Source of the DNA: Neotamlana sargassicola
GTDB taxonomy: Bacteria; Bacteroidota; Bacteroidia; Flavobacteriales; Flavobacteriaceae
Length of the DNA: 64,000 bases
NCBI RefSeq assembly: GCF_020523965.1
Contig: NZ_JAJAPX010000003.1
Coordinates: 124,001-188,000, forward strand
Direction of reading: 5' to 3'
Positions 1 to 64,000 of the stretch are shown here, one piece after another. Within the stretch, counting starts at the first letter, position 1; each line of letters begins with the position of its first letter. Made by a program: the position numbers and the translations under genes. Under the pieces are notes generated by a model, which was not told the origin of the DNA, did not search any database, and saw nothing but the letters and a program-made list of their open reading frames with translations.

Positions 1-480
1 GCTGGTTTACTTCATGATATTGGTAAAGTGCCAGATGCGGAAGCAGACATGGAAACGCCTCACGCTATTTTAGGTATGCAATGGGCAGAAAAATTTGGTG
101 AAAAGCCAGATGTTTGTAATGCAATTGGAGCACACCACGACGAAATTGAAATGAAATCGTTATTAGCGCCTATTATTCAAGTTTGTGATGCTATTTCTGG
201 TGCACGTCCAGGTGCAAGACGCCAAGTTTTAGATAGCTACATACAACGTTTAAAAGATTTAGAAGATATTGCTTTTGGTTTTAATGGAGTTAAAAAAGCT
301 TATGCTATACAAGCAGGTAGAGAACTACGTGTTATAGTAGAAAGTGAAAAAGTAGACGACCAAAAAGCTGCGGATTTATCGTTTAACATATCTCAAAAAG
401 TACAAACAGATATGACGTATCCTGGGCAAGTAAAAGTTACTGTTATTAGAGAAACAAGAGCGGTAAATATTGCAAAATAA
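1..480 (+). CDS. rny: Ribonuclease Y, C-terminal part (partial)
   Basis: The reading frame is open from base 1, so the gene begins outside the window and only the last 159 codons are seen. RNase Y is a membrane-anchored endoribonuclease that starts mRNA decay; the KH domain and N-terminal anchor would lie upstream. What is visible is the HD phosphohydrolase domain, with the metal-binding pair in HDIGK at fragment residues 5-9 and a second histidine cluster (GAHHDEIE), then the conserved C-terminal part with [10 protein letters not shown] and the end RAVNIAK. The gene is convergent with xerD and both share a bidirectional terminator. The family call is confident. Confidence 0.93.
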
Positions 481-535
481 TATTATGATTCGTTTGAGCG
501 GTAATTAATAATTTACTGTTTCAGTGTATAAAAAA

Positions 536-575
536 TAAAAATCCAAATTCATAAACATTTGAATTTGGATTTTTT
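536..575. terminator. Bidirectional rho-independent terminator between rny and xerD
   Basis: A perfect 12-bp inverted repeat (AATCCAAATTCA at 540-551, TGAATTTGGATT at 560-571) is extended by A and T runs on both sides. A T-run follows the stem on each strand, so it can end transcription of both convergent genes. Confidence 0.85.
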
Positions 576-578
576 GTT

Positions 579-1478
579 TTAGTGATTTCTTGGGTGAAAT
601 TCTTCAATAACTTTAGTTAAATGGCTTTTGTCTAAATGCACATAAATTTCGGTGGTAGTTATACTTTCATGACCTAGCATAAGTTGTATGGAACGCAGGT
701 CGGCGTCATTTTCTAATAAATGAGTGGCAAAAGAATGCCTAAAGGTATGTGGAGAAACATTCTTTTTTAAATCTATAGCTTTTGCTAAATTTTTAATAAT
801 GGTAAAAACCATAGCCCGTGTTAATTGCCTGCCGCGTCTGTTTAAAAACAGAGTATCTTCAAAACCCGATTGTATTTTTTGATGATTTCTAATGTGTTTT
901 ATATATATGTTAATATATTTTTGTGTTGCATTAACTATGGGTACAAAACGTTGTTTGTCGCCTTTGCCTGTTACTTTAATAAAGCCTTCTTCAAAAAATA
1001 AATCAGATAATTTTAAGTTTATTAATTCACTAACTCGCAGTCCGCAACCATATAATGTTTCTAACATGGCACGATTGCGTTCACCTTCAGGTTTACTTAA
1101 ATCTATGGCTTTTATTAGGTTATCAATTTCTTCTTCAGAAAGTGTATCGGGTAGTTTTCGTCCAATTTTTGGCGATTCAATTAAATCTACAGGGTTGGTT
1201 TCGCGATAATCTTCAAAAACTAAATAGCTAAAAAAGCTTCTTAATCCAGAAATAAAGCGCGATTGAGAACGTGCGTTTAATTGTTTTGCGGTTTCATAAA
1301 CACAACGTTGCACGGTTTCTGTATTAATATTTACAGGAGAAATTTCAATATTATTAGCTTTTAAATATTGAATAAGTTTTAAAATGTCTAGAGCATAACT
1401 TTCAATAGAATTTTCCGATAATCCACGTTCAATTTTTAAATACGTTTTATAATCCTTTAAAGCTGCTTGCCATTTCAT
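579..1478 (-). CDS. xerD: Tyrosine recombinase XerD-type
   Basis: A 299-residue tyrosine recombinase of the length usual for XerC/XerD, which resolve chromosome dimers at dif during division. The N-terminal SAM-like core-binding domain covers about residues 5-90 and the catalytic domain about 110-290. All catalytic residues can be placed: R148 (in GCGLRVSEL), K172, H244 and R247 (HTFRHSFATH), H270 (LGHESI) and the nucleophile Y279. The start is the ATG at 1478, divergent from aroQ with 69 bp between. Nothing around it suggests an integron, phage or conjugative element, so I read it as the housekeeping Xer protein. Confidence 0.9.
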   Translation of the reverse strand: MKWQAALKDYKTYLKIERGLSENSIESYALDILKLIQYLKANNIEISPVNINTETVQRCVYETAKQLNARSQSRFISGLRSFFSYLVFEDYRETNPVDLIESPKIGRKLPDTLSEEEIDNLIKAIDLSKPEGERNRAMLETLYGCGLRVSELINLKLSDLFFEEGFIKVTGKGDKQRFVPIVNATQKYINIYIKHIRNHQKIQSGFEDTLFLNRRGRQLTRAMVFTIIKNLAKAIDLKKNVSPHTFRHSFATHLLENDADLRSIQLMLGHESITTTEIYVHLDKSHLTKVIEEFHPRNH

Positions 1479-1547
1479 TCTTCAAAATTACTAAAATATC
1501 TGTTTAGAAGGTATGTTGAATAATTTCAAATTTTTTACATTTACTTT

Positions 1548-1967
1548 ATGAAAAAACTTATCATAATTAACGGACCAAATTTAAACTTATTGGGTAAACG
1601 CGAACCCGAAATTTACGGTAGTTTAACCTTTGAAGATTATTTAGAGGATTTAAAGTCTAAATTCCCTAAGGTTGAGATTAGTTATTACCAATCTAACGTA
1701 GAAGGGGAGCTTATAAATAAGTTGCATGAAGTAGGTTTTAGTTTTGATGGAGTTATATTAAATGCTGGTGCTTACACGCATACTTCTATAGGTTTGGGCG
1801 ACGCCATTAAAGGTATAGAAACTCCTGTTGTAGAAGTACATATTTCTAACACTTTTGGCCGCGAATCGTTCAGGCATCAATCTTATATTTCACCAAATGC
1901 AAAAGGTGTAATTTTAGGTTTTGGCATGTTAAGCTACGAATTGGCAATAAAAAGCTTTTTAGATTAA
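1548..1967 (+). CDS. aroQ: 3-dehydroquinate dehydratase, type II
   Basis: A 139-residue type II dehydroquinase, which converts 3-dehydroquinate to 3-dehydroshikimate in the shikimate pathway and normally forms a dodecamer in the cytoplasm. Typical motifs are visible: INGPNLNLLGKREPEIYG near the N-terminus with the catalytic Tyr23, YQSNVEGEL, NAGAYTHTS, and EVHISN containing the catalytic His98, followed by GRESFRH with substrate-binding arginines. The length is normal for the family. It is divergent from xerD and is followed 13 bp later by the first of three ECF-type promoter motifs. Confidence 0.95.
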   Translation: MKKLIIINGPNLNLLGKREPEIYGSLTFEDYLEDLKSKFPKVEISYYQSNVEGELINKLHEVGFSFDGVILNAGAYTHTSIGLGDAIKGIETPVVEVHISNTFGRESFRHQSYISPNAKGVILGFGMLSYELAIKSFLD

Positions 1968-1979
1968 ACCGTATATTTA

Positions 1980-2005
1980 TGTGACTCAGTTAACTATACT
2001 GTGTC
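1980..2005 (+). promoter_or_regulatory. Putative ECF sigma promoter, copy 1 (upstream of the sigma gene)
   Basis: TGTGAC (1980-1985), 14 bases, TGTGTC (2000-2005). The same two hexamers with the same spacing occur at 3649 and 7937. Seen as -35 GAC and -10 TGTC, the spacer is 16 bases, as in known ECF promoters. The position directly before the ECF sigma gene suggests autoregulation. Confidence 0.6.
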
Positions 2006-2032
2006 ACAATGTAATTGAACCTTATTTTTGCA

Positions 2033-2605
2033 TTGGAAGAATTAAAGATAGATAAATCCTTAGAAGATGAAAAGCTTGTAGCTTTAATCATTCAATCAAA
2101 AAGTGCCGAATTGTTTTCTGTTATCTACGATAGGTATTCAGAAACTGTTTACCATAAGTGCCTTAGTTTTGTTAAAAACAAAGAAGAAGCTCAAGATTTA
2201 GCCCACGACATTTTTGTGAAGCTTTTTGTTAAGTTAAAAATGTTTAATTTCAAATCTAAATTCTCAACATGGGTTTACTCATTTACCTATAATCATTGTG
2301 TTAATTATGTGCAGCGCGAACAAAAAAAGCGCAGAGATAAATTTTTAATAGCCGATGATTTAGGAAATTACTCTAAAGAGGTTGAAGAAATTGATGAAGA
2401 AGTTATTTTTAGCATGAAAGCCGATAAACTTCAAAAAAGTTTAGAGCTAATAAATCCCAATGATAAAATGATTTTGTTTATGAAATATCAAGACGATTTA
2501 TCTATTGAAGATATTCAAAACGCTTTAGGTATTGGTAAAAGCGCTGTTAAAATGCGCTTAAGTAGAGCCAAAGAACGATTAGTTAAAATTTATAATGACT
2601 TTTGA
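2033..2605 (+). CDS. ECF-type RNA polymerase sigma factor
   Basis: About 190 residues with the two-domain layout of ECF sigma factors. Region 2 covers roughly residues 25-100 and includes EEAQDLAHDIFVKLF and the aromatic FSTWVYSF segment for promoter melting. Region 4, about 130-185, contains the helix-turn-helix DLSIEDIQNALGIGKSAVKM. No ATG fits the N-terminus; TTG at 2033 is the likely start because it leaves about 20 nt after the predicted promoter, while TTG at 2015 would leave almost no leader. The gene is followed after 2 nt by a small acidic protein and then by a CmpX-like channel, an arrangement recalling the Pseudomonas sigX-cmpX cluster. The family is sure; the exact start is not. 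Confidence 0.88.
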   Translation: MEELKIDKSLEDEKLVALIIQSKSAELFSVIYDRYSETVYHKCLSFVKNKEEAQDLAHDIFVKLFVKLKMFNFKSKFSTWVYSFTYNHCVNYVQREQKKRRDKFLIADDLGNYSKEVEEIDEEVIFSMKADKLQKSLELINPNDKMILFMKYQDDLSIEDIQNALGIGKSAVKMRLSRAKERLVKIYNDF

Positions 2606-2607
2606 TT

Positions 2608-2811
2608 ATGGAAAATCCGTTTAAAAAAGTAATACATAATGAAAAGCTACCAGACATTATCAAAGAAAGGGTAATGAATGATATTGATATTGTAAAACTA
2701 GCTTTAGATTTTACAGATTTGATGGTAATTAAATACCCTGATGCTGTTACCGATTTTTTAAAAAATGATGATGAGGATGATTTTAATGAAGATAAAAAAC
2801 AAATTAATTAA
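2608..2811 (+). CDS. Small acidic protein in the sigma operon, function unknown
   Basis: A 67-residue protein starting at ATG 2608, two bases after the sigma stop codon. It has no membrane segment or signal peptide. The N-terminal half is amphipathic and helical-looking (ERVMNDIDIVKLALDFTD), and the C-terminal tail is strongly acidic (NDDEDDFNEDKK). I do not recognise a named family. Its position between an ECF sigma gene and a channel gene is where an anti-sigma or modulator would be expected, and small proteins of unknown role also occur beside sigX/cmpX in pseudomonads, but it lacks the zinc-binding motif of ZAS anti-sigma factors. A regulatory role is only inferred. Confidence 0.75.
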   Translation: MENPFKKVIHNEKLPDIIKERVMNDIDIVKLALDFTDLMVIKYPDAVTDFLKNDDEDDFNEDKKQIN

Positions 2812-2831
2812 ACCCATAATAACCCTTTACA

Positions 2832-3644
2832 ATGAATACAATTAAGCTAGATTTTACACTTCTAGAAACTATAGGTAACAATGTTTACAATGCATTGCCA
2901 AAGTTATTATTAGCCATAGCCTTAATTATTGCAGCATGGTTAATACTTAAAGCGGTTATGTTTGTTGTAAAAAAATCTTTAAAATTTACAAAGATAGATG
3001 TACTATCTGAAAAGTTAAACGAAACGCCTTTATTCGGGTCTAATTTTAATATACAACTAGATAAAGTTATATTAATATTTGTAAAATGGTTTTTAATACT
3101 CATTTTTTTAATAATAGGTTCAGATTTTTTAGGATTAAGTTTTATAAGTAACGAAGTAAGTAAACTAATAAACTTTTTACCAAAAATATTTACAGCATTA
3201 GCCATTTTTGTTTTTGGTATTTATGGAGCTAACTATTTAAAAGAATCTATTCGGTCGTTATTAAAGGCTGTAGATGTTGGAGGTTCTAAAGCCATTAGTC
3301 AAGTGGTTTTTATTCTTGTAGCTTTAATGGTGTCTATATTAGCATTAAATCAAGCAGGTTTAGATACCGAGATTATTACAAAAAATATATTTTTAATATT
3401 AGGTGCTGTACTAGCAGCCTTTACAATAGCTTTTGGTTTAGGTTCTCGCGATATTATTTTACGTTTACTTTTAGGATTTTATTCTAAAAAGAATTTTAAA
3501 GTAGGCCAAAGAGTTTCTATAGACGGAGAAGAAGGCGTTATTATTGCTATTGAGAGTATTAGCATGGTAATTCGTTTCGCCGATAAAAAAGTAGTCTACC
3601 CAATAAAATACATTTCCAATAAAAAAATTGAAATTTTAGAATAA
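2832..3644 (+). CDS. CmpX-like / MscS-related membrane protein
   Basis: A 270-residue inner-membrane protein with about five hydrophobic spans (near residues 15-40, 72-95, 112-130, 150-168 and 180-205). Two conserved-TM-helix type segments are followed by an MscS-like region: the pore-proximal stretch GLGSRDIILRLLLGFY leads into a small beta domain (FKVGQRVSIDGEEGVI). The usual large C-terminal vestibule of MscS is missing, as in CmpX-type proteins. It is the third gene after the ECF sigma factor (20 nt gap) and probably co-transcribed with it. A mechanosensing role is inferred from the family and from the link to an envelope-stress sigma factor. Confidence 0.8.
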   Translation: MNTIKLDFTLLETIGNNVYNALPKLLLAIALIIAAWLILKAVMFVVKKSLKFTKIDVLSEKLNETPLFGSNFNIQLDKVILIFVKWFLILIFLIIGSDFLGLSFISNEVSKLINFLPKIFTALAIFVFGIYGANYLKESIRSLLKAVDVGGSKAISQVVFILVALMVSILALNQAGLDTEIITKNIFLILGAVLAAFTIAFGLGSRDIILRLLLGFYSKKNFKVGQRVSIDGEEGVIIAIESISMVIRFADKKVVYPIKYISNKKIEILE

Positions 3645-3648
3645 AAAT

Positions 3649-3674
3649 TGTGACCTTTTAAAAAGTGCTGTGTC
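3649..3674 (+). promoter_or_regulatory. Putative ECF sigma promoter, copy 2
   Basis: TGTGAC (3649-3654), 14 bases, TGTGTC (3669-3674), identical in both hexamers and spacing to the copies at 1980 and 7937. It lies 5 bp after the CmpX-like gene and 33 bp before the ATG of the 46-residue membrane protein, a normal promoter-to-start distance. Confidence 0.6.
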
Positions 3675-3707
3675 TTATAATAAAGATTCGTTTGAATAAT
3701 TTATAAG

Positions 3708-3848
3708 ATGATAAATAAATTCGCACTTGTTATTATTAGTTTACAAATTGTTTTTATTGTTGTAATGACGGTTCGTTACTATTATTCCAGTAAATTATTG
3801 AAAGAATCGAATAAGCAAAAAATTAAAAACATTAAAAGAGGGAAATAA
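3708..3848 (+). CDS. 46-residue single-span membrane protein
   Basis: A short open frame with ATG start and TAA stop. The product has an N-terminal hydrophobic segment (about residues 5-22, FALVIISLQIVFIVVMTV), a tyrosine-rich border and a lysine/arginine-rich C-terminal tail (about 29-46). This is the shape of a small inner-membrane protein with the basic tail in the cytoplasm. No family is recognised. Support for it being real comes from its own copy of the ECF-type promoter motif 33 bp upstream and the terminator about 105 bp downstream. It may be a stress-induced membrane microprotein of the sigma regulon. Confidence 0.6.
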   Translation: MINKFALVIISLQIVFIVVMTVRYYYSSKLLKESNKQKIKNIKRGK

Positions 3849-3884
3849 TGTTTTTAGCCCCAAATTGCTTATGGTTTTAACTTA

Positions 3885-3947
3885 TGTTGCAATTATATTG
3901 TTATGGTTTGGTTAGAGATGGTTATGGTTAATTTCTTAATTGCAACA
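3885..3947. repeat. Long-range inverted repeat in the 3' region of the small membrane protein gene
   Basis: TGTTGCAATTA (3885-3895) is the perfect reverse complement of TAATTGCAACA (3937-3947), with a 41-nt GT-rich loop between them. It sits in the otherwise empty stretch between the 46-residue protein gene and the terminator. It could be a structured 3' UTR, a small RNA or an operator; nothing decides between these. Confidence 0.35.
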
Positions 3948-3953
3948 ATACAA

Positions 3954-3986
3954 AAAGGCTCAATATTTACATTGAGCCTTTTTTTT
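3954..3986. terminator. Bidirectional terminator between the sigma region and lpdA
   Basis: An 11-bp perfect stem (AAAGGCTCAAT at 3954-3964, ATTGAGCCTTT at 3971-3981) with a 6-nt loop, followed by a T-run on the plus strand and five T on the minus strand. It separates the convergent small protein gene and lpdA. Confidence 0.85.
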
Positions 3987-4005
3987 ATAAAAACATAATT
4001 TTAAT

Positions 4006-5382
4006 TTATATGTGTATACACTCGTCGTAAGCATCAGCTACAGCTTCCATAACCGCTTCACTCATGGTTGGGTGAGGGTGAACAGCTTTTAAAATTTCAT
4101 GTCCAGTAGTTTCTAATTTTCTTGCAACAACGGCTTCAGCAATCATATCTGTTACGGCTGCACCAACCATATGGCAACCTAACCATTCGCCATATTTAGC
4201 ATCAAAAATTACTTTTACAAAACCTTCTTTGTTTCCGCCAGCACTTGCTTTACCAGATGCAGAGAATGGGAATTTTCCAACTTTAATATCTAATCCTTTT
4301 TCTCTTGCCGCTTTTTCTGTTAAACCAACTGATGCAATTTCAGGAGTACAATAAGTACAACCAGGTATATTACCATAGTCTAAAGCTTCAACATGCATTC
4401 CAGCTAATTTTTCAACACAAATAATACCTTCAGCAGAAGCTACGTGAGCTAAAGCAGCGCCAGGTGTAACATCGCCAATAGCAAAATAACCAGGAATATT
4501 AGTTTGGTAAAAATCGTTAACTAAAATTTTATCTCTATCAACTACAATTCCAACATCTTCTAATCCTATGTTTTCAATATTAGTTTTAATACCAACAGCA
4601 CTTAAAATAATATCGGCTTCAAGAATTTCTTCGCCTTTTTTAGTTTTTACGGTAGCTTTTACACCATCTCCAGAAGTATCTACACTTGTTACTTCGGCCG
4701 ATGTCATAATTTTTACACCATTCTTTTTAAACGAACGCTCTACTTGTTTCGATACGTCTTCGTCTTCAACAGGAACAATATTTGGTAAATATTCAACAAT
4801 AGTTACTTCGGTTCCCATAGAGTTGTAGAAATATGCAAACTCTACACCAATAGCACCAGAACCTACAACAATCATTTTCTTAGGTTGTTTTGGTAAACTC
4901 ATAGCTTCGCGGTAACCAATTACTTTTTTACCATCTTGTGGTAAGCTTGGTAATTCTCTAGAACGAGCACCAGTAGCAATAATAATGTTATCGGCACTAT
5001 ATTCAGTTCCATCAACATCTACTTTTTTACCTGGCTTTATTTTACCATAACCATTAATAACGTCTATTTTGTTCTTCTTCATTAAAAACTGAACACCTTT
5101 GCTCATACCATCTGCAACACCACGACTGCGTTTTACAACAGCATCAAAATCATGCGAAGCTTCTTTTACGTTTAAACCGTAATCTTCAGCGTGCTTTAAG
5201 TATTCAAATACTTGAGCAGATTTTAATAAAGCTTTTGTAGGGATACAACCCCAATTTAAACAAACACCTCCAAGATTTTCTTTTTCAATAATAGCGGTTT
5301 TAAAACCTAGTTGAGATGCTCTAATAGCAGTAACGTAACCTCCTGGTCCACTACCAAGAACAATAATATCGTATTTATTCAT
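4006..5382 (-). CDS. lpdA: Dihydrolipoyl dehydrogenase (E3)
   Basis: A 458-residue flavoprotein disulfide reductase that reoxidises dihydrolipoamide in 2-oxoacid dehydrogenase complexes, passing electrons to NAD. It has the N-terminal FAD fold (GSGPGGYVTA, residues 10-19), the redox-active pair C41 and C46 in GGVCLNWGCIPTK, the central NAD-binding motif GSGAIGVEF, and the C-terminal dimerisation domain with the catalytic HPTMSE (H437-E442). The length is usual for E3. It stands alone here, divergent from the NADH dehydrogenase gene, with no E1 or E2 gene nearby. Confidence 0.95.
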   Translation of the reverse strand: MNKYDIIVLGSGPGGYVTAIRASQLGFKTAIIEKENLGGVCLNWGCIPTKALLKSAQVFEYLKHAEDYGLNVKEASHDFDAVVKRSRGVADGMSKGVQFLMKKNKIDVINGYGKIKPGKKVDVDGTEYSADNIIIATGARSRELPSLPQDGKKVIGYREAMSLPKQPKKMIVVGSGAIGVEFAYFYNSMGTEVTIVEYLPNIVPVEDEDVSKQVERSFKKNGVKIMTSAEVTSVDTSGDGVKATVKTKKGEEILEADIILSAVGIKTNIENIGLEDVGIVVDRDKILVNDFYQTNIPGYFAIGDVTPGAALAHVASAEGIICVEKLAGMHVEALDYGNIPGCTYCTPEIASVGLTEKAAREKGLDIKVGKFPFSASGKASAGGNKEGFVKVIFDAKYGEWLGCHMVGAAVTDMIAEAVVARKLETTGHEILKAVHPHPTMSEAVMEAVADAYDECIHI

Positions 5383-5441
5383 TTGTTAAATTTTAGAGTA
5401 CGAATTTACGAAATCGATTTTTAATAATGAATTTAGAAGGC

Positions 5442-5471
5442 TTTAATTTTATATCTTTAATCTTACATTTG
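5442..5471 (+). promoter_or_regulatory. Housekeeping Bacteroidota promoter of the NADH dehydrogenase gene
   Basis: A perfect -7 box of the Bacteroidota type (TAnnTTTG) is present as TACATTTG at 5464-5471, with an imperfect -33 element TTTA at 5442-5445, 18 bases upstream. The start codon follows at 5490. Confidence 0.5.
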
Positions 5472-5489
5472 TATCGAAAGATTTAATTT

Positions 5490-6773
5490 ATGAATATTCC
5501 CAAAACGAGTTTCCCAAGAGTTGTAATTATCGGAGGTGGTTTTGCTGGTGTTGCACTAGCAAAAAAATTAGCAAAACAAGAAGCGCAAGTTGTTTTATTG
5601 GATAAACATAATTACCATACGTTTCAACCACTGTTATATCAAGTTTCAACTGGAGGGTTAGAGCCAGATTCTATTGCATATCCAATACGTAAGGTATTAC
5701 AAAATTTTCCTAACTTTTATTTTAGATTGGCTAATGTTGAAGAAATTGATACCGAAAACGAACGCGTAATAACCAATATAGGAGATTTAGATTTTGATTA
5801 TTTAGTTGTTGCATCTGGATCGGTTACAAACTATTTTGGAAATACTGAAATAGAGAAAAACAGTATGGCTATGAAAACCATACCGCAATCGCTAAATTTA
5901 AGAAGTTTAATTCTGGAAAACTTTGAAGATGCGCTGTTAACTTCAGATTTAAACGAACGCAACGCCTTAATGAATTTTGTTATTGTTGGTGGTGGCCCCA
6001 CCGGGGTAGAGCTAGCCGGTGCATTAGCCGAAATTAAAAAAGGCATTTTACCTAAAGATTACCCAGATTTAGATACGCGAATGGCGCAAATTCATATTAT
6101 TCAATCGGGAGATCGTATTTTAAAAGGAATGAGCGAGAATGCCTCGAAAAAGGCAGAAGATTTTTTAGAGAAACTAGGTGTAAATATCTGGAAAAATGTT
6201 CGTGTAACAAACTATGATGGTGAAACCGTAACCACAAATGGCGAACTGTTGCTAAATGCTAAAACAGTTGTTTGGGCAGCGGGTGTAAAAGGTGAAACTA
6301 TAAAAGGTTTAAATAGTGAAGATTTTATAACCAGAGGAAACCGAATGGTTGTAAATGAATTTAACCAAGTAAAAGGGTTTGATAATATTTTTGCAGTTGG
6401 CGATGTAGCTTGTATGAAAACTGAAGATTTCCCTCATGGATTACCAATGATGGCGCAACCAGCAATACAACAAGGCGAACAATTAGGTGATAACTTAATA
6501 AAACTTGTTGAAAATAAACCTATGAAGCCTTTTGAATACACAGATAAGGGCGCAATGGCAACAATAGGAAGAAATAAAGCGGTTGTAGATTTAAAGAAAT
6601 TTAAATTTCAAGGCGTTTTTGCTTGGTTTGTTTGGATGTTTGTACACTTATTCTTTTTAATTGGTTTTAGAAACCGCATGGTGGTTTTTATAAATTGGGT
6701 TTACAACTATATTCGTTTTGATAGAGAAGCACGACTTATTATACGTCCGTTTAAAAATAGAAACATTGAATAG
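5490..6773 (+). CDS. Type II NADH dehydrogenase (NDH-2)
   Basis: A 427-residue FAD-dependent NADH:quinone oxidoreductase of the single-subunit, non-proton-pumping kind. The first dinucleotide fold is IIGGGFAGVALAKKL (about residues 13-27) for FAD and the second IVGGGPTGVELAGAL (about 165-179) for NADH. The NDH-2 signature YHTFQPLLYQVSTGGL is present near residue 43, and a C-terminal hydrophobic and amphipathic part (about 370-400) would anchor it to the membrane. It would feed electrons into the quinone pool. The gene is convergent with the DinB-like gene with only 3 bp between stops. Confidence 0.92.
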   Translation: MNIPKTSFPRVVIIGGGFAGVALAKKLAKQEAQVVLLDKHNYHTFQPLLYQVSTGGLEPDSIAYPIRKVLQNFPNFYFRLANVEEIDTENERVITNIGDLDFDYLVVASGSVTNYFGNTEIEKNSMAMKTIPQSLNLRSLILENFEDALLTSDLNERNALMNFVIVGGGPTGVELAGALAEIKKGILPKDYPDLDTRMAQIHIIQSGDRILKGMSENASKKAEDFLEKLGVNIWKNVRVTNYDGETVTTNGELLLNAKTVVWAAGVKGETIKGLNSEDFITRGNRMVVNEFNQVKGFDNIFAVGDVACMKTEDFPHGLPMMAQPAIQQGEQLGDNLIKLVENKPMKPFEYTDKGAMATIGRNKAVVDLKKFKFQGVFAWFVWMFVHLFFLIGFRNRMVVFINWVYNYIRFDREARLIIRPFKNRNIE

Positions 6774-6776
6774 TTT

Positions 6777-7328
6777 TTATAAATCGTCGGTAAAATGACG
6801 ATTTTCTTTTTCTTGACTAAACTTTGAAGCATTATATGTTTTTGAATCGCCTTTTGGAATAGATAGAGATTTCCATTCGTAACCCTTTAACAGTTTTCCA
6901 AGAAAAACAATTTGCCCAATATGATAACTGTAATGCGCTAGTTGTCTATTTATAGCTTCAATTACTGTGTGACCACCGTTTCTTATGTAAATTATTTCAT
7001 TTAGATTGGTTTCATTTAAAGAAGAAATGGCTTTAAATAAACAAGACCAGCCACTTTCCCAAGCTGCAACTAAAGCTTTAAAAGATGTAAAGGAATCGAT
7101 AAACTCTTCATCTCTATTACGCCATGCCTTTTCACCATCTTCAGTTAAAAAATTTGTCCAACGGCTTAACATATTACCAGACAAATGTTTAACTATTACG
7201 GCAATGCTATTGGCGTTTTCATGGCTTTGCCATTGCGTATCCTCGAATGTTAATTGTTCAAGGGTTTTATCGCCTAAACTTTTATAATATTCAAATTGTT
7301 TTATAATACTTGTTAGGTAACTTTCCAT
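6777..7328 (-). CDS. DUF1572 / DinB-superfamily protein
   Basis: A 183-residue protein of the DUF1572 family, part of the DinB/YfiT-like four-helix-bundle superfamily of metal-binding proteins. Typical parts are the N-terminal helix ending near GDKTLEQL, the segment SIAVIVKHLSGNMLSRW with a potential metal-ligand histidine (about residue 48), and INRQLAHYSYHIGQIVFLGK with two further histidines (about 132 and 136), which would complete a three-His site. Related proteins include thiol S-transferases such as BstA that use bacillithiol; this genome has bshA (41466), so such a role is possible but only inferred. Confidence 0.82.
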   Translation of the reverse strand: MESYLTSIIKQFEYYKSLGDKTLEQLTFEDTQWQSHENANSIAVIVKHLSGNMLSRWTNFLTEDGEKAWRNRDEEFIDSFTSFKALVAAWESGWSCLFKAISSLNETNLNEIIYIRNGGHTVIEAINRQLAHYSYHIGQIVFLGKLLKGYEWKSLSIPKGDSKTYNASKFSQEKENRHFTDDL

Positions 7329-7379
7329 ATCATATATTTTTATATAATATTGAAAATTAACAAGTAAAACGTTATAAAG

Positions 7380-7856
7380 CTATTCTTTTGGTATAAATTT
7401 TAAGGCAGCACCATTTATACAATGACGTTTTCCTGTGGTATCTCGGGGGCCATCATTAAAAACATGACCTAAATGCCCGCCACAAACCGCACAGTGTTCT
7501 TCAGTTCTAGCATAACCAATTTTATAATCTGTAGAAAAAGCTACATTACCTTTAATTTCTCTATCAAAACTAGGCCAACCAGTACCAGAATTAAACTTGT
7601 GTTGGCTTTCAAATAAAGGCGTATTACAACCTTTGCAAACATAGGTGCCTTCTTCTTTATTTTTGTTTAACTCGCTACTAAAAGCGCGCTCCGTTCCAGC
7701 TTGTCTTAATACATAAAATTCCATGTCTGTTAACTGAGCTTTCCATTCAGCTTCTGTTTTAGTAACCTTAAAAGTTTCTTTAGAGTTTTTGTTTTGCGAT
7801 TCGCCTTTACAGTTAAATATTAGCAAGGTTGAAAAAATGAATAATATCTTTTTCAT
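7380..7856 (-). CDS. msrB: Peptide-methionine (R)-S-oxide reductase, lipoprotein form
   Basis: A 158-residue MsrB that reduces methionine-R-sulfoxide in proteins. A lipoprotein signal peptide ends with the lipobox LIFNC (Cys16), so the enzyme should sit in the periplasm on a membrane anchor. The zinc-binding cysteines are C74 and C77 (CKGC) and C122 and C125 (CAVC), and the catalytic cysteine is C146 in RHCINGAALKF. The signature GTGWPSF is intact. An exported form fits repair of oxidised envelope proteins. It is divergent from the M48 peptidase gene and probably follows its own promoter; the DinB-like gene lies 51 bp downstream on the same strand. Confidence 0.94.
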   Translation of the reverse strand: MKKILFIFSTLLIFNCKGESQNKNSKETFKVTKTEAEWKAQLTDMEFYVLRQAGTERAFSSELNKNKEEGTYVCKGCNTPLFESQHKFNSGTGWPSFDREIKGNVAFSTDYKIGYARTEEHCAVCGGHLGHVFNDGPRDTTGKRHCINGAALKFIPKE

Positions 7857-7936
7857 GTAAATTATTTTTTAAGTTAAGTCGTATATATGTTTACAAAATA
7901 ACAGCTTAAACTAATAATTTTATGTTTAATTTAAGT

Positions 7937-7962
7937 TGTGACTAATTAAGTTAAATTGTGTC
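7937..7962 (+). promoter_or_regulatory. Putative ECF sigma promoter, copy 3 (M48 peptidase)
   Basis: TGTGAC (7937-7942), 14 bases, TGTGTC (7957-7962), the third copy of the bipartite motif. It points toward the M48 peptidase gene, whose ATG is 53 bp downstream, and lies in the divergent region shared with msrB. Confidence 0.6.
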
Positions 7963-8015
7963 ATAAAATACGACATTGATTTACTATTTTTATAATCTAT
8001 TAAAACCATATAATA

Positions 8016-8849
8016 ATGAACACTAAAAAAATATTAATAGCAGTAGGGATACTTTTTTTAATAATTTCCTGTGCTACCAATCCGTTTACAGGTAAAAAAA
8101 CAATGGCTTTTGTTTCTAACGACCAGTTGTTTCCATCATCGTTTTCACAATACAATCAGGTGTTAACAGAAAGCAAAGTTATTACAGGAACCTCTCAATC
8201 TGAAATGATAACTAGAGTAGGGCAACGTATAGCAGTTGCTGCAGAACGTTATTTAACAGCAAATGGTTTTGAAGGCTATTTAAACGATTATAAATGGGAA
8301 TATAAATTAATAGAGTCTGAGCAAGTTAACGCTTGGTGTATGCCAGGAGGAAAAATTGCTTTTTATACAGGTATTTTGCCAATTGCAGATAACGAAACAG
8401 GTGTTGCTGCCATAATGGGGCACGAAGTAGCTCATGCATTAGCAAACCACGGGCAACAACGTATGAGTGCTGCTTATTTACAACAAGGTTTAGCTGTTGC
8501 AGGTAATGTGGCTTTATCAAGCGACCAACAAGCTTTAAGTATATTTAATCAATCTTTTGGTGTAGTATCTAATGTGGCAGGTATGTTACCTTTTAGCAGA
8601 AGTCATGAAACTGAAGCAGATAAAATTGGCATTTATTTAATGGCAATTGCAGGGTATAATCCAGATGAAGCTTCAGTGCTATGGGAACGTATGAAAGCAC
8701 ATAGTGGAGGACAATCTACTCCAGAGTTTTTAAGCACTCACCCAAGTAACGATTCTAGAATAGCAAACTTAAAATCTTTATCACCTCATGCTAAAAAAGA
8801 AGCAGAAAAATACGGAGTATCTTCATTTAGACCGTTAGGAGACTTTTAG
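8016..8849 (+). CDS. M48-family metallopeptidase lipoprotein (LoiP/YggG-like)
   Basis: A 277-residue zinc peptidase with a lipoprotein signal (lipobox LIISC, Cys19), so likely periplasmic and attached to a membrane. The zinc site is HEVAH at residues 136-140, with the downstream ligand motif ETEAD at 198-202, as in gluzincins. The end region carries STHPSNDSRIANL, typical of M48C proteins such as E. coli LoiP and BepA, which degrade or help fold outer-membrane proteins. It carries the ECF-type motif upstream, linking it to the sigma operon 6 kb away. A hairpin terminator follows directly. Confidence 0.92.
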   Translation: MNTKKILIAVGILFLIISCATNPFTGKKTMAFVSNDQLFPSSFSQYNQVLTESKVITGTSQSEMITRVGQRIAVAAERYLTANGFEGYLNDYKWEYKLIESEQVNAWCMPGGKIAFYTGILPIADNETGVAAIMGHEVAHALANHGQQRMSAAYLQQGLAVAGNVALSSDQQALSIFNQSFGVVSNVAGMLPFSRSHETEADKIGIYLMAIAGYNPDEASVLWERMKAHSGGQSTPEFLSTHPSNDSRIANLKSLSPHAKKEAEKYGVSSFRPLGDF

Positions 8850-8872
8850 TTTAAAATATTTAATTACTTTAG

Positions 8873-8907
8873 AAGCTGTCAATAAAATACATTGACAGCT
8901 TTTTTTA
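8873..8907 (+). terminator. Rho-independent terminator after the M48 peptidase
   Basis: An 11-bp perfect stem (AAGCTGTCAAT at 8873-8883, ATTGACAGCTT at 8891-8901) followed by a run of T. The MFS gene starts 7 bp later, so that gene must be initiated through or inside this hairpin region or by read-through. Confidence 0.85.
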
Positions 8908-8913
8908 TTTATT

Positions 8914-10206
8914 ATGACAACACTTAAAAAAGGAAGTGAAAAACTTTTAAACGCTTGGGCCTTTTACGATTGGGCAAACTCGGTTTACACTTTAACTATT
9001 GCCTCTTCAATTTTCCCAATATTTTATTCAGCATTATTTATATCAGAAATTAAAACTATTGAAGCTTTTGGTATAGAATTTAAAAGCACAGCTTTAATAA
9101 CTTTTGTAACTGCTTTTACATTTTTAGTAGTTGCTTTTACATCGCCTATTTTATCTGGAATTGCAGATTATGTAGGAAATAAAAAGAATTTTATGAAATT
9201 CTTTTGTTATCTAGGTGGTGCAGGTTGTATTGGGTTGTACTGGTTTAGTTTAGATAGGATTTATTTAAGCGTTCTTTTTTATTTTATGGGTTTAATAGGC
9301 TATTGGGGAAGTTTAGTGTTTTATAATTCGTATTTACCTGATATTGCTTTTGAGGAACAACAGGATAGTATAAGCGCCAAAGGGTTTTCATTAGGCTATT
9401 TTGGTAGCGTTATATTACTTATCGTTAATTTAGCGATGGTAATGAGTCAAGAGGACGGTGGCGCAAAAATGGATATGATGCGTTATTCTTTTATAACGGT
9501 AGGTATTTGGTGGATTGGTTTTAGTCAATACAGTTTTTATTGGTTACCAAAAGGTGTTTCATCGGGGCATAAAATAACTAAAGCAATATTATTTAATGGC
9601 TTAAAAGAGTTAAAACAAGTATGGAAACAACTTAAACAAAACTTAAGATTAAAACGATACTTATATGCTTTTTTTGTGTTTAGTATGGCGGTACAAACCA
9701 TTATGTTGGTTGCAGTTTATTTTGGTGAAGAAGAAATTGCTTGGAGTAACGACGATGCGAAAACAACCGGACTAATTGGAAGTATTTTAATTATTCAACT
9801 TGTTGCCATTTTAGGTGCATTTTTAACATCAAAAGCGTCATCTAAATTTGGAAATATAAAAACACTCATTTTTATAAATCTAATTTGGATGAGTTTATGT
9901 TTTTATGCTTTTTTTATGAAAACGCCTGTTCAATTTTATATTGCAGCCAGTATTGTTGGGTTAGTAATGGGAGGTATTCAATCTTTATCTCGATCTACTT
10001 ATTCTAAGTTTTTGCCAGAAACCGAAGATTCAACTTCATATTTCAGTTTTTACGATGTTGCAGAAAAAATAGGAATAGTAATTGGTATGATAATTTTTGC
10101 CTTTATAGACCAAATTACAGGAAGCATGCGTAACGGTATTTTATTTTTATTTGTATTCTTTTTAATAGGTATTGTTTTGCTTTTACGTGTGCCTAAAAGT
10201 GAATAA
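8914..10206 (+). CDS. MFS permease of the UMF1 / Atg22-like family
   Basis: A 430-residue polytopic membrane protein with about 12 hydrophobic spans. The N-terminal NAWAFYDWANSVYTLTIASS is the signature of UMF1-type transporters related to yeast vacuolar Atg22. A further MFS feature is the conserved GGIQSLSRSTYSKFLPE segment near residue 350. Family members are thought to export amino acids or similar small molecules, but the bacterial substrate is not established and nothing in the neighbourhood points to one. The gene starts right after the hairpin of the M48 peptidase gene and is convergent with the STAS-like gene. Confidence 0.88.
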   Translation: MTTLKKGSEKLLNAWAFYDWANSVYTLTIASSIFPIFYSALFISEIKTIEAFGIEFKSTALITFVTAFTFLVVAFTSPILSGIADYVGNKKNFMKFFCYLGGAGCIGLYWFSLDRIYLSVLFYFMGLIGYWGSLVFYNSYLPDIAFEEQQDSISAKGFSLGYFGSVILLIVNLAMVMSQEDGGAKMDMMRYSFITVGIWWIGFSQYSFYWLPKGVSSGHKITKAILFNGLKELKQVWKQLKQNLRLKRYLYAFFVFSMAVQTIMLVAVYFGEEEIAWSNDDAKTTGLIGSILIIQLVAILGAFLTSKASSKFGNIKTLIFINLIWMSLCFYAFFMKTPVQFYIAASIVGLVMGGIQSLSRSTYSKFLPETEDSTSYFSFYDVAEKIGIVIGMIIFAFIDQITGSMRNGILFLFVFFLIGIVLLLRVPKSE

Positions 10207-10213
10207 GTTAATT

Positions 10214-10597
10214 TTAAATAATTTTATTATATTTAGTTACAATATTTTCAGCCCAAATAATAGCTTCGTTAAGGTCTGTAAAAATTTCAAAAGGTTTATT
10301 TATAAATAATTTTTCTACTTCGGCATTATTTATAGATAAATTGCTTGTTGATACAACAGAAAACCCAGCTAAGTTTGGTATTTTAGAAGTTTTAGCGTAA
10401 ACCTCTGGATTTACAGCATAAGAATTTACTCTGTTAGTAATATAAACAAAAGGTTTTATAGGGTAGTATGCATCAGCAATATCTATTAAAATATTATTTG
10501 ATACTTCTGTAATAGTCTCACCTTCATTTATTTCAACTATTAAATGGCTTTTATAAATTTTTACTGTTCCTATTTCAAGATCTAGGGCTTTTATCAT
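10214..10597 (-). CDS. STAS/SpoIIAA-like hypothetical protein
   Basis: A 127-residue soluble protein without signal peptide. The pattern of strands in the first half (TVKIYKSHLIVEINEG), the middle (PFVYITNRV) and a final helix (DLNEAIIWAENIV) resembles SpoIIAA-like STAS/SEC14 proteins that are common in Bacteroidota. No catalytic residues are evident. Its role is unknown. It is followed downstream by the clpC terminator region of the neighbouring operon only on the other side, so it probably has its own promoter in the 77 bp before it. Confidence 0.65.
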   Translation of the reverse strand: MIKALDLEIGTVKIYKSHLIVEINEGETITEVSNNILIDIADAYYPIKPFVYITNRVNSYAVNPEVYAKTSKIPNLAGFSVVSTSNLSINNAEVEKLFINKPFEIFTDLNEAIIWAENIVTKYNKII

Positions 10598-10616
10598 AAA
10601 TCATAATTTATCTGTA

Positions 10617-10648
10617 AGAAAAAAGCCCAAAAGTACACTTTTGGGCTT
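10617..10648 (-). terminator. Rho-independent terminator of clpC
   Basis: A 12-bp perfect inverted repeat (AAGCCCAAAAGT at 10623-10634, ACTTTTGGGCTT at 10637-10648) followed on the minus strand by six T. It lies 27 bp after the clpC stop codon. Confidence 0.85.
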
Positions 10649-10674
10649 ACATAGAATTATAATTTAAGACTTTG

Positions 10675-13224
10675 TTATGATTCTGTAGATTTTTTAGCTT
10701 TATCAATAGAAATGACTAATTCGTCCTTGTTTTCATCAAAATCTAATTTTATGCCATCGCCTTCCTGTAAATTAGAGGCAACAATTTCTTCAGCTAAAGT
10801 ATCTTCAACATACTTTTGTATAGCTCTTTTTAAAGGTCTTGCTCCGTATTGTTTATCAAAACCTTTATCGGCTATGAAATCTTTGGCAGCATCGGTTAAT
10901 GTTAAATTATAACCTAAGCCATTAATTCTGCTTAATAGTTTCTTTAACTCAATATCAATAATTTTACTTATGTCTTCTTTTTCTAAAGCATTAAATACAA
11001 TTACGTCATCAATTCTGTTCAAGAACTCTGGAGCAAACGATTTTTTTAACGAATTTTCTATAACACCTCTTGCATTTTCGGCTTCTTGCGCTTTTTGTGA
11101 TGCTGTACCAAAACCAATACCTGTACCAAAGTCTTTTAATTTTCTAGCACCAATATTCGAGGTCATTATTATTATAGTGTTTCTAAAATCAATTTTTCTA
11201 CCTAAGCTATCCGTTAAATAGCCATCATCTAAAACTTGAAGCAACATATTAAATACATCTGGATGTGCTTTTTCAATTTCATCTAAAAGCACAACAGCGT
11301 AAGGTTTTCTGCGTACTTTTTCTGTTAATTGTCCACCTTCTTCGTAACCAACGTATCCTGGAGGAGCACCCACTAATCTGGAAATTGCAAATTTTTCCAT
11401 GTATTCACTCATATCTATTCTAACAAGAGAATCTTCACTATCAAATAATTCACGTGATAGTATTTTGGCTAATTGGGTTTTACCAACACCTGTTTGCCCT
11501 AAGAATATGAAAGAGCCAATAGGCTTGTTAGGGTCTTTTAACCCTGCGCGGTTACGCTGTATGGCTTTAACCACTTTAGCAACAGCATCATCTTGACCAA
11601 TTACTTTGCCTTTTATAAGATTTGGTAATTCGGCAAGTTTGTTAATTTCGGTTTGTGCAATACGGTTAACAGGTACGCCCGTCATCATTGAAATAACATC
11701 AGCTACATTATCTTCGGTTACAATTTCACGATGTTGTTTCGTGTCTTCTTCCCATTTTTCTTGAGCTATAGATAATTCTTTTTCTAAACGTTTTTCATCA
11801 TCTCTTAAACGCGCAGCTTCTTCATATTTTTGTTTACGAACGACGGCGTTTTTAAGTTCTTTTATATCTTCAAGCTGCTTTTCTAACTCAATAATTTGTT
11901 TAGGAACATCAATGTTAGTTATGTGAACACGAGATCCTGCTTCATCTAAGGCATCAATAGCTTTGTCTGGTAAAAATCGCTCAGACATATATCTATTAGT
12001 TAATTTTACACAGGCTTCAATGGCTTCTGGTGTGTAATCAACGTTATGGTGTTCTTCGTATTTACCTTTAATGTTGTTTAATATTTCAATAGTTTCTTCA
12101 ACACTTGTAGGCTCTACAATTACTTTTTGAAAACGACGCTCTAAAGCACCATCTTTTTCTATGTATTGTCTGTATTCATCAAGTGTAGTAGCTCCAATAC
12201 ATTGAATTTCACCTCTTGCTAATGCAGGTTTAAACATATTTGAAGCATCTAAACTTCCCGTAGCTCCACCGGCGCCAACAATAGTATGAATTTCATCGAT
12301 AAATAAAATAACGTCGTCATTTTTTTCAAGTTCGTTCATTACGGCTTTCATGCGTTCTTCAAACTGTCCACGATATTTAGTACCAGCAACTAAACTTGCT
12401 AAATCTAGAGTAACAACGCGTTTGTTAAATAAAATGCGCGATACTTTTCGTTTTACAATTCTAAGCGCTAAGCCTTCGGCAATGGCAGATTTACCAACAC
12501 CAGGTTCACCAATTAATAACGGATTGTTTTTCTTTCGTCTACTTAAAACCTGAGATACGCGTTCAATTTCTTTTTCTCGACCAACAACAGGATCTAATTT
12601 ACCATCTTCGGCTAAAGCTGTTAAATCGCGGCCAAAGTTATCTAAAACAGGGGTTTTAGATTTTTTATTAGACTTGTTTGATGGGGTATTAAATACATCT
12701 TTAGAACCATCGTCGCCAGAAGCCGTATCATCGTCTTGAAAAGACTCTGATTTAGGTTCTATATAATTGTTGTCATTATTTGTAATCATAAATTTAAATT
12801 GTTCTTTAACATTGTCGTAGTCAACTTTTAACTTATTTAAAAGTTTGGTAGTTGGGTCGTTTTCGTTTCGTAAAATACAAAGTAGCAAGTGTGCGGTATT
12901 AATAGAAGTACTCTGGAAAAGCTTAGCCTCTAGAAATGTTGTTTTTAAAGCACGTTCTGCTTGTCTTGTTAAATGTAAATTCTTTTTTTGGTTTGAAGCA
13001 ACAGAAATACTTGGGTTTGCCGGACTTAAAATTTCAACTTTACGTCTTAAATGATTTAAATCAATATCTAGGGCATTTAAAATATTTATTGCTTTACCAT
13101 TGCCATCGCGAAGTAAACCAAGCATTAAATGTTCGGTACCTATAAAATCGTGTCCCAAACGCAAAGCTTCTTCTTTACTAAATGCGATTACATCCTTTAC
13201 TCTTGGTGAAAAATTATCATCCAT
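10675..13224 (-). CDS. clpC: ATP-dependent Clp unfoldase ClpC
   Basis: A 849-residue HSP100 unfoldase that feeds proteins to ClpP. An N-terminal Clp repeat domain (about residues 5-140, starting FSPRVKDVIAFSKEEALRLG) precedes the first AAA+ module (Walker A GEPGVGKS, Walker B VILFIDEIHT), a UVR-type coiled coil (KQKYEEAARLRDDEKRLEKE) and the second AAA+ module (GQTGVGKT, VVLLDEIEKAH). A GIGFG segment in the second module could be the ClpP-binding loop. The start is placed at ATG 13224, where AAAGGA lies about nine bases upstream, rather than at an in-frame ATG 17 codons earlier. It is divergent from gyrA. Confidence 0.95.
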   Translation of the reverse strand: MDDNFSPRVKDVIAFSKEEALRLGHDFIGTEHLMLGLLRDGNGKAINILNALDIDLNHLRRKVEILSPANPSISVASNQKKNLHLTRQAERALKTTFLEAKLFQSTSINTAHLLLCILRNENDPTTKLLNKLKVDYDNVKEQFKFMITNNDNNYIEPKSESFQDDDTASGDDGSKDVFNTPSNKSNKKSKTPVLDNFGRDLTALAEDGKLDPVVGREKEIERVSQVLSRRKKNNPLLIGEPGVGKSAIAEGLALRIVKRKVSRILFNKRVVTLDLASLVAGTKYRGQFEERMKAVMNELEKNDDVILFIDEIHTIVGAGGATGSLDASNMFKPALARGEIQCIGATTLDEYRQYIEKDGALERRFQKVIVEPTSVEETIEILNNIKGKYEEHHNVDYTPEAIEACVKLTNRYMSERFLPDKAIDALDEAGSRVHITNIDVPKQIIELEKQLEDIKELKNAVVRKQKYEEAARLRDDEKRLEKELSIAQEKWEEDTKQHREIVTEDNVADVISMMTGVPVNRIAQTEINKLAELPNLIKGKVIGQDDAVAKVVKAIQRNRAGLKDPNKPIGSFIFLGQTGVGKTQLAKILSRELFDSEDSLVRIDMSEYMEKFAISRLVGAPPGYVGYEEGGQLTEKVRRKPYAVVLLDEIEKAHPDVFNMLLQVLDDGYLTDSLGRKIDFRNTIIIMTSNIGARKLKDFGTGIGFGTASQKAQEAENARGVIENSLKKSFAPEFLNRIDDVIVFNALEKEDISKIIDIELKKLLSRINGLGYNLTLTDAAKDFIADKGFDKQYGARPLKRAIQKYVEDTLAEEIVASNLQEGDGIKLDFDENKDELVISIDKAKKSTES

Positions 13225-13484
13225 ATCTTGTGTCCTTTCTGCATTAAAAATAATAAAACATTTTACTAAAGGCAAAAACTATACCTAAAAATGTCTGTTT
13301 GTGGCTAATTGACGAAAAATTATTGAAATAATCAAAATCTTTAACGAGATACTTATTAACCAAAATTAGGATTATAATTGTTAATAAAAAAAAGGTAAAA
13401 AAGAGCCTTTATAGCTTATTAAAACTAATGAAATACTTATATTAGCACGTTTTGAAATTGAGATAAAATTAAATTAAATTATAT
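13225..13484. other. Divergent clpC-gyrA intergenic region
   Basis: This 260-bp AT-rich stretch must hold the promoters of both clpC and gyrA. The only recognisable element is TATATTAG at 13438-13445, a near match to the Bacteroidota -7 box, 40 bp before gyrA. No convincing heat-shock operator or open frame was seen. Confidence 0.4.
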
Positions 13485-16043
13485 ATGGCAGAAGGAGAAA
13501 AACTCATCCCTATTAACATAGAAGATGAGATGAAATCGGCTTACATTGATTATTCAATGTCGGTCATTGTGTCACGTGCGTTACCAGATGTAAGAGATGG
13601 ATTTAAGCCAGTACACCGTCGTGTACTTTACGGTATGCATACTTTAGGAGTTAGATCGAATGTAGCTTATAAAAAATCGGCAACTATAGTAGGTGAAGTG
13701 TTAGGTAAATATCACCCACATGGAGACTCATCGGTTTACGATACTATGGTGCGTATGGCGCAGGATTGGAGTTTACGATACTTATTGGTAGATGGACAAG
13801 GAAATTATGGTTCTATTGATGGTGATAACCCTGCAGCAATGCGTTATACCGAAGCTAGAATGCAAAAAATTTCGGAGGACATGTTGGCAGATATCGATAA
13901 AGATACTGTAGACCATAAGTTAAATTTCTCTGACGAATATAAAGAACCAACCGTTTTACCAACCAAAATACCAACGTTATTGGTTAATGGAGCCTCTGGT
14001 ATTGCCGTTGGTATGGCTACAAATATGCCACCTCATAACTTAACCGAAGTTGTTGATGGAACCATTGCTTATATTGATAATACCGATATTGAAATAAGCG
14101 AATTAATGCAGCATATAAAAGCTCCAGATTTTCCTACCGGAGGAACCATTTATGGGTACGATGGGGTTAAAGAAGCTTTTGAAACTGGCCGCGGACGAAT
14201 TGTAATGCGCGGAAAAGCTGTTATTGAAGAGGTAAATGGAAGAGAGTGTATAATAGTTACCGAAATACCTTACCAAGTTAACAAAGCCGATATGATTAAA
14301 AAGACGGCTGATTTAGTTAACGACAAAAAACTAGAAGGAATATCAACTATTCGCGATGAGTCCGATAGAAATGGTATGCGCGTAGTTTATGTTTTAAAGC
14401 GTGATGCAATACCAAATATTGTATTAAATAAACTTTACAAATACACAGCTTTACAGTCATCTTTTAGTGTAAATAATATTGCTTTAGTAAACGGGCGTCC
14501 GCAGTTATTAAACCTAAAGGAACTTATACATTATTTTGTAGAGCACAGGCATGAGGTTGTTACTAGGCGTACTCAATACGAATTACGTAAAGCGGAAGAA
14601 CGCGCACATATTTTAGAAGGTTTAATTATTGCATCAGATAATATAGATGAAGTAATTGCGCTTATTCGTGCCTCGTCAAATGCAGATGAAGCCAGAAATA
14701 AATTAATAGAACGTTTTGAGTTAACCGAAATTCAAGCACGTGCTATTGTAGAAATGAGATTACGTCAACTTACAGGACTAGAGCAAGATAAATTGCGCAC
14801 AGAGTACGAAGAGTTGATGAAAACCATTGAAGATTTAAAAGACATTCTTGCAAAGAAAGAGCGCAGAATGGACATTATAAAAGAAGAATTAACCATTGTA
14901 AGAGATAAGTATGGAGACGAGCGTCGCTCGGTTATCGAATATGCAGGCGGAAGCTTGAGTATTGAAGATATGATTCCTAACGAAAAAGTAGTTATTACAA
15001 TTTCTCATGCAGGTTATATTAAACGTACTTCGCTTAACGAATATAAAACACAAAATAGAGGTGGTGTTGGTCAAAAAGCATCAACAACTAGAAATGAAGA
15101 TTTCTTAGAGCATTTATTCGTGGGTACAAACCATCAATATATGTTATTCTTTACCCAAAAAGGAAAATGTTTCTGGATGCGTGTTTACGAAATACCAGAA
15201 GGCAGTAAAACCTCAAAGGGAAGAGCTATACAAAACCTTATAAATATTGAACAAGACGATAAGGTAATGGCCTTTATTTGTACTCAAGATTTAAAAGATG
15301 AAGATTACATAAACAGTCATTATGTAATTATGGCTACTAAAAACGGACAAGTAAAGAAAACTGCTCTAGAGCAGTATTCGCGTCCACGTACCAACGGTAT
15401 TAACGCCATTACGATTAAAGATAACGATGAGTTACTTGAAGCTAAATTAACTACAGGTAACAGTCAAGTTATGTTAGCACTTAAATCGGGTAAAGCAATT
15501 CGTTTTGAGGAAGCTAAAACTAGGCCAATGGGGCGTGGTGCTTCTGGGGTAAGAGGTATAACTTTAGCCCACGATAAGGATGAGGTTATTGGTATGGTAA
15601 CCGTAGAAAATCCGCAAGAAGAAACAGTTTTAGTCGTAACAGAAAACGGTTACGGAAAACGTACATTTATTGATGATCCAGAAGATGGAGAAGCAGTTTA
15701 CCGTATAACAAACCGTGGAGGTAAAGGGGTTAAAACCATATCTATTAGCGAAAAAACAGGCGATTTAGTAGCTATAAAAAGTGTAACAGATAACGATGAT
15801 TTAATGATTATCAATAAATCTGGTATCGCTATACGTCTAGCTGTTGAAAATTTACGTACAATGGGTAGGGCAACACAAGGCGTTAAACTTATAAATCTAA
15901 AAGGTAAAGATTCTATTGCTGCTGTTGCTAAAGTTATGCATGATGAAGATGAAGTTGTAGAAGATGAAAATGCAGAAGGAATAGAGAATACAGGAGAAGT
16001 TCAAGATGGCACAACTCTTGATAATTCATCAACCGAAGAATAA
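13485..16043 (+). CDS. gyrA: DNA gyrase subunit A
   Basis: A 852-residue type IIA topoisomerase subunit that cuts and reseals DNA during negative supercoiling, acting with GyrB. The catalytic tyrosine is Y121 in [10 protein letters not shown]. The quinolone-resistance region reads [10 protein letters not shown], with S82 and D86 at the positions equal to E. coli S83 and D87, so no classical resistance change is present. The C-terminal pinwheel domain starts around residue 505; its GyrA box is diverged (QNRGGVGQK at about 523-531 instead of QRRGGKG). The protein ends in an acidic tail. The TPR gene follows after 28 bp and may be co-transcribed. Confidence 0.97.
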
Positions 16044-16071
16044 ACATTAAATAAACTTAATATTAAAAAAA

Positions 16072-17325
16072 ATGAAAAAACAATTAATTTTTGCTTTAGC
16101 CTTATCAATGAGTGCCTTTTCATTTGCACAGAAAAAAGAATTGAAGGCAGCAGAAAAAGCAATTAAAAGTGCTAATTTCTCTGAAGCTAAATCGGCTTTA
16201 AGTGCTGTTGAACCTATGATTGGCTCTTTAGATGAAAAATTAAAGTCAAAGTATTACTTATTAAAAGCTCAAGCGTTATACTCTAACGGTAGTGCAAATG
16301 CAGCGGATATAGACAGCGCTATTGAAAATCTTGATAAGGTTGGTTCGGTTAATGCTCCAGCGGCATCTGAATTAAAATCTTCTATGGTAAGTGAGTTTCT
16401 TAAAAAAGGTAACGAAGCTTATGAAGGTCAGGACTTTAAAACAGCGTCTTCAAACTTCGAGAGAGCTTATAATTTAAAACAAACCGATACCGTATTTTTG
16501 TATTATGCGGCTGCTACAGCAATAAATGTGCAAGATTACGACAGAGCGTTAGGTTTATATGAAAAGCTTAAAAATTTAGGGTATACAGGTATTTCAACGC
16601 AGTATTACGCGACTAATGTAGAAACTGGAGAAGAGGAAATTTTAGGAGATAAAAACACTCAAAATTTATATGTAAAAGCTAAAAGTCATATAAACCCAGG
16701 TGAGCGTAAAACTGAATCAAAATATCCAGAAATTGTAAAAAACATAGCTTTAATTTATGTTTCTAATGGTGATAATGAAAAGGCTTTAGAGGCTATGGCC
16801 GAAGCCAGAGCTAAAAATCCAGAGGATATTAATTTACTTTTAAACGAGGCGAACATTTATTATAAAATGGGAGAGACTACAAAGTTTAAAGATTTACTTG
16901 AAGAAGCTACTTCTTTAGATCCAAACAACCCAGAATTACGTTATAATTTAGGCGTAATTGCAACAGAATCTGGCGATTTAGAAGAAGCTAAAAAGCAATA
17001 CGAAAAAGCAGTAGAATTAAATCCTAAATATGTAAATGCATATATTAACTTATCGGCTTTAGTTCTAGAGCAAGAAGCGCCATTAGTAGAAGAAATGAAT
17101 GGTTTAGGAACCTCGTCTGCAGATGATAGACGTTATGAAGAATTGCGTTTAAAAAGACAAGCTATTTATCATGAAGCGGTACCATATTTATCTAAAGCTT
17201 TAGAGCTTGATGAGTCTAACATAAATGCGGCTAAAACCTTAATGAATATTTATAGTATTTTAGGAGAAACTGATAAGTATAAAGAGTTAAAAACTAAAGT
17301 TGAAACTCTTGAAGCTGGACAATAA
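16072..17325 (+). CDS. Exported TPR-repeat protein
   Basis: A 417-residue protein with a signal peptide (MKKQLIFALALSMSAFSFAQ, cleavage near residue 20) and several tetratricopeptide repeats. Clear repeats lie at about residues 115-150 (GNEAYEGQDFKTASSNFERA), 220-255 and 285-325 (NLGVIATESGDLEEAKKQYE followed by KAVELNPKYVNAYINLSALV). TPR domains mediate protein binding; here it would act in the periplasm. Such genes commonly follow gyrA in Flavobacteriaceae. The partner is unknown. A strong terminator follows. Confidence 0.85.
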   Translation: MKKQLIFALALSMSAFSFAQKKELKAAEKAIKSANFSEAKSALSAVEPMIGSLDEKLKSKYYLLKAQALYSNGSANAADIDSAIENLDKVGSVNAPAASELKSSMVSEFLKKGNEAYEGQDFKTASSNFERAYNLKQTDTVFLYYAAATAINVQDYDRALGLYEKLKNLGYTGISTQYYATNVETGEEEILGDKNTQNLYVKAKSHINPGERKTESKYPEIVKNIALIYVSNGDNEKALEAMAEARAKNPEDINLLLNEANIYYKMGETTKFKDLLEEATSLDPNNPELRYNLGVIATESGDLEEAKKQYEKAVELNPKYVNAYINLSALVLEQEAPLVEEMNGLGTSSADDRRYEELRLKRQAIYHEAVPYLSKALELDESNINAAKTLMNIYSILGETDKYKELKTKVETLEAGQ

Positions 17326-17351
17326 TGTACTAGTTATACAGTATATAAATA

Positions 17352-17380
17352 AAAAAGCCACTTATTGAAAGTGGCTTTTT
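17352..17380. terminator. Bidirectional terminator between the TPR gene and the transglutaminase operon
   Basis: A 12-bp perfect stem (AAAAAGCCACTT at 17352-17363, AAGTGGCTTTTT at 17369-17380) with a 5-nt loop; T-runs follow on both strands. It serves two convergent transcription units. Confidence 0.88.
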
Positions 17381-17405
17381 TTGTGTTTTAATTTATAGTT
17401 CCAGG

Positions 17406-18302
17406 TTAAGAAATAATAGGTCGTAAATCTACTTCCACATTCATTTTATTGCGACCAGTACTATAAATTACGCCTTTTAAAGGAGGCACATCATAATAAT
17501 CTCGACCATGAGCAACAACTATGTGTTGGTTTTTAGGCATTTGGTCGTTTGTGGGGTCAAAATCTACCCAGCCAAAATTAGGAATATAAACAGAAAACCA
17601 AGCATGAGAAGCATCGCTACCAATTAGTTTTTCTTTACCTGGTGGCGGTAATGTTTCTATATAGCCACTAACATATCTTGCAGGTAAGCCCACAGATCTT
17701 ACACAAGCAATAGCAATTTGAGCAAAATCTTGACAAACACCTTTTTTCTTTTTAATTACATCTTGTATTGGAGTGGCTACGTTAGTTGCTGTTGTATTAA
17801 ACTCAAAATCTGTGAAAATACGATGCATTAGTTCGTATGTTGCTTCAAAAACAGATCTATTAGGTTTAAACGAAACCTCTGCATAAGCTTTAATTTCTGG
17901 AGTTATTTTTGCAATTAAAATAGATTCTAAAATAAATTGTTTTACTGAAATTAATTCTGGTGTTGTCTGCTTAAAATAGCTTAAACAATCTGTTAGCGTA
18001 ATTCCTTTTGCAGGAATATTTTCATCTATATTAGGTGCAGCAGTATAATCTCTTAATATTTTACTTGTGGCTGTAACTTTTAATTCTTTATGGTGTTTTT
18101 GAATTGAAAATCGCGTAATGTTATTTCCAAAAAAATCTAACTTATTACTAATTTCTGCGGGTGTAGGCGAAATTTCTAAACTATAATCTAATAATGTTTG
18201 TCCTAAAAAGTTTTTAGGTTTAAGTGTAGCCAAATTGTGGCAAAATGTAACACCATATTCGTAATTATAACTTGTAATATGTGATAATTGATATGTAGTC
18301 AT
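17406..18302 (-). CDS. Transglutaminase-like protein (Bact_transglu_N type)
   Basis: A 298-residue protein with an N-terminal beta domain typical of bacterial transglutaminases (residues 1-90, SYNYEYGVTFCHNLATLKPK) and a papain-like transglutaminase core. The catalytic triad can be placed as C190 (KKGVCQDFAQ), H233 (DASHAWFSVY) and D248 (WVDFDPTND). No signal peptide is seen, so it should be cytoplasmic. Members may act as peptidases or amide-bond transferases. It is the last gene of a tight three-gene operon with an ATP-grasp/Alpha-E protein (9 bp gap) and a second transglutaminase, which suggests formation or trimming of a peptide conjugate. Confidence 0.9.
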   Translation of the reverse strand: MTTYQLSHITSYNYEYGVTFCHNLATLKPKNFLGQTLLDYSLEISPTPAEISNKLDFFGNNITRFSIQKHHKELKVTATSKILRDYTAAPNIDENIPAKGITLTDCLSYFKQTTPELISVKQFILESILIAKITPEIKAYAEVSFKPNRSVFEATYELMHRIFTDFEFNTTATNVATPIQDVIKKKKGVCQDFAQIAIACVRSVGLPARYVSGYIETLPPPGKEKLIGSDASHAWFSVYIPNFGWVDFDPTNDQMPKNQHIVVAHGRDYYDVPPLKGVIYSTGRNKMNVEVDLRPIIS

Positions 18303-18311
18303 TATTATTAA

Positions 18312-20870
18312 TTATGGTAACGGAAAACTTTGTGTAACTAACTGCGTTTGTTGATAAGCGTGATTAAAATAGGTGTCGGAAATAGCAAGTGAAGTTTCGT
18401 GTAATAAATCACTAAGTTCTGCTAAAACAGCATCTAAATTCTCCCGAACAGATTCAGTATCATCTAATTCAATTAAACTTTTAACATTTAAATTTTTAAC
18501 AATATTATAGGCCTTATTAATTGTTTCTTTACAAGGTGTTGTTGTTTCCAGTTCGTTGTTTGGCAACCTATCTAAATCTTTTTTAATTCTTTTTATTTGG
18601 TAAGTTAACGACTTAGCATATTCTTTATCTAGTATAACTAAATTTATTACATTTTCTATGCTTAAATACGAGCGGTAACTGTAACGGTATATGTTTAAAC
18701 TTTCGTGGCTAGATAAAAAAGATTCTAATATTTCGTATTGTAAAAGCTCATCATAATTAGGTACTAATAATGAACGACATTTTGCTACATGCATCATGGC
18801 TTGTTCGGTTTGTAAGCCTATAAAATAGAGTAGTAGCCCCTGGTTTACTAATATGCTTTCTTCAATTAACCCCATAAAAGCAATTAAACGGGTAATTACT
18901 CTATCTAACAATTTGGTTAACGATATTATTGAGTAATTTTTTTCTTCTTTAAATTTTGCCCAAAGTTTTTTTATACTGTCGAACACTCTCCACATATCTT
19001 TAGACCATAAGCTTCTTAAAGAGTAGTATGAATTATTAAAGCTCGACATGGTTTGTGCAAAACTTCCAATTCTAGTTTCGTCTATAACTAAAGAAGCCAG
19101 TTCTTTTAATGGGTTTTTAAGTTTTTCTTCTGAATTGTCTCCAGAAAACCCAGGAAATGTAGAGGTTATATTAGTTACAGATTTGTATAGTAGTATTAAG
19201 CTTTCAGAATCTGTTGCTGAAGCATCATAATGCTGTTGATTCATTCGATTCAAAACCATACGCAAATACCTGGCAGTAACTAAAGCTCTGCCTAAATAGC
19301 GCCCAGACCAAAATAAGTTTTCGGCTGTATTACTAGGTAAATTATTAATATCTGCAATATCAATTCTACAAGAATTATCCCAAGAATAACTTTGGTAGTT
19401 TGTTTCTTGCTTATCTGTAACTACCCAAAAGTCCTTACTTATTCCGCCGCGTCTGTTCGATACAAATAAAGTTTCTCGTTCTGCAGCAACTCTTACCAAG
19501 CCACCAGGCATCACTTTATATTTGTTTTTGTTTGCTATAGAAAAAATGCGACACATTACTTTACGAGGCTCTAATGCTCCGTTAATGAAATTGGGAGCTG
19601 TAGAAAACGAAATTTTTGCTTGTGCTACAAATTTATAGGGCGCTGCTAAAATTTCTTCTCGCAGTTTTGTTAACTCTTTTTCGTTTAAAAACTCGCAAAA
19701 GAAAATATTTTCTCGGTTCGATCGGTCAATGCGTTTTACAACAAGTTCGTTTAAATTGCTTAATACATAATTAAGTTCTTTTTTTTGCCCACACCACCAA
19801 GAAGCAATTTGGGGCAAAATTAAGTCTTCATCAAAAAAGTAGTTACAAATTTGATTCATAAAAGGAATCAGACCTGAGTTTTCTATAACACCGCTTCCTA
19901 TAGGGTTTACTATAGCAACTTGTTTGTTTCTAATAATATCTAATAAACCAGCTACTCCTAAATATGAATCTTCTCTTAATTCTAATGGATCTAGAAAAAC
20001 ATCATCAACACGTTTTAAAATAACATCTATTTGCCTTAATTCTTTTAAGGTTTTCATCCAAAGTTTACCATTTCTAACTACTAAATCATTTCCTGTAACC
20101 AATGGATAACCTAGAAAAGATGCCATATAAGCATGTTCAAAATAGGTTTCGTTTAAAGGGCCTGGTGTTAAAATAACAATATTAGGATTGGCTTTGTTTT
20201 GTGGAGCACAGTTAATTAGCATTTGGTTAAATTCGTAAAAGAATTTAGACGATTGCTTAACATTGATGTTTTTAAAAGCTTCAGGAAAAATGCGACTAAG
20301 TGAGTAGCGGTTTTCTAGAGCGTAACCCATCCCAGATGGGGCTTGAGTTCTATCGTTTACAACCCACATACGGCCATCTGGCCCTCTAGAAACATCGGTA
20401 GCGTGTATTAGCAAATGTTTTTCGGTGTTATAAAACACTTTATCGCATTGCCTTAAAAATCCCCTATGTGCATAAACTATTTCTTGTGGTAAAATACCAT
20501 TTTTTATTAGTTCTTGCTCACCATAAATATCTTTTAAAATTAAGTTTAAAAGCTCCGATCTTTGGGTTATCCCTTTTTCTATATTTGTCCATTCGGTTTC
20601 ATGTATTAAAAAGGGCACCACATTTAAATCCCAAGCGCGCTGAATTCCTTTTGGGTCGTTATAAACGTTATAAGTAACACCATTTTCTTCCATTAGCCAA
20701 TTAATCTCCTTTTGCTTGTTTGAAAGGTTTTTAAAACCAATTTCAGATAAGTTAGCGAGTAATTTTTGCCAATTAGAATTAATGGACATATTAGATTTTA
20801 AAACTTCGTCATAACTCCTAAAATCTGAAAAATAATTTTGAAATAAAGTGCTATTAGGGTTGGTTGGCAT
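18312..20870 (-). CDS. Circularly permuted ATP-grasp ligase fused to an Alpha-E domain
   Basis: A 852-residue fusion. The N-terminal half (about residues 20-500) is a circularly permuted ATP-grasp domain, recognised by YAHRGFLRQCDKVFYN, LLIHATDVSRGPDGRMWVV, NDRTQAPSGMGYALENRYSL and PGGLVRVAAERETLF. The C-terminal part (about 525-840) is an all-helical Alpha-E domain beginning with SNTAENLFWSGRYLGRALVT. In many bacteria these are separate genes (COG2308 and COG2307). ATP-grasp enzymes of this group are predicted to form peptide or amide bonds; the natural substrate is unknown. It lies between two transglutaminase genes with gaps of 3 and 9 bp, so the three products very likely work in one pathway. 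Confidence 0.9.
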   Translation of the reverse strand: MPTNPNSTLFQNYFSDFRSYDEVLKSNMSINSNWQKLLANLSEIGFKNLSNKQKEINWLMEENGVTYNVYNDPKGIQRAWDLNVVPFLIHETEWTNIEKGITQRSELLNLILKDIYGEQELIKNGILPQEIVYAHRGFLRQCDKVFYNTEKHLLIHATDVSRGPDGRMWVVNDRTQAPSGMGYALENRYSLSRIFPEAFKNINVKQSSKFFYEFNQMLINCAPQNKANPNIVILTPGPLNETYFEHAYMASFLGYPLVTGNDLVVRNGKLWMKTLKELRQIDVILKRVDDVFLDPLELREDSYLGVAGLLDIIRNKQVAIVNPIGSGVIENSGLIPFMNQICNYFFDEDLILPQIASWWCGQKKELNYVLSNLNELVVKRIDRSNRENIFFCEFLNEKELTKLREEILAAPYKFVAQAKISFSTAPNFINGALEPRKVMCRIFSIANKNKYKVMPGGLVRVAAERETLFVSNRRGGISKDFWVVTDKQETNYQSYSWDNSCRIDIADINNLPSNTAENLFWSGRYLGRALVTARYLRMVLNRMNQQHYDASATDSESLILLYKSVTNITSTFPGFSGDNSEEKLKNPLKELASLVIDETRIGSFAQTMSSFNNSYYSLRSLWSKDMWRVFDSIKKLWAKFKEEKNYSIISLTKLLDRVITRLIAFMGLIEESILVNQGLLLYFIGLQTEQAMMHVAKCRSLLVPNYDELLQYEILESFLSSHESLNIYRYSYRSYLSIENVINLVILDKEYAKSLTYQIKRIKKDLDRLPNNELETTTPCKETINKAYNIVKNLNVKSLIELDDTESVRENLDAVLAELSDLLHETSLAISDTYFNHAYQQTQLVTQSFPLP

Positions 20871-20873
20871 TAT

Positions 20874-23800
20874 TTATTTTCTTCTTAAATCTAAAGTATT
20901 AGGAAATTCTGAATTGAACTCAATTTCTCTAATGTTGAAATTATTTTTGGATGTTGAATTGTTTTGAAATTTTTCAATTTCTTTTTGGTCTACAACATAC
21001 CTTTTGGGTTTAAAAACTTCGCCTTGAGCTTGCCCAATTTCCCAAAAACGATTGATACGTCTTGATTCTGCTTCGTAACTGTTTACAGGATAAGTGTCGT
21101 ACGAACGTCCACCAGGATGCGAAACAAAATAAGTAAAGCCTCCTAAAGACTGGTTGTTCCATGTGTCTACAACATCAAAAACAAGTGGTGTATCTACGCC
21201 AATTGTTGGGTGAAGTGCAGAATAAGGATTCCAAGCTTTATACCTAATTCCTGAAACGTATTCGCCTTTTATTTTGGTTTTTTTCAAAGGTATTTTAATA
21301 CCGTTGCAAGTTACGTTATATCTTTCACTTATAAAATTAGATACTTTTATTTGTACACGCTCTGTTGAAGAGTCTACGTAACGCGATGTACCTGCACCAC
21401 TCATTTCTTCACCTAAAACATGCCAAGGCTCTATTGCTGCTCGAAGCTCTAAATGAATGTCTCCAACTGTTTTTAAGCCAAGTAACGGGAAGCGGAACTC
21501 AAAAAACGGATTAAACCATTCGGTTTTAAATTCATATCCTGCTTGGTTTAATTGTTCAACAATGGTATTTATATCGTCTCGAACAAAATGTTCAATTAAA
21601 AACTTATCGTGTAATTCTGTGCCCCAACGAATTAATTTATGTTCGTATGGTTTTTTCCAGAACCATGCAACAAGGGTTCTTACTAATAAGTTCTGCATTA
21701 AACTCATTTGGGCGTGCGGAGGCATATCGAAAGCGCGAAGTTCCAATATTCCTAATCTACCAGATGAAGAGTCGGGTGAGTATAATTTGTCTATACAAAA
21801 CTCGGCACGGTGTGTGTTTCCGGTTAAGTCGGTTAGTAAATGACGAAAAAGTCTGTCGGTTAACCAAAATGGAACATCGCCATCTTTTGGAATGTTTTCG
21901 AACGCTATTTCTAGTTCGTATAAGTTCTCTAAACGGCCTTCATCTACACGAGGTGCTTGACTGGTAGGACCAATAAAAGCGCCAGAAAATAAATATGATA
22001 AACCTGGATGATGCTGCCAAAACGTTAGTAAACTACGCAATAAACTTGGTTTACGAAGTAAAGGACTATCTGCCGGCGACACACCTCCTAAAGTAACATG
22101 ATTTCCGCCACCTGTTCCGGTGTGTTTACCATCCACCATATATTTTATCGTGCCTAAACGCGATTGTTTTGCGTTTTCGTAAAGTTTTAAAGTGGTGTTA
22201 GCAAGTTCGCTCCAATTTTTAGCTGGGTGTACATTTACCTCAATAACTCCAGGGTCTGGGGTTATTTTTAAGGATTCCAATCGGTTGTCTTTTGGTGCGC
22301 TGTAGCCCTCTAAAATTACAGGAATTTTAAGTTCGGCCGAAGTTGCTTCAATTGAAGCGATAAGATTTAAAAATACTTCAGCAGATTCTGTTGGAGGTAA
22401 AAATAAGTGTAATTTGCCGTCTCTTATTTCAGCACAAAGCGCTGTTCTAATAAAAAATTCGTTATCGTATTGTTTTAATTGATTTTTTAAAAATTTATCA
22501 CGACGAATTAATACCGATGAAAAATATTGTGGTAATTCTTTTTGTTTAGAAAACTGATCTGGAATTAAAACAGGGAATTCTTGCTGATTGGCTTTTCTAA
22601 TTAAAGAATCTAAAGGTAATCTTAAACCAATAGGTGAATTTCCTGGTATTAAGAATAAATGATTTCTTCTAAAGGTCCATTCGCAGGTAAACCATTTATC
22701 TTTATAATTGTTAATTGGCACAACATAACCTACTGGTTTTGATGTTCCATCTTTTAAAAGTTTTTGTAGTTTATCTTTAACCAACATATTACCATTTTCC
22801 TTTGTAGGATCGATGTCTATTGGCATTTTACCTTCTTCCCACATAAAATAGAAACTATCTTCATAAGTTGGAAGAATTGTGTTTTTAGTAATGCCTAAGT
22901 ATGTGGTTAGGGTTTCTAAAAATAATTTGTCGGCATGTTCAGGTAATTGGTTGTTTTCGGCAAAAACAGAAAATAGCGCTTTATTTCTATTTCGCCACAT
23001 AGATTTACCGTCTTTACGCCAACATAATTCAATGCTCCATCTGGGTATAGGTTCTCCTGGATACCATTTGCCTTGAGCTTGATGTACAATACCGTTACTA
23101 CTAAATTCGTCGTAAAGTTTGTTGGCTAATTTTTTTGCTAATTCTCGTTTGTGTGGTCCGTCTGCTTCGGTGTTCCATTGGGCAGATTCCATATCGTCAA
23201 TAGATATAAAAGTTGGTTCGCCACCCATGGTTAACCTTACATCTCCTTTTTCTAATTCTTTATCTACTTTAAAACCTAACTCGTAAATGGCTTTCCATTG
23301 GTCGTCGGTATAAGGTTTTGTAACTCGCGGCGATTCAAAAATACGTTTCACCGAATTTTCAAATTCAAATTCGGTTTCACAAACATCTGTCATTCCTGTT
23401 ACGGGAGCAGCGCTTTCAAACGAAGGTGTACAAGCTAAAGGTATATGGCCTTCGCCGGCTAAAAGCCCTGAAGTAGAATCGAAGCCAATCCAACCAGCTC
23501 CAGGAACATAAACTTCTGTCCAGGCGTGTAGGTCTGTAAAATCTTGTTCTGGGCCAGAAGGACCATCAAGTGATTTTTCATCTGGCGCGAGCTGAACGAT
23601 GTAACCAGAAACAAATCGGGCTCCAAAACCTAAATGGCGAAGCGCTTGAACAAACAACCAAGCATAATCTCTACAAGAGCCACTTTTTTTTGTTAATGTT
23701 TCTTCACAGCTTTGAACACCAGGATCTAGCCTAATGTTATATTTTAGGTATTCATAAATCTTTTTATTTAGGTCTATTAAAAAATAAATTGTTTTACGAG

Positions 23801-24212
23801 GTGAAGTATCAACAGTTTTTAAAAAATCTTTAAGTAACTCACCTTTTTCTGTAACTTCTAAATAAGGCAGTAATTCTTTTTTTGTGGTTTCAGCGTATTC
23901 AAAAGGGTATTCTTCGGCATAGTCTTCAACAAAAAAATCAAACGGATTAATAGTTTTTAAATCAGCAATTATTTCTACATCAACCGAAAGCTCTTTGGTT
24001 TTTTCAGGAAATGTTAATCGGGCTAAATAATTTCCAAAAGGATCTTGTTGCCAATTAAAAAAATGCTTTTCTGGCTTTATTTTAATGGAATAAGACTCTA
24101 TTGGAGTTCTGCTGTGTGGTGCAGGTCGTAGTCGAAAAACATGAGGAGATAGAGAAACCGAACGGTCGTATTTGTAAACAGTTTTATGTGAAATAACAAC
24201 TTTTAACGCCAT
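20874..24212 (-). CDS. Transglutaminase-DUF2126 fusion protein
   Basis: A 1112-residue protein, first gene of the operon. Residues 1-290 are a bacterial transglutaminase with N-terminal beta domain and the triad C180 (SGSCRDYAW), H229 (DLHAWTEVY) and D245 (WIGFDSTSG). The rest is a DUF2126 (COG4196) region, with the markers LTMGGEPTFISIDD, GKWYPGEPIPRW, GKHTGTGGGNHVTLGG, LLTFWQHHPGLSYLFSG and VSHPGGRSYDTYPVNSYEAE. No signal peptide is present. In comparative genomics this family travels with ATP-grasp, Alpha-E and transglutaminase genes and is thought to act on peptides or proteins. The chemistry of DUF2126 is not established. Confidence 0.9.
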   Translation of the reverse strand: MALKVVISHKTVYKYDRSVSLSPHVFRLRPAPHSRTPIESYSIKIKPEKHFFNWQQDPFGNYLARLTFPEKTKELSVDVEIIADLKTINPFDFFVEDYAEEYPFEYAETTKKELLPYLEVTEKGELLKDFLKTVDTSPRKTIYFLIDLNKKIYEYLKYNIRLDPGVQSCEETLTKKSGSCRDYAWLFVQALRHLGFGARFVSGYIVQLAPDEKSLDGPSGPEQDFTDLHAWTEVYVPGAGWIGFDSTSGLLAGEGHIPLACTPSFESAAPVTGMTDVCETEFEFENSVKRIFESPRVTKPYTDDQWKAIYELGFKVDKELEKGDVRLTMGGEPTFISIDDMESAQWNTEADGPHKRELAKKLANKLYDEFSSNGIVHQAQGKWYPGEPIPRWSIELCWRKDGKSMWRNRNKALFSVFAENNQLPEHADKLFLETLTTYLGITKNTILPTYEDSFYFMWEEGKMPIDIDPTKENGNMLVKDKLQKLLKDGTSKPVGYVVPINNYKDKWFTCEWTFRRNHLFLIPGNSPIGLRLPLDSLIRKANQQEFPVLIPDQFSKQKELPQYFSSVLIRRDKFLKNQLKQYDNEFFIRTALCAEIRDGKLHLFLPPTESAEVFLNLIASIEATSAELKIPVILEGYSAPKDNRLESLKITPDPGVIEVNVHPAKNWSELANTTLKLYENAKQSRLGTIKYMVDGKHTGTGGGNHVTLGGVSPADSPLLRKPSLLRSLLTFWQHHPGLSYLFSGAFIGPTSQAPRVDEGRLENLYELEIAFENIPKDGDVPFWLTDRLFRHLLTDLTGNTHRAEFCIDKLYSPDSSSGRLGILELRAFDMPPHAQMSLMQNLLVRTLVAWFWKKPYEHKLIRWGTELHDKFLIEHFVRDDINTIVEQLNQAGYEFKTEWFNPFFEFRFPLLGLKTVGDIHLELRAAIEPWHVLGEEMSGAGTSRYVDSSTERVQIKVSNFISERYNVTCNGIKIPLKKTKIKGEYVSGIRYKAWNPYSALHPTIGVDTPLVFDVVDTWNNQSLGGFTYFVSHPGGRSYDTYPVNSYEAESRRINRFWEIGQAQGEVFKPKRYVVDQKEIEKFQNNSTSKNNFNIREIEFNSEFPNTLDLRRK

Positions 24213-24350
24213 AGAAATAAGTTTTGTTAATTAACTACAAATTAAACATTTTTAAGCACGAAGCCGACGAATCTAACTTTAAATAAACTTAAAATTAAAT
24301 TATTATTAAAATGGTATTTTTAAACTGTAAATTTTGATAAATTGATAAAT

Positions 24351-25355
24351 CTATCTGTTGAATCTTCCTGAAATATTACCTTCTAAAATAGCGGTTACTT
24401 CATCTACGGTAGCATAATTAACATCGCCTTCGTAGGTATGTTTTAAAGCACAAGCTGCACTGGCGAATTCCATGGCTTTACCATCATTATATTTTTGTAA
24501 GCCATAAATTAATCCAGCAGCAAAAGCATCACCTGTTCCAATTCTATCAATAATATGTGTAATATCTAAATCTGTAGTTTCATGAAATTCTATACCATTC
24601 CACATTCTGGCTCTAATTTTATGCCATGAAGCATTTATTGCGGTTCTAATTTTATCGAAAACTTTTTCAATGTTTGGGAATTTTTCCATTAAAAGTTTAC
24701 TAGCTTCAATAAACTCATCGTTAGAGTAGCCATATTTAGTACCTAAAATTTCGTTTATTTCATTAATTCCTCCAATAAAAATTGTTGAATATGATACGAG
24801 GTCGGTTAATACTTCTTTTGGTTCTTTACCATATTTCCATAGGCCACTGCGGTAAGTAGGATCTGTAGAAACAGGTATCCCTAATTTTTTAGCTATTACT
24901 AAACCTGCTTTTAAAGTATCGTAGGCACCTTGCGATAGTGCAGGCGTTATACCTGTCCAGTGAAACCATTTTGCTTTGGGTAATAACTTTTCCCAATCAA
25001 CCATATCAGGTTTTATTTCAGAAAAGGAAGAGTGCGACCTGTTGTATGAAATAGAGCTAGGACGCATCACAGCACCTACCTCTAAAAAGTAAACACCTAA
25101 CGGTCTTGGAGATCGAACTATTGCCGATGTACTAACACCAAATTTTTGAATGTATGATAGAGCAGTATCTCCAACAAAATCATTAGAAACACAACTAATA
25201 TGTTTAACAGGTTCACCAAAATTAGCGATAGAAAGACCAACATTTACTTCGGTACCGCCAAAATAAAATTCTAATAAATTCGCTTGCTTAAATTTTTTGT
25301 TTCCCTCAGGAGATAACCTCATTAATACCTCTCCAAAAGTGATTATTTTTTTCAT
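24351..25355 (-). CDS. kdgK: PfkB-family sugar kinase, probably 2-keto-3-deoxygluconate kinase
   Basis: A 334-residue ribokinase/PfkB-fold enzyme, length usual for KDG kinases, which phosphorylate 2-keto-3-deoxygluconate in Entner-Doudoroff or uronate (alginate, pectin) breakdown. The N-terminal substrate motif is YFGGTEVNVGLSIANFG and the C-terminal anion-hole motif is IGTGDAFAAGL with the catalytic base D276. The specificity call rests on overall resemblance (LGVYFLEVGAVMRPS, DPTYRSGLW) and not on context, because no KDPG aldolase or uronate gene is near. It probably shares a transcript with guaC, 29 bp upstream. Confidence 0.78.
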   Translation of the reverse strand: MKKIITFGEVLMRLSPEGNKKFKQANLLEFYFGGTEVNVGLSIANFGEPVKHISCVSNDFVGDTALSYIQKFGVSTSAIVRSPRPLGVYFLEVGAVMRPSSISYNRSHSSFSEIKPDMVDWEKLLPKAKWFHWTGITPALSQGAYDTLKAGLVIAKKLGIPVSTDPTYRSGLWKYGKEPKEVLTDLVSYSTIFIGGINEINEILGTKYGYSNDEFIEASKLLMEKFPNIEKVFDKIRTAINASWHKIRARMWNGIEFHETTDLDITHIIDRIGTGDAFAAGLIYGLQKYNDGKAMEFASAACALKHTYEGDVNYATVDEVTAILEGNISGRFNR

Positions 25356-25384
25356 GTGTTAGTCGTTTTATACTAAGTTAAAAC

Positions 25385-26425
25385 TTATTTTGAATAAATT
25401 TTGTTTTCTTGTTCGTTAACTCTAATAAAAGTTGTTCGTTTAGTTAATTCTTTAAGTCTAGAAGCCCCAACATAGGTGCAGGTGCTTCTAATGCCTCCTA
25501 AAATATCTTGCAAAGTATGTTCTACGGCACCTTTATAAAGTACTTCTACTGTTTTGCCTTCGCTAGCTCTATATTCGGCAACACCACCAACGTGTTTTTC
25601 CATGGCAGTTGAAGAGCTCATGCCATAAAACTGTTTATATGTTTTTCCGTTTTTCTCTATTATTTTTCCACCGCTTTCATCATGTCCTGCAAGCATACCT
25701 CCAAGCATAACAAAATCTGCGCCCGCACCAAATGCTTTTGCAATGTCACCAGGAGTTGTACAACCGCCATCGCTAATTATTTGTCCGCCCAAGCCATGTG
25801 CAGCATCGGCACATTCAATAATTGCAGATAATTGCGGATATCCAACACCTGTTTTTACACGAGTGGTGCAAACCGATCCTGGACCAATACCAACTTTTAT
25901 TATATCTGCACCGCAAAGTAATAGTTCTTCTACCATTTCGCCAGTAACCACATTGCCAGCAATAATTACTTTTTCTGGGTAAAGTTCACGAGTTTGTTTT
26001 ACAAAGTTTGCAAAATGCTCGGAGTAACCATTAGCAACATCAATACAAATAAATTTAATATTAGGGTTTTGTTGAATAATTTTAGAAAGTTTTTCGGAAT
26101 CACTTTCACCAATTCCTGTACTAACCGCAATAAAATCGCTCGTTTCATTGGTTAAGGTAGATGCAAAATTGCGCCAATCGTTTAGGTTATAATGTTTATG
26201 AATGGCGGTAAATAGCTTTTTTTCAGATAGAGCTTTTGCCATTTCAAAAGTGCCAACAGTATCCATGTTTGCTGCAATTATAGGAATACCTGTCCATGTT
26301 TCTGGGCTATGTAAAAACTTAAACTGGCGTTCTAAACTTACTTCCGATCGGCTTTTTAAAGTAGACCTTTTAGGACGAAACATAACATCTTTAAAGCCTA
26401 ATTTTATATCGTATTCTATGCGCAT
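25385..26425 (-). CDS. guaC: GMP reductase
   Basis: A 346-residue TIM-barrel enzyme that converts GMP to IMP with NADPH, releasing ammonia in purine salvage. The length equals the E. coli enzyme (347). The catalytic cysteine is C186 in [35 protein letters not shown] and [10 protein letters not shown] form the phosphate site. No CBS domains are inserted, which separates it from IMP dehydrogenase. The start is the ATG at 26425. The sugar kinase gene follows in the same direction. Confidence 0.92.
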
Positions 26426-26553
26426 AAAAATGATTGAAAATCTAATTTGAAGATTATGAAATTTGAAAAATCTGGCTTAAAAATAATCAAATTAAACCAA
26501 TACTTTTGATAATTATAAATTTTATGGATAAGTTTGTTTAAATGTGAATTTTA

Positions 26554-27972
26554 ATGGGGTTTTCTTCAAAATTTAATAGAAACAAGCGGACTTTGTCGTA
26601 TTTTGTTTTATTTTCTATAGTGGTAATTTTCGCTATAGCCTATTGTTATTTAGAGCAAATACTTAATGTTGAAACTACGGCAGTAATGCTTTTTGTGCTC
26701 GCTGTAACTCAAGTTTTTGTGCTTCAGTTTTTTTTAAAAAATCAGCTTAAAAGTAATATCATAACTAAAAGTCAGAAATTAAGAATTCAAGAGTTACACA
26801 AGAATTTAGATAAATCGGACCAAATTTTTCAAGACAAATCAATAAATCTTATAAACATGAGTTATGAGGTTAGAACGCCTTTAAATACTATTTTGGGAAT
26901 GTTGAAAATGTTGTCTGAATCTGATTTAGATGAAGACCAATTACTCAAGGTTGAAATTGCCGAATACTCATCAAAACATTTACTGCAGTTTTTTAATTTG
27001 GTTGTTAGCAACGAGGAAATAAAAAAGAACGAGTTTGAACTTAATAAAAAAGCAGTTGACTTAAAAGCAGATTTACTAAACCTATTTAAAGTTTTTGAAT
27101 ACCAAGCCTGGGAGCATGATTTGGATTTTGAATACGAATTTTTGTCTGAAGAAAAGAATGACAGATTCTTGGTTATTGCCGATTCGGAGCGCATTCAATT
27201 AATATTAATTAACTTAATTAATAATGCCATTAAATTTACCGATTCTGGTAAAATTTCTATTATTGTCGATCAAACCATTGAAATTAATGACGAGCAAATT
27301 ATTAGCTTTTATATAAAGGACACTGGTATTGGTATGAAACCAGAAGAAATTAAGTACTTTCTGGGAAATACCAAGAATAAGCAAATTAACAACGAGTTTA
27401 TTAATGAATATCGAGGTTGGGGCGTAGGCTTATCTATTTCGTACCATTTGGTTGAAAATATGGGCGGGGAATTAAAGTTGGAAAGTAAAGAAAACGAAGG
27501 AACTACTTTTTACTTTAGTTTACAGCTTAAAAAGACTTTAAATATAAAAACTGAAATAGAACAAGTAGACTCTTTAGCCATTAGTTTAAATAAAATAAAA
27601 GTTTTGGTGGCAGAAGATAACCGTATGAACCAAAAGGTTATTCAGTTTTTGCTTGAAAAGCACGGGGCACAATGTACTTTTGCTAAAAATGGCCTTGAGG
27701 CAATAGATTTGTACAAGGTTTTAAATTTTGATATGATTTTTATGGATATTTACATGCCAGATATGGATGGTTATGAAGCTACCAAAAGAATTAAAGCAAC
27801 TAAAAAATATGCCCAAAATAACACACCTATAATAGCTGTTTCTGCAAGTGCTTTTGAAGAAGATATAACAAAGGCTAAAGAAGCTGGGATAAATGAGTTT
27901 TTGGCAAAACCAATTGATGTAGAGAGGCTTAAAAAATTACTTCACGAATATTCTAGTGCAGGTGTGGCGTAA
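26554..27972 (+). CDS. Hybrid histidine kinase with receiver domain, phospho-accepting His replaced by Tyr
   Basis: A 472-residue membrane sensor-type protein. Two hydrophobic spans (about residues 15-32 and 42-60) leave almost no periplasmic loop. A HisKA-like dimerisation region follows, but its H-box reads NMSYEVRTPLNTIL, with Tyr104 (codon TAT at 26863-26865) where the phosphorylated His is expected. The ATPase domain is complete: N-box INLINNAIKF, G1 DTGIGM, G2 GWGVGLSIS. The receiver domain (about 347-465) is intact, with AEDN, the phospho-acceptor D398 (MDIYMPDMDG) and the Lys in AKPI. It therefore probably does not autophosphorylate in the usual way. It is convergent with ridA. Confidence 0.88.
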   Translation: MGFSSKFNRNKRTLSYFVLFSIVVIFAIAYCYLEQILNVETTAVMLFVLAVTQVFVLQFFLKNQLKSNIITKSQKLRIQELHKNLDKSDQIFQDKSINLINMSYEVRTPLNTILGMLKMLSESDLDEDQLLKVEIAEYSSKHLLQFFNLVVSNEEIKKNEFELNKKAVDLKADLLNLFKVFEYQAWEHDLDFEYEFLSEEKNDRFLVIADSERIQLILINLINNAIKFTDSGKISIIVDQTIEINDEQIISFYIKDTGIGMKPEEIKYFLGNTKNKQINNEFINEYRGWGVGLSISYHLVENMGGELKLESKENEGTTFYFSLQLKKTLNIKTEIEQVDSLAISLNKIKVLVAEDNRMNQKVIQFLLEKHGAQCTFAKNGLEAIDLYKVLNFDMIFMDIYMPDMDGYEATKRIKATKKYAQNNTPIIAVSASAFEEDITKAKEAGINEFLAKPIDVERLKKLLHEYSSAGVA

Positions 27973-27973
27973 G

Positions 27974-28354
27974 TTAAAGCACCGCTATCATACTTATTTC
28001 AACGTTAACGTTTTTAGGTAATTTTGCTACTTGTACGGTTTCTCTTGCTGGAGCAGTTGTTTCATTAAAAAAGCTTCCGTAAACTTCGTTTATTTCTGCG
28101 AAATTATTCATATCATTTATAAATATAGACGATTTAACTACATTCTCAAAAGTGAGATCTGCAGCTTTTAAAATAGCGTCTAAATTTTCCATTACCTGCT
28201 TAGTTTCCGTTTTAATATCGTTTAAAACTAAATCGCCAGTGGTTGGGTTAAATGCAATTTGACCCGAGATATATAAGGTGTTGTTCGCTAAAACAGCTTG
28301 ATTGTATGGGCCAATAGGTGCCGGAGCCTGTGTTGTAGTAATTATTTTTTTCAT
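27974..28354 (-). CDS. RidA-family imine/enamine deaminase
   Basis: A 126-residue RidA (YjgF/YER057c/UK114) protein, length exactly usual. RidA hydrolyses reactive enamines and imines such as 2-aminoacrylate made by PLP enzymes. The conserved arginine that binds the substrate carboxylate is R104 in TAPARETVQVAKLP; GPYNQAV and YISGQIAFNPTTG are other signatures, and E119 is the usual C-terminal acidic residue. Homotrimer in the cytoplasm is expected. It is 13 bp upstream of the 3' end of lptD in the same direction, so it may be read together with lptD. Confidence 0.93.
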   Translation of the reverse strand: MKKIITTTQAPAPIGPYNQAVLANNTLYISGQIAFNPTTGDLVLNDIKTETKQVMENLDAILKAADLTFENVVKSSIFINDMNNFAEINEVYGSFFNETTAPARETVQVAKLPKNVNVEISMIAVL

Positions 28355-28367
28355 AAGTTGATATAGA

Positions 28368-31079
28368 TTATAATGATCGGTCTGGTTGACGGCGTTTTTC
28401 GTATTTTAAATCGGATAACAAGCTTGATTTAATTCCGATAAAAAAGTTCCATGAGGCATTGGCACTAAATGGAATCCAGCTAAAATTCATTCGCCAACTC
28501 ATGAGTTCACGCTCAAAACGTAGCTGAGTATAGGTAAAACCTGCATTTTTTAAATCGTAACCAGATGAGGCTCCGATAGACCAGTTTTCGGTAAGTTCTA
28601 CATCGCCAGAAAACATTAATGAATGCGATGATATTTCGTTTTGTCTGGCAGAGTTAGAATAATTTACCGCATAAGCTAATCTTAAATTCCAAGGGATTTT
28701 AAAATTATAAAACGCTTTCGGGACATCATCCTCTTTTTGCTTTTTTTCTTGAATTTGGTCGTTGGCAAAATCTTGAGGTACACCAAATAAATCGTCATCT
28801 CGACCTCCGCTTTGTATATTTTCGTTTATACCACGCTGTTTATCTTCATCGTTCTTTTTGTCGCCCGATTTACTGGATATAGACCAACTTGCGGTTAAAT
28901 TTGCACTAGTAAGTCTAAATAAGCTTCCGCCGTTATCAATGTTAAACTTATCAATTTTAGTGTTATTGTTATCAAGCGCATAAGGATCTAGAGTGGCGCC
29001 GAAGTTTACGCTCATTTTATTGTTAAAAAACTGTGTTCCTCCAGTCATTCTTAGTGCACTCCATTGCAAGGAATCTCCAGCAAAGTTATAAGCCGTAGAA
29101 AAGTTTAGGTTATTAAGTAGTTTAACCGTTTTTGGTTCGGTTGCGGTACTATCTTTATCTCTAACTTTAGCTTCAAAGTTGTTGGCTAAAGAAATACCCA
29201 TAGAACTAGAAAAGGTTTGATTTGGTGTTCCAAAAATACTTTGCTCAAATCGTGTATACTCAACATCGCTTGTTGTTAAACCATCGGCGCTAACCACTTC
29301 GTATGTGTCGTAATATTGATCGAATGCAGGATTTATACTATAACTAATAGATGGCCGCATAACATGCCTTATTTTTTGAAGTTTTGGAGTTTTGTCTTTC
29401 TTCTCAAAATTAAACATACCATAAATTGTAGTTCCTAAACTGGCGCTAAAGTTGTATGTTCTAAAGGCATCGAAACCATTTATTGTGTCTGTAATTACTT
29501 CACGATTAACTTCGTCGAATTGCTTTTCGATGGTTTTAAAGTTCCAAACCTCATTGTAATTAGCACTTGTGCTTACGCTAAAGTATTTAAATAATTTAAA
29601 GTTTGTACTTAACGGTATAGTATGCTGTACACCTAATTCTGCTTCTTCAAACATTTCCTTTTTAAAGAATAATGAATCTGTAGTGGTAATTTGGTTTTCT
29701 CCTCGAACGTTGTATTGTAAGTTTATATTTTGAATTAACCCTTTTTTAGTGCCTTCTTTTGGTGCTAATGGGTATATTCGGCCAACACTTGCTTGTAGCG
29801 TTGGTAGCGTCATGTTTATAACTTGAGTATTGGAGTTTTGAGAGTGTGTAGCGGCTAAACTATAACTTACTTCGGGCTCTCCTGAAAATGTTTTAGAATA
29901 TGAAATTGAAGACGAAAGCGTATTATTTAAATATGATCCTGCATTTACTTGATTTATTGAGTTTTGATAGTAACGACTACTACCTAAGTTTACAGATGCC
30001 GAAAAACGGGAACTCGGACTTGCTTTTGAGTCTTGACTGTGCGACCAACGAATGTTATAAATTATGTTTCGAGAATAATCGGAGAAACCACGTTCGCTGT
30101 TTATTAAATTTTCGTAACGTAGGGCAAAATTACCTCTGTATTTATAGCGTTTATTATATGCATTTTCAATACGTAAACCATAACTACCGTTGGTGTAATA
30201 ATCGCCCATTACAGCCAAATCTACATAGTCGTTTATGGCGAAATAGTAGCCTCCATTTTGTAAAAAGAATCCACGTGTATTATTTTCTCCAAATGTAGGG
30301 AAAATAACCCCAGATGTGTGGGTTTCGCTTTGAGGGAAAAAACCAAAGGGCAGACCTAACGGAGTTGGCACGTCGTAAATAAACAAATTGGCAAAACCAG
30401 TTACAATTTTTTTACCAGGTACAATTTTAGCTTTTCTAAGTTTTATATAGTATTCTGGGTCTTCTAAGTTATCGGATGTTGTGTATTTTGCATTTTTTAA
30501 AAAATAAACAGAATCGTTTTCTTTTTTAGTAATATTAGCAATAACAGTTCCTTCACCTTGAGCCGTTTTAGAATTGTAAATTAAGGCTTTTTTCGATTTT
30601 GTGTTAAATAAAATAGAATCTGGTTCTACTTCGTTATTCGATTGTTTAAAAACGGGTTTTTGCGTATAATTTCCAGTAGAATCAACAATACCCTTTGCAT
30701 ACACGGTATTGTTTACATGATCGATTATTATCATGCCCGCTTTAATATTCATATCGCCATAATCAATCGAAGCATTATTATATAAATACAGTTTGTGGTC
30801 TTTTTGGCTAAATCGCGTATAATCATCAGCATGGTAAACTACCTTATGCTCAAGCAATTCTTTTTTTGGTTTAACCGAGTCTATTATAGTAGAATCTTGT
30901 TCAATTTCTATATCCGTAAGCTCTAAAGTAGTAAGAGAGTCTGTTTCTTTCAACACTACCTCTTTTTCTGTGCGCTTAATGCTTGGGTTCTTTTTTGGGA
31001 TGTCTTGTGCATAGCTTAACATGTTAATAAACATTGTAAAACTTAATGCAAAAAGTATTTTAATGTTGTTTGTACGCAA
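28368..31079 (-). CDS. lptD: LptD-like LPS assembly outer-membrane protein
   Basis: About 900 residues. A signal peptide ends near LSYAQ, followed by an OstA-like beta-jellyroll region (about residues 70-230, with DYTRFSQKDHKLYLYNNASI and KAGMIIIDHVNNTVYAKG) and then a long C-terminal beta-barrel with alternating hydrophobic strands, ending FFIGIKSSLLSDLKYEKRR. LptD inserts lipopolysaccharide in the outer leaflet of the outer membrane. No ATG fits the N-terminus; I prefer TTG 31079, which gives a short basic n-region before the hydrophobic core, over TTG 31130. It is divergent from the amidase gene. Confidence 0.85.
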   Translation of the reverse strand: MRTNNIKILFALSFTMFINMLSYAQDIPKKNPSIKRTEKEVVLKETDSLTTLELTDIEIEQDSTIIDSVKPKKELLEHKVVYHADDYTRFSQKDHKLYLYNNASIDYGDMNIKAGMIIIDHVNNTVYAKGIVDSTGNYTQKPVFKQSNNEVEPDSILFNTKSKKALIYNSKTAQGEGTVIANITKKENDSVYFLKNAKYTTSDNLEDPEYYIKLRKAKIVPGKKIVTGFANLFIYDVPTPLGLPFGFFPQSETHTSGVIFPTFGENNTRGFFLQNGGYYFAINDYVDLAVMGDYYTNGSYGLRIENAYNKRYKYRGNFALRYENLINSERGFSDYSRNIIYNIRWSHSQDSKASPSSRFSASVNLGSSRYYQNSINQVNAGSYLNNTLSSSISYSKTFSGEPEVSYSLAATHSQNSNTQVINMTLPTLQASVGRIYPLAPKEGTKKGLIQNINLQYNVRGENQITTTDSLFFKKEMFEEAELGVQHTIPLSTNFKLFKYFSVSTSANYNEVWNFKTIEKQFDEVNREVITDTINGFDAFRTYNFSASLGTTIYGMFNFEKKDKTPKLQKIRHVMRPSISYSINPAFDQYYDTYEVVSADGLTTSDVEYTRFEQSIFGTPNQTFSSSMGISLANNFEAKVRDKDSTATEPKTVKLLNNLNFSTAYNFAGDSLQWSALRMTGGTQFFNNKMSVNFGATLDPYALDNNNTKIDKFNIDNGGSLFRLTSANLTASWSISSKSGDKKNDEDKQRGINENIQSGGRDDDLFGVPQDFANDQIQEKKQKEDDVPKAFYNFKIPWNLRLAYAVNYSNSARQNEISSHSLMFSGDVELTENWSIGASSGYDLKNAGFTYTQLRFERELMSWRMNFSWIPFSANASWNFFIGIKSSLLSDLKYEKRRQPDRSL

Positions 31080-31285
31080 CGCTTTTAAATGTATTTTTGT
31101 AAAAGTATGGCTCGGTTTTTGAATTGCCAAAATTACATATATTTTTCTGGGATTGATTTAATATTTAATTAAAAATTTTAATTAATAAAATTCCGTTTTT
31201 TTATAGAGTGCAAATATTAACTTTAATTCGTATTCTTTCAAAAAAAAGTATAAATTTTAATAAACCGTGTTATAAATAAATATTC

Positions 31286-32422
31286 ATGGAACTATATAAA
31301 AAAAACAAAATTCATTTTTTAAAAACGTCGCGAGTATACCTTTTCGTATGCTTTATAATAGTATTAACATTTTCTTCATTTAAGGCACAAAGTAAAACTT
31401 ATCAAAATAAAGAATTTGTTGTGGTTCTTGATGCAGGTCATGGCGGCAAGGATTCTGGTAATACTGGAAGCGGTTATAAAGAAAAGGATATTGCTTTAAA
31501 AGTGGTTTTACAAGTAGGTAAGGTATTAGAGAAAAACCCTAATATTAAAGTGATATATACACGAAAAACCGATAAGTTTATAGATCTTTTTGTGCGTGGT
31601 AAAATAGCAAATAAGGCAAATGCCGATTTGTTCGTGTCGGTGCATTGTAATGCGCACAAGCCAGGATCTACTGCTCACGGTACCGAAACTTTTGTTTTAG
31701 GAACGCATAGAAACGAAACCAATTTTAATGTTGCTAAAAACGAAAATTCCGTAATTTTTATGGAAGACGATTACGAAAAAAACTATAACGGGTTCGATCC
31801 TAATTCTCCAGAATCTGTTATGAGTATTCTTTTAAGTCAGGAAGAGTATTTAGACCAAAGTATTATGTTGGCAAGTGCTATTCAAAAAAAGTTTACTAAT
31901 GACTTAAAACGTAAAAATAGAGGTGTAAAACAAGCCGGATTTATTGTATTGCATCAAACAGTAATGCCCAGTGTTTTAGTTGAATTAGGCTTTTTAACTT
32001 ACAAACAAGAAGGTGCTTACCTAAATTCTTCTCGAGGGCAATTACAGATTTCTTCTGCTATTACCGATGCTATTTTAGATTATAAAAAGAAATTAGATGG
32101 CAATGTTGAAACTATTTTTGAAGATCATAGCACAGGTTCTCAAAATATTTCGGAAAATGGCGTTTCTTTTAAAATTCAAATTGCAGCAAGCTCTAATGCG
32201 CTGGAAACGAAACCTTATAATTTTAATGGTTTAAATAATATTTCCAGAATAAAGGAAGGTAACCTTTATAAATATTTTTATGGGCATACCACTAATTATG
32301 AGCAAACTAAAACCTTAGAAGAAGAAGCAAAGAAAAAAGGGTACAGGTCATGCTTCGTTGTGGCTTTTAAAGATGGTAAGAAAATAGAAATTGTAGATGC
32401 CTTAAAATCGCAGGCTAATTAA
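31286..32422 (+). CDS. N-acetylmuramoyl-L-alanine amidase (Amidase_3) with SPOR-like C-terminus
   Basis: A 378-residue exported zinc amidase that cuts the bond between N-acetylmuramic acid and L-alanine in peptidoglycan. A signal peptide or anchor covers about residues 15-35. Zinc ligands are H52 (DAGHGGKD), E66 (YKEKDIAL) and H120 (FVSVHCNAH); the catalytic glutamate lies in PSVLVELGFLT. The last 75 residues (from VSFKIQIAASSN) resemble a SPOR domain, which would bind denuded glycan at the septum. It heads a plus-strand run with the MCE gene 48 bp later. Confidence 0.92.
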   Translation: MELYKKNKIHFLKTSRVYLFVCFIIVLTFSSFKAQSKTYQNKEFVVVLDAGHGGKDSGNTGSGYKEKDIALKVVLQVGKVLEKNPNIKVIYTRKTDKFIDLFVRGKIANKANADLFVSVHCNAHKPGSTAHGTETFVLGTHRNETNFNVAKNENSVIFMEDDYEKNYNGFDPNSPESVMSILLSQEEYLDQSIMLASAIQKKFTNDLKRKNRGVKQAGFIVLHQTVMPSVLVELGFLTYKQEGAYLNSSRGQLQISSAITDAILDYKKKLDGNVETIFEDHSTGSQNISENGVSFKIQIAASSNALETKPYNFNGLNNISRIKEGNLYKYFYGHTTNYEQTKTLEEEAKKKGYRSCFVVAFKDGKKIEIVDALKSQAN

Positions 32423-32435
32423 TAATGTTTCTTTT

Positions 32436-32454
32436 TAAATTTGTTTTAAATTTG
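32436..32454 (+). promoter_or_regulatory. Tandem TAAATTTG boxes before the MCE gene
   Basis: Two copies of TAAATTTG (32436-32443 and 32447-32454), each matching the Bacteroidota -7 consensus TAnnTTTG, lie 11 bp apart and 17-35 bp before the TTG start of the MCE gene. No clear -33 element was found, and chance in AT-rich DNA is possible. Confidence 0.3.
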
Positions 32455-32470
32455 TTTAAAAACTATTATT

Positions 32471-33400
32471 TTGAAAATATCAAAAGAAATCAAAACAGGC
32501 GTTTTAGTTGTATTAGGAATTCTCCTTTTTATTTTTGGATTTAATTATTTGAAGGGACAAAACTTACTGGATTCTAACAATGTTTACTATACCGAGTTTA
32601 ATTATAATGCTTTAACACCATCTTCTATTGTAACAGTAAAAGGAAATCCCGTTGGTAAAGTCAGTAAAATTGAGTACGATTTTAAAACTGGCAAAACTAG
32701 AGTTGCTTTTTTTGTAAACGAGCAGTTAGAATTTACTAAAAAAAGTAAAATTCGAATGTACGAAACTGGGCTTATGGGAGGTAATGGTTTAGCCATTATT
32801 ATTAGTAAAGAAGGCGAATTGGCAAAACCAGGCGATGTACTTGAGTCGGAAGTTGAAGTAGGATTAGTTTCGAGTTTATCAAAAAACTTTTCTGGTTTAA
32901 GCAGCGATTTAGATCTTACACTAAAATCTGCCGATACACTAATGTCTAGCTTAAATAAGTTGGTTAAGGACGATAGCAATCAAGGATTAAAAGCGACAAT
33001 TTATGAGCTTAATCAAACACTGAAGTCTTTTAAAGGAACCTCAAATTCTGTAAATAGTTTAATTGGAAAAAATGATGAATCTATTGAGGAATTATTAGCT
33101 AATTTCAAAGCTATGAGTGCCGAATTGTCTGTTGTTGTTTCCGAATTAAAAGAGGCAAATTTAGGCAATACCATTACAACCCTAAACAGTACATTAACAA
33201 ACTTAAATGGTGTTTTAGAAAAGGTAAATAAAGGCGACGGAACCTTAGGTAAACTTTTAGAAGACGAAGGATTATACAATAATTTAGAAGGGGCAACAAA
33301 AGAATTAGAAGCATTACTTCAAGATATTAAGTTACATCCAAAACGTTATTTTAGGATTTTATCGAAAAAAGAAATACCTTACGAGGAACCAAATAACTAA
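32471..33400 (+). CDS. MCE/MlaD-family lipid-transport protein
   Basis: A 309-residue protein with one N-terminal membrane span (about residues 10-28) and an MCE domain at about 35-115 (VTVKGNPVGKVSKIEYDF, MYETGLMGGNGLAIII). The rest is helical and coiled-coil-like with repeated TLNSTLTNLNGVLEKV patterns. MCE proteins form hexameric rings that carry phospholipids across the periplasm. Bacteroidota often have this single MlaD-like gene away from the mlaEF genes. The start is TTG at 32471 because no ATG fits. Its neighbours (lptD, amidase) are also envelope genes. Confidence 0.88.
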   Translation: MKISKEIKTGVLVVLGILLFIFGFNYLKGQNLLDSNNVYYTEFNYNALTPSSIVTVKGNPVGKVSKIEYDFKTGKTRVAFFVNEQLEFTKKSKIRMYETGLMGGNGLAIIISKEGELAKPGDVLESEVEVGLVSSLSKNFSGLSSDLDLTLKSADTLMSSLNKLVKDDSNQGLKATIYELNQTLKSFKGTSNSVNSLIGKNDESIEELLANFKAMSAELSVVVSELKEANLGNTITTLNSTLTNLNGVLEKVNKGDGTLGKLLEDEGLYNNLEGATKELEALLQDIKLHPKRYFRILSKKEIPYEEPNN

Positions 33401-33417
33401 TAAACTAACTAAACTGA

Positions 33418-34725
33418 ATGAAATTTATCCCTAATATCCTTTTTTTAATAGCATTAATTACGGGAATAGTTTTTTTTGCTAAAAATGTAAAAAAACTTAT
33501 TCGTAATATTAAATTAGGTCAAGATGTCGATGTTAGCGGCAATAAGTCGCAACGTTGGAAAAACATGGCGATGATAGCCCTAGGACAAAGCAAAATGGTG
33601 CGCAGACCAGTAGCAGGTATTCTGCATATAATTGTTTATCTAGGCTTTATAATTATTAATATAGAAGTTTTAGAAATTATTATTGATGGTATATTTGGTA
33701 CCCATCGTGTTTTTTCATTTCTAGGAAGTGTTTACGGTTTTTTAATTGGTAGCTTCGAAGTTTTGGCTGTTTTAGTAATAATATCAATTTTAGCTTTTTG
33801 GGCGCGCCGAAATATTATAAAAATAAAACGTTTTTGGAAAAGCGAAATGAAAGGCTGGCCAAAAAATGATGGAAATTACATTTTATATTTCGAGCTTGTT
33901 TTAATGAGCCTATTTTTGGTAATGAATGCCACCGATCTTCATTTTCAAACCATGAATTCGGGTAACGTAATCAGTCAATTTATTGCGCCTATATTTTCTG
34001 GTTTATCAGAAGGAGTGCTTCATATAATTGAGCGTAGTGCTTGGTGGTTGCATATTCTGGGTATTTTGGTGTTTTTAAACTATTTATATTACTCAAAACA
34101 TTTACATATTTTATTAGCTTTCCCGAATACATTTTATGCAAAATTAACTCCTAACGGGCAATTTAATAACTTGGAAGCAGTTACAAATGAAGTAAAAATG
34201 ATGATGGATCCTAACGCAGATCCCTTTGCAGCTCCGGCCGAAGGAGACGACGATGATGTACCTGCAAAATTTGGGGCTTCAGATGTTGCCGATTTAAACT
34301 GGGTACAACTTCTTAATGCTTATACCTGTACGGAATGTGGAAGGTGTACTAGCGAATGTCCGGCAAACTTAACAGGAAAGAAACTATCTCCGCGTAAAAT
34401 AATGATGGACACGCGTGATCGCTTAGAAGAAGTTGGTAAAAATATCGATGCAAATAATGGTGAATTTAAGGATGATGGTAAACAGCTTTTAGACGATTAC
34501 ATAACTCGCGAAGAACTTTGGGCTTGTACAACTTGTAACGCCTGTGTCGAGGCTTGTCCGGTAAGTATTAATCCGCTGTCAATAATTTTAGATATGCGTC
34601 GTTATTTAGTTATGGAACAAAGTGCGGCTCCAACCGAGTTAAACAATATGATGACCAACATTGAAAATAACGGAGCCATGTGGCCATATAATCAAATGGA
34701 CCGATTAAACTGGAAAGACGAATAA
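33418..34725 (+). CDS. Membrane-bound Fe-S oxidoreductase subunit (two 4Fe-4S clusters)
   Basis: A 435-residue protein with about five to six N-terminal spans (residues 1-25, 65-90, 100-125, 155-175, 210-235), and a cytoplasmic domain with two ferredoxin-type cluster motifs: CTECGRCTSECP near residue 303 and CTTCNACVEACP near 364. The membrane part resembles a heme-b or quinone-binding NarI-like domain. It probably pairs with the CCG-domain protein at 35754 to form a quinone-linked electron-transfer complex, as in heterodisulfide-reductase-like systems. Electron donor and acceptor are unknown. Confidence 0.88.
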   Translation: MKFIPNILFLIALITGIVFFAKNVKKLIRNIKLGQDVDVSGNKSQRWKNMAMIALGQSKMVRRPVAGILHIIVYLGFIIINIEVLEIIIDGIFGTHRVFSFLGSVYGFLIGSFEVLAVLVIISILAFWARRNIIKIKRFWKSEMKGWPKNDGNYILYFELVLMSLFLVMNATDLHFQTMNSGNVISQFIAPIFSGLSEGVLHIIERSAWWLHILGILVFLNYLYYSKHLHILLAFPNTFYAKLTPNGQFNNLEAVTNEVKMMMDPNADPFAAPAEGDDDDVPAKFGASDVADLNWVQLLNAYTCTECGRCTSECPANLTGKKLSPRKIMMDTRDRLEEVGKNIDANNGEFKDDGKQLLDDYITREELWACTTCNACVEACPVSINPLSIILDMRRYLVMEQSAAPTELNNMMTNIENNGAMWPYNQMDRLNWKDE

Positions 34726-34728
34726 TGT

Positions 34729-35109
34729 ATGAAAACCCAACTTACCATAGCGTTAATGTTGTTTTTGGCTTTTTGCCGACTACATGCGCAGGTAGGTTAT
34801 CAACGTGATTCGCTCCAAATTAAAGCATATGCTACCATAGATTATATAGATGGAAATGCAACTGCTATTAAAGTAAAACATGTGTTTTGCGACTATTGTT
34901 CAGAATATCAAAAAGAAAAAATATCGGAAGAAGCGAAACGACAAACTTTTTTAATTAGAAATGCAAAAGGTGTTCGAATGTTAAATGGTGTTTATCGACA
35001 CGCCGTTTATATTCGAGTTTCTAAAGAAGACTTTGCCAATTTAAAAGAAGAAGAGGAGGAAAGTGAAAACCAAGATGAATCCAACAAAAACACATCAAAT
35101 AAATATTAA
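34729..35109 (+). CDS. Exported hypothetical protein
   Basis: A 126-residue protein with a signal peptide (hydrophobic TIALMLFLAFCRLHA, cleavage after LHA). The mature part has a predicted beta-rich stretch with a CDYC motif (FCDYCSEYQ, about residues 54-62) that may be a disulfide or metal site, and an acidic C-terminus (KEEEEESENQDES). No family is recognised. It starts 3 bp after the Fe-S membrane subunit and ends 1 bp before the next exported protein, so all are likely in one transcript. Confidence 0.7.
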   Translation: MKTQLTIALMLFLAFCRLHAQVGYQRDSLQIKAYATIDYIDGNATAIKVKHVFCDYCSEYQKEKISEEAKRQTFLIRNAKGVRMLNGVYRHAVYIRVSKEDFANLKEEEEESENQDESNKNTSNKY

Positions 35110-35110
35110 A

Positions 35111-35749
35111 ATGAAGTATTTTAAATTATTGTTTTTAACATTAGTATTATGTTTTACTTGTCAAGGTTTTGCACAGAGCAACACTTCCGAGGTTACAGAA
35201 ATAAAAACTATTGCAAATGCTATGTTAAACGATGTGGCAACAAAAAATTATGATGCACTTATAGATAAAATGCACCCGAAGGTTTTTAGCATTGTACCAA
35301 AAGAGTCTTTAAAAGAAATTTTTAAAAGTACTTTTGAAGGTAATGGAGCGGTGTCCATAGATATGCCTGAGGAAAAACCAGACTTTAAAGTATCTGAGGT
35401 ATTTAATATACAAGATACCTTAAAATATGCTTTTATTTCATATGATATGAAAATGAAAATGACTTTTAAAGAGCAAGAGTTTGATGAAGCTTCGCAAGAC
35501 ATGATGAAAAATATTATGAAAGCGAAAGGCATGGAAGTAAATTTTATTTCTAATAATACACTTGATGTTTTTGCTAATAATAGCATGACTATAGCTTTAA
35601 AAGATAAGGCAAGTAATAACGAGTGGACGGTTTTAAATTACGATGCCGATTCACCGTTGGTGTATCAAATTTTACCTTCAGAATTGTTAGAAAAAGCTAA
35701 AGAATACAAGCAAAATTTAATGCTTGAAAGCACAAAAAAATCAGAATAG
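35111..35749 (+). CDS. Exported hypothetical protein
   Basis: A 212-residue protein. I place the start at ATG 35111, which begins a clean signal peptide (KYFKLLFLTLVLCFTCQGFA), rather than at an in-frame ATG 16 codons earlier that would overlap the previous gene. The mature part begins with EIKTIANAMLNDVATKNYD, and its layout (helical start, then mixed strands, LIDKMHPKVF) resembles small secreted Bacteroidota proteins with an NTF2-like fold; this is a weak guess. It is located between two Fe-S protein genes, 4 bp before the second. Confidence 0.7.
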   Translation: MKYFKLLFLTLVLCFTCQGFAQSNTSEVTEIKTIANAMLNDVATKNYDALIDKMHPKVFSIVPKESLKEIFKSTFEGNGAVSIDMPEEKPDFKVSEVFNIQDTLKYAFISYDMKMKMTFKEQEFDEASQDMMKNIMKAKGMEVNFISNNTLDVFANNSMTIALKDKASNNEWTVLNYDADSPLVYQILPSELLEKAKEYKQNLMLESTKKSE

Positions 35750-35753
35750 TACC

Positions 35754-36545
35754 ATGAGCGAAACATTAATAGTACCAACTATGGCCGATTTAATGGCTGC
35801 AGGAAAAACACCAGAAATACTTTTTTGGGTTGGTTCTGCGGGTAGTTACGACGATAGAGCAAAAAAAATTACAAGAGCATTTGTTAAAATTTTAAATAAA
35901 GCCAATGTAGATTTTGCCGTTTTAGGAACTGAAGAAAGCAGTACTGGTGATGCAGCAAAACGTGCCGGTAATGAGTTTTTGTTTCAAATGCAGGCCGTAA
36001 CTAATATAGAAGTTTTAAATGCCTACGAAGTAAAAAAAATAGTAACAGCCGATCCGCATTCGTATAATACAATAAAAAATGAATACCCAGAATTAGGTGG
36101 TAAATACGAGGTGTTGCATCACACGCAATTTATTAAGCAATTGTTCGATGAAGGCCGAATAAAGCCCTCAACAAAAACCTATAATGGCACACGCGTAACA
36201 TTCCACGATCCGTGTTATTTAGGACGGGCCAATGGTGTTTACGAAGTACCTCGAGATTTATTAAAATTGGCAGGCGTAGAATTGGTAGAAATGAAACGCC
36301 ATAAACGAACCTCATTATGTTGTGGAGCTGGTGGGGCACAAATGTTTAAAGAACCAGAAAAAGGAGATAAAGATGTAAATGTGCTTCGTACAGAAGATGC
36401 TCTTAAAACGAATCCTAAAATTATTGCTACTGGTTGTCCATATTGTAATACAATGATGACCGACGGAATAAAATTTAAAGAAAAAGAAAGTGAAATTGCG
36501 GTTTTAGATATTGCTGAAATTATAGCGAATTCACAAGATTTATAA
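35754..36545 (+). CDS. CCG-domain Fe-S protein (heterodisulfide reductase-like)
   Basis: A 263-residue cysteine-rich protein with two CCG-type motifs: DPCYLGRANG with SLCCGAGGAQMF (around residue 185-195) and TGCPYCNTMMTD near 225. Such domains bind special 4Fe-4S clusters or act on disulfides. The start is ATG 35754 (MSETLIVPTMADL), five bases after the previous stop; the longer open frame would overlap it. It most likely works with the membrane Fe-S protein at 33418, from which it is separated by two exported proteins. Confidence 0.88.
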   Translation: MSETLIVPTMADLMAAGKTPEILFWVGSAGSYDDRAKKITRAFVKILNKANVDFAVLGTEESSTGDAAKRAGNEFLFQMQAVTNIEVLNAYEVKKIVTADPHSYNTIKNEYPELGGKYEVLHHTQFIKQLFDEGRIKPSTKTYNGTRVTFHDPCYLGRANGVYEVPRDLLKLAGVELVEMKRHKRTSLCCGAGGAQMFKEPEKGDKDVNVLRTEDALKTNPKIIATGCPYCNTMMTDGIKFKEKESEIAVLDIAEIIANSQDL

Positions 36546-36590
36546 CATTTTATGCAAAGCATCGTCTAAGCATATCACATTTAAATAAAA

Positions 36591-37076
36591 ATGCTAGTAG
36601 ATTTTAATACATTACCAGAAACTTCAAGAGTTTGGATATATCAATCTAACCGTTCTTTTACAGAAGAAGAACTTCATGAAATACAAGATAAATTAAATGT
36701 TTTTATTGAAAGCTGGACCGCTCATGGAAGCGATTTACAAGCGGCTTATACCATAAAATATAAGCGCTTTATAATTATAGGATTAAACCAAGATCTTAAC
36801 AAAGCTACAGGTTGCTCTATTGATGCGTCTGTCCGTTTTATCCAAGATTTAGAACAAACCTATAAGGTAGATTTAATGGATAAAATGAATGTATCTTATA
36901 AACAAGGTGAGTTTGTAGCGTATAAATCACTTACCGATTTTAAAAAAATGGCTAAGGATAAAGCCATTTCAAAAAAAACAATTGTATTTAACAACCTTGT
37001 TGCTAATATAGCCGAATTTAATGAAAATTGGGAGGTACCAGCAAGCGAGAGTTGGCATAGTCGTTTTATTAAATAA
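36591..37076 (+). CDS. Conserved small protein often misnamed ABC transporter ATPase
   Basis: A 161-residue soluble protein starting MLVDFNTLPETSRVWIYQSN. Homologues in Bacteroidota databases are commonly labelled ABC transporter ATPase, but no Walker A, Walker B or ABC signature motif is present. Visible features are RSFTEEELHEI, the WTAHGSDLQA segment, and the central IIIGLNQDLNKATGCSIDAS with a conserved-looking cysteine. The function is unknown. It is 45 bp after the CCG-domain gene in the same direction and may belong to the same unit. Confidence 0.75.
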   Translation: MLVDFNTLPETSRVWIYQSNRSFTEEELHEIQDKLNVFIESWTAHGSDLQAAYTIKYKRFIIIGLNQDLNKATGCSIDASVRFIQDLEQTYKVDLMDKMNVSYKQGEFVAYKSLTDFKKMAKDKAISKKTIVFNNLVANIAEFNENWEVPASESWHSRFIK

Positions 37077-37158
37077 TTTAAAAGTAATTTACCTTAAAAA
37101 ACTTTTATAATTCAATAAGAATAGGCATTTTTACAGCTTATTACAGTTTTAATAAATT

Positions 37159-38376
37159 ATGGCTAACGATATTTTTTTACTGAATATTTCAGGACAAGAT
37201 AAACCAGGTTTAACAGCAGAATTAACTAGTGTTTTAGCAACTTACGATGGTAAAATACTAGATATTGGTCAGGCGAATATACACGATACCTTGTCTTTAG
37301 GTTTAATGTTCGAAATTGAGTCTGGCGAAAAATCTTCTGCAGTTCAAAAAGAATTACTTTTTAAAGCTTACGAACTTGGTGTAACCGCTAAATTTTCACC
37401 TATTTCTTTGGCTAATTACGAAGATTGGGTTAGCCAACAAGGTAAAGACCGCTACATTGTAACCATTTTGGGCGAAAAGCTTGCCGCGAACCAAATTGCA
37501 GAAGTTACCAAGGTTATTTCAGAAAAAAACTTAAATATCGATGCTATTAAGCGATTAACTGGGCGTTTATCGTTGGTTAAAGCAGAAGAATATCCTCGAG
37601 CTTCAATCGAATTGTCTATTCGTGGACGTTTGGAAAAAAAATCGGATTTAACCGAGAAATTCATGCAAATTTCACGCGATTTAGATGTGGATATTGCGTT
37701 TCAAGAAGATAATATTTACCGTCGTAACCGCCGTTTGGTGTGTTTCGATATGGATTCTACACTTATTCAAACCGAAGTTATCGACGAGTTAGCAGAACTT
37801 GCAGGAGTTGGTGAACAAGTAAAAGCTATTACCGAAGCAGCCATGCAAGGCGAAATAGATTTTAACGAGAGTTTTAAACGCCGTATGAAACTTTTAAAAG
37901 GTTTAAGCGAGGAAGTGTTGCAAGGTGTTGCCGAAAGATTACCTATAACAAAGGGTGCTCGACGTTTAATAGATACTTTAAAAAGCTACGGTTTTAAAAC
38001 TGCAATACTTTCTGGTGGTTTCACTTATTTCGGACATTATTTACAAAAAGAACTTGGTATCGATTATGTATATGCCAACCAATTGGAAATTAAAGATGGC
38101 GCTTTAACCGGTAACTATTTGGGCGATATTGTTAATGGCGCTAAAAAAGCCGAATACTTAAAAGAAATTGCCGATAAAGAAGGTATTCATATTAATCAAA
38201 CCATTGCAGTTGGCGATGGTGCTAACGACTTGCAAATGCTAAATCTTGCAGGGTTAGGTATTGCTTTTCATGCTAAACCAAAGGTGAAGGATAATGCGCA
38301 AAGCTCAATTTCTAGTATTGGACTCGATGGCGTATTGTATTTGTTAGGCTACCACGATAGGCATATCGATTTGTAA
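37159..38376 (+). CDS. serB: Phosphoserine phosphatase with N-terminal ACT domains
   Basis: A 405-residue enzyme for the last step of serine synthesis. Two ACT-like domains come first (about residues 1-85 and 95-180, IFLLNISGQDKPGLTAELTS and RYIVTILGEKLAANQIAEV), and may sense serine. The HAD phosphatase domain has the nucleophile D197 and acid D199 in DMDSTLIQTEVI, the motif II serine in LSGGFTYF, and the motif III/IV residues in VGDGANDLQML. The length is similar to other ACT-containing SerB proteins. It has its own 82-bp upstream region. Confidence 0.94.
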   Translation: MANDIFLLNISGQDKPGLTAELTSVLATYDGKILDIGQANIHDTLSLGLMFEIESGEKSSAVQKELLFKAYELGVTAKFSPISLANYEDWVSQQGKDRYIVTILGEKLAANQIAEVTKVISEKNLNIDAIKRLTGRLSLVKAEEYPRASIELSIRGRLEKKSDLTEKFMQISRDLDVDIAFQEDNIYRRNRRLVCFDMDSTLIQTEVIDELAELAGVGEQVKAITEAAMQGEIDFNESFKRRMKLLKGLSEEVLQGVAERLPITKGARRLIDTLKSYGFKTAILSGGFTYFGHYLQKELGIDYVYANQLEIKDGALTGNYLGDIVNGAKKAEYLKEIADKEGIHINQTIAVGDGANDLQMLNLAGLGIAFHAKPKVKDNAQSSISSIGLDGVLYLLGYHDRHIDL

Positions 38377-38462
38377 TTATAAAGGGTTAATTATTTCTTT
38401 ATAAATCTATCTTAAAGTCTTTTAAACTTCTTTTTAAAAGTATTATTTTGGCATGATTATTT

Positions 38463-38482
38463 ATGTAATAATGCTATTACAT
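38463..38482 (+). promoter_or_regulatory. Perfect inverted repeat before the glycosidase gene
   Basis: ATGTAATA (38463-38470), loop ATGC, TATTACAT (38475-38482) ends 24 bp before the ATG of the glycosidase fusion gene. It could be an operator or a 5' UTR hairpin. No T-run follows, so it is not a terminator. Confidence 0.35.
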
Positions 38483-38506
38483 CATAATTATTAATTAATA
38501 CTTTTT

Positions 38507-41431
38507 ATGCGTTATTTAGTTTCTAGTATACTATTTTTTCTAATTTCTTTTTGTGCTTATAGCCAGTCAATAAATCCATTATTGGCCGAAGATGTCGAAG
38601 CTCAAAAAAAATGGGTCGATAGTGTATACAATGCCATGACTTTACAGGAAAAAGTTGGGCAATTGTATATGGTTCAGGTAATGTCTAACCAAAATGAAAC
38701 CAAACAACGAGAAATAATCGATATTATAAATAAACACCACATTGGTGGTATTATTTATTCGCTTGGTGGTCCTGTTAGCCAAGCCAAATTGAATAACGAA
38801 TTACAAGCATTGTCTAAAATTCCGTTATTAATTGGTATGGATGCCGAATGGGGATTAAGCATGCGGCTAGATTCTACTTATGCTTTTCCTTGGAATATGA
38901 CACTTGGTGCTATTAAAAACAAAGCATTAATAGAACAAACAGGAAAACATATAGGCGAGCATTGTAAACGATTAGGTGTGCATTTTAATTTTGCTCCAGA
39001 TGTCGATATTAATACCAATCCCGATAATCCTATTATAGGAAACCGATCCTTTGGTGAAGATCGTAACAATGTTACCGAAAAAGCTTCGGCATTTTTAAAA
39101 GGCATGCAGGGAGCTGGTGTTTTAGGAAATGCAAAACATTTTCCTGGGCATGGCGATACCAATCAAGATTCTCATAAAACACTACCATCAATTAGTTTTT
39201 CCGAAAAGCGCATCGATTCTATAGAGCTTTATCCGTACAAAAAATTAATAAACGACGGACTTGCAAGCGTTATGGTGGCACATTTAAATGTACCGAGTTT
39301 AGATGCTTCTGGGGTGCCTTCATCTTTATCTAAACCTATTGTAACGGGTATTTTAAAAGAAAAATTAGGTTTTAAAGGATTAATTTTTACTGATGCTTTA
39401 ACTATGAAAGGTGCAGCAAATTTTGATGAAGTTGGAGCGATCGATTTAGCCGCATTTAAAGCTGGGAATGATGTGATGTTAATGTCTGAAGATGTTGAAA
39501 AAGGCGTGTCTAAAATTATTGAAGCTTATAATAAAGGTGATATAAGTGAAGAACGATTAGCGTATTCTGTAAAAAAGATTTTGCAAGCGAAATACAAAGT
39601 TGGGTTGCATAATTACGAACCAGTTGGGTTGTATAATTTAACAAAGGATTTAAATAGATTAAGCGACGACATATTGTATGAAGAGCTTATGGAAAATGCC
39701 ATAACTCTGGTTCAAAATCGATTAAATGTGGTTCCTATTCAAAATTTAGAGCAACAAAAATTAGCTTATGTTGGTTTAGGTGACGCTAGTGGCGAAGTAT
39801 TTTTTAATGCTTTAAAACGTTATGCAAAAATTCATAAAATAGAAGCAGATACGCCCAATAATTTTGACGATTTAACTTCTAAATTACAAGCTTACAACAC
39901 CGTTATTATTGGTTTACATCGTTCCAACGATTCGCCCTGGAAACCTTATAAATTCACTAGCGATGAAATAGCTTGGATAGAGTCTATAGCCAAAACTCAT
40001 AAAGTAATTTTGGATTTATTTGTAAAACCATATGCACTTATGGATTTAAAAAATATCGATGAAGTAGAAAGCATTTTGGTAAGTTACCAAAATAGTGATA
40101 CAGCGCAAGAAACATCGGCCGAAATTATTTTTGGAGCACTTGGAGCAAAAGGAAATCTGCCAGTTTCGGCTGGCGACCATTTTGTGGTTGGCGAAGGTTT
40201 ACCTACAATAGCTGTAAAGCGATTGGGCTATAGTTTCCCTGAACGCGTAGGGGTGAATTCTGAAAAATTAAATCGCATTGATTCTGTTGCCAAAGTAGCG
40301 GTAGATTCTATGATGACACCAGGTATTCAATTGCTGGTTGCTCGCGAAGGAAAAGTTATTTACAACAAAAATTTTGGTAAGCATACTTATAAAGGTCATG
40401 AAAAAGTGGGGTTCGATGATATTTATGATTTAGCATCATTAACAAAAATTTTGTCCACATTACCTTTGTTAATGGAACTTGAAGAGCAAGGTGTTATTAA
40501 TTTAGATACGAAATTGTCAACCATTTTACCAGAATACAAATCGTCGAACAAGGCCAACGTTACAATAAAAACTATGTTGTCGCATTATGCCCAGTTACGC
40601 CCTTGGGAGCCGTTTTATTACAAAACGTTAGACTCTGTTACCAGACGACCAAGTGACAAATATTATAGAAACCAACGTAGTGAGGCTTTTAATGTTGAAG
40701 TTGCTAAGAATTTGTATTTACGTACTGATTATCAGGATTCTTTACCCGAAATTATTAAAGATTCTGAGTTGTTAAGTAGGTTAAGATATAGGTATAGCGA
40801 TTTTCCATATTATATTTTAAAGAAATTTATAGAACAACATTACGACCAATCGTTAGATGAATTGATTCAATCACATTTTTACGAGCCTTTAGGAGCAAAT
40901 TATACCATGTATAATCCTTATAAGCGCATAAGTAGTAAAAAAATTGTACCGACAGAGATTGACGATTATTATCGCTATCAAGAGGTTCGTGGTTATGTTC
41001 ATGATATGGGAGCCGCAATGCAAAATGGGGTTGGAGGTCACGCAGGCGTGTTTAGCAATGCCAACGATGTCGCAAAAATTATGCAAATGTATTTACAAAA
41101 AGGCTTTTATGGCGGTAAACAGTATTTAAAACCTTCAACGGTCGATAAATTTAATACCTGCTATTTTTGTGAAAATTATAACCGACGCGGAGTTGGGTTC
41201 GATAAACCTCAATTAGGAGATTCTGGGCCAACATGTGGTTGCGTTAGCATGTCTAGTTTTGGGCATTCAGGGTTTACAGGAACTTACACTTGGGCAGATC
41301 CGGAGGAAGAATTAGTGTATGTGTTTTTAGCAAATAGAACGTATCCAACTTCGGCTGGTAAAAATTTATTATTACGAGAAAATATTAGAACCGAAATTCA
41401 ACGTTTAATTTACGAAGCTATAGAAGATTAA
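38507..41431 (+). CDS. GH3 beta-N-acetylglucosaminidase fused to a beta-lactamase-fold serine hydrolase
   Basis: A 974-residue exported protein (signal peptide ending near CAYSQ). Residues 30-360 form a GH3 domain of the NagZ kind, with KHFPGHGDTNQDSH and the nucleophile Asp in FTDALTMKGA; a GH3 C-terminal domain follows to about 575. The last 390 residues are a serine beta-lactamase-like domain, with the SxxK motif S644-K647 (ASLTK), a YSD motif (RYSDFPYY) and the third-motif region HSGFTGTY. The fusion should act on muropeptides: glycan cleavage plus peptide or ester hydrolysis. It is not a drug-resistance beta-lactamase by family. Confidence 0.9.
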   Translation: MRYLVSSILFFLISFCAYSQSINPLLAEDVEAQKKWVDSVYNAMTLQEKVGQLYMVQVMSNQNETKQREIIDIINKHHIGGIIYSLGGPVSQAKLNNELQALSKIPLLIGMDAEWGLSMRLDSTYAFPWNMTLGAIKNKALIEQTGKHIGEHCKRLGVHFNFAPDVDINTNPDNPIIGNRSFGEDRNNVTEKASAFLKGMQGAGVLGNAKHFPGHGDTNQDSHKTLPSISFSEKRIDSIELYPYKKLINDGLASVMVAHLNVPSLDASGVPSSLSKPIVTGILKEKLGFKGLIFTDALTMKGAANFDEVGAIDLAAFKAGNDVMLMSEDVEKGVSKIIEAYNKGDISEERLAYSVKKILQAKYKVGLHNYEPVGLYNLTKDLNRLSDDILYEELMENAITLVQNRLNVVPIQNLEQQKLAYVGLGDASGEVFFNALKRYAKIHKIEADTPNNFDDLTSKLQAYNTVIIGLHRSNDSPWKPYKFTSDEIAWIESIAKTHKVILDLFVKPYALMDLKNIDEVESILVSYQNSDTAQETSAEIIFGALGAKGNLPVSAGDHFVVGEGLPTIAVKRLGYSFPERVGVNSEKLNRIDSVAKVAVDSMMTPGIQLLVAREGKVIYNKNFGKHTYKGHEKVGFDDIYDLASLTKILSTLPLLMELEEQGVINLDTKLSTILPEYKSSNKANVTIKTMLSHYAQLRPWEPFYYKTLDSVTRRPSDKYYRNQRSEAFNVEVAKNLYLRTDYQDSLPEIIKDSELLSRLRYRYSDFPYYILKKFIEQHYDQSLDELIQSHFYEPLGANYTMYNPYKRISSKKIVPTEIDDYYRYQEVRGYVHDMGAAMQNGVGGHAGVFSNANDVAKIMQMYLQKGFYGGKQYLKPSTVDKFNTCYFCENYNRRGVGFDKPQLGDSGPTCGCVSMSSFGHSGFTGTYTWADPEEELVYVFLANRTYPTSAGKNLLLRENIRTEIQRLIYEAIED

Positions 41432-41465
41432 AAACTTAGCTATTTTAGTATATAAAATTTAGAAG

Positions 41466-42602
41466 ATGAAAATAGGAATCGTGTGCTACCCAACTTTTGG
41501 AGGTAGTGGTGTAGTGGCAACAGAGTTAGGGTTAGAGCTTTCTAAACGCGGCCATGAAGTACATTTTATAACATATAATCAACCCGTAAGATTAGAGTTA
41601 ATTAGTAACAATGTACATTATCACGAGGTAAATGTGCCAGAATATCCATTATTTCACTATCAGCCGTATGAGTTAGCTTTATCGAGTAAATTAGTGGACA
41701 TGGTAAAGCTTTATAAAATAGATATTCTTCATGTGCATTATGCAATTCCGCATGCTTATGCTGCTTATATGGCGAAAAAAATGCTTCGTGAAGAAGGTAT
41801 TTTTGTTCCTATTGTAACTACGCTTCATGGTACAGATATAACGCTCGTTGGAAATCATCCATTTTACAAACCTGCTGTTACATTTAGTATCAACAAATCA
41901 GATGCTGTTACGGCGGTTTCCCAAAGTTTAAAAAACGATACACTTCGACTATTTGATATTCAACGTGAAATTAGCGTAGTTCCAAATTTTATAGATTTAG
42001 AAAAATATGGCGATCACTTTACAGATTGCCAGCGAAGTATGATGGCAAAACCTGAAGAACGTATTATAACGCATATAAGTAATTTACGTCCGGTAAAACG
42101 CGTGCAAGATGTAATTTCGGTGTTTTATAATATTCAAAAGGAAATGCCAGCAAAGTTAATGTTGGTAGGCGAAGGGCCAGAACGTGAAAAAGTAGAACAA
42201 CGTTGTAAAGAACTGGGTATTTATGAGAAAGTAGCATTTCTTGGAAAAAGTAATGAAATCGATAAGATTTTATGTTACAGCGATTTATTTCTGTTACCTT
42301 CTGAGGCTGAAAGTTTTGGTTTAGCAGCTTTAGAAGCAATGAGTTCTAACGTGCCTGTAATTTCTAGTAATGCAGGTGGAATTTCTGAAGTAAATAAACA
42401 AGGGGTTACAGGGTTTTTAAGTAATGTGGGTGATATTGATGATATGACAAAAAATGCGCTTTACATTTTAAAAGATGAAAAACGTTTAGAGACTTTTAAA
42501 GCAAATGCTAGAGCTGAAGCTTTAAAGTTTGATTTACATACTATTGTGCCACAATACGAAGCTATTTATGAAGATACATTGAGTAAATGCTTGGTATTGT
42601 AA
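41466..42602 (+). CDS. bshA: BshA, N-acetyl-glucosaminyl L-malate synthase
   Basis: A 378-residue GT4 glycosyltransferase of the bacillithiol pathway, joining GlcNAc from UDP-GlcNAc to L-malate. The N-terminal MKIGIVCYPTFGGSGVVATE is the family signature, followed by HVHYAIPHAYAAYMAK and the C-terminal nucleotide-binding region with LPSEAESFGLAALEAMSSN. The length matches known BshA. Neither bshB nor bshC is in this window. The gene ends 3 bp before the convergent esterase gene. Confidence 0.93.
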   Translation: MKIGIVCYPTFGGSGVVATELGLELSKRGHEVHFITYNQPVRLELISNNVHYHEVNVPEYPLFHYQPYELALSSKLVDMVKLYKIDILHVHYAIPHAYAAYMAKKMLREEGIFVPIVTTLHGTDITLVGNHPFYKPAVTFSINKSDAVTAVSQSLKNDTLRLFDIQREISVVPNFIDLEKYGDHFTDCQRSMMAKPEERIITHISNLRPVKRVQDVISVFYNIQKEMPAKLMLVGEGPEREKVEQRCKELGIYEKVAFLGKSNEIDKILCYSDLFLLPSEAESFGLAALEAMSSNVPVISSNAGGISEVNKQGVTGFLSNVGDIDDMTKNALYILKDEKRLETFKANARAEALKFDLHTIVPQYEAIYEDTLSKCLVL

Positions 42603-42605
42603 AAA

Positions 42606-43259
42606 CTAAATCCTAGCTTTTAACCATTCTTTAAACTCAAAAAAGTTTTGTGGCGCTACACCGTGACCAACAGGAAACTCGTTGTATTTATGTTTTATAT
42701 TTAAATGCGTTAAAAACGGCGGTGTTTGTTGTGCCCAAGTAACTGGAATAACTTGATCTACGCTACCATGAGAGGTGTAAACATCTAAATTACTATAATC
42801 TTTAGTTTCTATATCTTCAGGTAAAATATCTTTGTTAATATAACCACTTAAACCAATAACGTTTTTTACTTTTTCAGGATAAGTTAATGCTACCGAAAAA
42901 CTTAAAATACAGCCTTGGCTAAAACCTAAAAGTGTTACATGGTTTTTATTTACCGGATAAGTTTCAACCGCTTTATCAATAAAATTGGCAATTAAATCGC
43001 GCGATTGTATGGCTTGTTCGTTATCGCTCCATTTTCCTTTTTCAGCATCAAAATTTATAGCATACCAAGCATTACCATAAGGTTGCATTGGGTAAGGTGC
43101 TCGTACCGAAATAATAAACAATTCTTCTGGCAATTCTGTCGCAAAGGAGAACAAATCGTTTTCATCGCTTCCATAGCCATGAAACATGATTAATAAAGGC
43201 GCGTTTTCTTTTAAACTTGATGGTCTTGTAATGTGATAAAGTGGGAGAGATGTATTCAT
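42606..43259 (-). CDS. Phospholipase/carboxylesterase-type alpha/beta hydrolase
   Basis: A 217-residue serine hydrolase of the Abhydrolase_2 family. The nucleophile is S114 in LLGFSQGCILS, with D168 (SHGSVDQVIP) and H199 (FPVGHGVAPQ) completing the triad; the oxyanion region is MFHGYGSDENDLF. No signal peptide is seen. Family members cut esters, thioesters or lysophospholipids; the substrate is open. It is last in a minus-strand run with a small membrane protein (4 bp gap), a dihydroorotase homologue and a BatA protein. Confidence 0.9.
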   Translation of the reverse strand: MNTSLPLYHITRPSSLKENAPLLIMFHGYGSDENDLFSFATELPEELFIISVRAPYPMQPYGNAWYAINFDAEKGKWSDNEQAIQSRDLIANFIDKAVETYPVNKNHVTLLGFSQGCILSFSVALTYPEKVKNVIGLSGYINKDILPEDIETKDYSNLDVYTSHGSVDQVIPVTWAQQTPPFLTHLNIKHKYNEFPVGHGVAPQNFFEFKEWLKARI

Positions 43260-43263
43260 AATA

Positions 43264-43596
43264 TTAGCTACCTAAATTTGCAAAAAGTTTTTGATATAAA
43301 TTACCAATTAAAGGCACTGCAACAGCTTTTTTACCAACAGCATTGGCAAATCCGAAGATAAATAGCACACAAAAAAACAGATAAAAACCTAAAGTGGCGT
43401 ACCAACTGTCAAAATTTCCAATAACATAGCCTAAAACAAAAAAGGTTAACCATAAACCAAGGGCTTGCCTTATATGGAAACTAGCAAAATTACTAGGCTT
43501 TTCGCTATTCATGTAATACGAATAAATCGTTCCAAAAATGGTAATATAACTTATTATTGCTTTTTTATGGCCGGCTTCAATATCTGGAGTTGTCAT
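43264..43596 (-). CDS. Small DUF4870-like membrane protein
   Basis: A 110-residue protein with about three hydrophobic spans (residues 12-28, 48-63 and 67-88). The pattern of FASFHIRQALGLWLTFFVLG, with RQA before the second span, resembles DUF4870/YwcE-like small membrane proteins found across Bacteroidota. No function is known. It lies 4 bp before the esterase gene and 6 bp after the dihydroorotase homologue in a compact operon. Confidence 0.75.
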   Translation of the reverse strand: MTTPDIEAGHKKAIISYITIFGTIYSYYMNSEKPSNFASFHIRQALGLWLTFFVLGYVIGNFDSWYATLGFYLFFCVLFIFGFANAVGKKAVAVPLIGNLYQKLFANLGS

Positions 43597-43602
43597 TAAA
43601 TT

Positions 43603-44856
43603 TTAGTTTAAATATGCTTGGTTATTTGCTATTATGCCATATACCTTTCCTTTTAAAGTTTCGTTTTCAAAAATGGCATTTTTAGAGGTTGAAACCACAT
43701 TATTCTTAGTAAATGTATATTTCTGGTCTGGGTTGAATAAAGTTAAATCCGCTTTTGCTCCTATGGATATTGGTTGTTTTTTCAAACCAAAACGTTTTGC
43801 ACCTTTGGTTAGTAACTCAACAGTTTTTTTAAGCGTAAATATATTTTGTAAGGCCCCAAAAGCGCTTTCTAAACCTATAGTTCCATATGCAGCATGGTCG
43901 AATTCTATTTTCTTTTGTTCCACATCAATAGGGGTGTGGTCGCTAGTAACAAAATCTATTGTGCCGTCTTTTACCGCTTCAATTAAAGCATCAACATCGG
44001 TTTGTGTGCGTAATGGTGGCATCACTTTATAATTGGTATCAAAGTCAGTTAAAACATCATCTGTAAAATATAAATTGTGAATCGCCACACTACAAGTTAC
44101 ATCTAATTTTTTCTGTTTTGCTTCCCGAATTAAGGCCACCGATTTTGCCGTTGAAATCGTTGGAATATGCAGTTTTCCACCGGTGTATTCTAATAAAAAT
44201 AAATCGCGGGCTACATGTAATTCTTCAGCTAAAGCGGGAATACCTTTTAAGCCTAATTTAGTGCTCGTTATATGCTCGTTAACAACACCTTTTCCTGCTA
44301 TTTTACGCTCAAAAGGAAACGAACAAACTAATCCGCCAAAATTACTAGCGTATTGCAAGGCTATTTTAACTAAGTTTGGGTTTTCAATAGGTTTTTTATA
44401 GTCGTAAAACGCTACAGCACCTGCGGTGTGCATATCGTAAAGTTCGGCTAAATCTTCGCTCTCACTTTTTACGGTAAGGGCACCAATTGGCAATAAATTT
44501 ACAATGTTGTTCGCCGATTTTGCATTTATAAAAGTGATGTCGGCATTCGAATCGATTACTGGATTTGAATTTGCATTTAAAGCAATACTTGTAAATCCAG
44601 ATGATGCTGCAGTTTTTAACCCGTTGGCAATAGTTTCGCGTTCTTCGTAACCGGGTTCTCCAAAACTCACACTACTATCGAACCAACCTTGCGATACATG
44701 AAGGTTTTTTAATGAAACTTCCTCGTAGTTTTTCGAGTTTTCAATAGTTTTATCAATTTGGGTAATTACACCATTTTCAATTAAAATATCTTGAGTGGTG
44801 TTGTGAAAATCACTCTTAGAATCTAGTATTGTAGCAGATTTTACAAGTATGTTCAT
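43603..44856 (-). CDS. Dihydroorotase homologue without metal-binding histidines (pseudo-dihydroorotase)
   Basis: A 417-residue amidohydrolase-fold protein close to type I dihydroorotases. In active enzymes a DxHVHLREPG motif binds the zinc; here the matching segment is DSSVSFGEPG (residues 60-69), with Ser62 and Ser64 replacing both histidines and Gly66 the arginine. Other expected metal histidines are also changed (SFPF and LHIPTIS regions), while the catalytic-Asp region SDHTP is kept. It is therefore likely inactive and may be a structural partner of aspartate transcarbamoylase, as known for PyrC' of Pseudomonas. It overlaps the BatA gene by 4 bp, indicating translational coupling. Confidence 0.85.
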   Translation of the reverse strand: MNILVKSATILDSKSDFHNTTQDILIENGVITQIDKTIENSKNYEEVSLKNLHVSQGWFDSSVSFGEPGYEERETIANGLKTAASSGFTSIALNANSNPVIDSNADITFINAKSANNIVNLLPIGALTVKSESEDLAELYDMHTAGAVAFYDYKKPIENPNLVKIALQYASNFGGLVCSFPFERKIAGKGVVNEHITSTKLGLKGIPALAEELHVARDLFLLEYTGGKLHIPTISTAKSVALIREAKQKKLDVTCSVAIHNLYFTDDVLTDFDTNYKVMPPLRTQTDVDALIEAVKDGTIDFVTSDHTPIDVEQKKIEFDHAAYGTIGLESAFGALQNIFTLKKTVELLTKGAKRFGLKKQPISIGAKADLTLFNPDQKYTFTKNNVVSTSKNAIFENETLKGKVYGIIANNQAYLN

Positions 44857-46778
44857 TTAAAGTATTTTAATATGAGCATTTCAATTAGCAATAATGCTAG
44901 CGCAAAAATAACAAACCATTTCCATAGCGCATTAACATTTGTGTTACTTTTTATGGTATCGAAAATATCATTAATTGAATTGCTGTAATTTATGTTTTCA
45001 AGAATTGATAAATCGCCGTAAACCAAATCACTTTCATCGCGGTTATAATTAAAGCTAACATTGCTAATGGTTTCTGTTTGTTGGTTTACGTTGTAGGTTC
45101 CAGAAACTTCAGGATTTTCATGAGTTGTAACCACAACTTTATTGTTAAAATATTGTTGCTTTGGAATTAAGTTGATGTCTTTATTAACTAGGGTAAGTAC
45201 TTCGTCCTGTTGTAATTTTGTGTCAACATCAATGGTGTTTTCTGTACCAATTTGGTAATAAAGTTTAGGTATTTTAAAGCTTTGTTTCCCAATGTTATAA
45301 AGCGTTGGTACAATAAGAGGCGAATTTTTAAAGTTTGAATTTTTACTATTAAAGGCCGAAGCAAACACGTAAGTATTTTGGCGCTGACCCAGAAATAAAC
45401 TCTTATCTTCAAACTGTAAAACCGGAGCTATTCCTGCCGAAGCTATTTTGTAAAAACTATTTACTTTTGGGTATTGAAAGTTGTTTACTTGTTTTTCGAA
45501 AACACCATTATTAAAAAGTGAATGCCCGTAATTTATGGTTGTTATGCGTTTTTCGGAAGCAATGAAACTTGAATAATTAAATTGAAAGCCATTTAAAAAC
45601 GGGTTGTAAGCATCAATATTTGTGTTGGTTGATGGAATTACAATTAAAGCACCACCTTGATTGGTAAATTGCTTTAAAGTTGCGGTTAAAGAAACAGGTA
45701 TACTATTCAACTCATTTAAAACAATTAAATTTTGTTCGCTAATACTGTTGTAATTTAGTTGGTTTTCGGGTGTAGAGGAATAATTAAATTCATCTTTTGT
45801 AAAAATACGTTTTAAGAAGCTGTCGTTAGCGCCATTTATGGATAAAACATTAATTTTTTTTGTACTGTTGATGTTAAAAAATAAAGTGTTATCAAAATCT
45901 AAGCTCGAATCATCAATTTCTATTTTACCGTTTATAACCTGGTTTGCAGGAAGCGAAAAGGTAGTTTCGGCTTCTTGATTAATTGACACTGATGTTTTGG
46001 CAACGAGTTTATCTCCATTAAACAAAGAAATCGGTAAGTTTTCAACCGAAATACCACTATTTTTTAAAAGTACTTTAAGCTCGATTATGGTTGCTGTGGT
46101 TTTACTAATATAAGCACTATCAATGGCAATGTTGTTGGTATTTACAGGTTGTAATTTTACCAAATGTAATTGTGTAAGTGAATCGTTTTCTGCTTCAAGA
46201 TTTAAATTACTTTTCTGAAAATCGCTGATCATCAGAAAGTTTTTAAGTGTATTTTTTTTATTAGAAAAACTCGACTTTCCTTGTAATAAAATGGCATTAA
46301 GATTTGTAGTGTTTGCTGAATAATTTAGCTGTAACAAATCGTTTTTTATGGCCTTTATTGTCGTGTTTTTAAAGCTCGTATTGTTTGTGAAAATTGAAAT
46401 GTTTTCGTCTTCAGGAATATTTGTAATTAAGTCTTGAATGGCGCGTTTAAACAATTCGCCTTTAGGCCCTTTGGCCTGCATGCTAAAGGAATTGTCTATA
46501 TAAATTACGGTTTCCTTTTCAGCTTTAAAGGTGTTGGTTTTAGCAATAAATGGTTGCGCAAAAGCCAGTACTAATGCCGCTAAAAGCAATAACCTAGTTA
46601 AAAGCAATAGCCATTTTTTTAATTGTTTGTTTTTTCGAGTTTGTTGTGTGGCTTCTTTTAAAAAGGCCACATTGGTAAATGCAATTTTTTGAAACTTTCG
46701 AAGCTGAAAAAGATGAACAATAATAGGGATGAGCAGAAGAAAAAGAGTGTAAAGAATTTCGGGGTGTTTAAACTGCAT
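44853..46778 (-). CDS. BatA-domain membrane protein with VWA-like region
   Basis: A 641-residue membrane protein, first gene of the operon. The N-terminal BatA domain (residues 1-75) contains two spans with the typical IIVHLFQLRKFQKIAFTNVA and LKKWLLLLTRLLLLAALVLA. A von Willebrand A-like part follows with a MIDAS-type DNSFSMQ near residue 95. The long middle is beta-rich and probably periplasmic, and a last span is at the C-terminus (KWFVIFALALLLIEMLIL). Such proteins occur with aerotolerance (Bat) and MoxR genes, which are not seen here. Function unknown. Confidence 0.82.
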   Translation of the reverse strand: MQFKHPEILYTLFLLLIPIIVHLFQLRKFQKIAFTNVAFLKEATQQTRKNKQLKKWLLLLTRLLLLAALVLAFAQPFIAKTNTFKAEKETVIYIDNSFSMQAKGPKGELFKRAIQDLITNIPEDENISIFTNNTSFKNTTIKAIKNDLLQLNYSANTTNLNAILLQGKSSFSNKKNTLKNFLMISDFQKSNLNLEAENDSLTQLHLVKLQPVNTNNIAIDSAYISKTTATIIELKVLLKNSGISVENLPISLFNGDKLVAKTSVSINQEAETTFSLPANQVINGKIEIDDSSLDFDNTLFFNINSTKKINVLSINGANDSFLKRIFTKDEFNYSSTPENQLNYNSISEQNLIVLNELNSIPVSLTATLKQFTNQGGALIVIPSTNTNIDAYNPFLNGFQFNYSSFIASEKRITTINYGHSLFNNGVFEKQVNNFQYPKVNSFYKIASAGIAPVLQFEDKSLFLGQRQNTYVFASAFNSKNSNFKNSPLIVPTLYNIGKQSFKIPKLYYQIGTENTIDVDTKLQQDEVLTLVNKDINLIPKQQYFNNKVVVTTHENPEVSGTYNVNQQTETISNVSFNYNRDESDLVYGDLSILENINYSNSINDIFDTIKSNTNVNALWKWFVIFALALLLIEMLILKYFK

Positions 46779-46826
46779 TCCTATTTATTATTTTTCAAAT
46801 ATAGAAAATGCATACGACAAATTTTA

Positions 46827-47834
46827 TTAACAAAAGAAAATATAATCAATTACAGGTTGCTTTTTTATGGTTGCCATGTATTTATGGATTTCTTTTTGTG
46901 CAATTTTATTAGCTACGGTGACGATACTTTGCGAATTTTTAACCGAAGCTAAATTCATAAAAGGTTGTAATGTAACACCATAAATTGCTTTTCCAATTTT
47001 GTTTGGGTTATCGCAAATCCAAGTAAACGGAATATTCTTTTCTACCAAGGTTTTCGCAATGAGTTTACCTTTGTGACCTGCACCCCAAATTACTAAATTT
47101 TTATTAGGATTATAATCGATGTCTAAAAAGTGCATTAATTTTAAATCGATAAAATGGTTTAAGGCATAATGCTCATGGGTTCGCGAGGTTCGGTAGCTAT
47201 AATCGCGCCAGTAATGCAGTAATTGGTTACTTGGTATGCATTTGTATTTATTTTTATAAAACCTAAATGTTAGGTCGTAATCTTCTGGGTATACATTGGG
47301 GTTAAAGGCGCCGCATTCTATTAAATCCTCACGATGCAGCATCCAACATGGTGAAGCGATAACGCATTCTTTATAAATTTCGTTGTAATTGCTTCCGGTT
47401 TTCGTGAGGTTGTTAATCCAAGTTTCATATTGTTGGTAACCGTCGCTAATACCAGCATCAGAAAAATATTTTACTAATCCGGTGGCTACGTGTTTTTTTC
47501 CGTGTGTTTTCAGTTGGTTTACTAATGCTTCAAGTTTATTATCCGTCATAATATCATCGCTATCCATTCGGGTAATAAATTCGCCAGTACTGGTTTTAAA
47601 AGCGAGTTTTAAGGCATCGATAATGCCATTTCCTGTGTTTTTAAGTAACTTTATTCTCGGCTCATTTTCCGCGAAAGCGTTAACCACATCATAACTATTA
47701 TCGGTAGAATGGTCGTCGATAATAAGTAATTCCCAGTTTGTATAGTTTTGATTAATAATAGATTGGATACACTCGCCAATAAAGGCTTCGGTATTTTTAA
47801 ACGGTGTTAATATGCTAACTAAGTTTTTTTGCAT
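46827..47834 (-). CDS. GT2 glycosyltransferase fused to a Rossmann-like domain
   Basis: A 335-residue protein. The first 230 residues are a GT-A fold glycosyltransferase (VSILTPFKNTEAFIGECIQS, IIDDHSTDNSY, and the DXD-type metal site RMDSDD near residue 98). The last 100 residues start with NLVIWGAGHKGKLIAKTL, a GxGxxG nucleotide-binding motif. The start is ATG 47834, because the in-frame ATG eight codons upstream lies close to a divergent gene and gives an unlikely N-terminus. The sugar donor and acceptor are unknown, and no polysaccharide cluster surrounds it. Confidence 0.82.
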   Translation of the reverse strand: MQKNLVSILTPFKNTEAFIGECIQSIINQNYTNWELLIIDDHSTDNSYDVVNAFAENEPRIKLLKNTGNGIIDALKLAFKTSTGEFITRMDSDDIMTDNKLEALVNQLKTHGKKHVATGLVKYFSDAGISDGYQQYETWINNLTKTGSNYNEIYKECVIASPCWMLHREDLIECGAFNPNVYPEDYDLTFRFYKNKYKCIPSNQLLHYWRDYSYRTSRTHEHYALNHFIDLKLMHFLDIDYNPNKNLVIWGAGHKGKLIAKTLVEKNIPFTWICDNPNKIGKAIYGVTLQPFMNLASVKNSQSIVTVANKIAQKEIHKYMATIKKQPVIDYIFFC

Positions 47835-47933
47835 TTGGCGAATATACAGAATTCTCATTTTAACATAATGTTAAGAGGAATAACAGTAACATATTGGTAC
47901 TTTGCACGTCACATAAAAATAAACTCTAAATAA

Positions 47934-49829
47934 ATGAATATTAAATTTTTTCCTGCTTTAATTGCAGCAGGTATGGTATTAGCCAGTTGTGGCGGTGCAA
48001 AAATACCTGCCGATTTAGCTACTACTTTGCCAATTGAAACCTCAATTAATTTAACCAATGTAAGCGACGACAAGGCGCCTGTAACTATTAATCCAGGACG
48101 TTTTGTTACCGAAACGGTTACATACAGATTGCCAAGAGTAGTGCAAGGAACCTACGCTGTAAGTGATTTTGGTAAGTATGTAGATGATTTTAAAGCAATT
48201 GATTACAACGGAAACGAATTACCGGTAACAAAAGTTGATACGAATACATGGACAATAAGTAATGCTACACAATTAGACAAAATAACCTATTTAGTTAACG
48301 ATACTTTTGATGAGGAAAAGGTGGGAGGAATTGGTAAAGAAGTGCCTTTTTCGCCTTCAGGTACGAACATAGAACCTAAAAACTATGTGCTAAACTTACA
48401 TGGTTTTATTGGGTATTTCGATTCGTTAAAAAACAATCAGTATAAATTAGATGTTACGGCAGCGGCCGATTTTAATCGTACCTCGGCTTTACAAACCATA
48501 AATTCTATAACTAGTGAAGATGGTAAAACGCTTACCACAAGTTATTTTGCACCGCGTTATTTTGATATTACAGATAACCCAATGATGTATGGTAATTTAG
48601 ATGTTGAAGAATTTGAAGTAGGCGATATAAAAATTGTTTTAAGTGTGTATTCACCAAATAAAGTGCATTCTGCAAAATCATTAAAAGAAACGGTTTTTAA
48701 AATGATGAAAGCCCAAAAAGCCTATTTAGGAGATATAAATTCTACACCGCGTTACGATATTTACTTGTATTTATCGGAAGGAAAGGAGGACTCGCCAAAA
48801 GGTTTCGGTGCTTTAGAGCATCACACGTCAACTGTAGTAGTTTTACCAGAAGCTATGGACGATGAAGCTTTAGCAGAAAGTATGACCGATGTGGTTTCGC
48901 ATGAGTTTTTTCATATTGTAACGCCGTTAAGCGTGCATTCTGAAGATGTACATTATTTTGATTACAACAACCCAACCTTCTCGAAACATTTATGGATGTA
49001 TGAAGGTATTACCGAATATTTTGCAACCTTGTTTCAAGTCGATCAAGATTTAGTTAGCGAAGAAGATTTTTATAATAAAGTTATGGAGAAAATTCAATTA
49101 TCTAAGCAACGCTATAACGATGCGATGAGTTTTACCATAATGAGTGAAAATGTGCTAAAAGACCCTTACAAAGATCAGTATGCCAATGTGTACCAAAAAG
49201 GGGCTTTAATTGGTATGTGTATAGATATTTTAATGCGAGAAGAAAGTAACGGTAACCGTGGTGTTTTATCTTTAATGAAAGAATTATCGAATAAATATGG
49301 TAAAAACAAACCATTTGAAGATGATAAGTTAATTGAAGAAATTATTGCCATGACTTATCCTAGCGTTGGTGAATTTTTAAACACACACGTTGTTGGAGAT
49401 ACACCAATTAATTATAACGAATTTTTTAATAAAGTAGGTTTAGAAATTGCTGAAGGCAAGGTAGAAACCAATTATATTTTAATTAATGGCGTGCCAATTG
49501 TTAGCGGTAATCCTGAAAACGGAACCATATTTTTTACCGATGCTGTTGAAAAAAATAGTTTCTGGATAGATAATGGTGCGAAAGCAAACGATGTAATTAA
49601 AAGTGTTGGTGGTACAGAGTTAACAATGATGAATGCAAATTCTATACTACAACAAATATTTAGTTGGAAACCAGGAAGCGATGTTGAAGTGGTTTTAGTA
49701 AGAGATGGTGAAGAAAAAGTTATAAAAACTAAGGTTACAAAAACCTATACAACAGGTGAAGGACTTATGCCTAAAGCAGATGCAAGCGATGCGCAAAAAG
49801 CATTGCGTAAAGCTTGGTTAAAAGGGTAA
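47934..49829 (+). CDS. M61-family metallopeptidase lipoprotein with PDZ domain
   Basis: A 631-residue exported protein with a lipobox (VLASC, about Cys19). The M61 N-terminal beta domain leads to the zinc site HEFFH at residues 323-327, with the third ligand in the typical MYEGITEYFATL segment. A PDZ domain is at about residues 520-605 (WIDNGAKANDVIKSVGGTEL). M61 enzymes are glycyl aminopeptidases; members in Bacteroidota lie in the periplasm or on the outer membrane. A terminator follows. Confidence 0.92.
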   Translation: MNIKFFPALIAAGMVLASCGGAKIPADLATTLPIETSINLTNVSDDKAPVTINPGRFVTETVTYRLPRVVQGTYAVSDFGKYVDDFKAIDYNGNELPVTKVDTNTWTISNATQLDKITYLVNDTFDEEKVGGIGKEVPFSPSGTNIEPKNYVLNLHGFIGYFDSLKNNQYKLDVTAAADFNRTSALQTINSITSEDGKTLTTSYFAPRYFDITDNPMMYGNLDVEEFEVGDIKIVLSVYSPNKVHSAKSLKETVFKMMKAQKAYLGDINSTPRYDIYLYLSEGKEDSPKGFGALEHHTSTVVVLPEAMDDEALAESMTDVVSHEFFHIVTPLSVHSEDVHYFDYNNPTFSKHLWMYEGITEYFATLFQVDQDLVSEEDFYNKVMEKIQLSKQRYNDAMSFTIMSENVLKDPYKDQYANVYQKGALIGMCIDILMREESNGNRGVLSLMKELSNKYGKNKPFEDDKLIEEIIAMTYPSVGEFLNTHVVGDTPINYNEFFNKVGLEIAEGKVETNYILINGVPIVSGNPENGTIFFTDAVEKNSFWIDNGAKANDVIKSVGGTELTMMNANSILQQIFSWKPGSDVEVVLVRDGEEKVIKTKVTKTYTTGEGLMPKADASDAQKALRKAWLKG

Positions 49830-49854
49830 TATTTGCAACATATTATGATATTAA

Positions 49855-49886
49855 AAAGGCTGGAATTTTTCCAGCCTTTGTTTATT
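49855..49886. terminator. Bidirectional terminator between M61 peptidase and GAF kinase genes
   Basis: An 11-bp perfect stem (AAAGGCTGGAA at 49855-49865, TTCCAGCCTTT at 49869-49879) with a 3-nt loop; T-runs on both strands. It overlaps the last codons or stop of the minus-strand kinase. Confidence 0.8.
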
Positions 49887-51078
49887 TTAAGATAGTAAAT
49901 TTAAAGGTGGTACCTTCGTTTATTACTGATGTTACTTTAATAGTACCATTAAGTTTCGTAATAAGCGATTTTACTGTAAATAAACCAATTCCAGTGCCTT
50001 TATTACCGTGCTTATCGGCTTCATGGGCGGTATTAAATAAATCGAAAAGTGCTTCTTGTTTGTTTGGGTCTATGCCTTCACCGTTGTCTTTTACGTAAAA
50101 AATATGGTGTGTGTCATCGGCTTCATAATCAATGTAAACCACTGGTTTTTCTTTAAAGTTATATTTAAATCCGTTGTCGACCAAATTAAGTAGAATTTGC
50201 TCTAAAACGTAGGTGTTTACATTGTTAAGTGTTCCGTTATTTAGCAATTTAAAGTTGTTTTCGTTTAAACTTAAAATTGTCTTTATATTTAGGTAAACCT
50301 CTTTAAGTTTGGTTTCTTTTTTGTCTTTTTCTAGTAAAGCTTCGCTTTTGTAGTGTTTTAAAATGCCGTCTATATAAGCCCGAAGTGTATCGGCAGAATC
50401 TTCAATAAAATTTAAATACTCTAAATTTATTTTAGGGTAAGTTTCAATTAATTCAGTTTTAAATAAATGAGATAATGAAGTAATATTTGCTAGAGGTGAT
50501 TTTAAATCGTGCGATACCTTATTAGCAAATGTTTTTAAAGTGTTATGGCGTTCTTCAAGCGATTCCAATGTTTCGTTAAGCTCTTTATTTTTTAAACGCA
50601 ATTCAAATAAATTAACAACTTGCTTTGCCAAAATAACGAGAGCTTCTTTTTGTTTTTTATTGAGTTTACGTGGCTCAACATCATAAATGCAAAGTGTACC
50701 AAGCGCATAACCATCTGGGTTTATTAGCGGTACGCCTGCATAAAACTTTACATTGTTTTCGGTAATTATTGGGTTATCGAAAAAGCGACTATCTTTCGTG
50801 GCATCTTCAATAATAAAAATGGGGTTGTCATCTAGAATGGCATGACCACAAAACGAAATATTTCTTGGTGATTCATTAAACGTTAACCCATAGTGCGATT
50901 TTAAATAATTGCGTTCGGTATCTAACAATGAAATAATGGCAATGGGTACATTACAAATATTAGCTGTTAAATCTGTAATATTATCAAAATCGGGTTCTGG
51001 AGGAGTATCTAAAAGGTTATATTTCTTAACAGCTTCTAATCGTTTAGACTCGTTTTTAGGGAAATTGGGACTTTTCAT
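49882..51078 (-). CDS. GAF-domain sensor histidine kinase (paralogue 1)
   Basis: A 398-residue cytoplasmic kinase. The GAF domain (about residues 20-165) begins with the marker RLEAVKKYNLLDTPPEPDFD and contains SFCGHAIL and FYAGVPLINPDGYALGTLCI. The HisKA part has the phospho-accepting H190 in KVSHDLKSPLANI, and the ATPase domain has LLNLVDNGFKYN, DNGEGIDP and GTGIGLFTVK. The start is ATG 51078; the longer frame would run into the upstream DUF2400 gene. No response regulator is adjacent. It is paralogous to the kinase at 53125. Confidence 0.9.
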   Translation of the reverse strand: MKSPNFPKNESKRLEAVKKYNLLDTPPEPDFDNITDLTANICNVPIAIISLLDTERNYLKSHYGLTFNESPRNISFCGHAILDDNPIFIIEDATKDSRFFDNPIITENNVKFYAGVPLINPDGYALGTLCIYDVEPRKLNKKQKEALVILAKQVVNLFELRLKNKELNETLESLEERHNTLKTFANKVSHDLKSPLANITSLSHLFKTELIETYPKINLEYLNFIEDSADTLRAYIDGILKHYKSEALLEKDKKETKLKEVYLNIKTILSLNENNFKLLNNGTLNNVNTYVLEQILLNLVDNGFKYNFKEKPVVYIDYEADDTHHIFYVKDNGEGIDPNKQEALFDLFNTAHEADKHGNKGTGIGLFTVKSLITKLNGTIKVTSVINEGTTFKFTILK

Positions 51079-51130
51079 AGTAAATATAGTAGGTAATATA
51101 TTTACGTGAATATAAAACAAAGGGTTTCTA

Positions 51131-51910
51131 TTAAGTGTTAAATTTTTCAAAAACTCCAAGTCCAAATAACGCAAAATCGTATTTCACAGGATCTTTTTTA
51201 TTTAAAACACGTAAATTGTAATCTAGTTCGCTCAAAGCTTTAGCATCGTTTTGCTTTCTACTTAGTAAACCTAATTTACGAGCTACGTTGCCCGAATGTA
51301 CGTCGAGCGGACAGGACAGCTGGCTAGGTGAGAGGCTGTCCCAAATACCAAAATCTACGCCAGCATTATCTTTTCTTACCATCCAGCGTAGGTACATATT
51401 TATTCTTTTTGCTGCCGATTTTTTTAAAGGATCGCTAATGTGTTTTTGTGTACGCGGTAAATGCTCAATTTCAAAAAATACTGTTTTAAATTTAGAAATG
51501 GCTTCTTGAAGATTTTTGCTATTAAGTTTATTAAAAAGCTGCTCTAAGCCATCGTGATTTTTATAAATGTTATGTAAAGCATTAATAAAGGTAATACAAT
51601 CTGTACCGTTAAACGTTCGGTGTACAAAAGGTTCTAATTTTTTTAAATCTGTTTCTTTGTGGTTTATTACAAAATCGTGCGGTGCATTATCTAACAAAGC
51701 CATTAGTTTTTTTGCGTTATTTATGATGCTTTTTCGGTTACCCCAAGCTATAGTTGCTGTTAAAAAGCCTGAAATTTCAATGTCTTCCTTTTTAGAAAAG
51801 GCATGCGGAATTTGTATTGGATCGCTTTCAATAAATTTTGGGTTGTTGTAGGTTTCAACCTTTTCGTCTAAAAAATCTTTTAAATCTAAAATTGAGAAAT
51901 TCTTATTCAA
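51131..51910 (-). CDS. TIGR02757 / DUF2400 family protein
   Basis: A 259-residue soluble protein of the TIGR02757 (DUF2400) family, widespread in Bacteroidota and some other phyla. Typical segments are DPIQIPHAFSKKEDIEISGF, ATIAWGNRKSIINNAKKL, FVHRTFNGTDCITFI and LDVHSGNVARKLGLLSRKQN. The fold is related to helix-hairpin-helix DNA glycosylases, which would suggest a link to nucleic acids, but no activity is known. It precedes the GAF kinase by 52 bp on the same strand. Confidence 0.85.
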   Translation of the reverse strand: MNKNFSILDLKDFLDEKVETYNNPKFIESDPIQIPHAFSKKEDIEISGFLTATIAWGNRKSIINNAKKLMALLDNAPHDFVINHKETDLKKLEPFVHRTFNGTDCITFINALHNIYKNHDGLEQLFNKLNSKNLQEAISKFKTVFFEIEHLPRTQKHISDPLKKSAAKRINMYLRWMVRKDNAGVDFGIWDSLSPSQLSCPLDVHSGNVARKLGLLSRKQNDAKALSELDYNLRVLNKKDPVKYDFALFGLGVFEKFNT

Positions 51911-52278
51911 TGTAAGTTTTTATTCAAAAATAACAACAGTTTACCAAATAGTTATTCAATGCGCATATAATTTTCGCCTAATTCAATTTGGCTAAACTTG
52001 TCCTTGTTTAATTCTAGTTTAAAATATACGTGATGACTATAAGCGCCATCAATAAATTTATTAACCACATTGTATCTAAAAACTAAATTTTTATGCCATG
52101 TGCTGTTTGTAATTACGAAAAATAATGTAAAATTATAATTAAAATGTTCATATTAAACATACAATTCGGCATAAAATAGCCGATGAAATACACGTTAATT
52201 TTTAAACAATCAAGTATTTACAGTTTTATTACAATATAATTTGCATTTTGCGTTATTTTCATATCAAAAAAACAAAAT
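51911..52278. other. 368-bp stretch without an intact gene
   Basis: Between the DUF2400 gene and the lipoprotein gene only the 66-codon remnant described at 51952-52152 was seen. The rest (52153-52278) should carry the lipoprotein promoter; ATATAATTTGC near 52237 is a weak -7-like match. Confidence 0.5.
51952..52152 (-). pseudogene. Probable remnant of a short protein gene
   Basis: On the minus strand a 66-codon frame runs without a stop to TAA at 51952 and has a protein-like composition, ending KDKFSQIELGENYMRIE. It has no ATG at its 5' end, and an upstream frame with possible starts is out of register by one base near 52150, which suggests a frameshifted or truncated gene. I do not recognise the family. 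It lies directly upstream of the DUF2400 gene. It could also be a real ORF with a GTG start of about 38 codons. Confidence 0.35.
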
Positions 52279-52281
52279 GTG

Positions 52282-53085
52282 ATGTATAGAAGTTTACTTT
52301 TTATTTTAGGAATACTATTATTTAGTTGTGAAAATGAGCGTATTAGCAATGGAACTGATTCTGCTGCTGCGCTTGAAGCTTTAACAGAATATGTAACGGT
52401 TAATAAAGTATTTCAAGATGTTGGAAATAACAGCGGAGATAATATTTTAACTGCTGAAACTTCAGCTTCAGCGAAATCATCAAATATAAAAGATGAAGCT
52501 ATTGTAACCATAGAACCTTTCGATTTAAGTACTTTTCCAAAAACAATTACTATCGATTATGGCGATGGAGTTTTAGGACGTGATGGTATTACTAGAAAAG
52601 GGATAATTACCATTATTTCTACGAATTGGTATCGTGTTGAAGGTAGCGTGCATACCACAACTTTTACTAATTTTTATCATAACGACTATAAAGTTGAAGG
52701 CATACATGTCGCAGAGAATTTAGGGGAGAATGATGATGACAATTTACAGTTTGAAGTGACTATTACTAATGGGAAAATAACCAACTTAGAAAACGAAAGT
52801 ATAGAGTATACCGAAAATGTAATTAGAACGTGGATAGCAGGAGAAACTACACCTTTTAATATTTGGGACGACGAATATTTGTTTGAAGGTTCTCAGTTTG
52901 GAATAAGTTCAAAAGGTGTAAACTATAGCTTAACTACCGATGAAGCTTTACATTTTACCTTATTACCACGAAATATAGAATCTGGTATTCTTGATGTAAC
53001 TTTAGGTATTTTTAGCGGAATAAAAATTGATTATACAGAGTCCACTATTACTATATTAGGGGTTTCTTATCCCTTTGGAGATTAA
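52282..53085 (+). CDS. Lipoprotein of unknown function
   Basis: A 267-residue lipoprotein: the signal peptide ends with the lipobox LLFSC (about residue 15). The ATG at 52282 is taken as start in place of the GTG one codon before. The mature part contains a beta-rich region with TITIDYGDGVLGRDGITRKG, which repeats as TVEG/GSVH-like strands, and a second half (TWIAGETTPFNIWDDEYLFE) of similar style. Such proteins are common in Flavobacteriia, without known function. It is isolated, between the two GAF kinases, and has its own terminator. Confidence 0.75.
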   Translation: MYRSLLFILGILLFSCENERISNGTDSAAALEALTEYVTVNKVFQDVGNNSGDNILTAETSASAKSSNIKDEAIVTIEPFDLSTFPKTITIDYGDGVLGRDGITRKGIITIISTNWYRVEGSVHTTTFTNFYHNDYKVEGIHVAENLGENDDDNLQFEVTITNGKITNLENESIEYTENVIRTWIAGETTPFNIWDDEYLFEGSQFGISSKGVNYSLTTDEALHFTLLPRNIESGILDVTLGIFSGIKIDYTESTITILGVSYPFGD

Positions 53086-53100
53086 AATATTTAAATAATT

Positions 53101-53134
53101 AAGGTTTGTAATGGTTACAAGCCCTTATTTTTTT
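53101..53134 (+). terminator. Rho-independent terminator after the lipoprotein gene
   Basis: GGTTTGTAA (53103-53111) pairs with TTACAAGCC (53115-53123) with one G-T pair, extended by AA/TT, and is followed by a T-rich run. It overlaps the stop region of the convergent GAF kinase. Confidence 0.65.
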
Positions 53135-54333
53135 ATTGAAAATTTAAAAGTACTGCCTTCACCTTGTATTGATTTAACACTTATATTTCCACCTAATTTT
53201 GACACAAGTTTTTTTACCGTAGATAAGCCAATACCATGGCCGCGTTGTCCAAAACGATCTGTTTCTTCAATTGTGGAGAATAGTTTAAAAATTTTCTTTT
53301 GTTTTTCTTCGGCAATTCCAATACCGTTATCTGTAACAGAAATGTAATTATGTGTTTCATGCTCGGTATCTAAAAATACATCGATTACAGTTTCGGGTTT
53401 GTCGTTATATTTTAAACTGTTAGTAATTAAATTAAGTAAAATAAGTTCTAAAGCGGCGCGGTTTGTAACAATATCAAAATCTTTTTCGGGTAAATTAATT
53501 CTACAGTTAACTTTAATATTTAAAATATCAATTACTTCTTCTAATAATTGATTAAAAGAAAAGCATTCTACATTTTTTTTATCAATACTACTGTTTTCGT
53601 AATAATTAAGAAGATTGTTTATATAACTACTTAACGATAAAGAAGCATCTTTTATGTTACTTAAATAGTTTGTGCCTTTTTCGTCTATACTTTTATTGTA
53701 TTTCTTTTTTAAAATATCTGCAGTTAAAATCATGTTAGCCAAAGGCATTTTCATGTCGTGTGCCACTTGAGACGCAAAACCTTTAAGCATTTTATTTTTT
53801 TTAATCAGTTTGCGTTTAGCTTGTTTAAGCTTATGGTTACTCTTGTTAAGTTCAATGAGTTTTACAACTTGTTTACCAAGTAGTTTTAAGTTTTTAATTT
53901 GTTCGTTGTTAAGTTGGTTTTCTTTATGGTCTATAACACATAAAGTGCCTAATTTGTGGTTGTTTTTATCTATTAAGCAAACACCCGCATAAAAAACAAC
54001 AGGATTGTTACTTGCCTTAACATAGGGATGATTTATAAATTTTAAATTTTTCTTAGTGTTTTCAACAATATAAATATCTTCATCATTAGCAATAGCGTAA
54101 CTACAGAAGGATAAATTTCTTTCCGAGCTACAAATTGTCATGCCTTTAGCAGATTTAAACCAAACTTCATCTTCCTCTACAATAGAAATTAAAGCATTAG
54201 GCATGTTAGTTATAGAACAAGCTAAATTTGTAATGATGTTAAAATTTTGGTCGTATTGGCTTCTATCTAACTTGTAGCTCTTCACAGCTAAAAGTCTTTC
54301 GGTCTCATTTTTTGGAATACTGGTTAGCTGCAT
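53125..54333 (-). CDS. GAF-domain sensor histidine kinase (paralogue 2)
   Basis: A 402-residue cytoplasmic kinase with the same layout as the one at 49882: GAF domain at about residues 20-160 (FCSYAIANDEDIYIVENT, VFYAGVCLIDKNNHKLGTLC), the phospho-accepting H192 in QVAHDMKMPLANM, and ATPase motifs LLNLITNSLKYN, DNGIGIAE and GHGIGLSTVK. The LLDTPPE motif at the GAF start is lost (KLDRSQYDQNFN), showing divergence from paralogue 1. No response regulator is near. Input signal unknown. Confidence 0.9.
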   Translation of the reverse strand: MQLTSIPKNETERLLAVKSYKLDRSQYDQNFNIITNLACSITNMPNALISIVEEDEVWFKSAKGMTICSSERNLSFCSYAIANDEDIYIVENTKKNLKFINHPYVKASNNPVVFYAGVCLIDKNNHKLGTLCVIDHKENQLNNEQIKNLKLLGKQVVKLIELNKSNHKLKQAKRKLIKKNKMLKGFASQVAHDMKMPLANMILTADILKKKYNKSIDEKGTNYLSNIKDASLSLSSYINNLLNYYENSSIDKKNVECFSFNQLLEEVIDILNIKVNCRINLPEKDFDIVTNRAALELILLNLITNSLKYNDKPETVIDVFLDTEHETHNYISVTDNGIGIAEEKQKKIFKLFSTIEETDRFGQRGHGIGLSTVKKLVSKLGGNISVKSIQGEGSTFKFSIKK

Positions 54334-54396
54334 TATAATGTTTTTATGTTCAACTAAAGTACAAAAATTTTAAACAAAAATACGTGTTATGTTCAA

Positions 54397-55056
54397 TTAA
54401 ATTATTTTTCCATCTACCATGGTGAGTTTTCTGTCAGCCATATCTGCCAATTCGCTATTATGTGTTACGATAACAAATGTTTGTCCAAACTCGTCTCTAA
54501 GCTTAAAAAATAAATTGTGTAAGTTTTCGGCCGATTCGCTATCTAAATTCCCTGAAGGTTCATCAGCAAAAATTAAATCAGGATTATTTATTAACGCTCT
54601 TGCAACGGCAACACGCTGTTGTTCACCGCCCGAAAGCGCATTGGGTTTGTGGTTATAGCGATGCGATAATCCTAGAAAATCTAAAAGTTCTTTAGCTCGT
54701 TTTTCGACTTCAGGTTTTTTAGTGCCTTTAATAAATGCAGGTAAACAAACATTTTCTAAAGCTGTAAATTCGGGTAATAGTTGGTGAAACTGAAAAATAA
54801 AACCTATGTTTTCGTTTCTGAATTTTGCCAGCGCTTTATCGTTTAAATTATGAACAATTTGTTCATTTATTTTAAGCTGAAAATCACTGTTTATTGAAGC
54901 TTTATCTAAGGTGCTTAAAATTTGAAGTAATGTTGTTTTTCCTGCTCCAGAAGCCCCAACAATTGAAATAATTTCACCATTTTTTATTTCAAGATTTACA
55001 CCTTTTAATACATGTAAATCGCCATAATATTTATGAATGTTTTTTGCCTCAATCAT
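54397..55056 (-). CDS. ABC transporter ATPase, LolD/MacB type
   Basis: A 219-residue ATPase with Walker A GASGAGKT (34-41), Q-loop region [18 protein letters not shown], signature LSGGEQQR (141-148), Walker B LIFADEP with E166, and a switch histidine in VTHNSEL. Sequence style ([15 protein letters not shown]) is that of the LolD lipoprotein-release and MacB subgroup. No permease gene is next to it, so the partner and substrate are open. Downstream toward 54333 is the GAF kinase gene, with 63 bp between. Confidence 0.9.
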
Positions 55057-55143
55057 TGTAAACCTTAATTATTCGTGAAATTACTATTTTATGTGATTAT
55101 CTACAATAATAGTCTTAATTTCTTTTTTTTATTAAACAGGAAT

Positions 55144-55173
55144 TTGCTTTAAGTTTTACAAACAAGTATTTTG
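55144..55173 (+). promoter_or_regulatory. Possible folE promoter
   Basis: TTG (55144-55146), 20 bases, TATTTTG (55167-55173), close to the Bacteroidota -33/-7 consensus (TTTG and TAnnTTTG) though the -7 box is one base short. The ATG of folE is 28 bp downstream. Confidence 0.3.
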
Positions 55174-55201
55174 TATTTTTATTGTTGAAAAAATTATAAT
55201 T

Positions 55202-55789
55202 ATGCCATACAACAAGTTTGAAGAATACAATATGCAAGTAACCGACGATGTTAAAGCACGTTACAAGCATATAATAAATGATTTAGGAGAAGACACACAG
55301 CGCGAAGGTTTAATAAAAACTCCTGAACGTGCGGCAAAAGCTATGCAATTTTTAACTCAAGGCTACGAGCAAGACCCAGTAGAAATATTAAAAGGCGCCA
55401 TGTTTAAGGAGTCTTATAACGAAATGGTTATTGTTAAAGATATAGAGTTGTATTCTTTATGCGAACACCATATTTTACCTTTTTTTGGAAAAGCACATAT
55501 TGCTTACATACCAAACGGTTACATTGTTGGGCTGAGTAAATTACCTAGAATTGTTGATGTTTTTGCACGACGTTTGCAAGTACAAGAGCGTTTAACCGAG
55601 CAAATTCTTGATTGTATTAACGACACCTTAAAACCTCAAGGTGTAGCAGTGGTAATTGAAGCTGCCCACATGTGTATGATGATGCGCGGAGTACAAAAAC
55701 AAAACTCAACAACTACAACATCTGGTTTTCGTGGTCAATTCGAAAAAATTGAAACACGAAACGAATTTTTAAAACTCATTGGAAAATAA
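55202..55789 (+). CDS. folE: GTP cyclohydrolase I
   Basis: A 195-residue enzyme converting GTP to dihydroneopterin triphosphate, first step of folate and pterin synthesis. Zinc ligands are C87 and H90 in [14 protein letters not shown] and C158 in AHMCMMMRG; the conserved [13 protein letters not shown] follows. The length is normal for bacterial FolE. The ATG at 55202 is supported by the family's usual N-terminal extension. Homodecamer in the cytoplasm is expected. It is divergent from the LolD-type ATPase gene. Confidence 0.95.
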
Positions 55790-55841
55790 ATATATAAAAC
55801 GGTACACTTCTTGTTTATAGTATGTTATTAAATTTTATTAA

Positions 55842-56105
55842 ATGAAAGATAAATACAAAAAACTATTAATAGGCCTAGTTTTAGATGCGCTGGGTTATGT
55901 ATCGTTTGTAATTCCTGGAGTTGGCGAATTTTCAGATATTATTTGGGCTCCGGTTTCTGGTTGGTTAATGACGAAGCTTTACAAAGGTAAACCAGGAAAA
56001 ATAGCAGGTTTAATTTCTGTAGTTGAAGAGGCTTTACCAGGTTTTGATGTTATACCGACATTTACGTTAATGTGGCTTTATACCTATGTATTTAACAAAA
56101 AATAA
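55842..56105 (+). CDS. Small conserved membrane protein
   Basis: An 87-residue protein with two hydrophobic stretches (about residues 8-30, LIGLVLDALGYVSFVIPGVG, and 66-83, DVIPTFTLMWLYTYVF). The sequence GEFSDIIWAPVSGWLMTKLYKGKPGKIA between them is well-ordered and typical of a small Bacteroidota membrane family without known function. It is 52 bp after folE and 68 bp before the GH3 gene in the same direction. Confidence 0.75.
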   Translation: MKDKYKKLLIGLVLDALGYVSFVIPGVGEFSDIIWAPVSGWLMTKLYKGKPGKIAGLISVVEEALPGFDVIPTFTLMWLYTYVFNKK

Positions 56106-56173
56106 GCATACATTTAACACTTATTAAACTCTCGTTGAACGCCAATTTATGTAAATTAATAGAAAAAACATAA

Positions 56174-57700
56174 ATGGCAATATTAGGTAGTATAATTAAA
56201 GGAATAATAGATTTACAAGGCGTTTTTTCTTCAGAAGTAAATCATATTGAAGCTCAACAAACGGTTTTAAAAGATTTATTAAATAAAGCAAAAAATACAC
56301 AGTTTGGTAAACACTATAATTTTGAAGCCATTTTAAATGCTGATAATATTGAAAAAGCTTTTGCTGATGCTGTTCCTTATTTCGATTATGACCAAATTAA
56401 CGATGCATGGTGGCATAAATTACATGACGGTGAAACCGATGTAACTTGGCCCGGAGAGTTATCATATTTTGCTTTAAGTTCTGGTACTACAGGAAAAACT
56501 AGTAAGCGTATTCCTGTAACTGACGACATGGTTGATGCCATTAGAAGTTCAGGAATAAAACAAGTATTATCTTTAAATAACTTCGATTTTCCAGCAGATT
56601 TTTTTGAAAAAGAAATTATGATGCTTGGTAGCTCTACCGATTTAGAAGAGAACAATGAATTTCTTGAAGGTGAAATTAGCGGAATTAGCGCAAGTAACAT
56701 TCCGTTTTGGTTTAAAGGTTACTACAAACCTGGAGAAAATATTGCCAAAATTGACGATTGGGATGATCGCGTTCAGCGTATAGCAGAACGTGCTAAAGAT
56801 TGGGATATTGGCGCGTTAAGTGGTATCCCGTCTTGGATTGAGTTAATGCTTCAAAAAGTAATAGATTATCATAACTTAAATAACATTCATGAAATCTGGC
56901 CTAACCTAACCGTTTATACTTCTGGTGGTGTTGCTTTTGGACCTTACGAAAAAAGTTTTCATGCCTTAATGGGTAAACCTGTTACGGTTATAGATACCTA
57001 CTTAGCTTCCGAAGGTTATTTGGCTACTCAAGTGCGTCCAGAAACCGATGCCATGCAATTAAATACAGAACAAGGTATTTACTTTGAGTTTGTACCGTTT
57101 AAACCAGAATATATAAATCCAGACGGTTCTTTATCCCAAGATGCGCCAGTGGTTACTTTAAGTGATGTAGAATTAAATCAAGATTATGTTTTAATAATTA
57201 GTACTGTTAGTGGTGCATGGCGCTATTTAATTGGCGATACAATTGAATTTACTGATGTTGAGCGTGCAGAAATTAAAATTACTGGTAGAACAAAATTCTT
57301 TTTAAACACTGTTGGGTCTCAGTTATCTGTAAATAAAATGGATGCAGCTATGAAAGGATTAGAAGCGCATTTTAAAACAAAAATTACAGAATACACTATA
57401 TGTGCCAAAAGGGGAGAAGATGACGAATTTTATCATTTTTGGTACATAGGGGCAGATAATGAAAATTTAAATGAAGAAGAAGTGGCTGAAGCTTTAGATA
57501 ATTTACTAAAAGAAGCTAATAAAAACTACAAAGTAGCCAGAAGTAAAGCATTGCATGGCGTTAAAGTAAAAATTATAAATCCTGAAATGTTTCATGAGTG
57601 GAATGCCGAAAACAAGAAGAAAGGTGGCCAAGTAAAAATGGAACGCGTAATGGGTGAAGATAAATTTGAAACTTGGGAAAATTTTATCGAGAAAAATTAA
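56174..57700 (+). CDS. GH3-type acyl-amido synthetase
   Basis: A 508-residue protein of the GH3 auxin-responsive-promoter family, which belongs to the ANL adenylate-forming enzymes. The ATP-binding motif is SSGTTGKTSKRIP near residue 100, and GAWRYLIGDTIEFTDV plus the hinge-like TGRTKFFLNTVGSQLS mark the rest of the active site. In plants GH3 enzymes join amino acids to hormones; bacterial substrates are largely unknown. Here the neighbours (folE, FAD protein) give no clue. Its stop codon overlaps that of the convergent FAD protein gene by 3 bp. Confidence 0.85.
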   Translation: MAILGSIIKGIIDLQGVFSSEVNHIEAQQTVLKDLLNKAKNTQFGKHYNFEAILNADNIEKAFADAVPYFDYDQINDAWWHKLHDGETDVTWPGELSYFALSSGTTGKTSKRIPVTDDMVDAIRSSGIKQVLSLNNFDFPADFFEKEIMMLGSSTDLEENNEFLEGEISGISASNIPFWFKGYYKPGENIAKIDDWDDRVQRIAERAKDWDIGALSGIPSWIELMLQKVIDYHNLNNIHEIWPNLTVYTSGGVAFGPYEKSFHALMGKPVTVIDTYLASEGYLATQVRPETDAMQLNTEQGIYFEFVPFKPEYINPDGSLSQDAPVVTLSDVELNQDYVLIISTVSGAWRYLIGDTIEFTDVERAEIKITGRTKFFLNTVGSQLSVNKMDAAMKGLEAHFKTKITEYTICAKRGEDDEFYHFWYIGADNENLNEEEVAEALDNLLKEANKNYKVARSKALHGVKVKIINPEMFHEWNAENKKKGGQVKMERVMGEDKFETWENFIEKN

Positions 57701-59430
57701 TTTGAGATTCGTTTTATAACACCAATTGCCCAATCGTTAATTCTAGTGCCAAAACATTCTAAAATTGCATCTACGCCAACAACACTGCCTTTGGCAAGTC
57801 TTCCTAAAACAGATAGATTAATTGGTTTAGATGTGTTTTTAGATATTACAGTACCATTTTTATTTGTATGAATTCCTAGTTTAGAGTGTATAGGTTGTAT
57901 TAAATCGTTTCTTAATAAGTTTTTTATGAGTAAGGTGGTAACCTCGCTAATTTTTGGAGTGCTTAAAACGCTATTTATTAAAACATTAATGGTTATCGAA
58001 TCTGTTTGTTTTGTGAAAATAAGCTCATTTTTTTCTGTTGATATTTTAGGATTATCACAGAATTGAAACGACACGATATTGCTTCTATGCAAAGCTAAAA
58101 GTTGTTGCATACTTTGTACAGGAGGCCCGTAGGAATATCGCTTTAATGTTTCATCTAATAAAATAACCGAAGCTATTACTTCTTCCGATATTTCGGCATG
58201 CGAAAATGTTTTATACAAAATAGGTTGGCAATGTTTCCAAACTTGCCCAACACAATAATCTAAAGATATAGCACTCTGGTTACAAGCCATTTCAACAAAA
58301 TTAGAAATAATTAATTCTGGTTTATTATCTGTGCTTTCAATCAATTCATGGTTATGTTTTTGATTATCTAACCAATGAATAATACACGTTTTAATACTGT
58401 CAATGTCATTAATTTCAGGAGCATATCGATTTTCTATTTTCAAATACACTTCAGTTGCAATATCTGCAATTGTATGTTTTAAAAAATAGTTATCGTTTAC
58501 AGATAAAGGTTTATTGGCAGCGGCTTGTGTTTTGTATTTAAAATAGTCTGCTTGCTTTTCATTTATTTCAAATAATTTATTAATAGTTTCATTTAGTGGT
58601 TTTGGTGCCATTATTAAGCCATCAAGTGAATATAAAACTATTTTTTTTGGTACTTTAGGCGACGTAGAAAAGTTACATTTTAAAGTATTGTTGTCTTCAA
58701 TTTTAAAATAACCACCTCTTGCCACGGTTAAGGCTCTCATAGCATCTAACATTGCTAACCCCATCCCACGTATGGCTACATTATCAGTCTTTTTTATGTC
58801 ATGAGAATCTATAATATTTTTAATGGGATATGTTTCAGAAAAACATTTAAAAGTAGAAGAAGGTAATTGGGTTTCATACTCTAAAATATCAGCATCAATT
58901 TTAGTTGGTTGATGCCCTACAGTTAACAAAACTTCATCAAAATTAAAATAGTCTGTGTTTTGGGTAGTTATATTAAATTTGTCTTCATTTAAATTTATAG
59001 CTGCAACACAAGAATTAATTACAGTAACAATTTCAGCGTTTTTTAAGATGTTTATTAAAGTATTAGCACGTTCCCTTAAATATTTTCCAATTTGGTTGCG
59101 AGACGGAAACGTTTCAATGTTTGCAATGTTATTTTGGGTATTATTATTTTTATTCCATTCGTCATAATTAGGGAAGTTAGGAATTGTAATATTATTTATT
59201 TCAATTTTTGGTCGTCCATGTAGCTCTTTCAAATGTTTATTAGAAATATTTGCTAAGTTTATATCAGGTTGTTGTGTATTCCAAACAAAGCTTGTTCCTA
59301 ACTCTGTATTAACTTCAAAAATTGATATTTCAAATTTCTTTTTAAAGTCATGTTTACTCAAATTCAATAATAGTTGCTCTAAAGCATGTAATCCTCTTGG
59401 GCCAAAACCTACAATTGCAATTTTTATCAT
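57697..59430 (-). CDS. FAD/NAD(P)-binding protein (FAD_NAD_binding_9)
   Basis: A 577-residue protein starting with a dinucleotide-binding motif IAIVGFGPRGLHALEQLLLN (GxGxxG). The segment DEVLLTVGHQPTKID and the late GLGMLDAMRAL-like stretch (about residue 205, VAIRGMGLAMLDAMRAL) show two nucleotide folds as in flavin monooxygenases and related enzymes. The group is widespread but its reaction is generally unknown. Its 3' end overlaps the GH3 gene in opposite direction, and the peptidase gene lies 10 bp upstream in the same direction. Confidence 0.82.
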   Translation of the reverse strand: MIKIAIVGFGPRGLHALEQLLLNLSKHDFKKKFEISIFEVNTELGTSFVWNTQQPDINLANISNKHLKELHGRPKIEINNITIPNFPNYDEWNKNNNTQNNIANIETFPSRNQIGKYLRERANTLINILKNAEIVTVINSCVAAINLNEDKFNITTQNTDYFNFDEVLLTVGHQPTKIDADILEYETQLPSSTFKCFSETYPIKNIIDSHDIKKTDNVAIRGMGLAMLDAMRALTVARGGYFKIEDNNTLKCNFSTSPKVPKKIVLYSLDGLIMAPKPLNETINKLFEINEKQADYFKYKTQAAANKPLSVNDNYFLKHTIADIATEVYLKIENRYAPEINDIDSIKTCIIHWLDNQKHNHELIESTDNKPELIISNFVEMACNQSAISLDYCVGQVWKHCQPILYKTFSHAEISEEVIASVILLDETLKRYSYGPPVQSMQQLLALHRSNIVSFQFCDNPKISTEKNELIFTKQTDSITINVLINSVLSTPKISEVTTLLIKNLLRNDLIQPIHSKLGIHTNKNGTVISKNTSKPINLSVLGRLAKGSVVGVDAILECFGTRINDWAIGVIKRISN

Positions 59431-59440
59431 GAATAGTTTT

Positions 59441-60055
59441 TTAGTTAGTTTCTACAATTTCCATAATTTCTTCTGGAGACAAATAATATTTTTTTATCCT
59501 GTTTTTATAAGCTGTTGTTATATCTGCGTTATTTAATATAAAGTTTTTGGTTTTAATAATGTATTTGGCCATTCCATGTTTTACGGCATAAGTATCGGCA
59601 GCTCGTTCAGCTTCAACAATATGATTGTCTGAAAATAGATATTTAACACCGAAACCAATTAAATTTAAAGTACTTCGGTTTTGGTAATCTTTTATATGCC
59701 CGAGTTCATGACCAATCCAACCTATTAAGATATCAGAGGGAATGTTTTTGGTTAAAAATTTCTTATCAGATATTTTAAAGGTTTCACTAATTAAAATTAC
59801 ATAATCACGATGTTCTTTTGTTTTAAAAAAACTACTTAATTTAGGCTGTGCCTGCATGGTAGATTTTTTAATGTTTTTTTTAAACTTAAATTCTATATGT
59901 GTGTCTTTTAATTCGGGGTAATACTTTAATGCAGTTTCTACTTCTTGTTTTATACTTACAGGTATAATTTTATCCTTCAACATATGGTTCTTGTTTATCG
60001 CATACACTAACGTAATTATAGTTAGTGTAACAATGGTTAAATATTTCATTTTCAT
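59441..60055 (-). CDS. Small HExxH metallopeptidase
   Basis: A 204-residue protein with an N-terminal signal or anchor (about residues 4-20, YLTIVTLTIITLVYAI) and a zinc site HELGH at H116-H120, followed by the ligand region EAERAAD (150-156) as in M48-type gluzincins. It is shorter than usual M48 proteins and lacks other family markers. The start is set at ATG 60055; the longer frame would begin inside the terminator of the gene upstream. It has the same direction as the FAD protein gene. Confidence 0.75.
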   Translation of the reverse strand: MKMKYLTIVTLTIITLVYAINKNHMLKDKIIPVSIKQEVETALKYYPELKDTHIEFKFKKNIKKSTMQAQPKLSSFFKTKEHRDYVILISETFKISDKKFLTKNIPSDILIGWIGHELGHIKDYQNRSTLNLIGFGVKYLFSDNHIVEAERAADTYAVKHGMAKYIIKTKNFILNNADITTAYKNRIKKYYLSPEEIMEIVETN

Positions 60056-60080
60056 ATACATTAAGATAAGGATAAAATAG

Positions 60081-60106
60081 AAAAGCACCCAATTTTGGGT
60101 GCTTTT
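60081..60106 (-). terminator. Rho-independent terminator of the outer-membrane protein gene
   Basis: A 12-bp perfect stem (AAAAGCACCCAA at 60081-60092, TTGGGTGCTTTT at 60095-60106) with a 2-nt loop, followed on the minus strand by a T-rich run. It lies just after the stop of the beta-barrel gene. Confidence 0.85.
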
Positions 60107-60127
60107 TAAGTTTTATTTAGCGTTTAT

Positions 60128-60631
60128 TTAAAATTGATATCTCACGCCTAGTGCAATATCGAAATCTAAATCATTGTTATCATAATAATCATCCCCAAAA
60201 CCTACTTCTGGTCTAAAATCTAATGAAAGTAGTAACGGGAAATCAAAGGCATATTCAATACCAATATTTCCAGCAGCAAAAATAAAAGTTTCACCATCAT
60301 CTTCATCTAGGTTGTTAAAATAGCGGGCATCATAATCGTAAGCAGCTAAACCACCACCAACACCGGCATACCAATTAAAATTGCCTTCAATTGGCCAAAC
60401 CCATTGGTACAAACCTGTTAATTTAAAACCATCGTAATTTCTTGAGCTTCTCCATCCTAAATCCAATTCAAGTCTATTATTATCAGACAAAGCGCGTTGG
60501 TACGATACTTCTGGGCCTAAACCATCGCTTCCGCCAAGGCGTAAACCAATAGCGTTTTCAGCAATGTTTTGTGCATTTATTGTAGTTGCAAAACCTAAAA
60601 TGGTTAATGATAATAAAAATAATTTTTTCAT
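60128..60631 (-). CDS. Small outer-membrane beta-barrel protein
   Basis: A 167-residue exported protein with signal peptide ending INAQ near residue 21. The mature part shows alternating strands suited to an eight-stranded barrel (AIGLRLGGSDGLGPEVSYQR, NRLELDLGWRSS, FNWYAGVGGGLAAYDYDARY) and ends with FDIALGVRYQF, a terminal aromatic as the BAM complex expects. A DDYYDNNDLDFD acidic loop is visible. No specific function is known. It has its own terminator and 135 bp before the divergent dehydrogenase. Confidence 0.85.
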   Translation of the reverse strand: MKKLFLLSLTILGFATTINAQNIAENAIGLRLGGSDGLGPEVSYQRALSDNNRLELDLGWRSSRNYDGFKLTGLYQWVWPIEGNFNWYAGVGGGLAAYDYDARYFNNLDEDDGETFIFAAGNIGIEYAFDFPLLLSLDFRPEVGFGDDYYDNNDLDFDIALGVRYQF

Positions 60632-60766
60632 AAAGTTGTTTTTTGTTTAATGTAATTTACGAATTGTTAATCAAAACAGATGTTAAGTAAATTATAAAAT
60701 TTGGTTTTAGATTAATAACGCTAAAAATGTAATTATATTTATCCTTTTAGAAGTTTAAATTTCAAG

Positions 60767-63679
60767 ATGTCTTTAAAACAATTAAAATCTAATTTAGCCG
60801 GAGAACTGTACTTCGATAATTTATTAAAAGCCATATACGCCACCGATGCTTCTGTATATAGAATTCTTCCAGAAGCTGTAGCTTATCCAAAAGATATTCA
60901 AGATATTAAAAGTCTTATAGCATATGCGAAACAGCATAAAACGTCTTTAATTCCGCGTACCGCAGGAACATCTTTAGCTGGACAATGTGTAGGTGAAGGT
61001 ATTGTTGTAGATGTTTCTAAACACTTCACAAAAATTATAAATTTTAATGAAAAAGAAAAAACAATAACTGTACAACCAGGCGTTGTTAGAGATGCTTTAA
61101 ATAATTATTTGAAACCTTATGGTCTCTTTTTTGGCCCCAATACATCTACCTCAAACCGATGTATGATTGGAGGAATGGTTGGTAATAATTCCTCTGGAAC
61201 AACATCAATTCAATATGGTGTAACTCGCGATAAAGTTTTGGAAATGCATACTATTTTAAGCGATGGAACTGAGGTAGTTTTTGGTGAGCTTTCTAAAAAC
61301 GAATTTCAAAAAAAGCTAGAATTAAAGACATTAGAAGGCGATATTTACCGCACCATTTATTCAGAGTTAAATAGCGATGTTGTACAAAAGCAAATTCAAG
61401 AAAATTTTCCTAAACCAGAAATTCATAGAAGAAATACAGGTTATGCTATAGATGAGTTAATAAAATCTGAAGTGTTTAATACATCTTCGCAAAAGTTTAA
61501 TTTATGTAAGCTGCTTTGTGGTAGCGAAGGTACATTAGCTTTTACCACGCAAATTACATTAAAACTAGATGTGTTGCCTCCAGAAAAAAGCATTATGGTA
61601 GCAGCACATTTTAATAGCATAGAAAACTGTTTAAACAGTGTTGCTATGACCATGAAGCATAATTTGTACACCTGTGAAATGATGGATAAAACCATTTTAG
61701 ATTGTACAAAGCATAACAAAACCCAACAAGAAAACCGGTATTTTATTGAAGGCGATCCTAAAGCCATTTTAATGTGTGAGCTAAGGTCTCATAGCTTAGA
61801 CGATGTAAATAAACAAGCCGAAAAACTAATTGCAGATATAGAGGGGACTGGTTTAAGTTATGCGTACCCTACACTTGTTGGGCCTAATATAAACAAAGCT
61901 AATAATTTAAGAAGTGCAGGTTTAGGCTTGTTAGGGAATATTATTGGTGATAAAAAATCTGCGGCATGTATAGAGGATACGGCTGTATCTGTTACAGATT
62001 TAGCTAGTTATATATCAGATTTTACAAAATTAATGGATGGCTACAATCAGGAAGCAATTTATTATGCCCATGCCGGAGCAGGAGAGCTACATTTACGACC
62101 AGTATTAAATTTAAAAAAAGCAGAAGATGTAATGCTTTTTAAAAAAATAACTACCGATGTAGCCCATTTAGTGAAAAAATACAATGGTTCAATGAGTGGT
62201 GAACATGGCGATGGTATAGTAAGGTCTGGGTTTATTAAATTAATGATTGGTGAAGCCAATTACAACATTTTAAAACATATTAAACAAGTTTTTGATGCCG
62301 ATAATATTTTTAATCCAGGTAAAATTATTGATGCTTTACCTATGGACCAAAATTTGCGTTACGTTGCAAATAGAGCAGAACCGGAAATTGAAACTTTTCT
62401 AGATTTCTCTAAATCGCAAGGTATTTTACGAGAAACCGAAAAATGCAATGGCTCTGGCGATTGCCGTAAAGCACCAGAATTTGGTGGTGTTATGTGCCCA
62501 AGTTATAGGGCAACGCGTAACGAAAAAGATACTACAAGAGCAAGAGCCAATGCCTTACGTGAGTTTTTAACCAATTCGAGTAAAGCTAATAAATTTGATA
62601 ACCCAGAATTAAAAGACGTTTTTAATTTATGTTTAAGTTGTAAAGCTTGTGCTAGCGAATGCCCAAGTAGTGTAGATGTAGCTAGTTTAAAAGCGGAGTT
62701 TCAATACCAATATCAAAAAGCAAATGGTGTTAGCTTGCGCACAAAGTTGTTTGCATACAACAATAAGTTAAATGCTTATGCTAGCATATTTCCAAGGTTT
62801 TCAAATGCTGTGTTTTCAAATAAATTGACTTCTTCAATTATTAAGCAGGCGAGTGGTGTGGCGGCAAAACGAAGTTTACCTTTAATTTCTAATATCAGCT
62901 TAAAAAACTATTATAAAACAGTTAATAAAAATTCTGAAGAAAAAAAATATATAAAAACGGTGTATTTGTTTAATGATGAGTTTACAAATTTTTTAGACTC
63001 AGAAATTGGTCAAGATGCACTACAACTATTATCTGCTTTAAACTATAAAGTTGAAATTTTAAATAATTTTGAATCGGGCAGAGCATTCATTTCAAAAGGT
63101 TTGTTAAAACAAGCTAAAAGTATGGCCAACAAAAATATAGCCTTATTTAAAGATGAAATTACAGCAGATACACCTTTAATAGGCATTGAGCCATCAGCCA
63201 TATTAACTTTTAAAGATGAATATTTAAAATTAGCAGATGATAACGCTTCCGCGGAAGCGATTGCCCAAAACACGTTTTTAATTGAAGAATTTTTACAGCA
63301 AGAAATTCTATTAGGGCATATAAAAGCAGAACAGTTTACAAATGAAGCAAAAGTTGTAAAATTCCATGGGCATTGTCATCAAAAAGCATTAGGCAATCAA
63401 TTATCTAGTTTTGCAGTATTAAATTTACCAGCAAATTATAAAGTTACTATTATACCAAGTGGTTGCTGTGGTATGGCTGGAAGTTTTGGTTACGAAAAAG
63501 AGCATTACAACGTAAGTATGCAAATAGGCAGTCAAACTTTGTTTCCGGCAGTTAAAAATGCATCAGATGAGGTTATAATTTCAGCAAACGGTACAAGTTG
63601 TAGGCATCAAATAAAAGATGGAACAAAAAAAATAGCAAAGCATCCTGTAACTATTTTAAAAGAAGCTTTAATCATCTAA
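60767..63679 (+). CDS. FAD-binding oxidase fused to Fe-S (CCG) domain, 2-hydroxyacid dehydrogenase type
   Basis: A 970-residue three-part enzyme. Residues 20-175 are a FAD_binding_4 domain (PRTAGTSLAGQCVGEGIVVD, GGMVGNNSSGTTSIQYG), followed by a FAD-oxidase C-terminal domain to about 525 (YYAHAGAGELHLRP, GEHGDGIVRSGF). Then two ferredoxin-type clusters (CNGSGDCRKAPEFGG and CLSCKACASECP) and a CCG-type end (FHGHCHQKALG, PSGCCGMAGSFGYEKEH). The layout is that of D-lactate or other 2-hydroxyacid dehydrogenases that pass electrons to the quinone pool. The exact substrate cannot be read. Its last 12 bases overlap the convergent phosphoesterase gene. Confidence 0.92.
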   Translation: MSLKQLKSNLAGELYFDNLLKAIYATDASVYRILPEAVAYPKDIQDIKSLIAYAKQHKTSLIPRTAGTSLAGQCVGEGIVVDVSKHFTKIINFNEKEKTITVQPGVVRDALNNYLKPYGLFFGPNTSTSNRCMIGGMVGNNSSGTTSIQYGVTRDKVLEMHTILSDGTEVVFGELSKNEFQKKLELKTLEGDIYRTIYSELNSDVVQKQIQENFPKPEIHRRNTGYAIDELIKSEVFNTSSQKFNLCKLLCGSEGTLAFTTQITLKLDVLPPEKSIMVAAHFNSIENCLNSVAMTMKHNLYTCEMMDKTILDCTKHNKTQQENRYFIEGDPKAILMCELRSHSLDDVNKQAEKLIADIEGTGLSYAYPTLVGPNINKANNLRSAGLGLLGNIIGDKKSAACIEDTAVSVTDLASYISDFTKLMDGYNQEAIYYAHAGAGELHLRPVLNLKKAEDVMLFKKITTDVAHLVKKYNGSMSGEHGDGIVRSGFIKLMIGEANYNILKHIKQVFDADNIFNPGKIIDALPMDQNLRYVANRAEPEIETFLDFSKSQGILRETEKCNGSGDCRKAPEFGGVMCPSYRATRNEKDTTRARANALREFLTNSSKANKFDNPELKDVFNLCLSCKACASECPSSVDVASLKAEFQYQYQKANGVSLRTKLFAYNNKLNAYASIFPRFSNAVFSNKLTSSIIKQASGVAAKRSLPLISNISLKNYYKTVNKNSEEKKYIKTVYLFNDEFTNFLDSEIGQDALQLLSALNYKVEILNNFESGRAFISKGLLKQAKSMANKNIALFKDEITADTPLIGIEPSAILTFKDEYLKLADDNASAEAIAQNTFLIEEFLQQEILLGHIKAEQFTNEAKVVKFHGHCHQKALGNQLSSFAVLNLPANYKVTIIPSGCCGMAGSFGYEKEHYNVSMQIGSQTLFPAVKNASDEVIISANGTSCRHQIKDGTKKIAKHPVTILKEALII

Positions 63680-64000
63680 TTTTTTCTTCTTCTTTTTCTT
63701 TTTATCCTTTTTCTTCTTTTTTTCTTTGTCTACAATGGTAATGGCCGCAATTAGTTCGTTAATTTCCATGTTTTCAACTTCCTCCTCAACAATAAAGGGC
63801 GCCAATTTATCGTTGTTATAATTGTAAATTTTCCAACGTTTAAATTGGTATTCTAAAGCTGTGAAATTCTCTACCCAATCTCCAGAATTTAGGTAAGTGG
63901 TTTGTCCGTTTTTGTTTTCAATCAGCTCAAGTTTAGGTTGGTGTATGTGCCCACAAACCACATAATCGTAACCATTTTCAATAGCAATTTCTGCAATCAC
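63668..64000 (-). CDS. Metallophosphoesterase, C-terminal part (partial, LpxH-like)
   Basis: The gene enters from the right edge; only its last 110 codons are seen. The segment DYVVCGHIHQPKLEL is the last metal-binding motif (GHxH) of calcineurin-like phosphoesterases, and YLNSGDWVENFTALEYQ is typical of UDP-2,3-diacylglucosamine diphosphatase-type proteins of Bacteroidota. The C-terminus is a low-complexity tail with a very long lysine run (about residues 92-108). The first codon in the window is GTG and is not a start. The 3' end overlaps the convergent dehydrogenase gene by 12 bp. Confidence 0.85.
   Translation of the reverse strand: MIAEIAIENGYDYVVCGHIHQPKLELIENKNGQTTYLNSGDWVENFTALEYQFKRWKIYNYNNDKLAPFIVEEEVENMEINELIAAITIVDKEKKKKKDKKKKKKKKLDD

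Follow-up and report, generated by a model that had tools for sequence, protein, structure and literature searches.

The ECF sigma factor sigma-E of Escherichia coli responds to envelope stress, and its promoters serve protease and outer membrane protein genes as well as the short RNAs RybB and MicA. In Bacillus, ECF promoters of the SigW/SigX type read TGAAAC-N16-CGTC/CGTA. In the accessible text of a 2022 review, a single studied example links an ECF sigma to an MscS-type channel (PMC8999054). For the Flavobacteriaceae, a family described as understudied in the portion of Guerin et al. available to us, 5'-end sequencing in Flavobacterium psychrophilum uncovered the SM6 promoters, one of which drives the candidate regulatory RNA Rfp11 (Guerin et al. 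2021, PMC9723704).

The locus analyzed here resembles the SigX-CfrX-CmpX system of Pseudomonas aeruginosa (ECF102) in that an ECF sigma gene lies beside genes for a small soluble protein and an MscS homologue. It belongs to a 64-kb stretch of DNA, hereafter the window, and comprises the following features:

1980..2008, plus strand: predicted sigma-dependent promoter 1, with -35 GTGAC, N15 and -10 GTGTC-ACA, before the sigma operon
2033..2605, plus strand: ECF sigma factor, 190 aa, TTG start (Pfam Sigma70_r2 and r4_2)
2608..2811, plus strand: 67-aa soluble acidic protein of the MENPFKK... family, candidate sigma regulator
2832..3644, plus strand: MscS-like membrane protein, 270 aa (PF05552)
3649..3677, plus strand: predicted sigma-dependent promoter 2, four bases past the mscS stop codon; also in Tamlana loci L017-L019
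3708..3848, plus strand: 46-aa small protein with a single hydrophobic stretch and a basic tail
7937..7965, plus strand: predicted sigma-dependent promoter 3; also in Tamlana loci L017-L019
8016..8849, plus strand: M48 metallopeptidase with a lipoprotein-like start (PF01435, 5.6e-33)

We are highly confident that the ECF sigma encoded at 2033-2605 uses the three motif copies as its -35/-10 promoters (GTGAC-N15-GTGTC-WNA). They are very probably the switches through which a stress-response sigma acts on its own gene and on cell-envelope genes. The motif, its spacing and orientation, its place before genes, its conservation and its tight co-occurrence with the sigma gene are direct observations.

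The original prediction rested on three exact plus-strand copies of TGTGAC-N14-TGTGTC, which our scan of the window recovered at 1980-2005, 3649-3674 and 7937-7962; no exact copy turned up in 100 shuffled versions of the window that preserved dinucleotide counts. No fourth exact copy exists in the 64 kb, as had been judged by eye; looser matches are a one-mismatch match on the minus strand overlapping site 1 and a two-mismatch match at 47888. From motif end to start codon we measured 27 bases at site 1, 33 at site 2, before the gene for the 46-residue membrane protein, and 53 at site 3, before the M48 lipoprotein peptidase gene. The range of 28-53 bp given earlier keeps its upper end and loses its lower one. 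A whole-genome search, suggested along with the prediction, found four exact copies in 3.61 Mb, three of them in the window, and 16 matches with up to one mismatch, compared with 6 for a reversed control. At up to two mismatches the excess vanished (69 matches, 85 in the reversed control). The signal therefore resides only in the tight form of the motif, and the two-mismatch hexamer pattern was replaced by a refined motif, GTGAC-N15-GTGTC-WNA. Those two-mismatch counts are what speaks for chance, that is, for short AT-rich patterns that happen to lie near genes. We give this explanation practically no credence: exact and one-mismatch copies stand above their controls, conservation and co-occurrence go far beyond chance, and for the exact form the empty shuffles and the link to the sigma gene refute it.

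That link emerged from a sample of 199 Flavobacteriaceae genomes representing 198 genera. The sigma gene is present in 75, and the refined motif occurs in 73 of these and in 8 of the 124 genomes without the gene (Fisher p 2e-42, uncorrected for phylogeny). Matches number 367 in sigma-bearing genomes and 8 in the others, compared with 8 and 17 for the reversed control. The two exceptions, G018 and G070, carry the sigma gene and lack the exact motif. The N15 spacer is specific to the motif in sigma-bearing genomes, where N14 and N16 give 49 matches each; in sigma-less genomes the counts at N15, N14 and N16 are 8, 19 and 17. N14 and N16 were rejected as general spacers on these low numbers, although some sigma genes use them. 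That the motif tracks the sigma gene supports the interpretation originally proposed.

The motif also concentrates before genes rather than within them, as a promoter was predicted to do. We fetched 174 unique sites, a part of all matches. Among the 171 from sigma-bearing genomes, 140 share the strand of an ORF and lie within 150 bp upstream of it, 25 intergenic sites have no such ORF by this rule, and 6 fall inside ORFs; none of the three sites from sigma-less genomes is promoter-like. The rule misses at least two targets recognized by eye, a dodecin gene (L161) and a sigma gene (L279), and admits some doubtful short ORFs. Promoter-like sites have a median distance of 43.5 bp to the start codon. 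At the free positions, the logo shows an AT-rich spacer and an excess of G at +34. Transcription would begin some 34 bases downstream of the motif's first G, and from the logo we place the probable start of promoter 1 near 2015.

The sigma protein additionally matches Sigma70_ECF and r4, and Pfam detects neither region 3 nor region 1.2; it consists of regions 2 and 4 only, as membership in the ECF group (group IV) requires. Translation most likely starts at the TTG at 2033 rather than at the first mechanical TTG at 2015, because in a sister species (L018) a stop codon separates the equivalents of these positions and because TTG recurs at the position equivalent to 2033 in orthologues. Site 1 adjoins the sigma operon, as autoregulation predicts, and comparison of upstream regions showed that this arrangement is conserved. 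With up to two mismatches, the hexamer pair precedes 22 of 25 named orthologous sigma genes; the N14 pair was not found before those of L027, L031 and L034. Of 30 sigma loci in the family, 25 have the N15 motif at up to one mismatch and 4 more have it at 0 mismatches with an N14 or N16 spacer, which makes 29, and 1 has no motif. Three of five further family loci have it too, the exceptions being L229 (G001) and L235 (G346). In genome G019 the motif is absent before the sigma gene, yet it matches nine times elsewhere. Together with the concentration in front of genes, this conservation supports the autoregulated ECF sigma regulon that had been predicted.

The two hexamers differ at one base and lie 20 bp, or two helical turns, apart, a spacing suited to a dimer on one face of the DNA. 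They might thus be a direct repeat that a dimeric transcription factor binds as its operator, with transcription proceeding from nearby sigma-A promoters. Site 1 is also close to an inverted repeat (TGTGAC...GTCACA), and TATTTTTG at 2023-2030 could be a housekeeping -7 box. The orthologous loci outside Flavobacteriaceae point elsewhere. Their best promoter candidates carry CGTC as the second box in seven of nine cases, so that the repeat is lost and the position kept, which fits an ECF -10 element rather than an operator. (L238 reads ATGTC and L236 yields no candidate; since these candidates differ from the family motif at two to three positions, individual ones may reflect chance.) Moreover, a downstream TAnnTTTG box accompanies 7 of 87 sites, with 3.9 +- 1.8 expected, which is no clear enrichment, and an operator would not account for the way the motif tracks the ECF sigma gene. 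On these three grounds we reject the operator as very improbable.

We see a small but appreciable chance that the motif is an ECF promoter used chiefly by a second sigma, the paralogue G000:C32:66825, or shared by several ECF sigmas; sharing is compatible with our preferred explanation. The paralogue is 50% identical to the window sigma, scores 103 bits against the NCBIfam SigX model (NF007222), compared with 93 for the window sigma, and is preceded, at a distance of about 480 bp, by a one-mismatch motif. For F. psychrophilum, the available text of Guerin et al. raises the suspicion that ECF regulons overlap (PMC9723704). Against the paralogue as chief user, 65 of the 75 sigma-bearing genomes have one match only at E <= 1e-30, all but two of the 75 contain the motif, and the motif stands at the sigma operon itself. 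Of 10 proteins scanned, paralogue included, 8 have SigX as their best specific match; all 10 score 81-116 bits and miss the curated SigX cut-off (194).

The two genes behind the sigma gene usually accompany it. The MscS-like gene is present at 30 of 30 family sigma loci and at all nine orthologous loci outside the family; the small protein, 56-76 aa across loci, is present at 29 of 30 and six of nine. Fifteen weaker sigma homologues have neither. A plasmid search with the MscS-like protein returned four weak channel matches, and tblastn in two of the regions found no sigma gene. Residues 104-256 of the MscS-like protein align with residues 17-164 of MscS chains (e.g., 6rld), and the match stops short of the C-terminal cytoplasmic part. 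The 67-aa protein has no match in Pfam or NCBIfam, and no CfrX model appeared among the NCBIfam matches; its structure model is mostly helical (mean pLDDT 73.4, pTM 0.37).

Beyond the operon, L017, L018, L019 and L040 encode counterparts (46-55 aa) of the 46-aa protein at the corresponding position. Among the fetched sites, M48 genes are second only to the sigma gene as recurrent targets (15 sites, 13 of 38 genomes), and a 365-aa PF00691 (OmpA-family) protein is a target in 12 of 38. Recurrent targets also include LysM proteins, DUF2853, aquaporin, dodecin and MscS.

Some motif sites stand before predicted small RNAs instead of genes. In the window, the transcript of promoter 2 contains two candidate RNA features:

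3886..3946, plus strand: stem-loop GTTGCAATTA...TAATTGCAAC, candidate RNA element within the 3' part of the transcript from promoter 2
3957..3986, plus strand: intrinsic terminator GGCTCAAT..ATTGAGCC followed by T8, predicted from its sequence

The stem-loop is strongly conserved in L017-L019, and by eye the arms in L040 are similar with changes; the minimum-energy structure of this segment of the window shows it incompletely. Relatives contain two families of candidate small RNAs that combine the promoter, a conserved short 5' region and a terminator hairpin with no ORF. The first, with a GCUAUUW 5' end, occurs in 12 of 199 genomes by a strict pattern. Its copy in the window's own genome shows no folding advantage over shuffled sequences (z +0.28); of the other nine loci, eight have z between -2.2 and -5.3, and L134 has -1.2. 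A leader peptide starting at ATG-CTATT was rejected because four of ten copies lack the ATG (L094, L109, L129, L212). Searched at E <= 1 in nine of these ten loci (all but L134), Rfam matched none of the RNA sites, and at gathering level it matched neither those of L021, L027, L030 and L035 nor the window.

The second family is a hairpin with a GGGG loop, predicted after mscS in Tenacibaculum, often as twin copies. One analysis of it used 9 of 13 copies (those whose loop stretch has five G's and those of equal length) and took its structure from their own folds; L025, L030, L039 and L035, with a shifted 5' arm, were dropped. Another set holds 30 of 35 matches plus one extra copy, without L020, L022, the minus-strand matches of L036 and L037, and the window (E 0.046 to 0.73). 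The RNA model of this hairpin, R1, hits one of 199 family genomes at E <= 0.01; the RNA thus looks genus-bound, or was lost through stricter filters.

We propose that the sigma binds the motif and brings RNA polymerase to its own operon, comprising the genes for the sigma, the 67-aa protein and the MscS-like channel. It would likewise direct polymerase to the genes for the 46-aa membrane protein and the M48 protease and, elsewhere in the genome, to additional genes for envelope and stress functions and, with less certainty, to a small RNA. The 67-aa protein may keep the sigma inactive, and the channel could free the sigma in response to membrane tension or osmotic change, along the lines suggested for Pseudomonas SigX-CfrX-CmpX. 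The channel-as-sensor step is weakened by the finding, in the part of PMC10965496 available to us, that cmpX overexpression left sigX and cfrX expression unchanged. A joint reading goes beyond the sigma regulon first predicted by adding a channel module and an RNA arm. It sees a Bacteroidota mechanosensing module, in which the sigma is locked by a protein of about 65 residues and freed via a truncated MscS-like channel. Its targets would be envelope proteases, OmpA, LysM proteins and water or ion channels, and its RNA arm the GCUAUUW RNA, the Tenacibaculum hairpin RNA and the hairpin at 3886-3946. As a whole we regard this reading as possible and rather doubtful.

Our literature search turned up no description of the GTGAC-N15-GTGTC motif; the 2021 ECF reclassification by Casas-Pastor et al., outside its scope, may list the group and its motif. 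The motif class is likewise missing from the available text of Guerin et al., logos and supplements aside (PMC9723704). Their SM6 promoters share the bacterial family and the ECF type and, as far as that text shows, differ in a CGT box at -10, in T9SS and flotillin targets and in a sigma gene beside an anti-sigma gene. Bacillus SigW/SigX promoters share the layout, a -35 ending in AC and a T-rich 16-base spacer to a four-base -10, but the boxes here are TGTGAC and TGTC; outside Flavobacteriaceae the best candidates mostly have CGTC. The result is a sharply defined predicted stress promoter, readable from sequence wherever the sigma occurs (75 of 199 genomes), and hence a predicted regulon for each sigma-bearing genome.

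The Pseudomonas system shares, besides its gene content, an OmpA-family outer membrane target: OprF there, the 365-aa PF00691 protein here. It differs in phylum and in its separate upstream cfrX-cmpX unit, whereas a single sigma-led operon is found here. According to the portion of PMC7641640 available to us, CfrX has 84 aa, against 56-76 aa here, and the SigX promoter consensus is not precisely defined, whereas the motif here is sharp. The locus would add a second and distant example of such a link between an ECF sigma and an MscS-type channel. With sigma-E it would share protease and OMP target genes plus short RNAs, the latter being candidates here. Were the RNA arm real, small RNAs driven by an envelope-stress sigma would extend to Bacteroidota, where the Rfp11 promoter, in the available text, is a case of a sigma-driven small RNA (PMC9723704). 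If real, the mechanosensing module would give flavobacteria their counterpart of sigma-E with RybB and MicA, wired to a channel.

The hexamer pair TGTGAC-N14-TGTGTC, read as a predicted sigma-dependent promoter, has three exact copies in the window (1980, 3649 and 7937, all on the plus strand), as the original prediction claimed, and none in shuffles of the window. Across the genome containing the window (3.61 Mb, 41 contigs), we found 4 exact copies and 12 with one mismatch, compared to 6 matches for the same pattern reversed. One of these 16 matches is site 1 read in reverse, leaving 15 distinct sites. When their contexts were read by eye, 10 lay 27-91 bp upstream of a same-strand ORF; the other five comprise one before an ORF-free stretch (a predicted RNA), one several hundred bases before a paralogous sigma gene, and three within ORFs. 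With two mismatches allowed, there is no genome-wide excess (69 matches versus 85 in the reversed control). The paralogue, a second ECF sigma at G000:C32:66825-67355, is 50% identical to the sigma encoded at window 2033-2605, and the one-mismatch motif at C32:66342 (loci L012 and L151) lies about 480 bp upstream of it. In genome G173, the corresponding match carries one stop codon.

Conservation before orthologous sigma genes, which the prediction implied, is evident in 22 of 25 named loci (N14, up to two mismatches), the pair being absent upstream of sigma in L027, L031 and L034 under these settings. Orthologues in three named Tamlana species, close relatives, are 93-99% identical. The upstream form is mostly NGTGAC-N14-NGTGTC followed by WNA, giving a refined motif, GTGAC-N15-GTGTC-WNA.

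Presence of this motif tracks the sigma gene. Among 199 Flavobacteriaceae genomes from 198 genera, 75 carry sigma at E <= 1e-30. The refined motif occurs in 73 of these (367 matches) versus 8 of the 124 others (8 matches); its reversed control gives 8 and 17 matches, respectively. Two sigma-bearing genomes, G018 and G070, contain no refined-motif match. The co-occurrence has a Fisher p of 2e-42, uncorrected for shared ancestry. Spacer length matters: in sigma-bearing genomes the N15 form has 367 matches versus 49 each for N14 and N16, which have 19 and 17 matches in other genomes.

We examined site positions using 120 stretches around part of the matches plus loci already fetched, a total of 174 unique sites in 38 genomes. 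A site was called promoter-like if it lay within 150 bp upstream of a same-strand ORF, an automatic rule that overlooks a few targets and lets in a few doubtful ones. In sigma-bearing genomes, 140 of 171 sites are promoter-like (median distance to the ORF, 43.5 bp) and 25 are intergenic with no same-strand ORF nearby. Rather than being equally frequent in coding regions, which would have spoken against the prediction, the motif falls inside ORFs at only 6 of the 171. None of the three fetched sites from genomes lacking sigma is promoter-like. Three of the matches inside ORFs (L157, L169 and L203), one from each of three genomes, sit in the same conserved gene and probably reflect a coincidence of coding.

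Targets of fetched sites, by number of genomes among 38 (families from Pfam). The 174 sites are part of all motif matches, and the counts are not complete regulons.
Sigma gene itself: 19
M48 peptidase: 13
OmpA-family: 12
DUF2853: 12
LysM proteins: 10
140-aa protein, no Pfam match: 7
Aquaporin (MIP): 5
DUF3078: 4
46-aa protein: 4, window's genus only
MscS: 3
Dodecin: 3
Four-region sigma-70 (1.2 to 4), apparently the primary sigma RpoD: 2 (L269 in G036, L304 in G115)

Judged by family, several of these targets would have envelope roles or affect the flow of water and ions.

A logo of 87 unique sites no more than 130 bp from an ORF, in which GTGAC, GTGTC and WNA are fixed by selection, shows preferences at free positions: T (0.66) ahead of the first box, TT (0.74, 0.72) at 8-9 and A (0.70) following WNA. 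G is in excess at position 34 (0.32 versus 0.10; binomial p about 1e-8, for one position picked among many), which may point to the transcription start. Downstream, the housekeeping TAnnTTTG box shows no clear enrichment (7 of 87 sites versus 3.9 +- 1.8 in shuffles).

Translation of sigma most likely begins at the TTG at window 2033, since L018 has a stop codon between the equivalent position and an upstream TTG. This start is kept in orthologues across genera (L018, L020-L040) and, by a rule of ours, at all 12 sigma sites of one fetched subset. Such a long-kept weak start may mean low basal translation. In 24 of 25 named loci, the genes after sigma encode a 57-76-aa protein and an MscS-like protein; the sequence of L022 ends too early. 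Of the 30 family loci that are the best sigma matches in the 199 genomes, all have the MscS-like gene and 29 the small protein. Upstream of sigma, 25 of them have the N15 motif with at most one mismatch and 4 an N14 or N16 form without mismatch; only in L079 was no motif found at N14-N16. Five further family loci came from a phylum search, with the motif found upstream of sigma in L228, L231 and L232 and not in L229 or L235. The small protein matches no Pfam or NCBIfam family, and its structure model is helical, at moderate confidence. Because the channel aligns to MscS over residues 104-256 only (MscS residues 17-164), its C-terminal part seems to be lacking.

The two similar boxes could also be read as a direct-repeat operator, and loci outside the family bear on this possibility. 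Nine orthologous loci from elsewhere in the class and phylum (L230, L233, L234, L236-L241) have the MscS-like gene (9/9) and mostly the small protein (6/9). Fifteen weaker homologues (L242-L256) have neither in their fetched flanks. In seven of the nine, the best promoter candidate has GTGAC, GTAAC or GTTAC and then CGTC, which is what an ECF -10 should look like; this counts against the operator and favors an ECF promoter. L238 reads ATGTC, and no candidate was found upstream in L236. Since each candidate has 2-3 mismatches to the family motif, single ones may be chance.

Some predicted promoters appear to precede RNAs rather than ORFs.

Candidate RNAs.
G000:C10:622867-622960 (L120): predicted short RNA with motif promoter, GCTATTW and terminator hairpin, no ORF
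L094, L109, L129, L134, L159, L180, L212, L257, L306: relatives with such a predicted RNA, the hairpin sequence variable
L021, L023-L027, L029-L032, L034, L035, L042: GGGG-loop hairpin, 2-3 copies after mscS, at about 11640-11930 in most
Window 3886-3986: conserved hairpin and terminator 3' of the 46-aa ORF, in the same place as the GGGG-loop RNA

The first type accounts for 10 of the 25 intergenic sites that had no ORF close by; these ten share GCTATTW 5-11 bases past the motif, a hairpin and a T run. Seven adjoin the same kinase-like gene, five of these being flanked opposite by an RNase H-like gene (names by eye). In eight copies the folding energy is far lower than in shuffles (z -2.2 to -5.3); z is -1.2 for L134 and +0.28 for L120, the copy in the window's own genome. 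Promoter plus GCTATTW occurs at 13 sites in 12 of 199 genomes, all 12 sigma-bearing, and never in the reversed control. One of the 13 (G163 C7, L171) lies upstream of a lipoprotein-like gene, not an RNA, and three (L324-L326) have a similar element in a third neighbourhood; one of their hairpins folded (-15.2), and the other two stretches are too short to judge.

In Tenacibaculum-type loci, a promoter 3' of mscS precedes the second RNA, a GGGG-loop stem and terminator. In 9 of 13 aligned copies, 92.6% of cells pair, three pairs show changes at both positions, and covariation scores higher than in any of 500 shuffles. Because the structure was derived from the same, related copies, this leans towards a real RNA structure. 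Of 31 copies inspected, a promoter accompanies 14. The remaining 17 lack one and are mostly the copy that comes first downstream of mscS; they may be transcribed as part of the operon. R1, an RNA model of the Tenacibaculum hairpin, matched 1 of 199 Flavobacteriaceae genomes. The hairpin and terminator at window 3886-3986 are strongly conserved among Tamlana species. Rfam gave no match at the RNA sites searched. Outside the sigma operon, the Tenacibaculum ovolyticum locus carries an Rfam Flavo-1 RNA (RF01705; L027 7871-7942).

Autoregulated ECF promoters are an established type. A literature search did not find this motif, operon or regulon described, though the 2021 ECF classification may already record the bare motif. 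The available text of PMC9723704 describes none of the three; it does offer a precedent for an ECF-driven candidate RNA, Rfp11 of F. psychrophilum under SM6. The closest likeness in gene order is SigX-CfrX-CmpX of Pseudomonas, in which the genes for sigma factor, small soluble protein and MscS homologue are likewise neighbours, and for which a mechanosensing complex has been proposed (PMC8999054). That proposal invites a reading of our channel as the sensor; in the available text of PMC10965496, however, overexpressing cmpX did not alter expression of sigX or cfrX, which would weigh against it. CfrX is a main suspected regulator in Pseudomonas (PMC7641640). The NCBIfam SigX model, which we infer represents Pseudomonas SigX because B. 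subtilis fails its cut-off in a control, is the top specific model for 8 of 10 scanned proteins, including the paralogue (L216); the exceptions are L230 and L236. Because the scanned proteins reach 81-116 bits, short of the 194 that the cut-off demands, we do not class the system as a member, although it resembles the SigX system.
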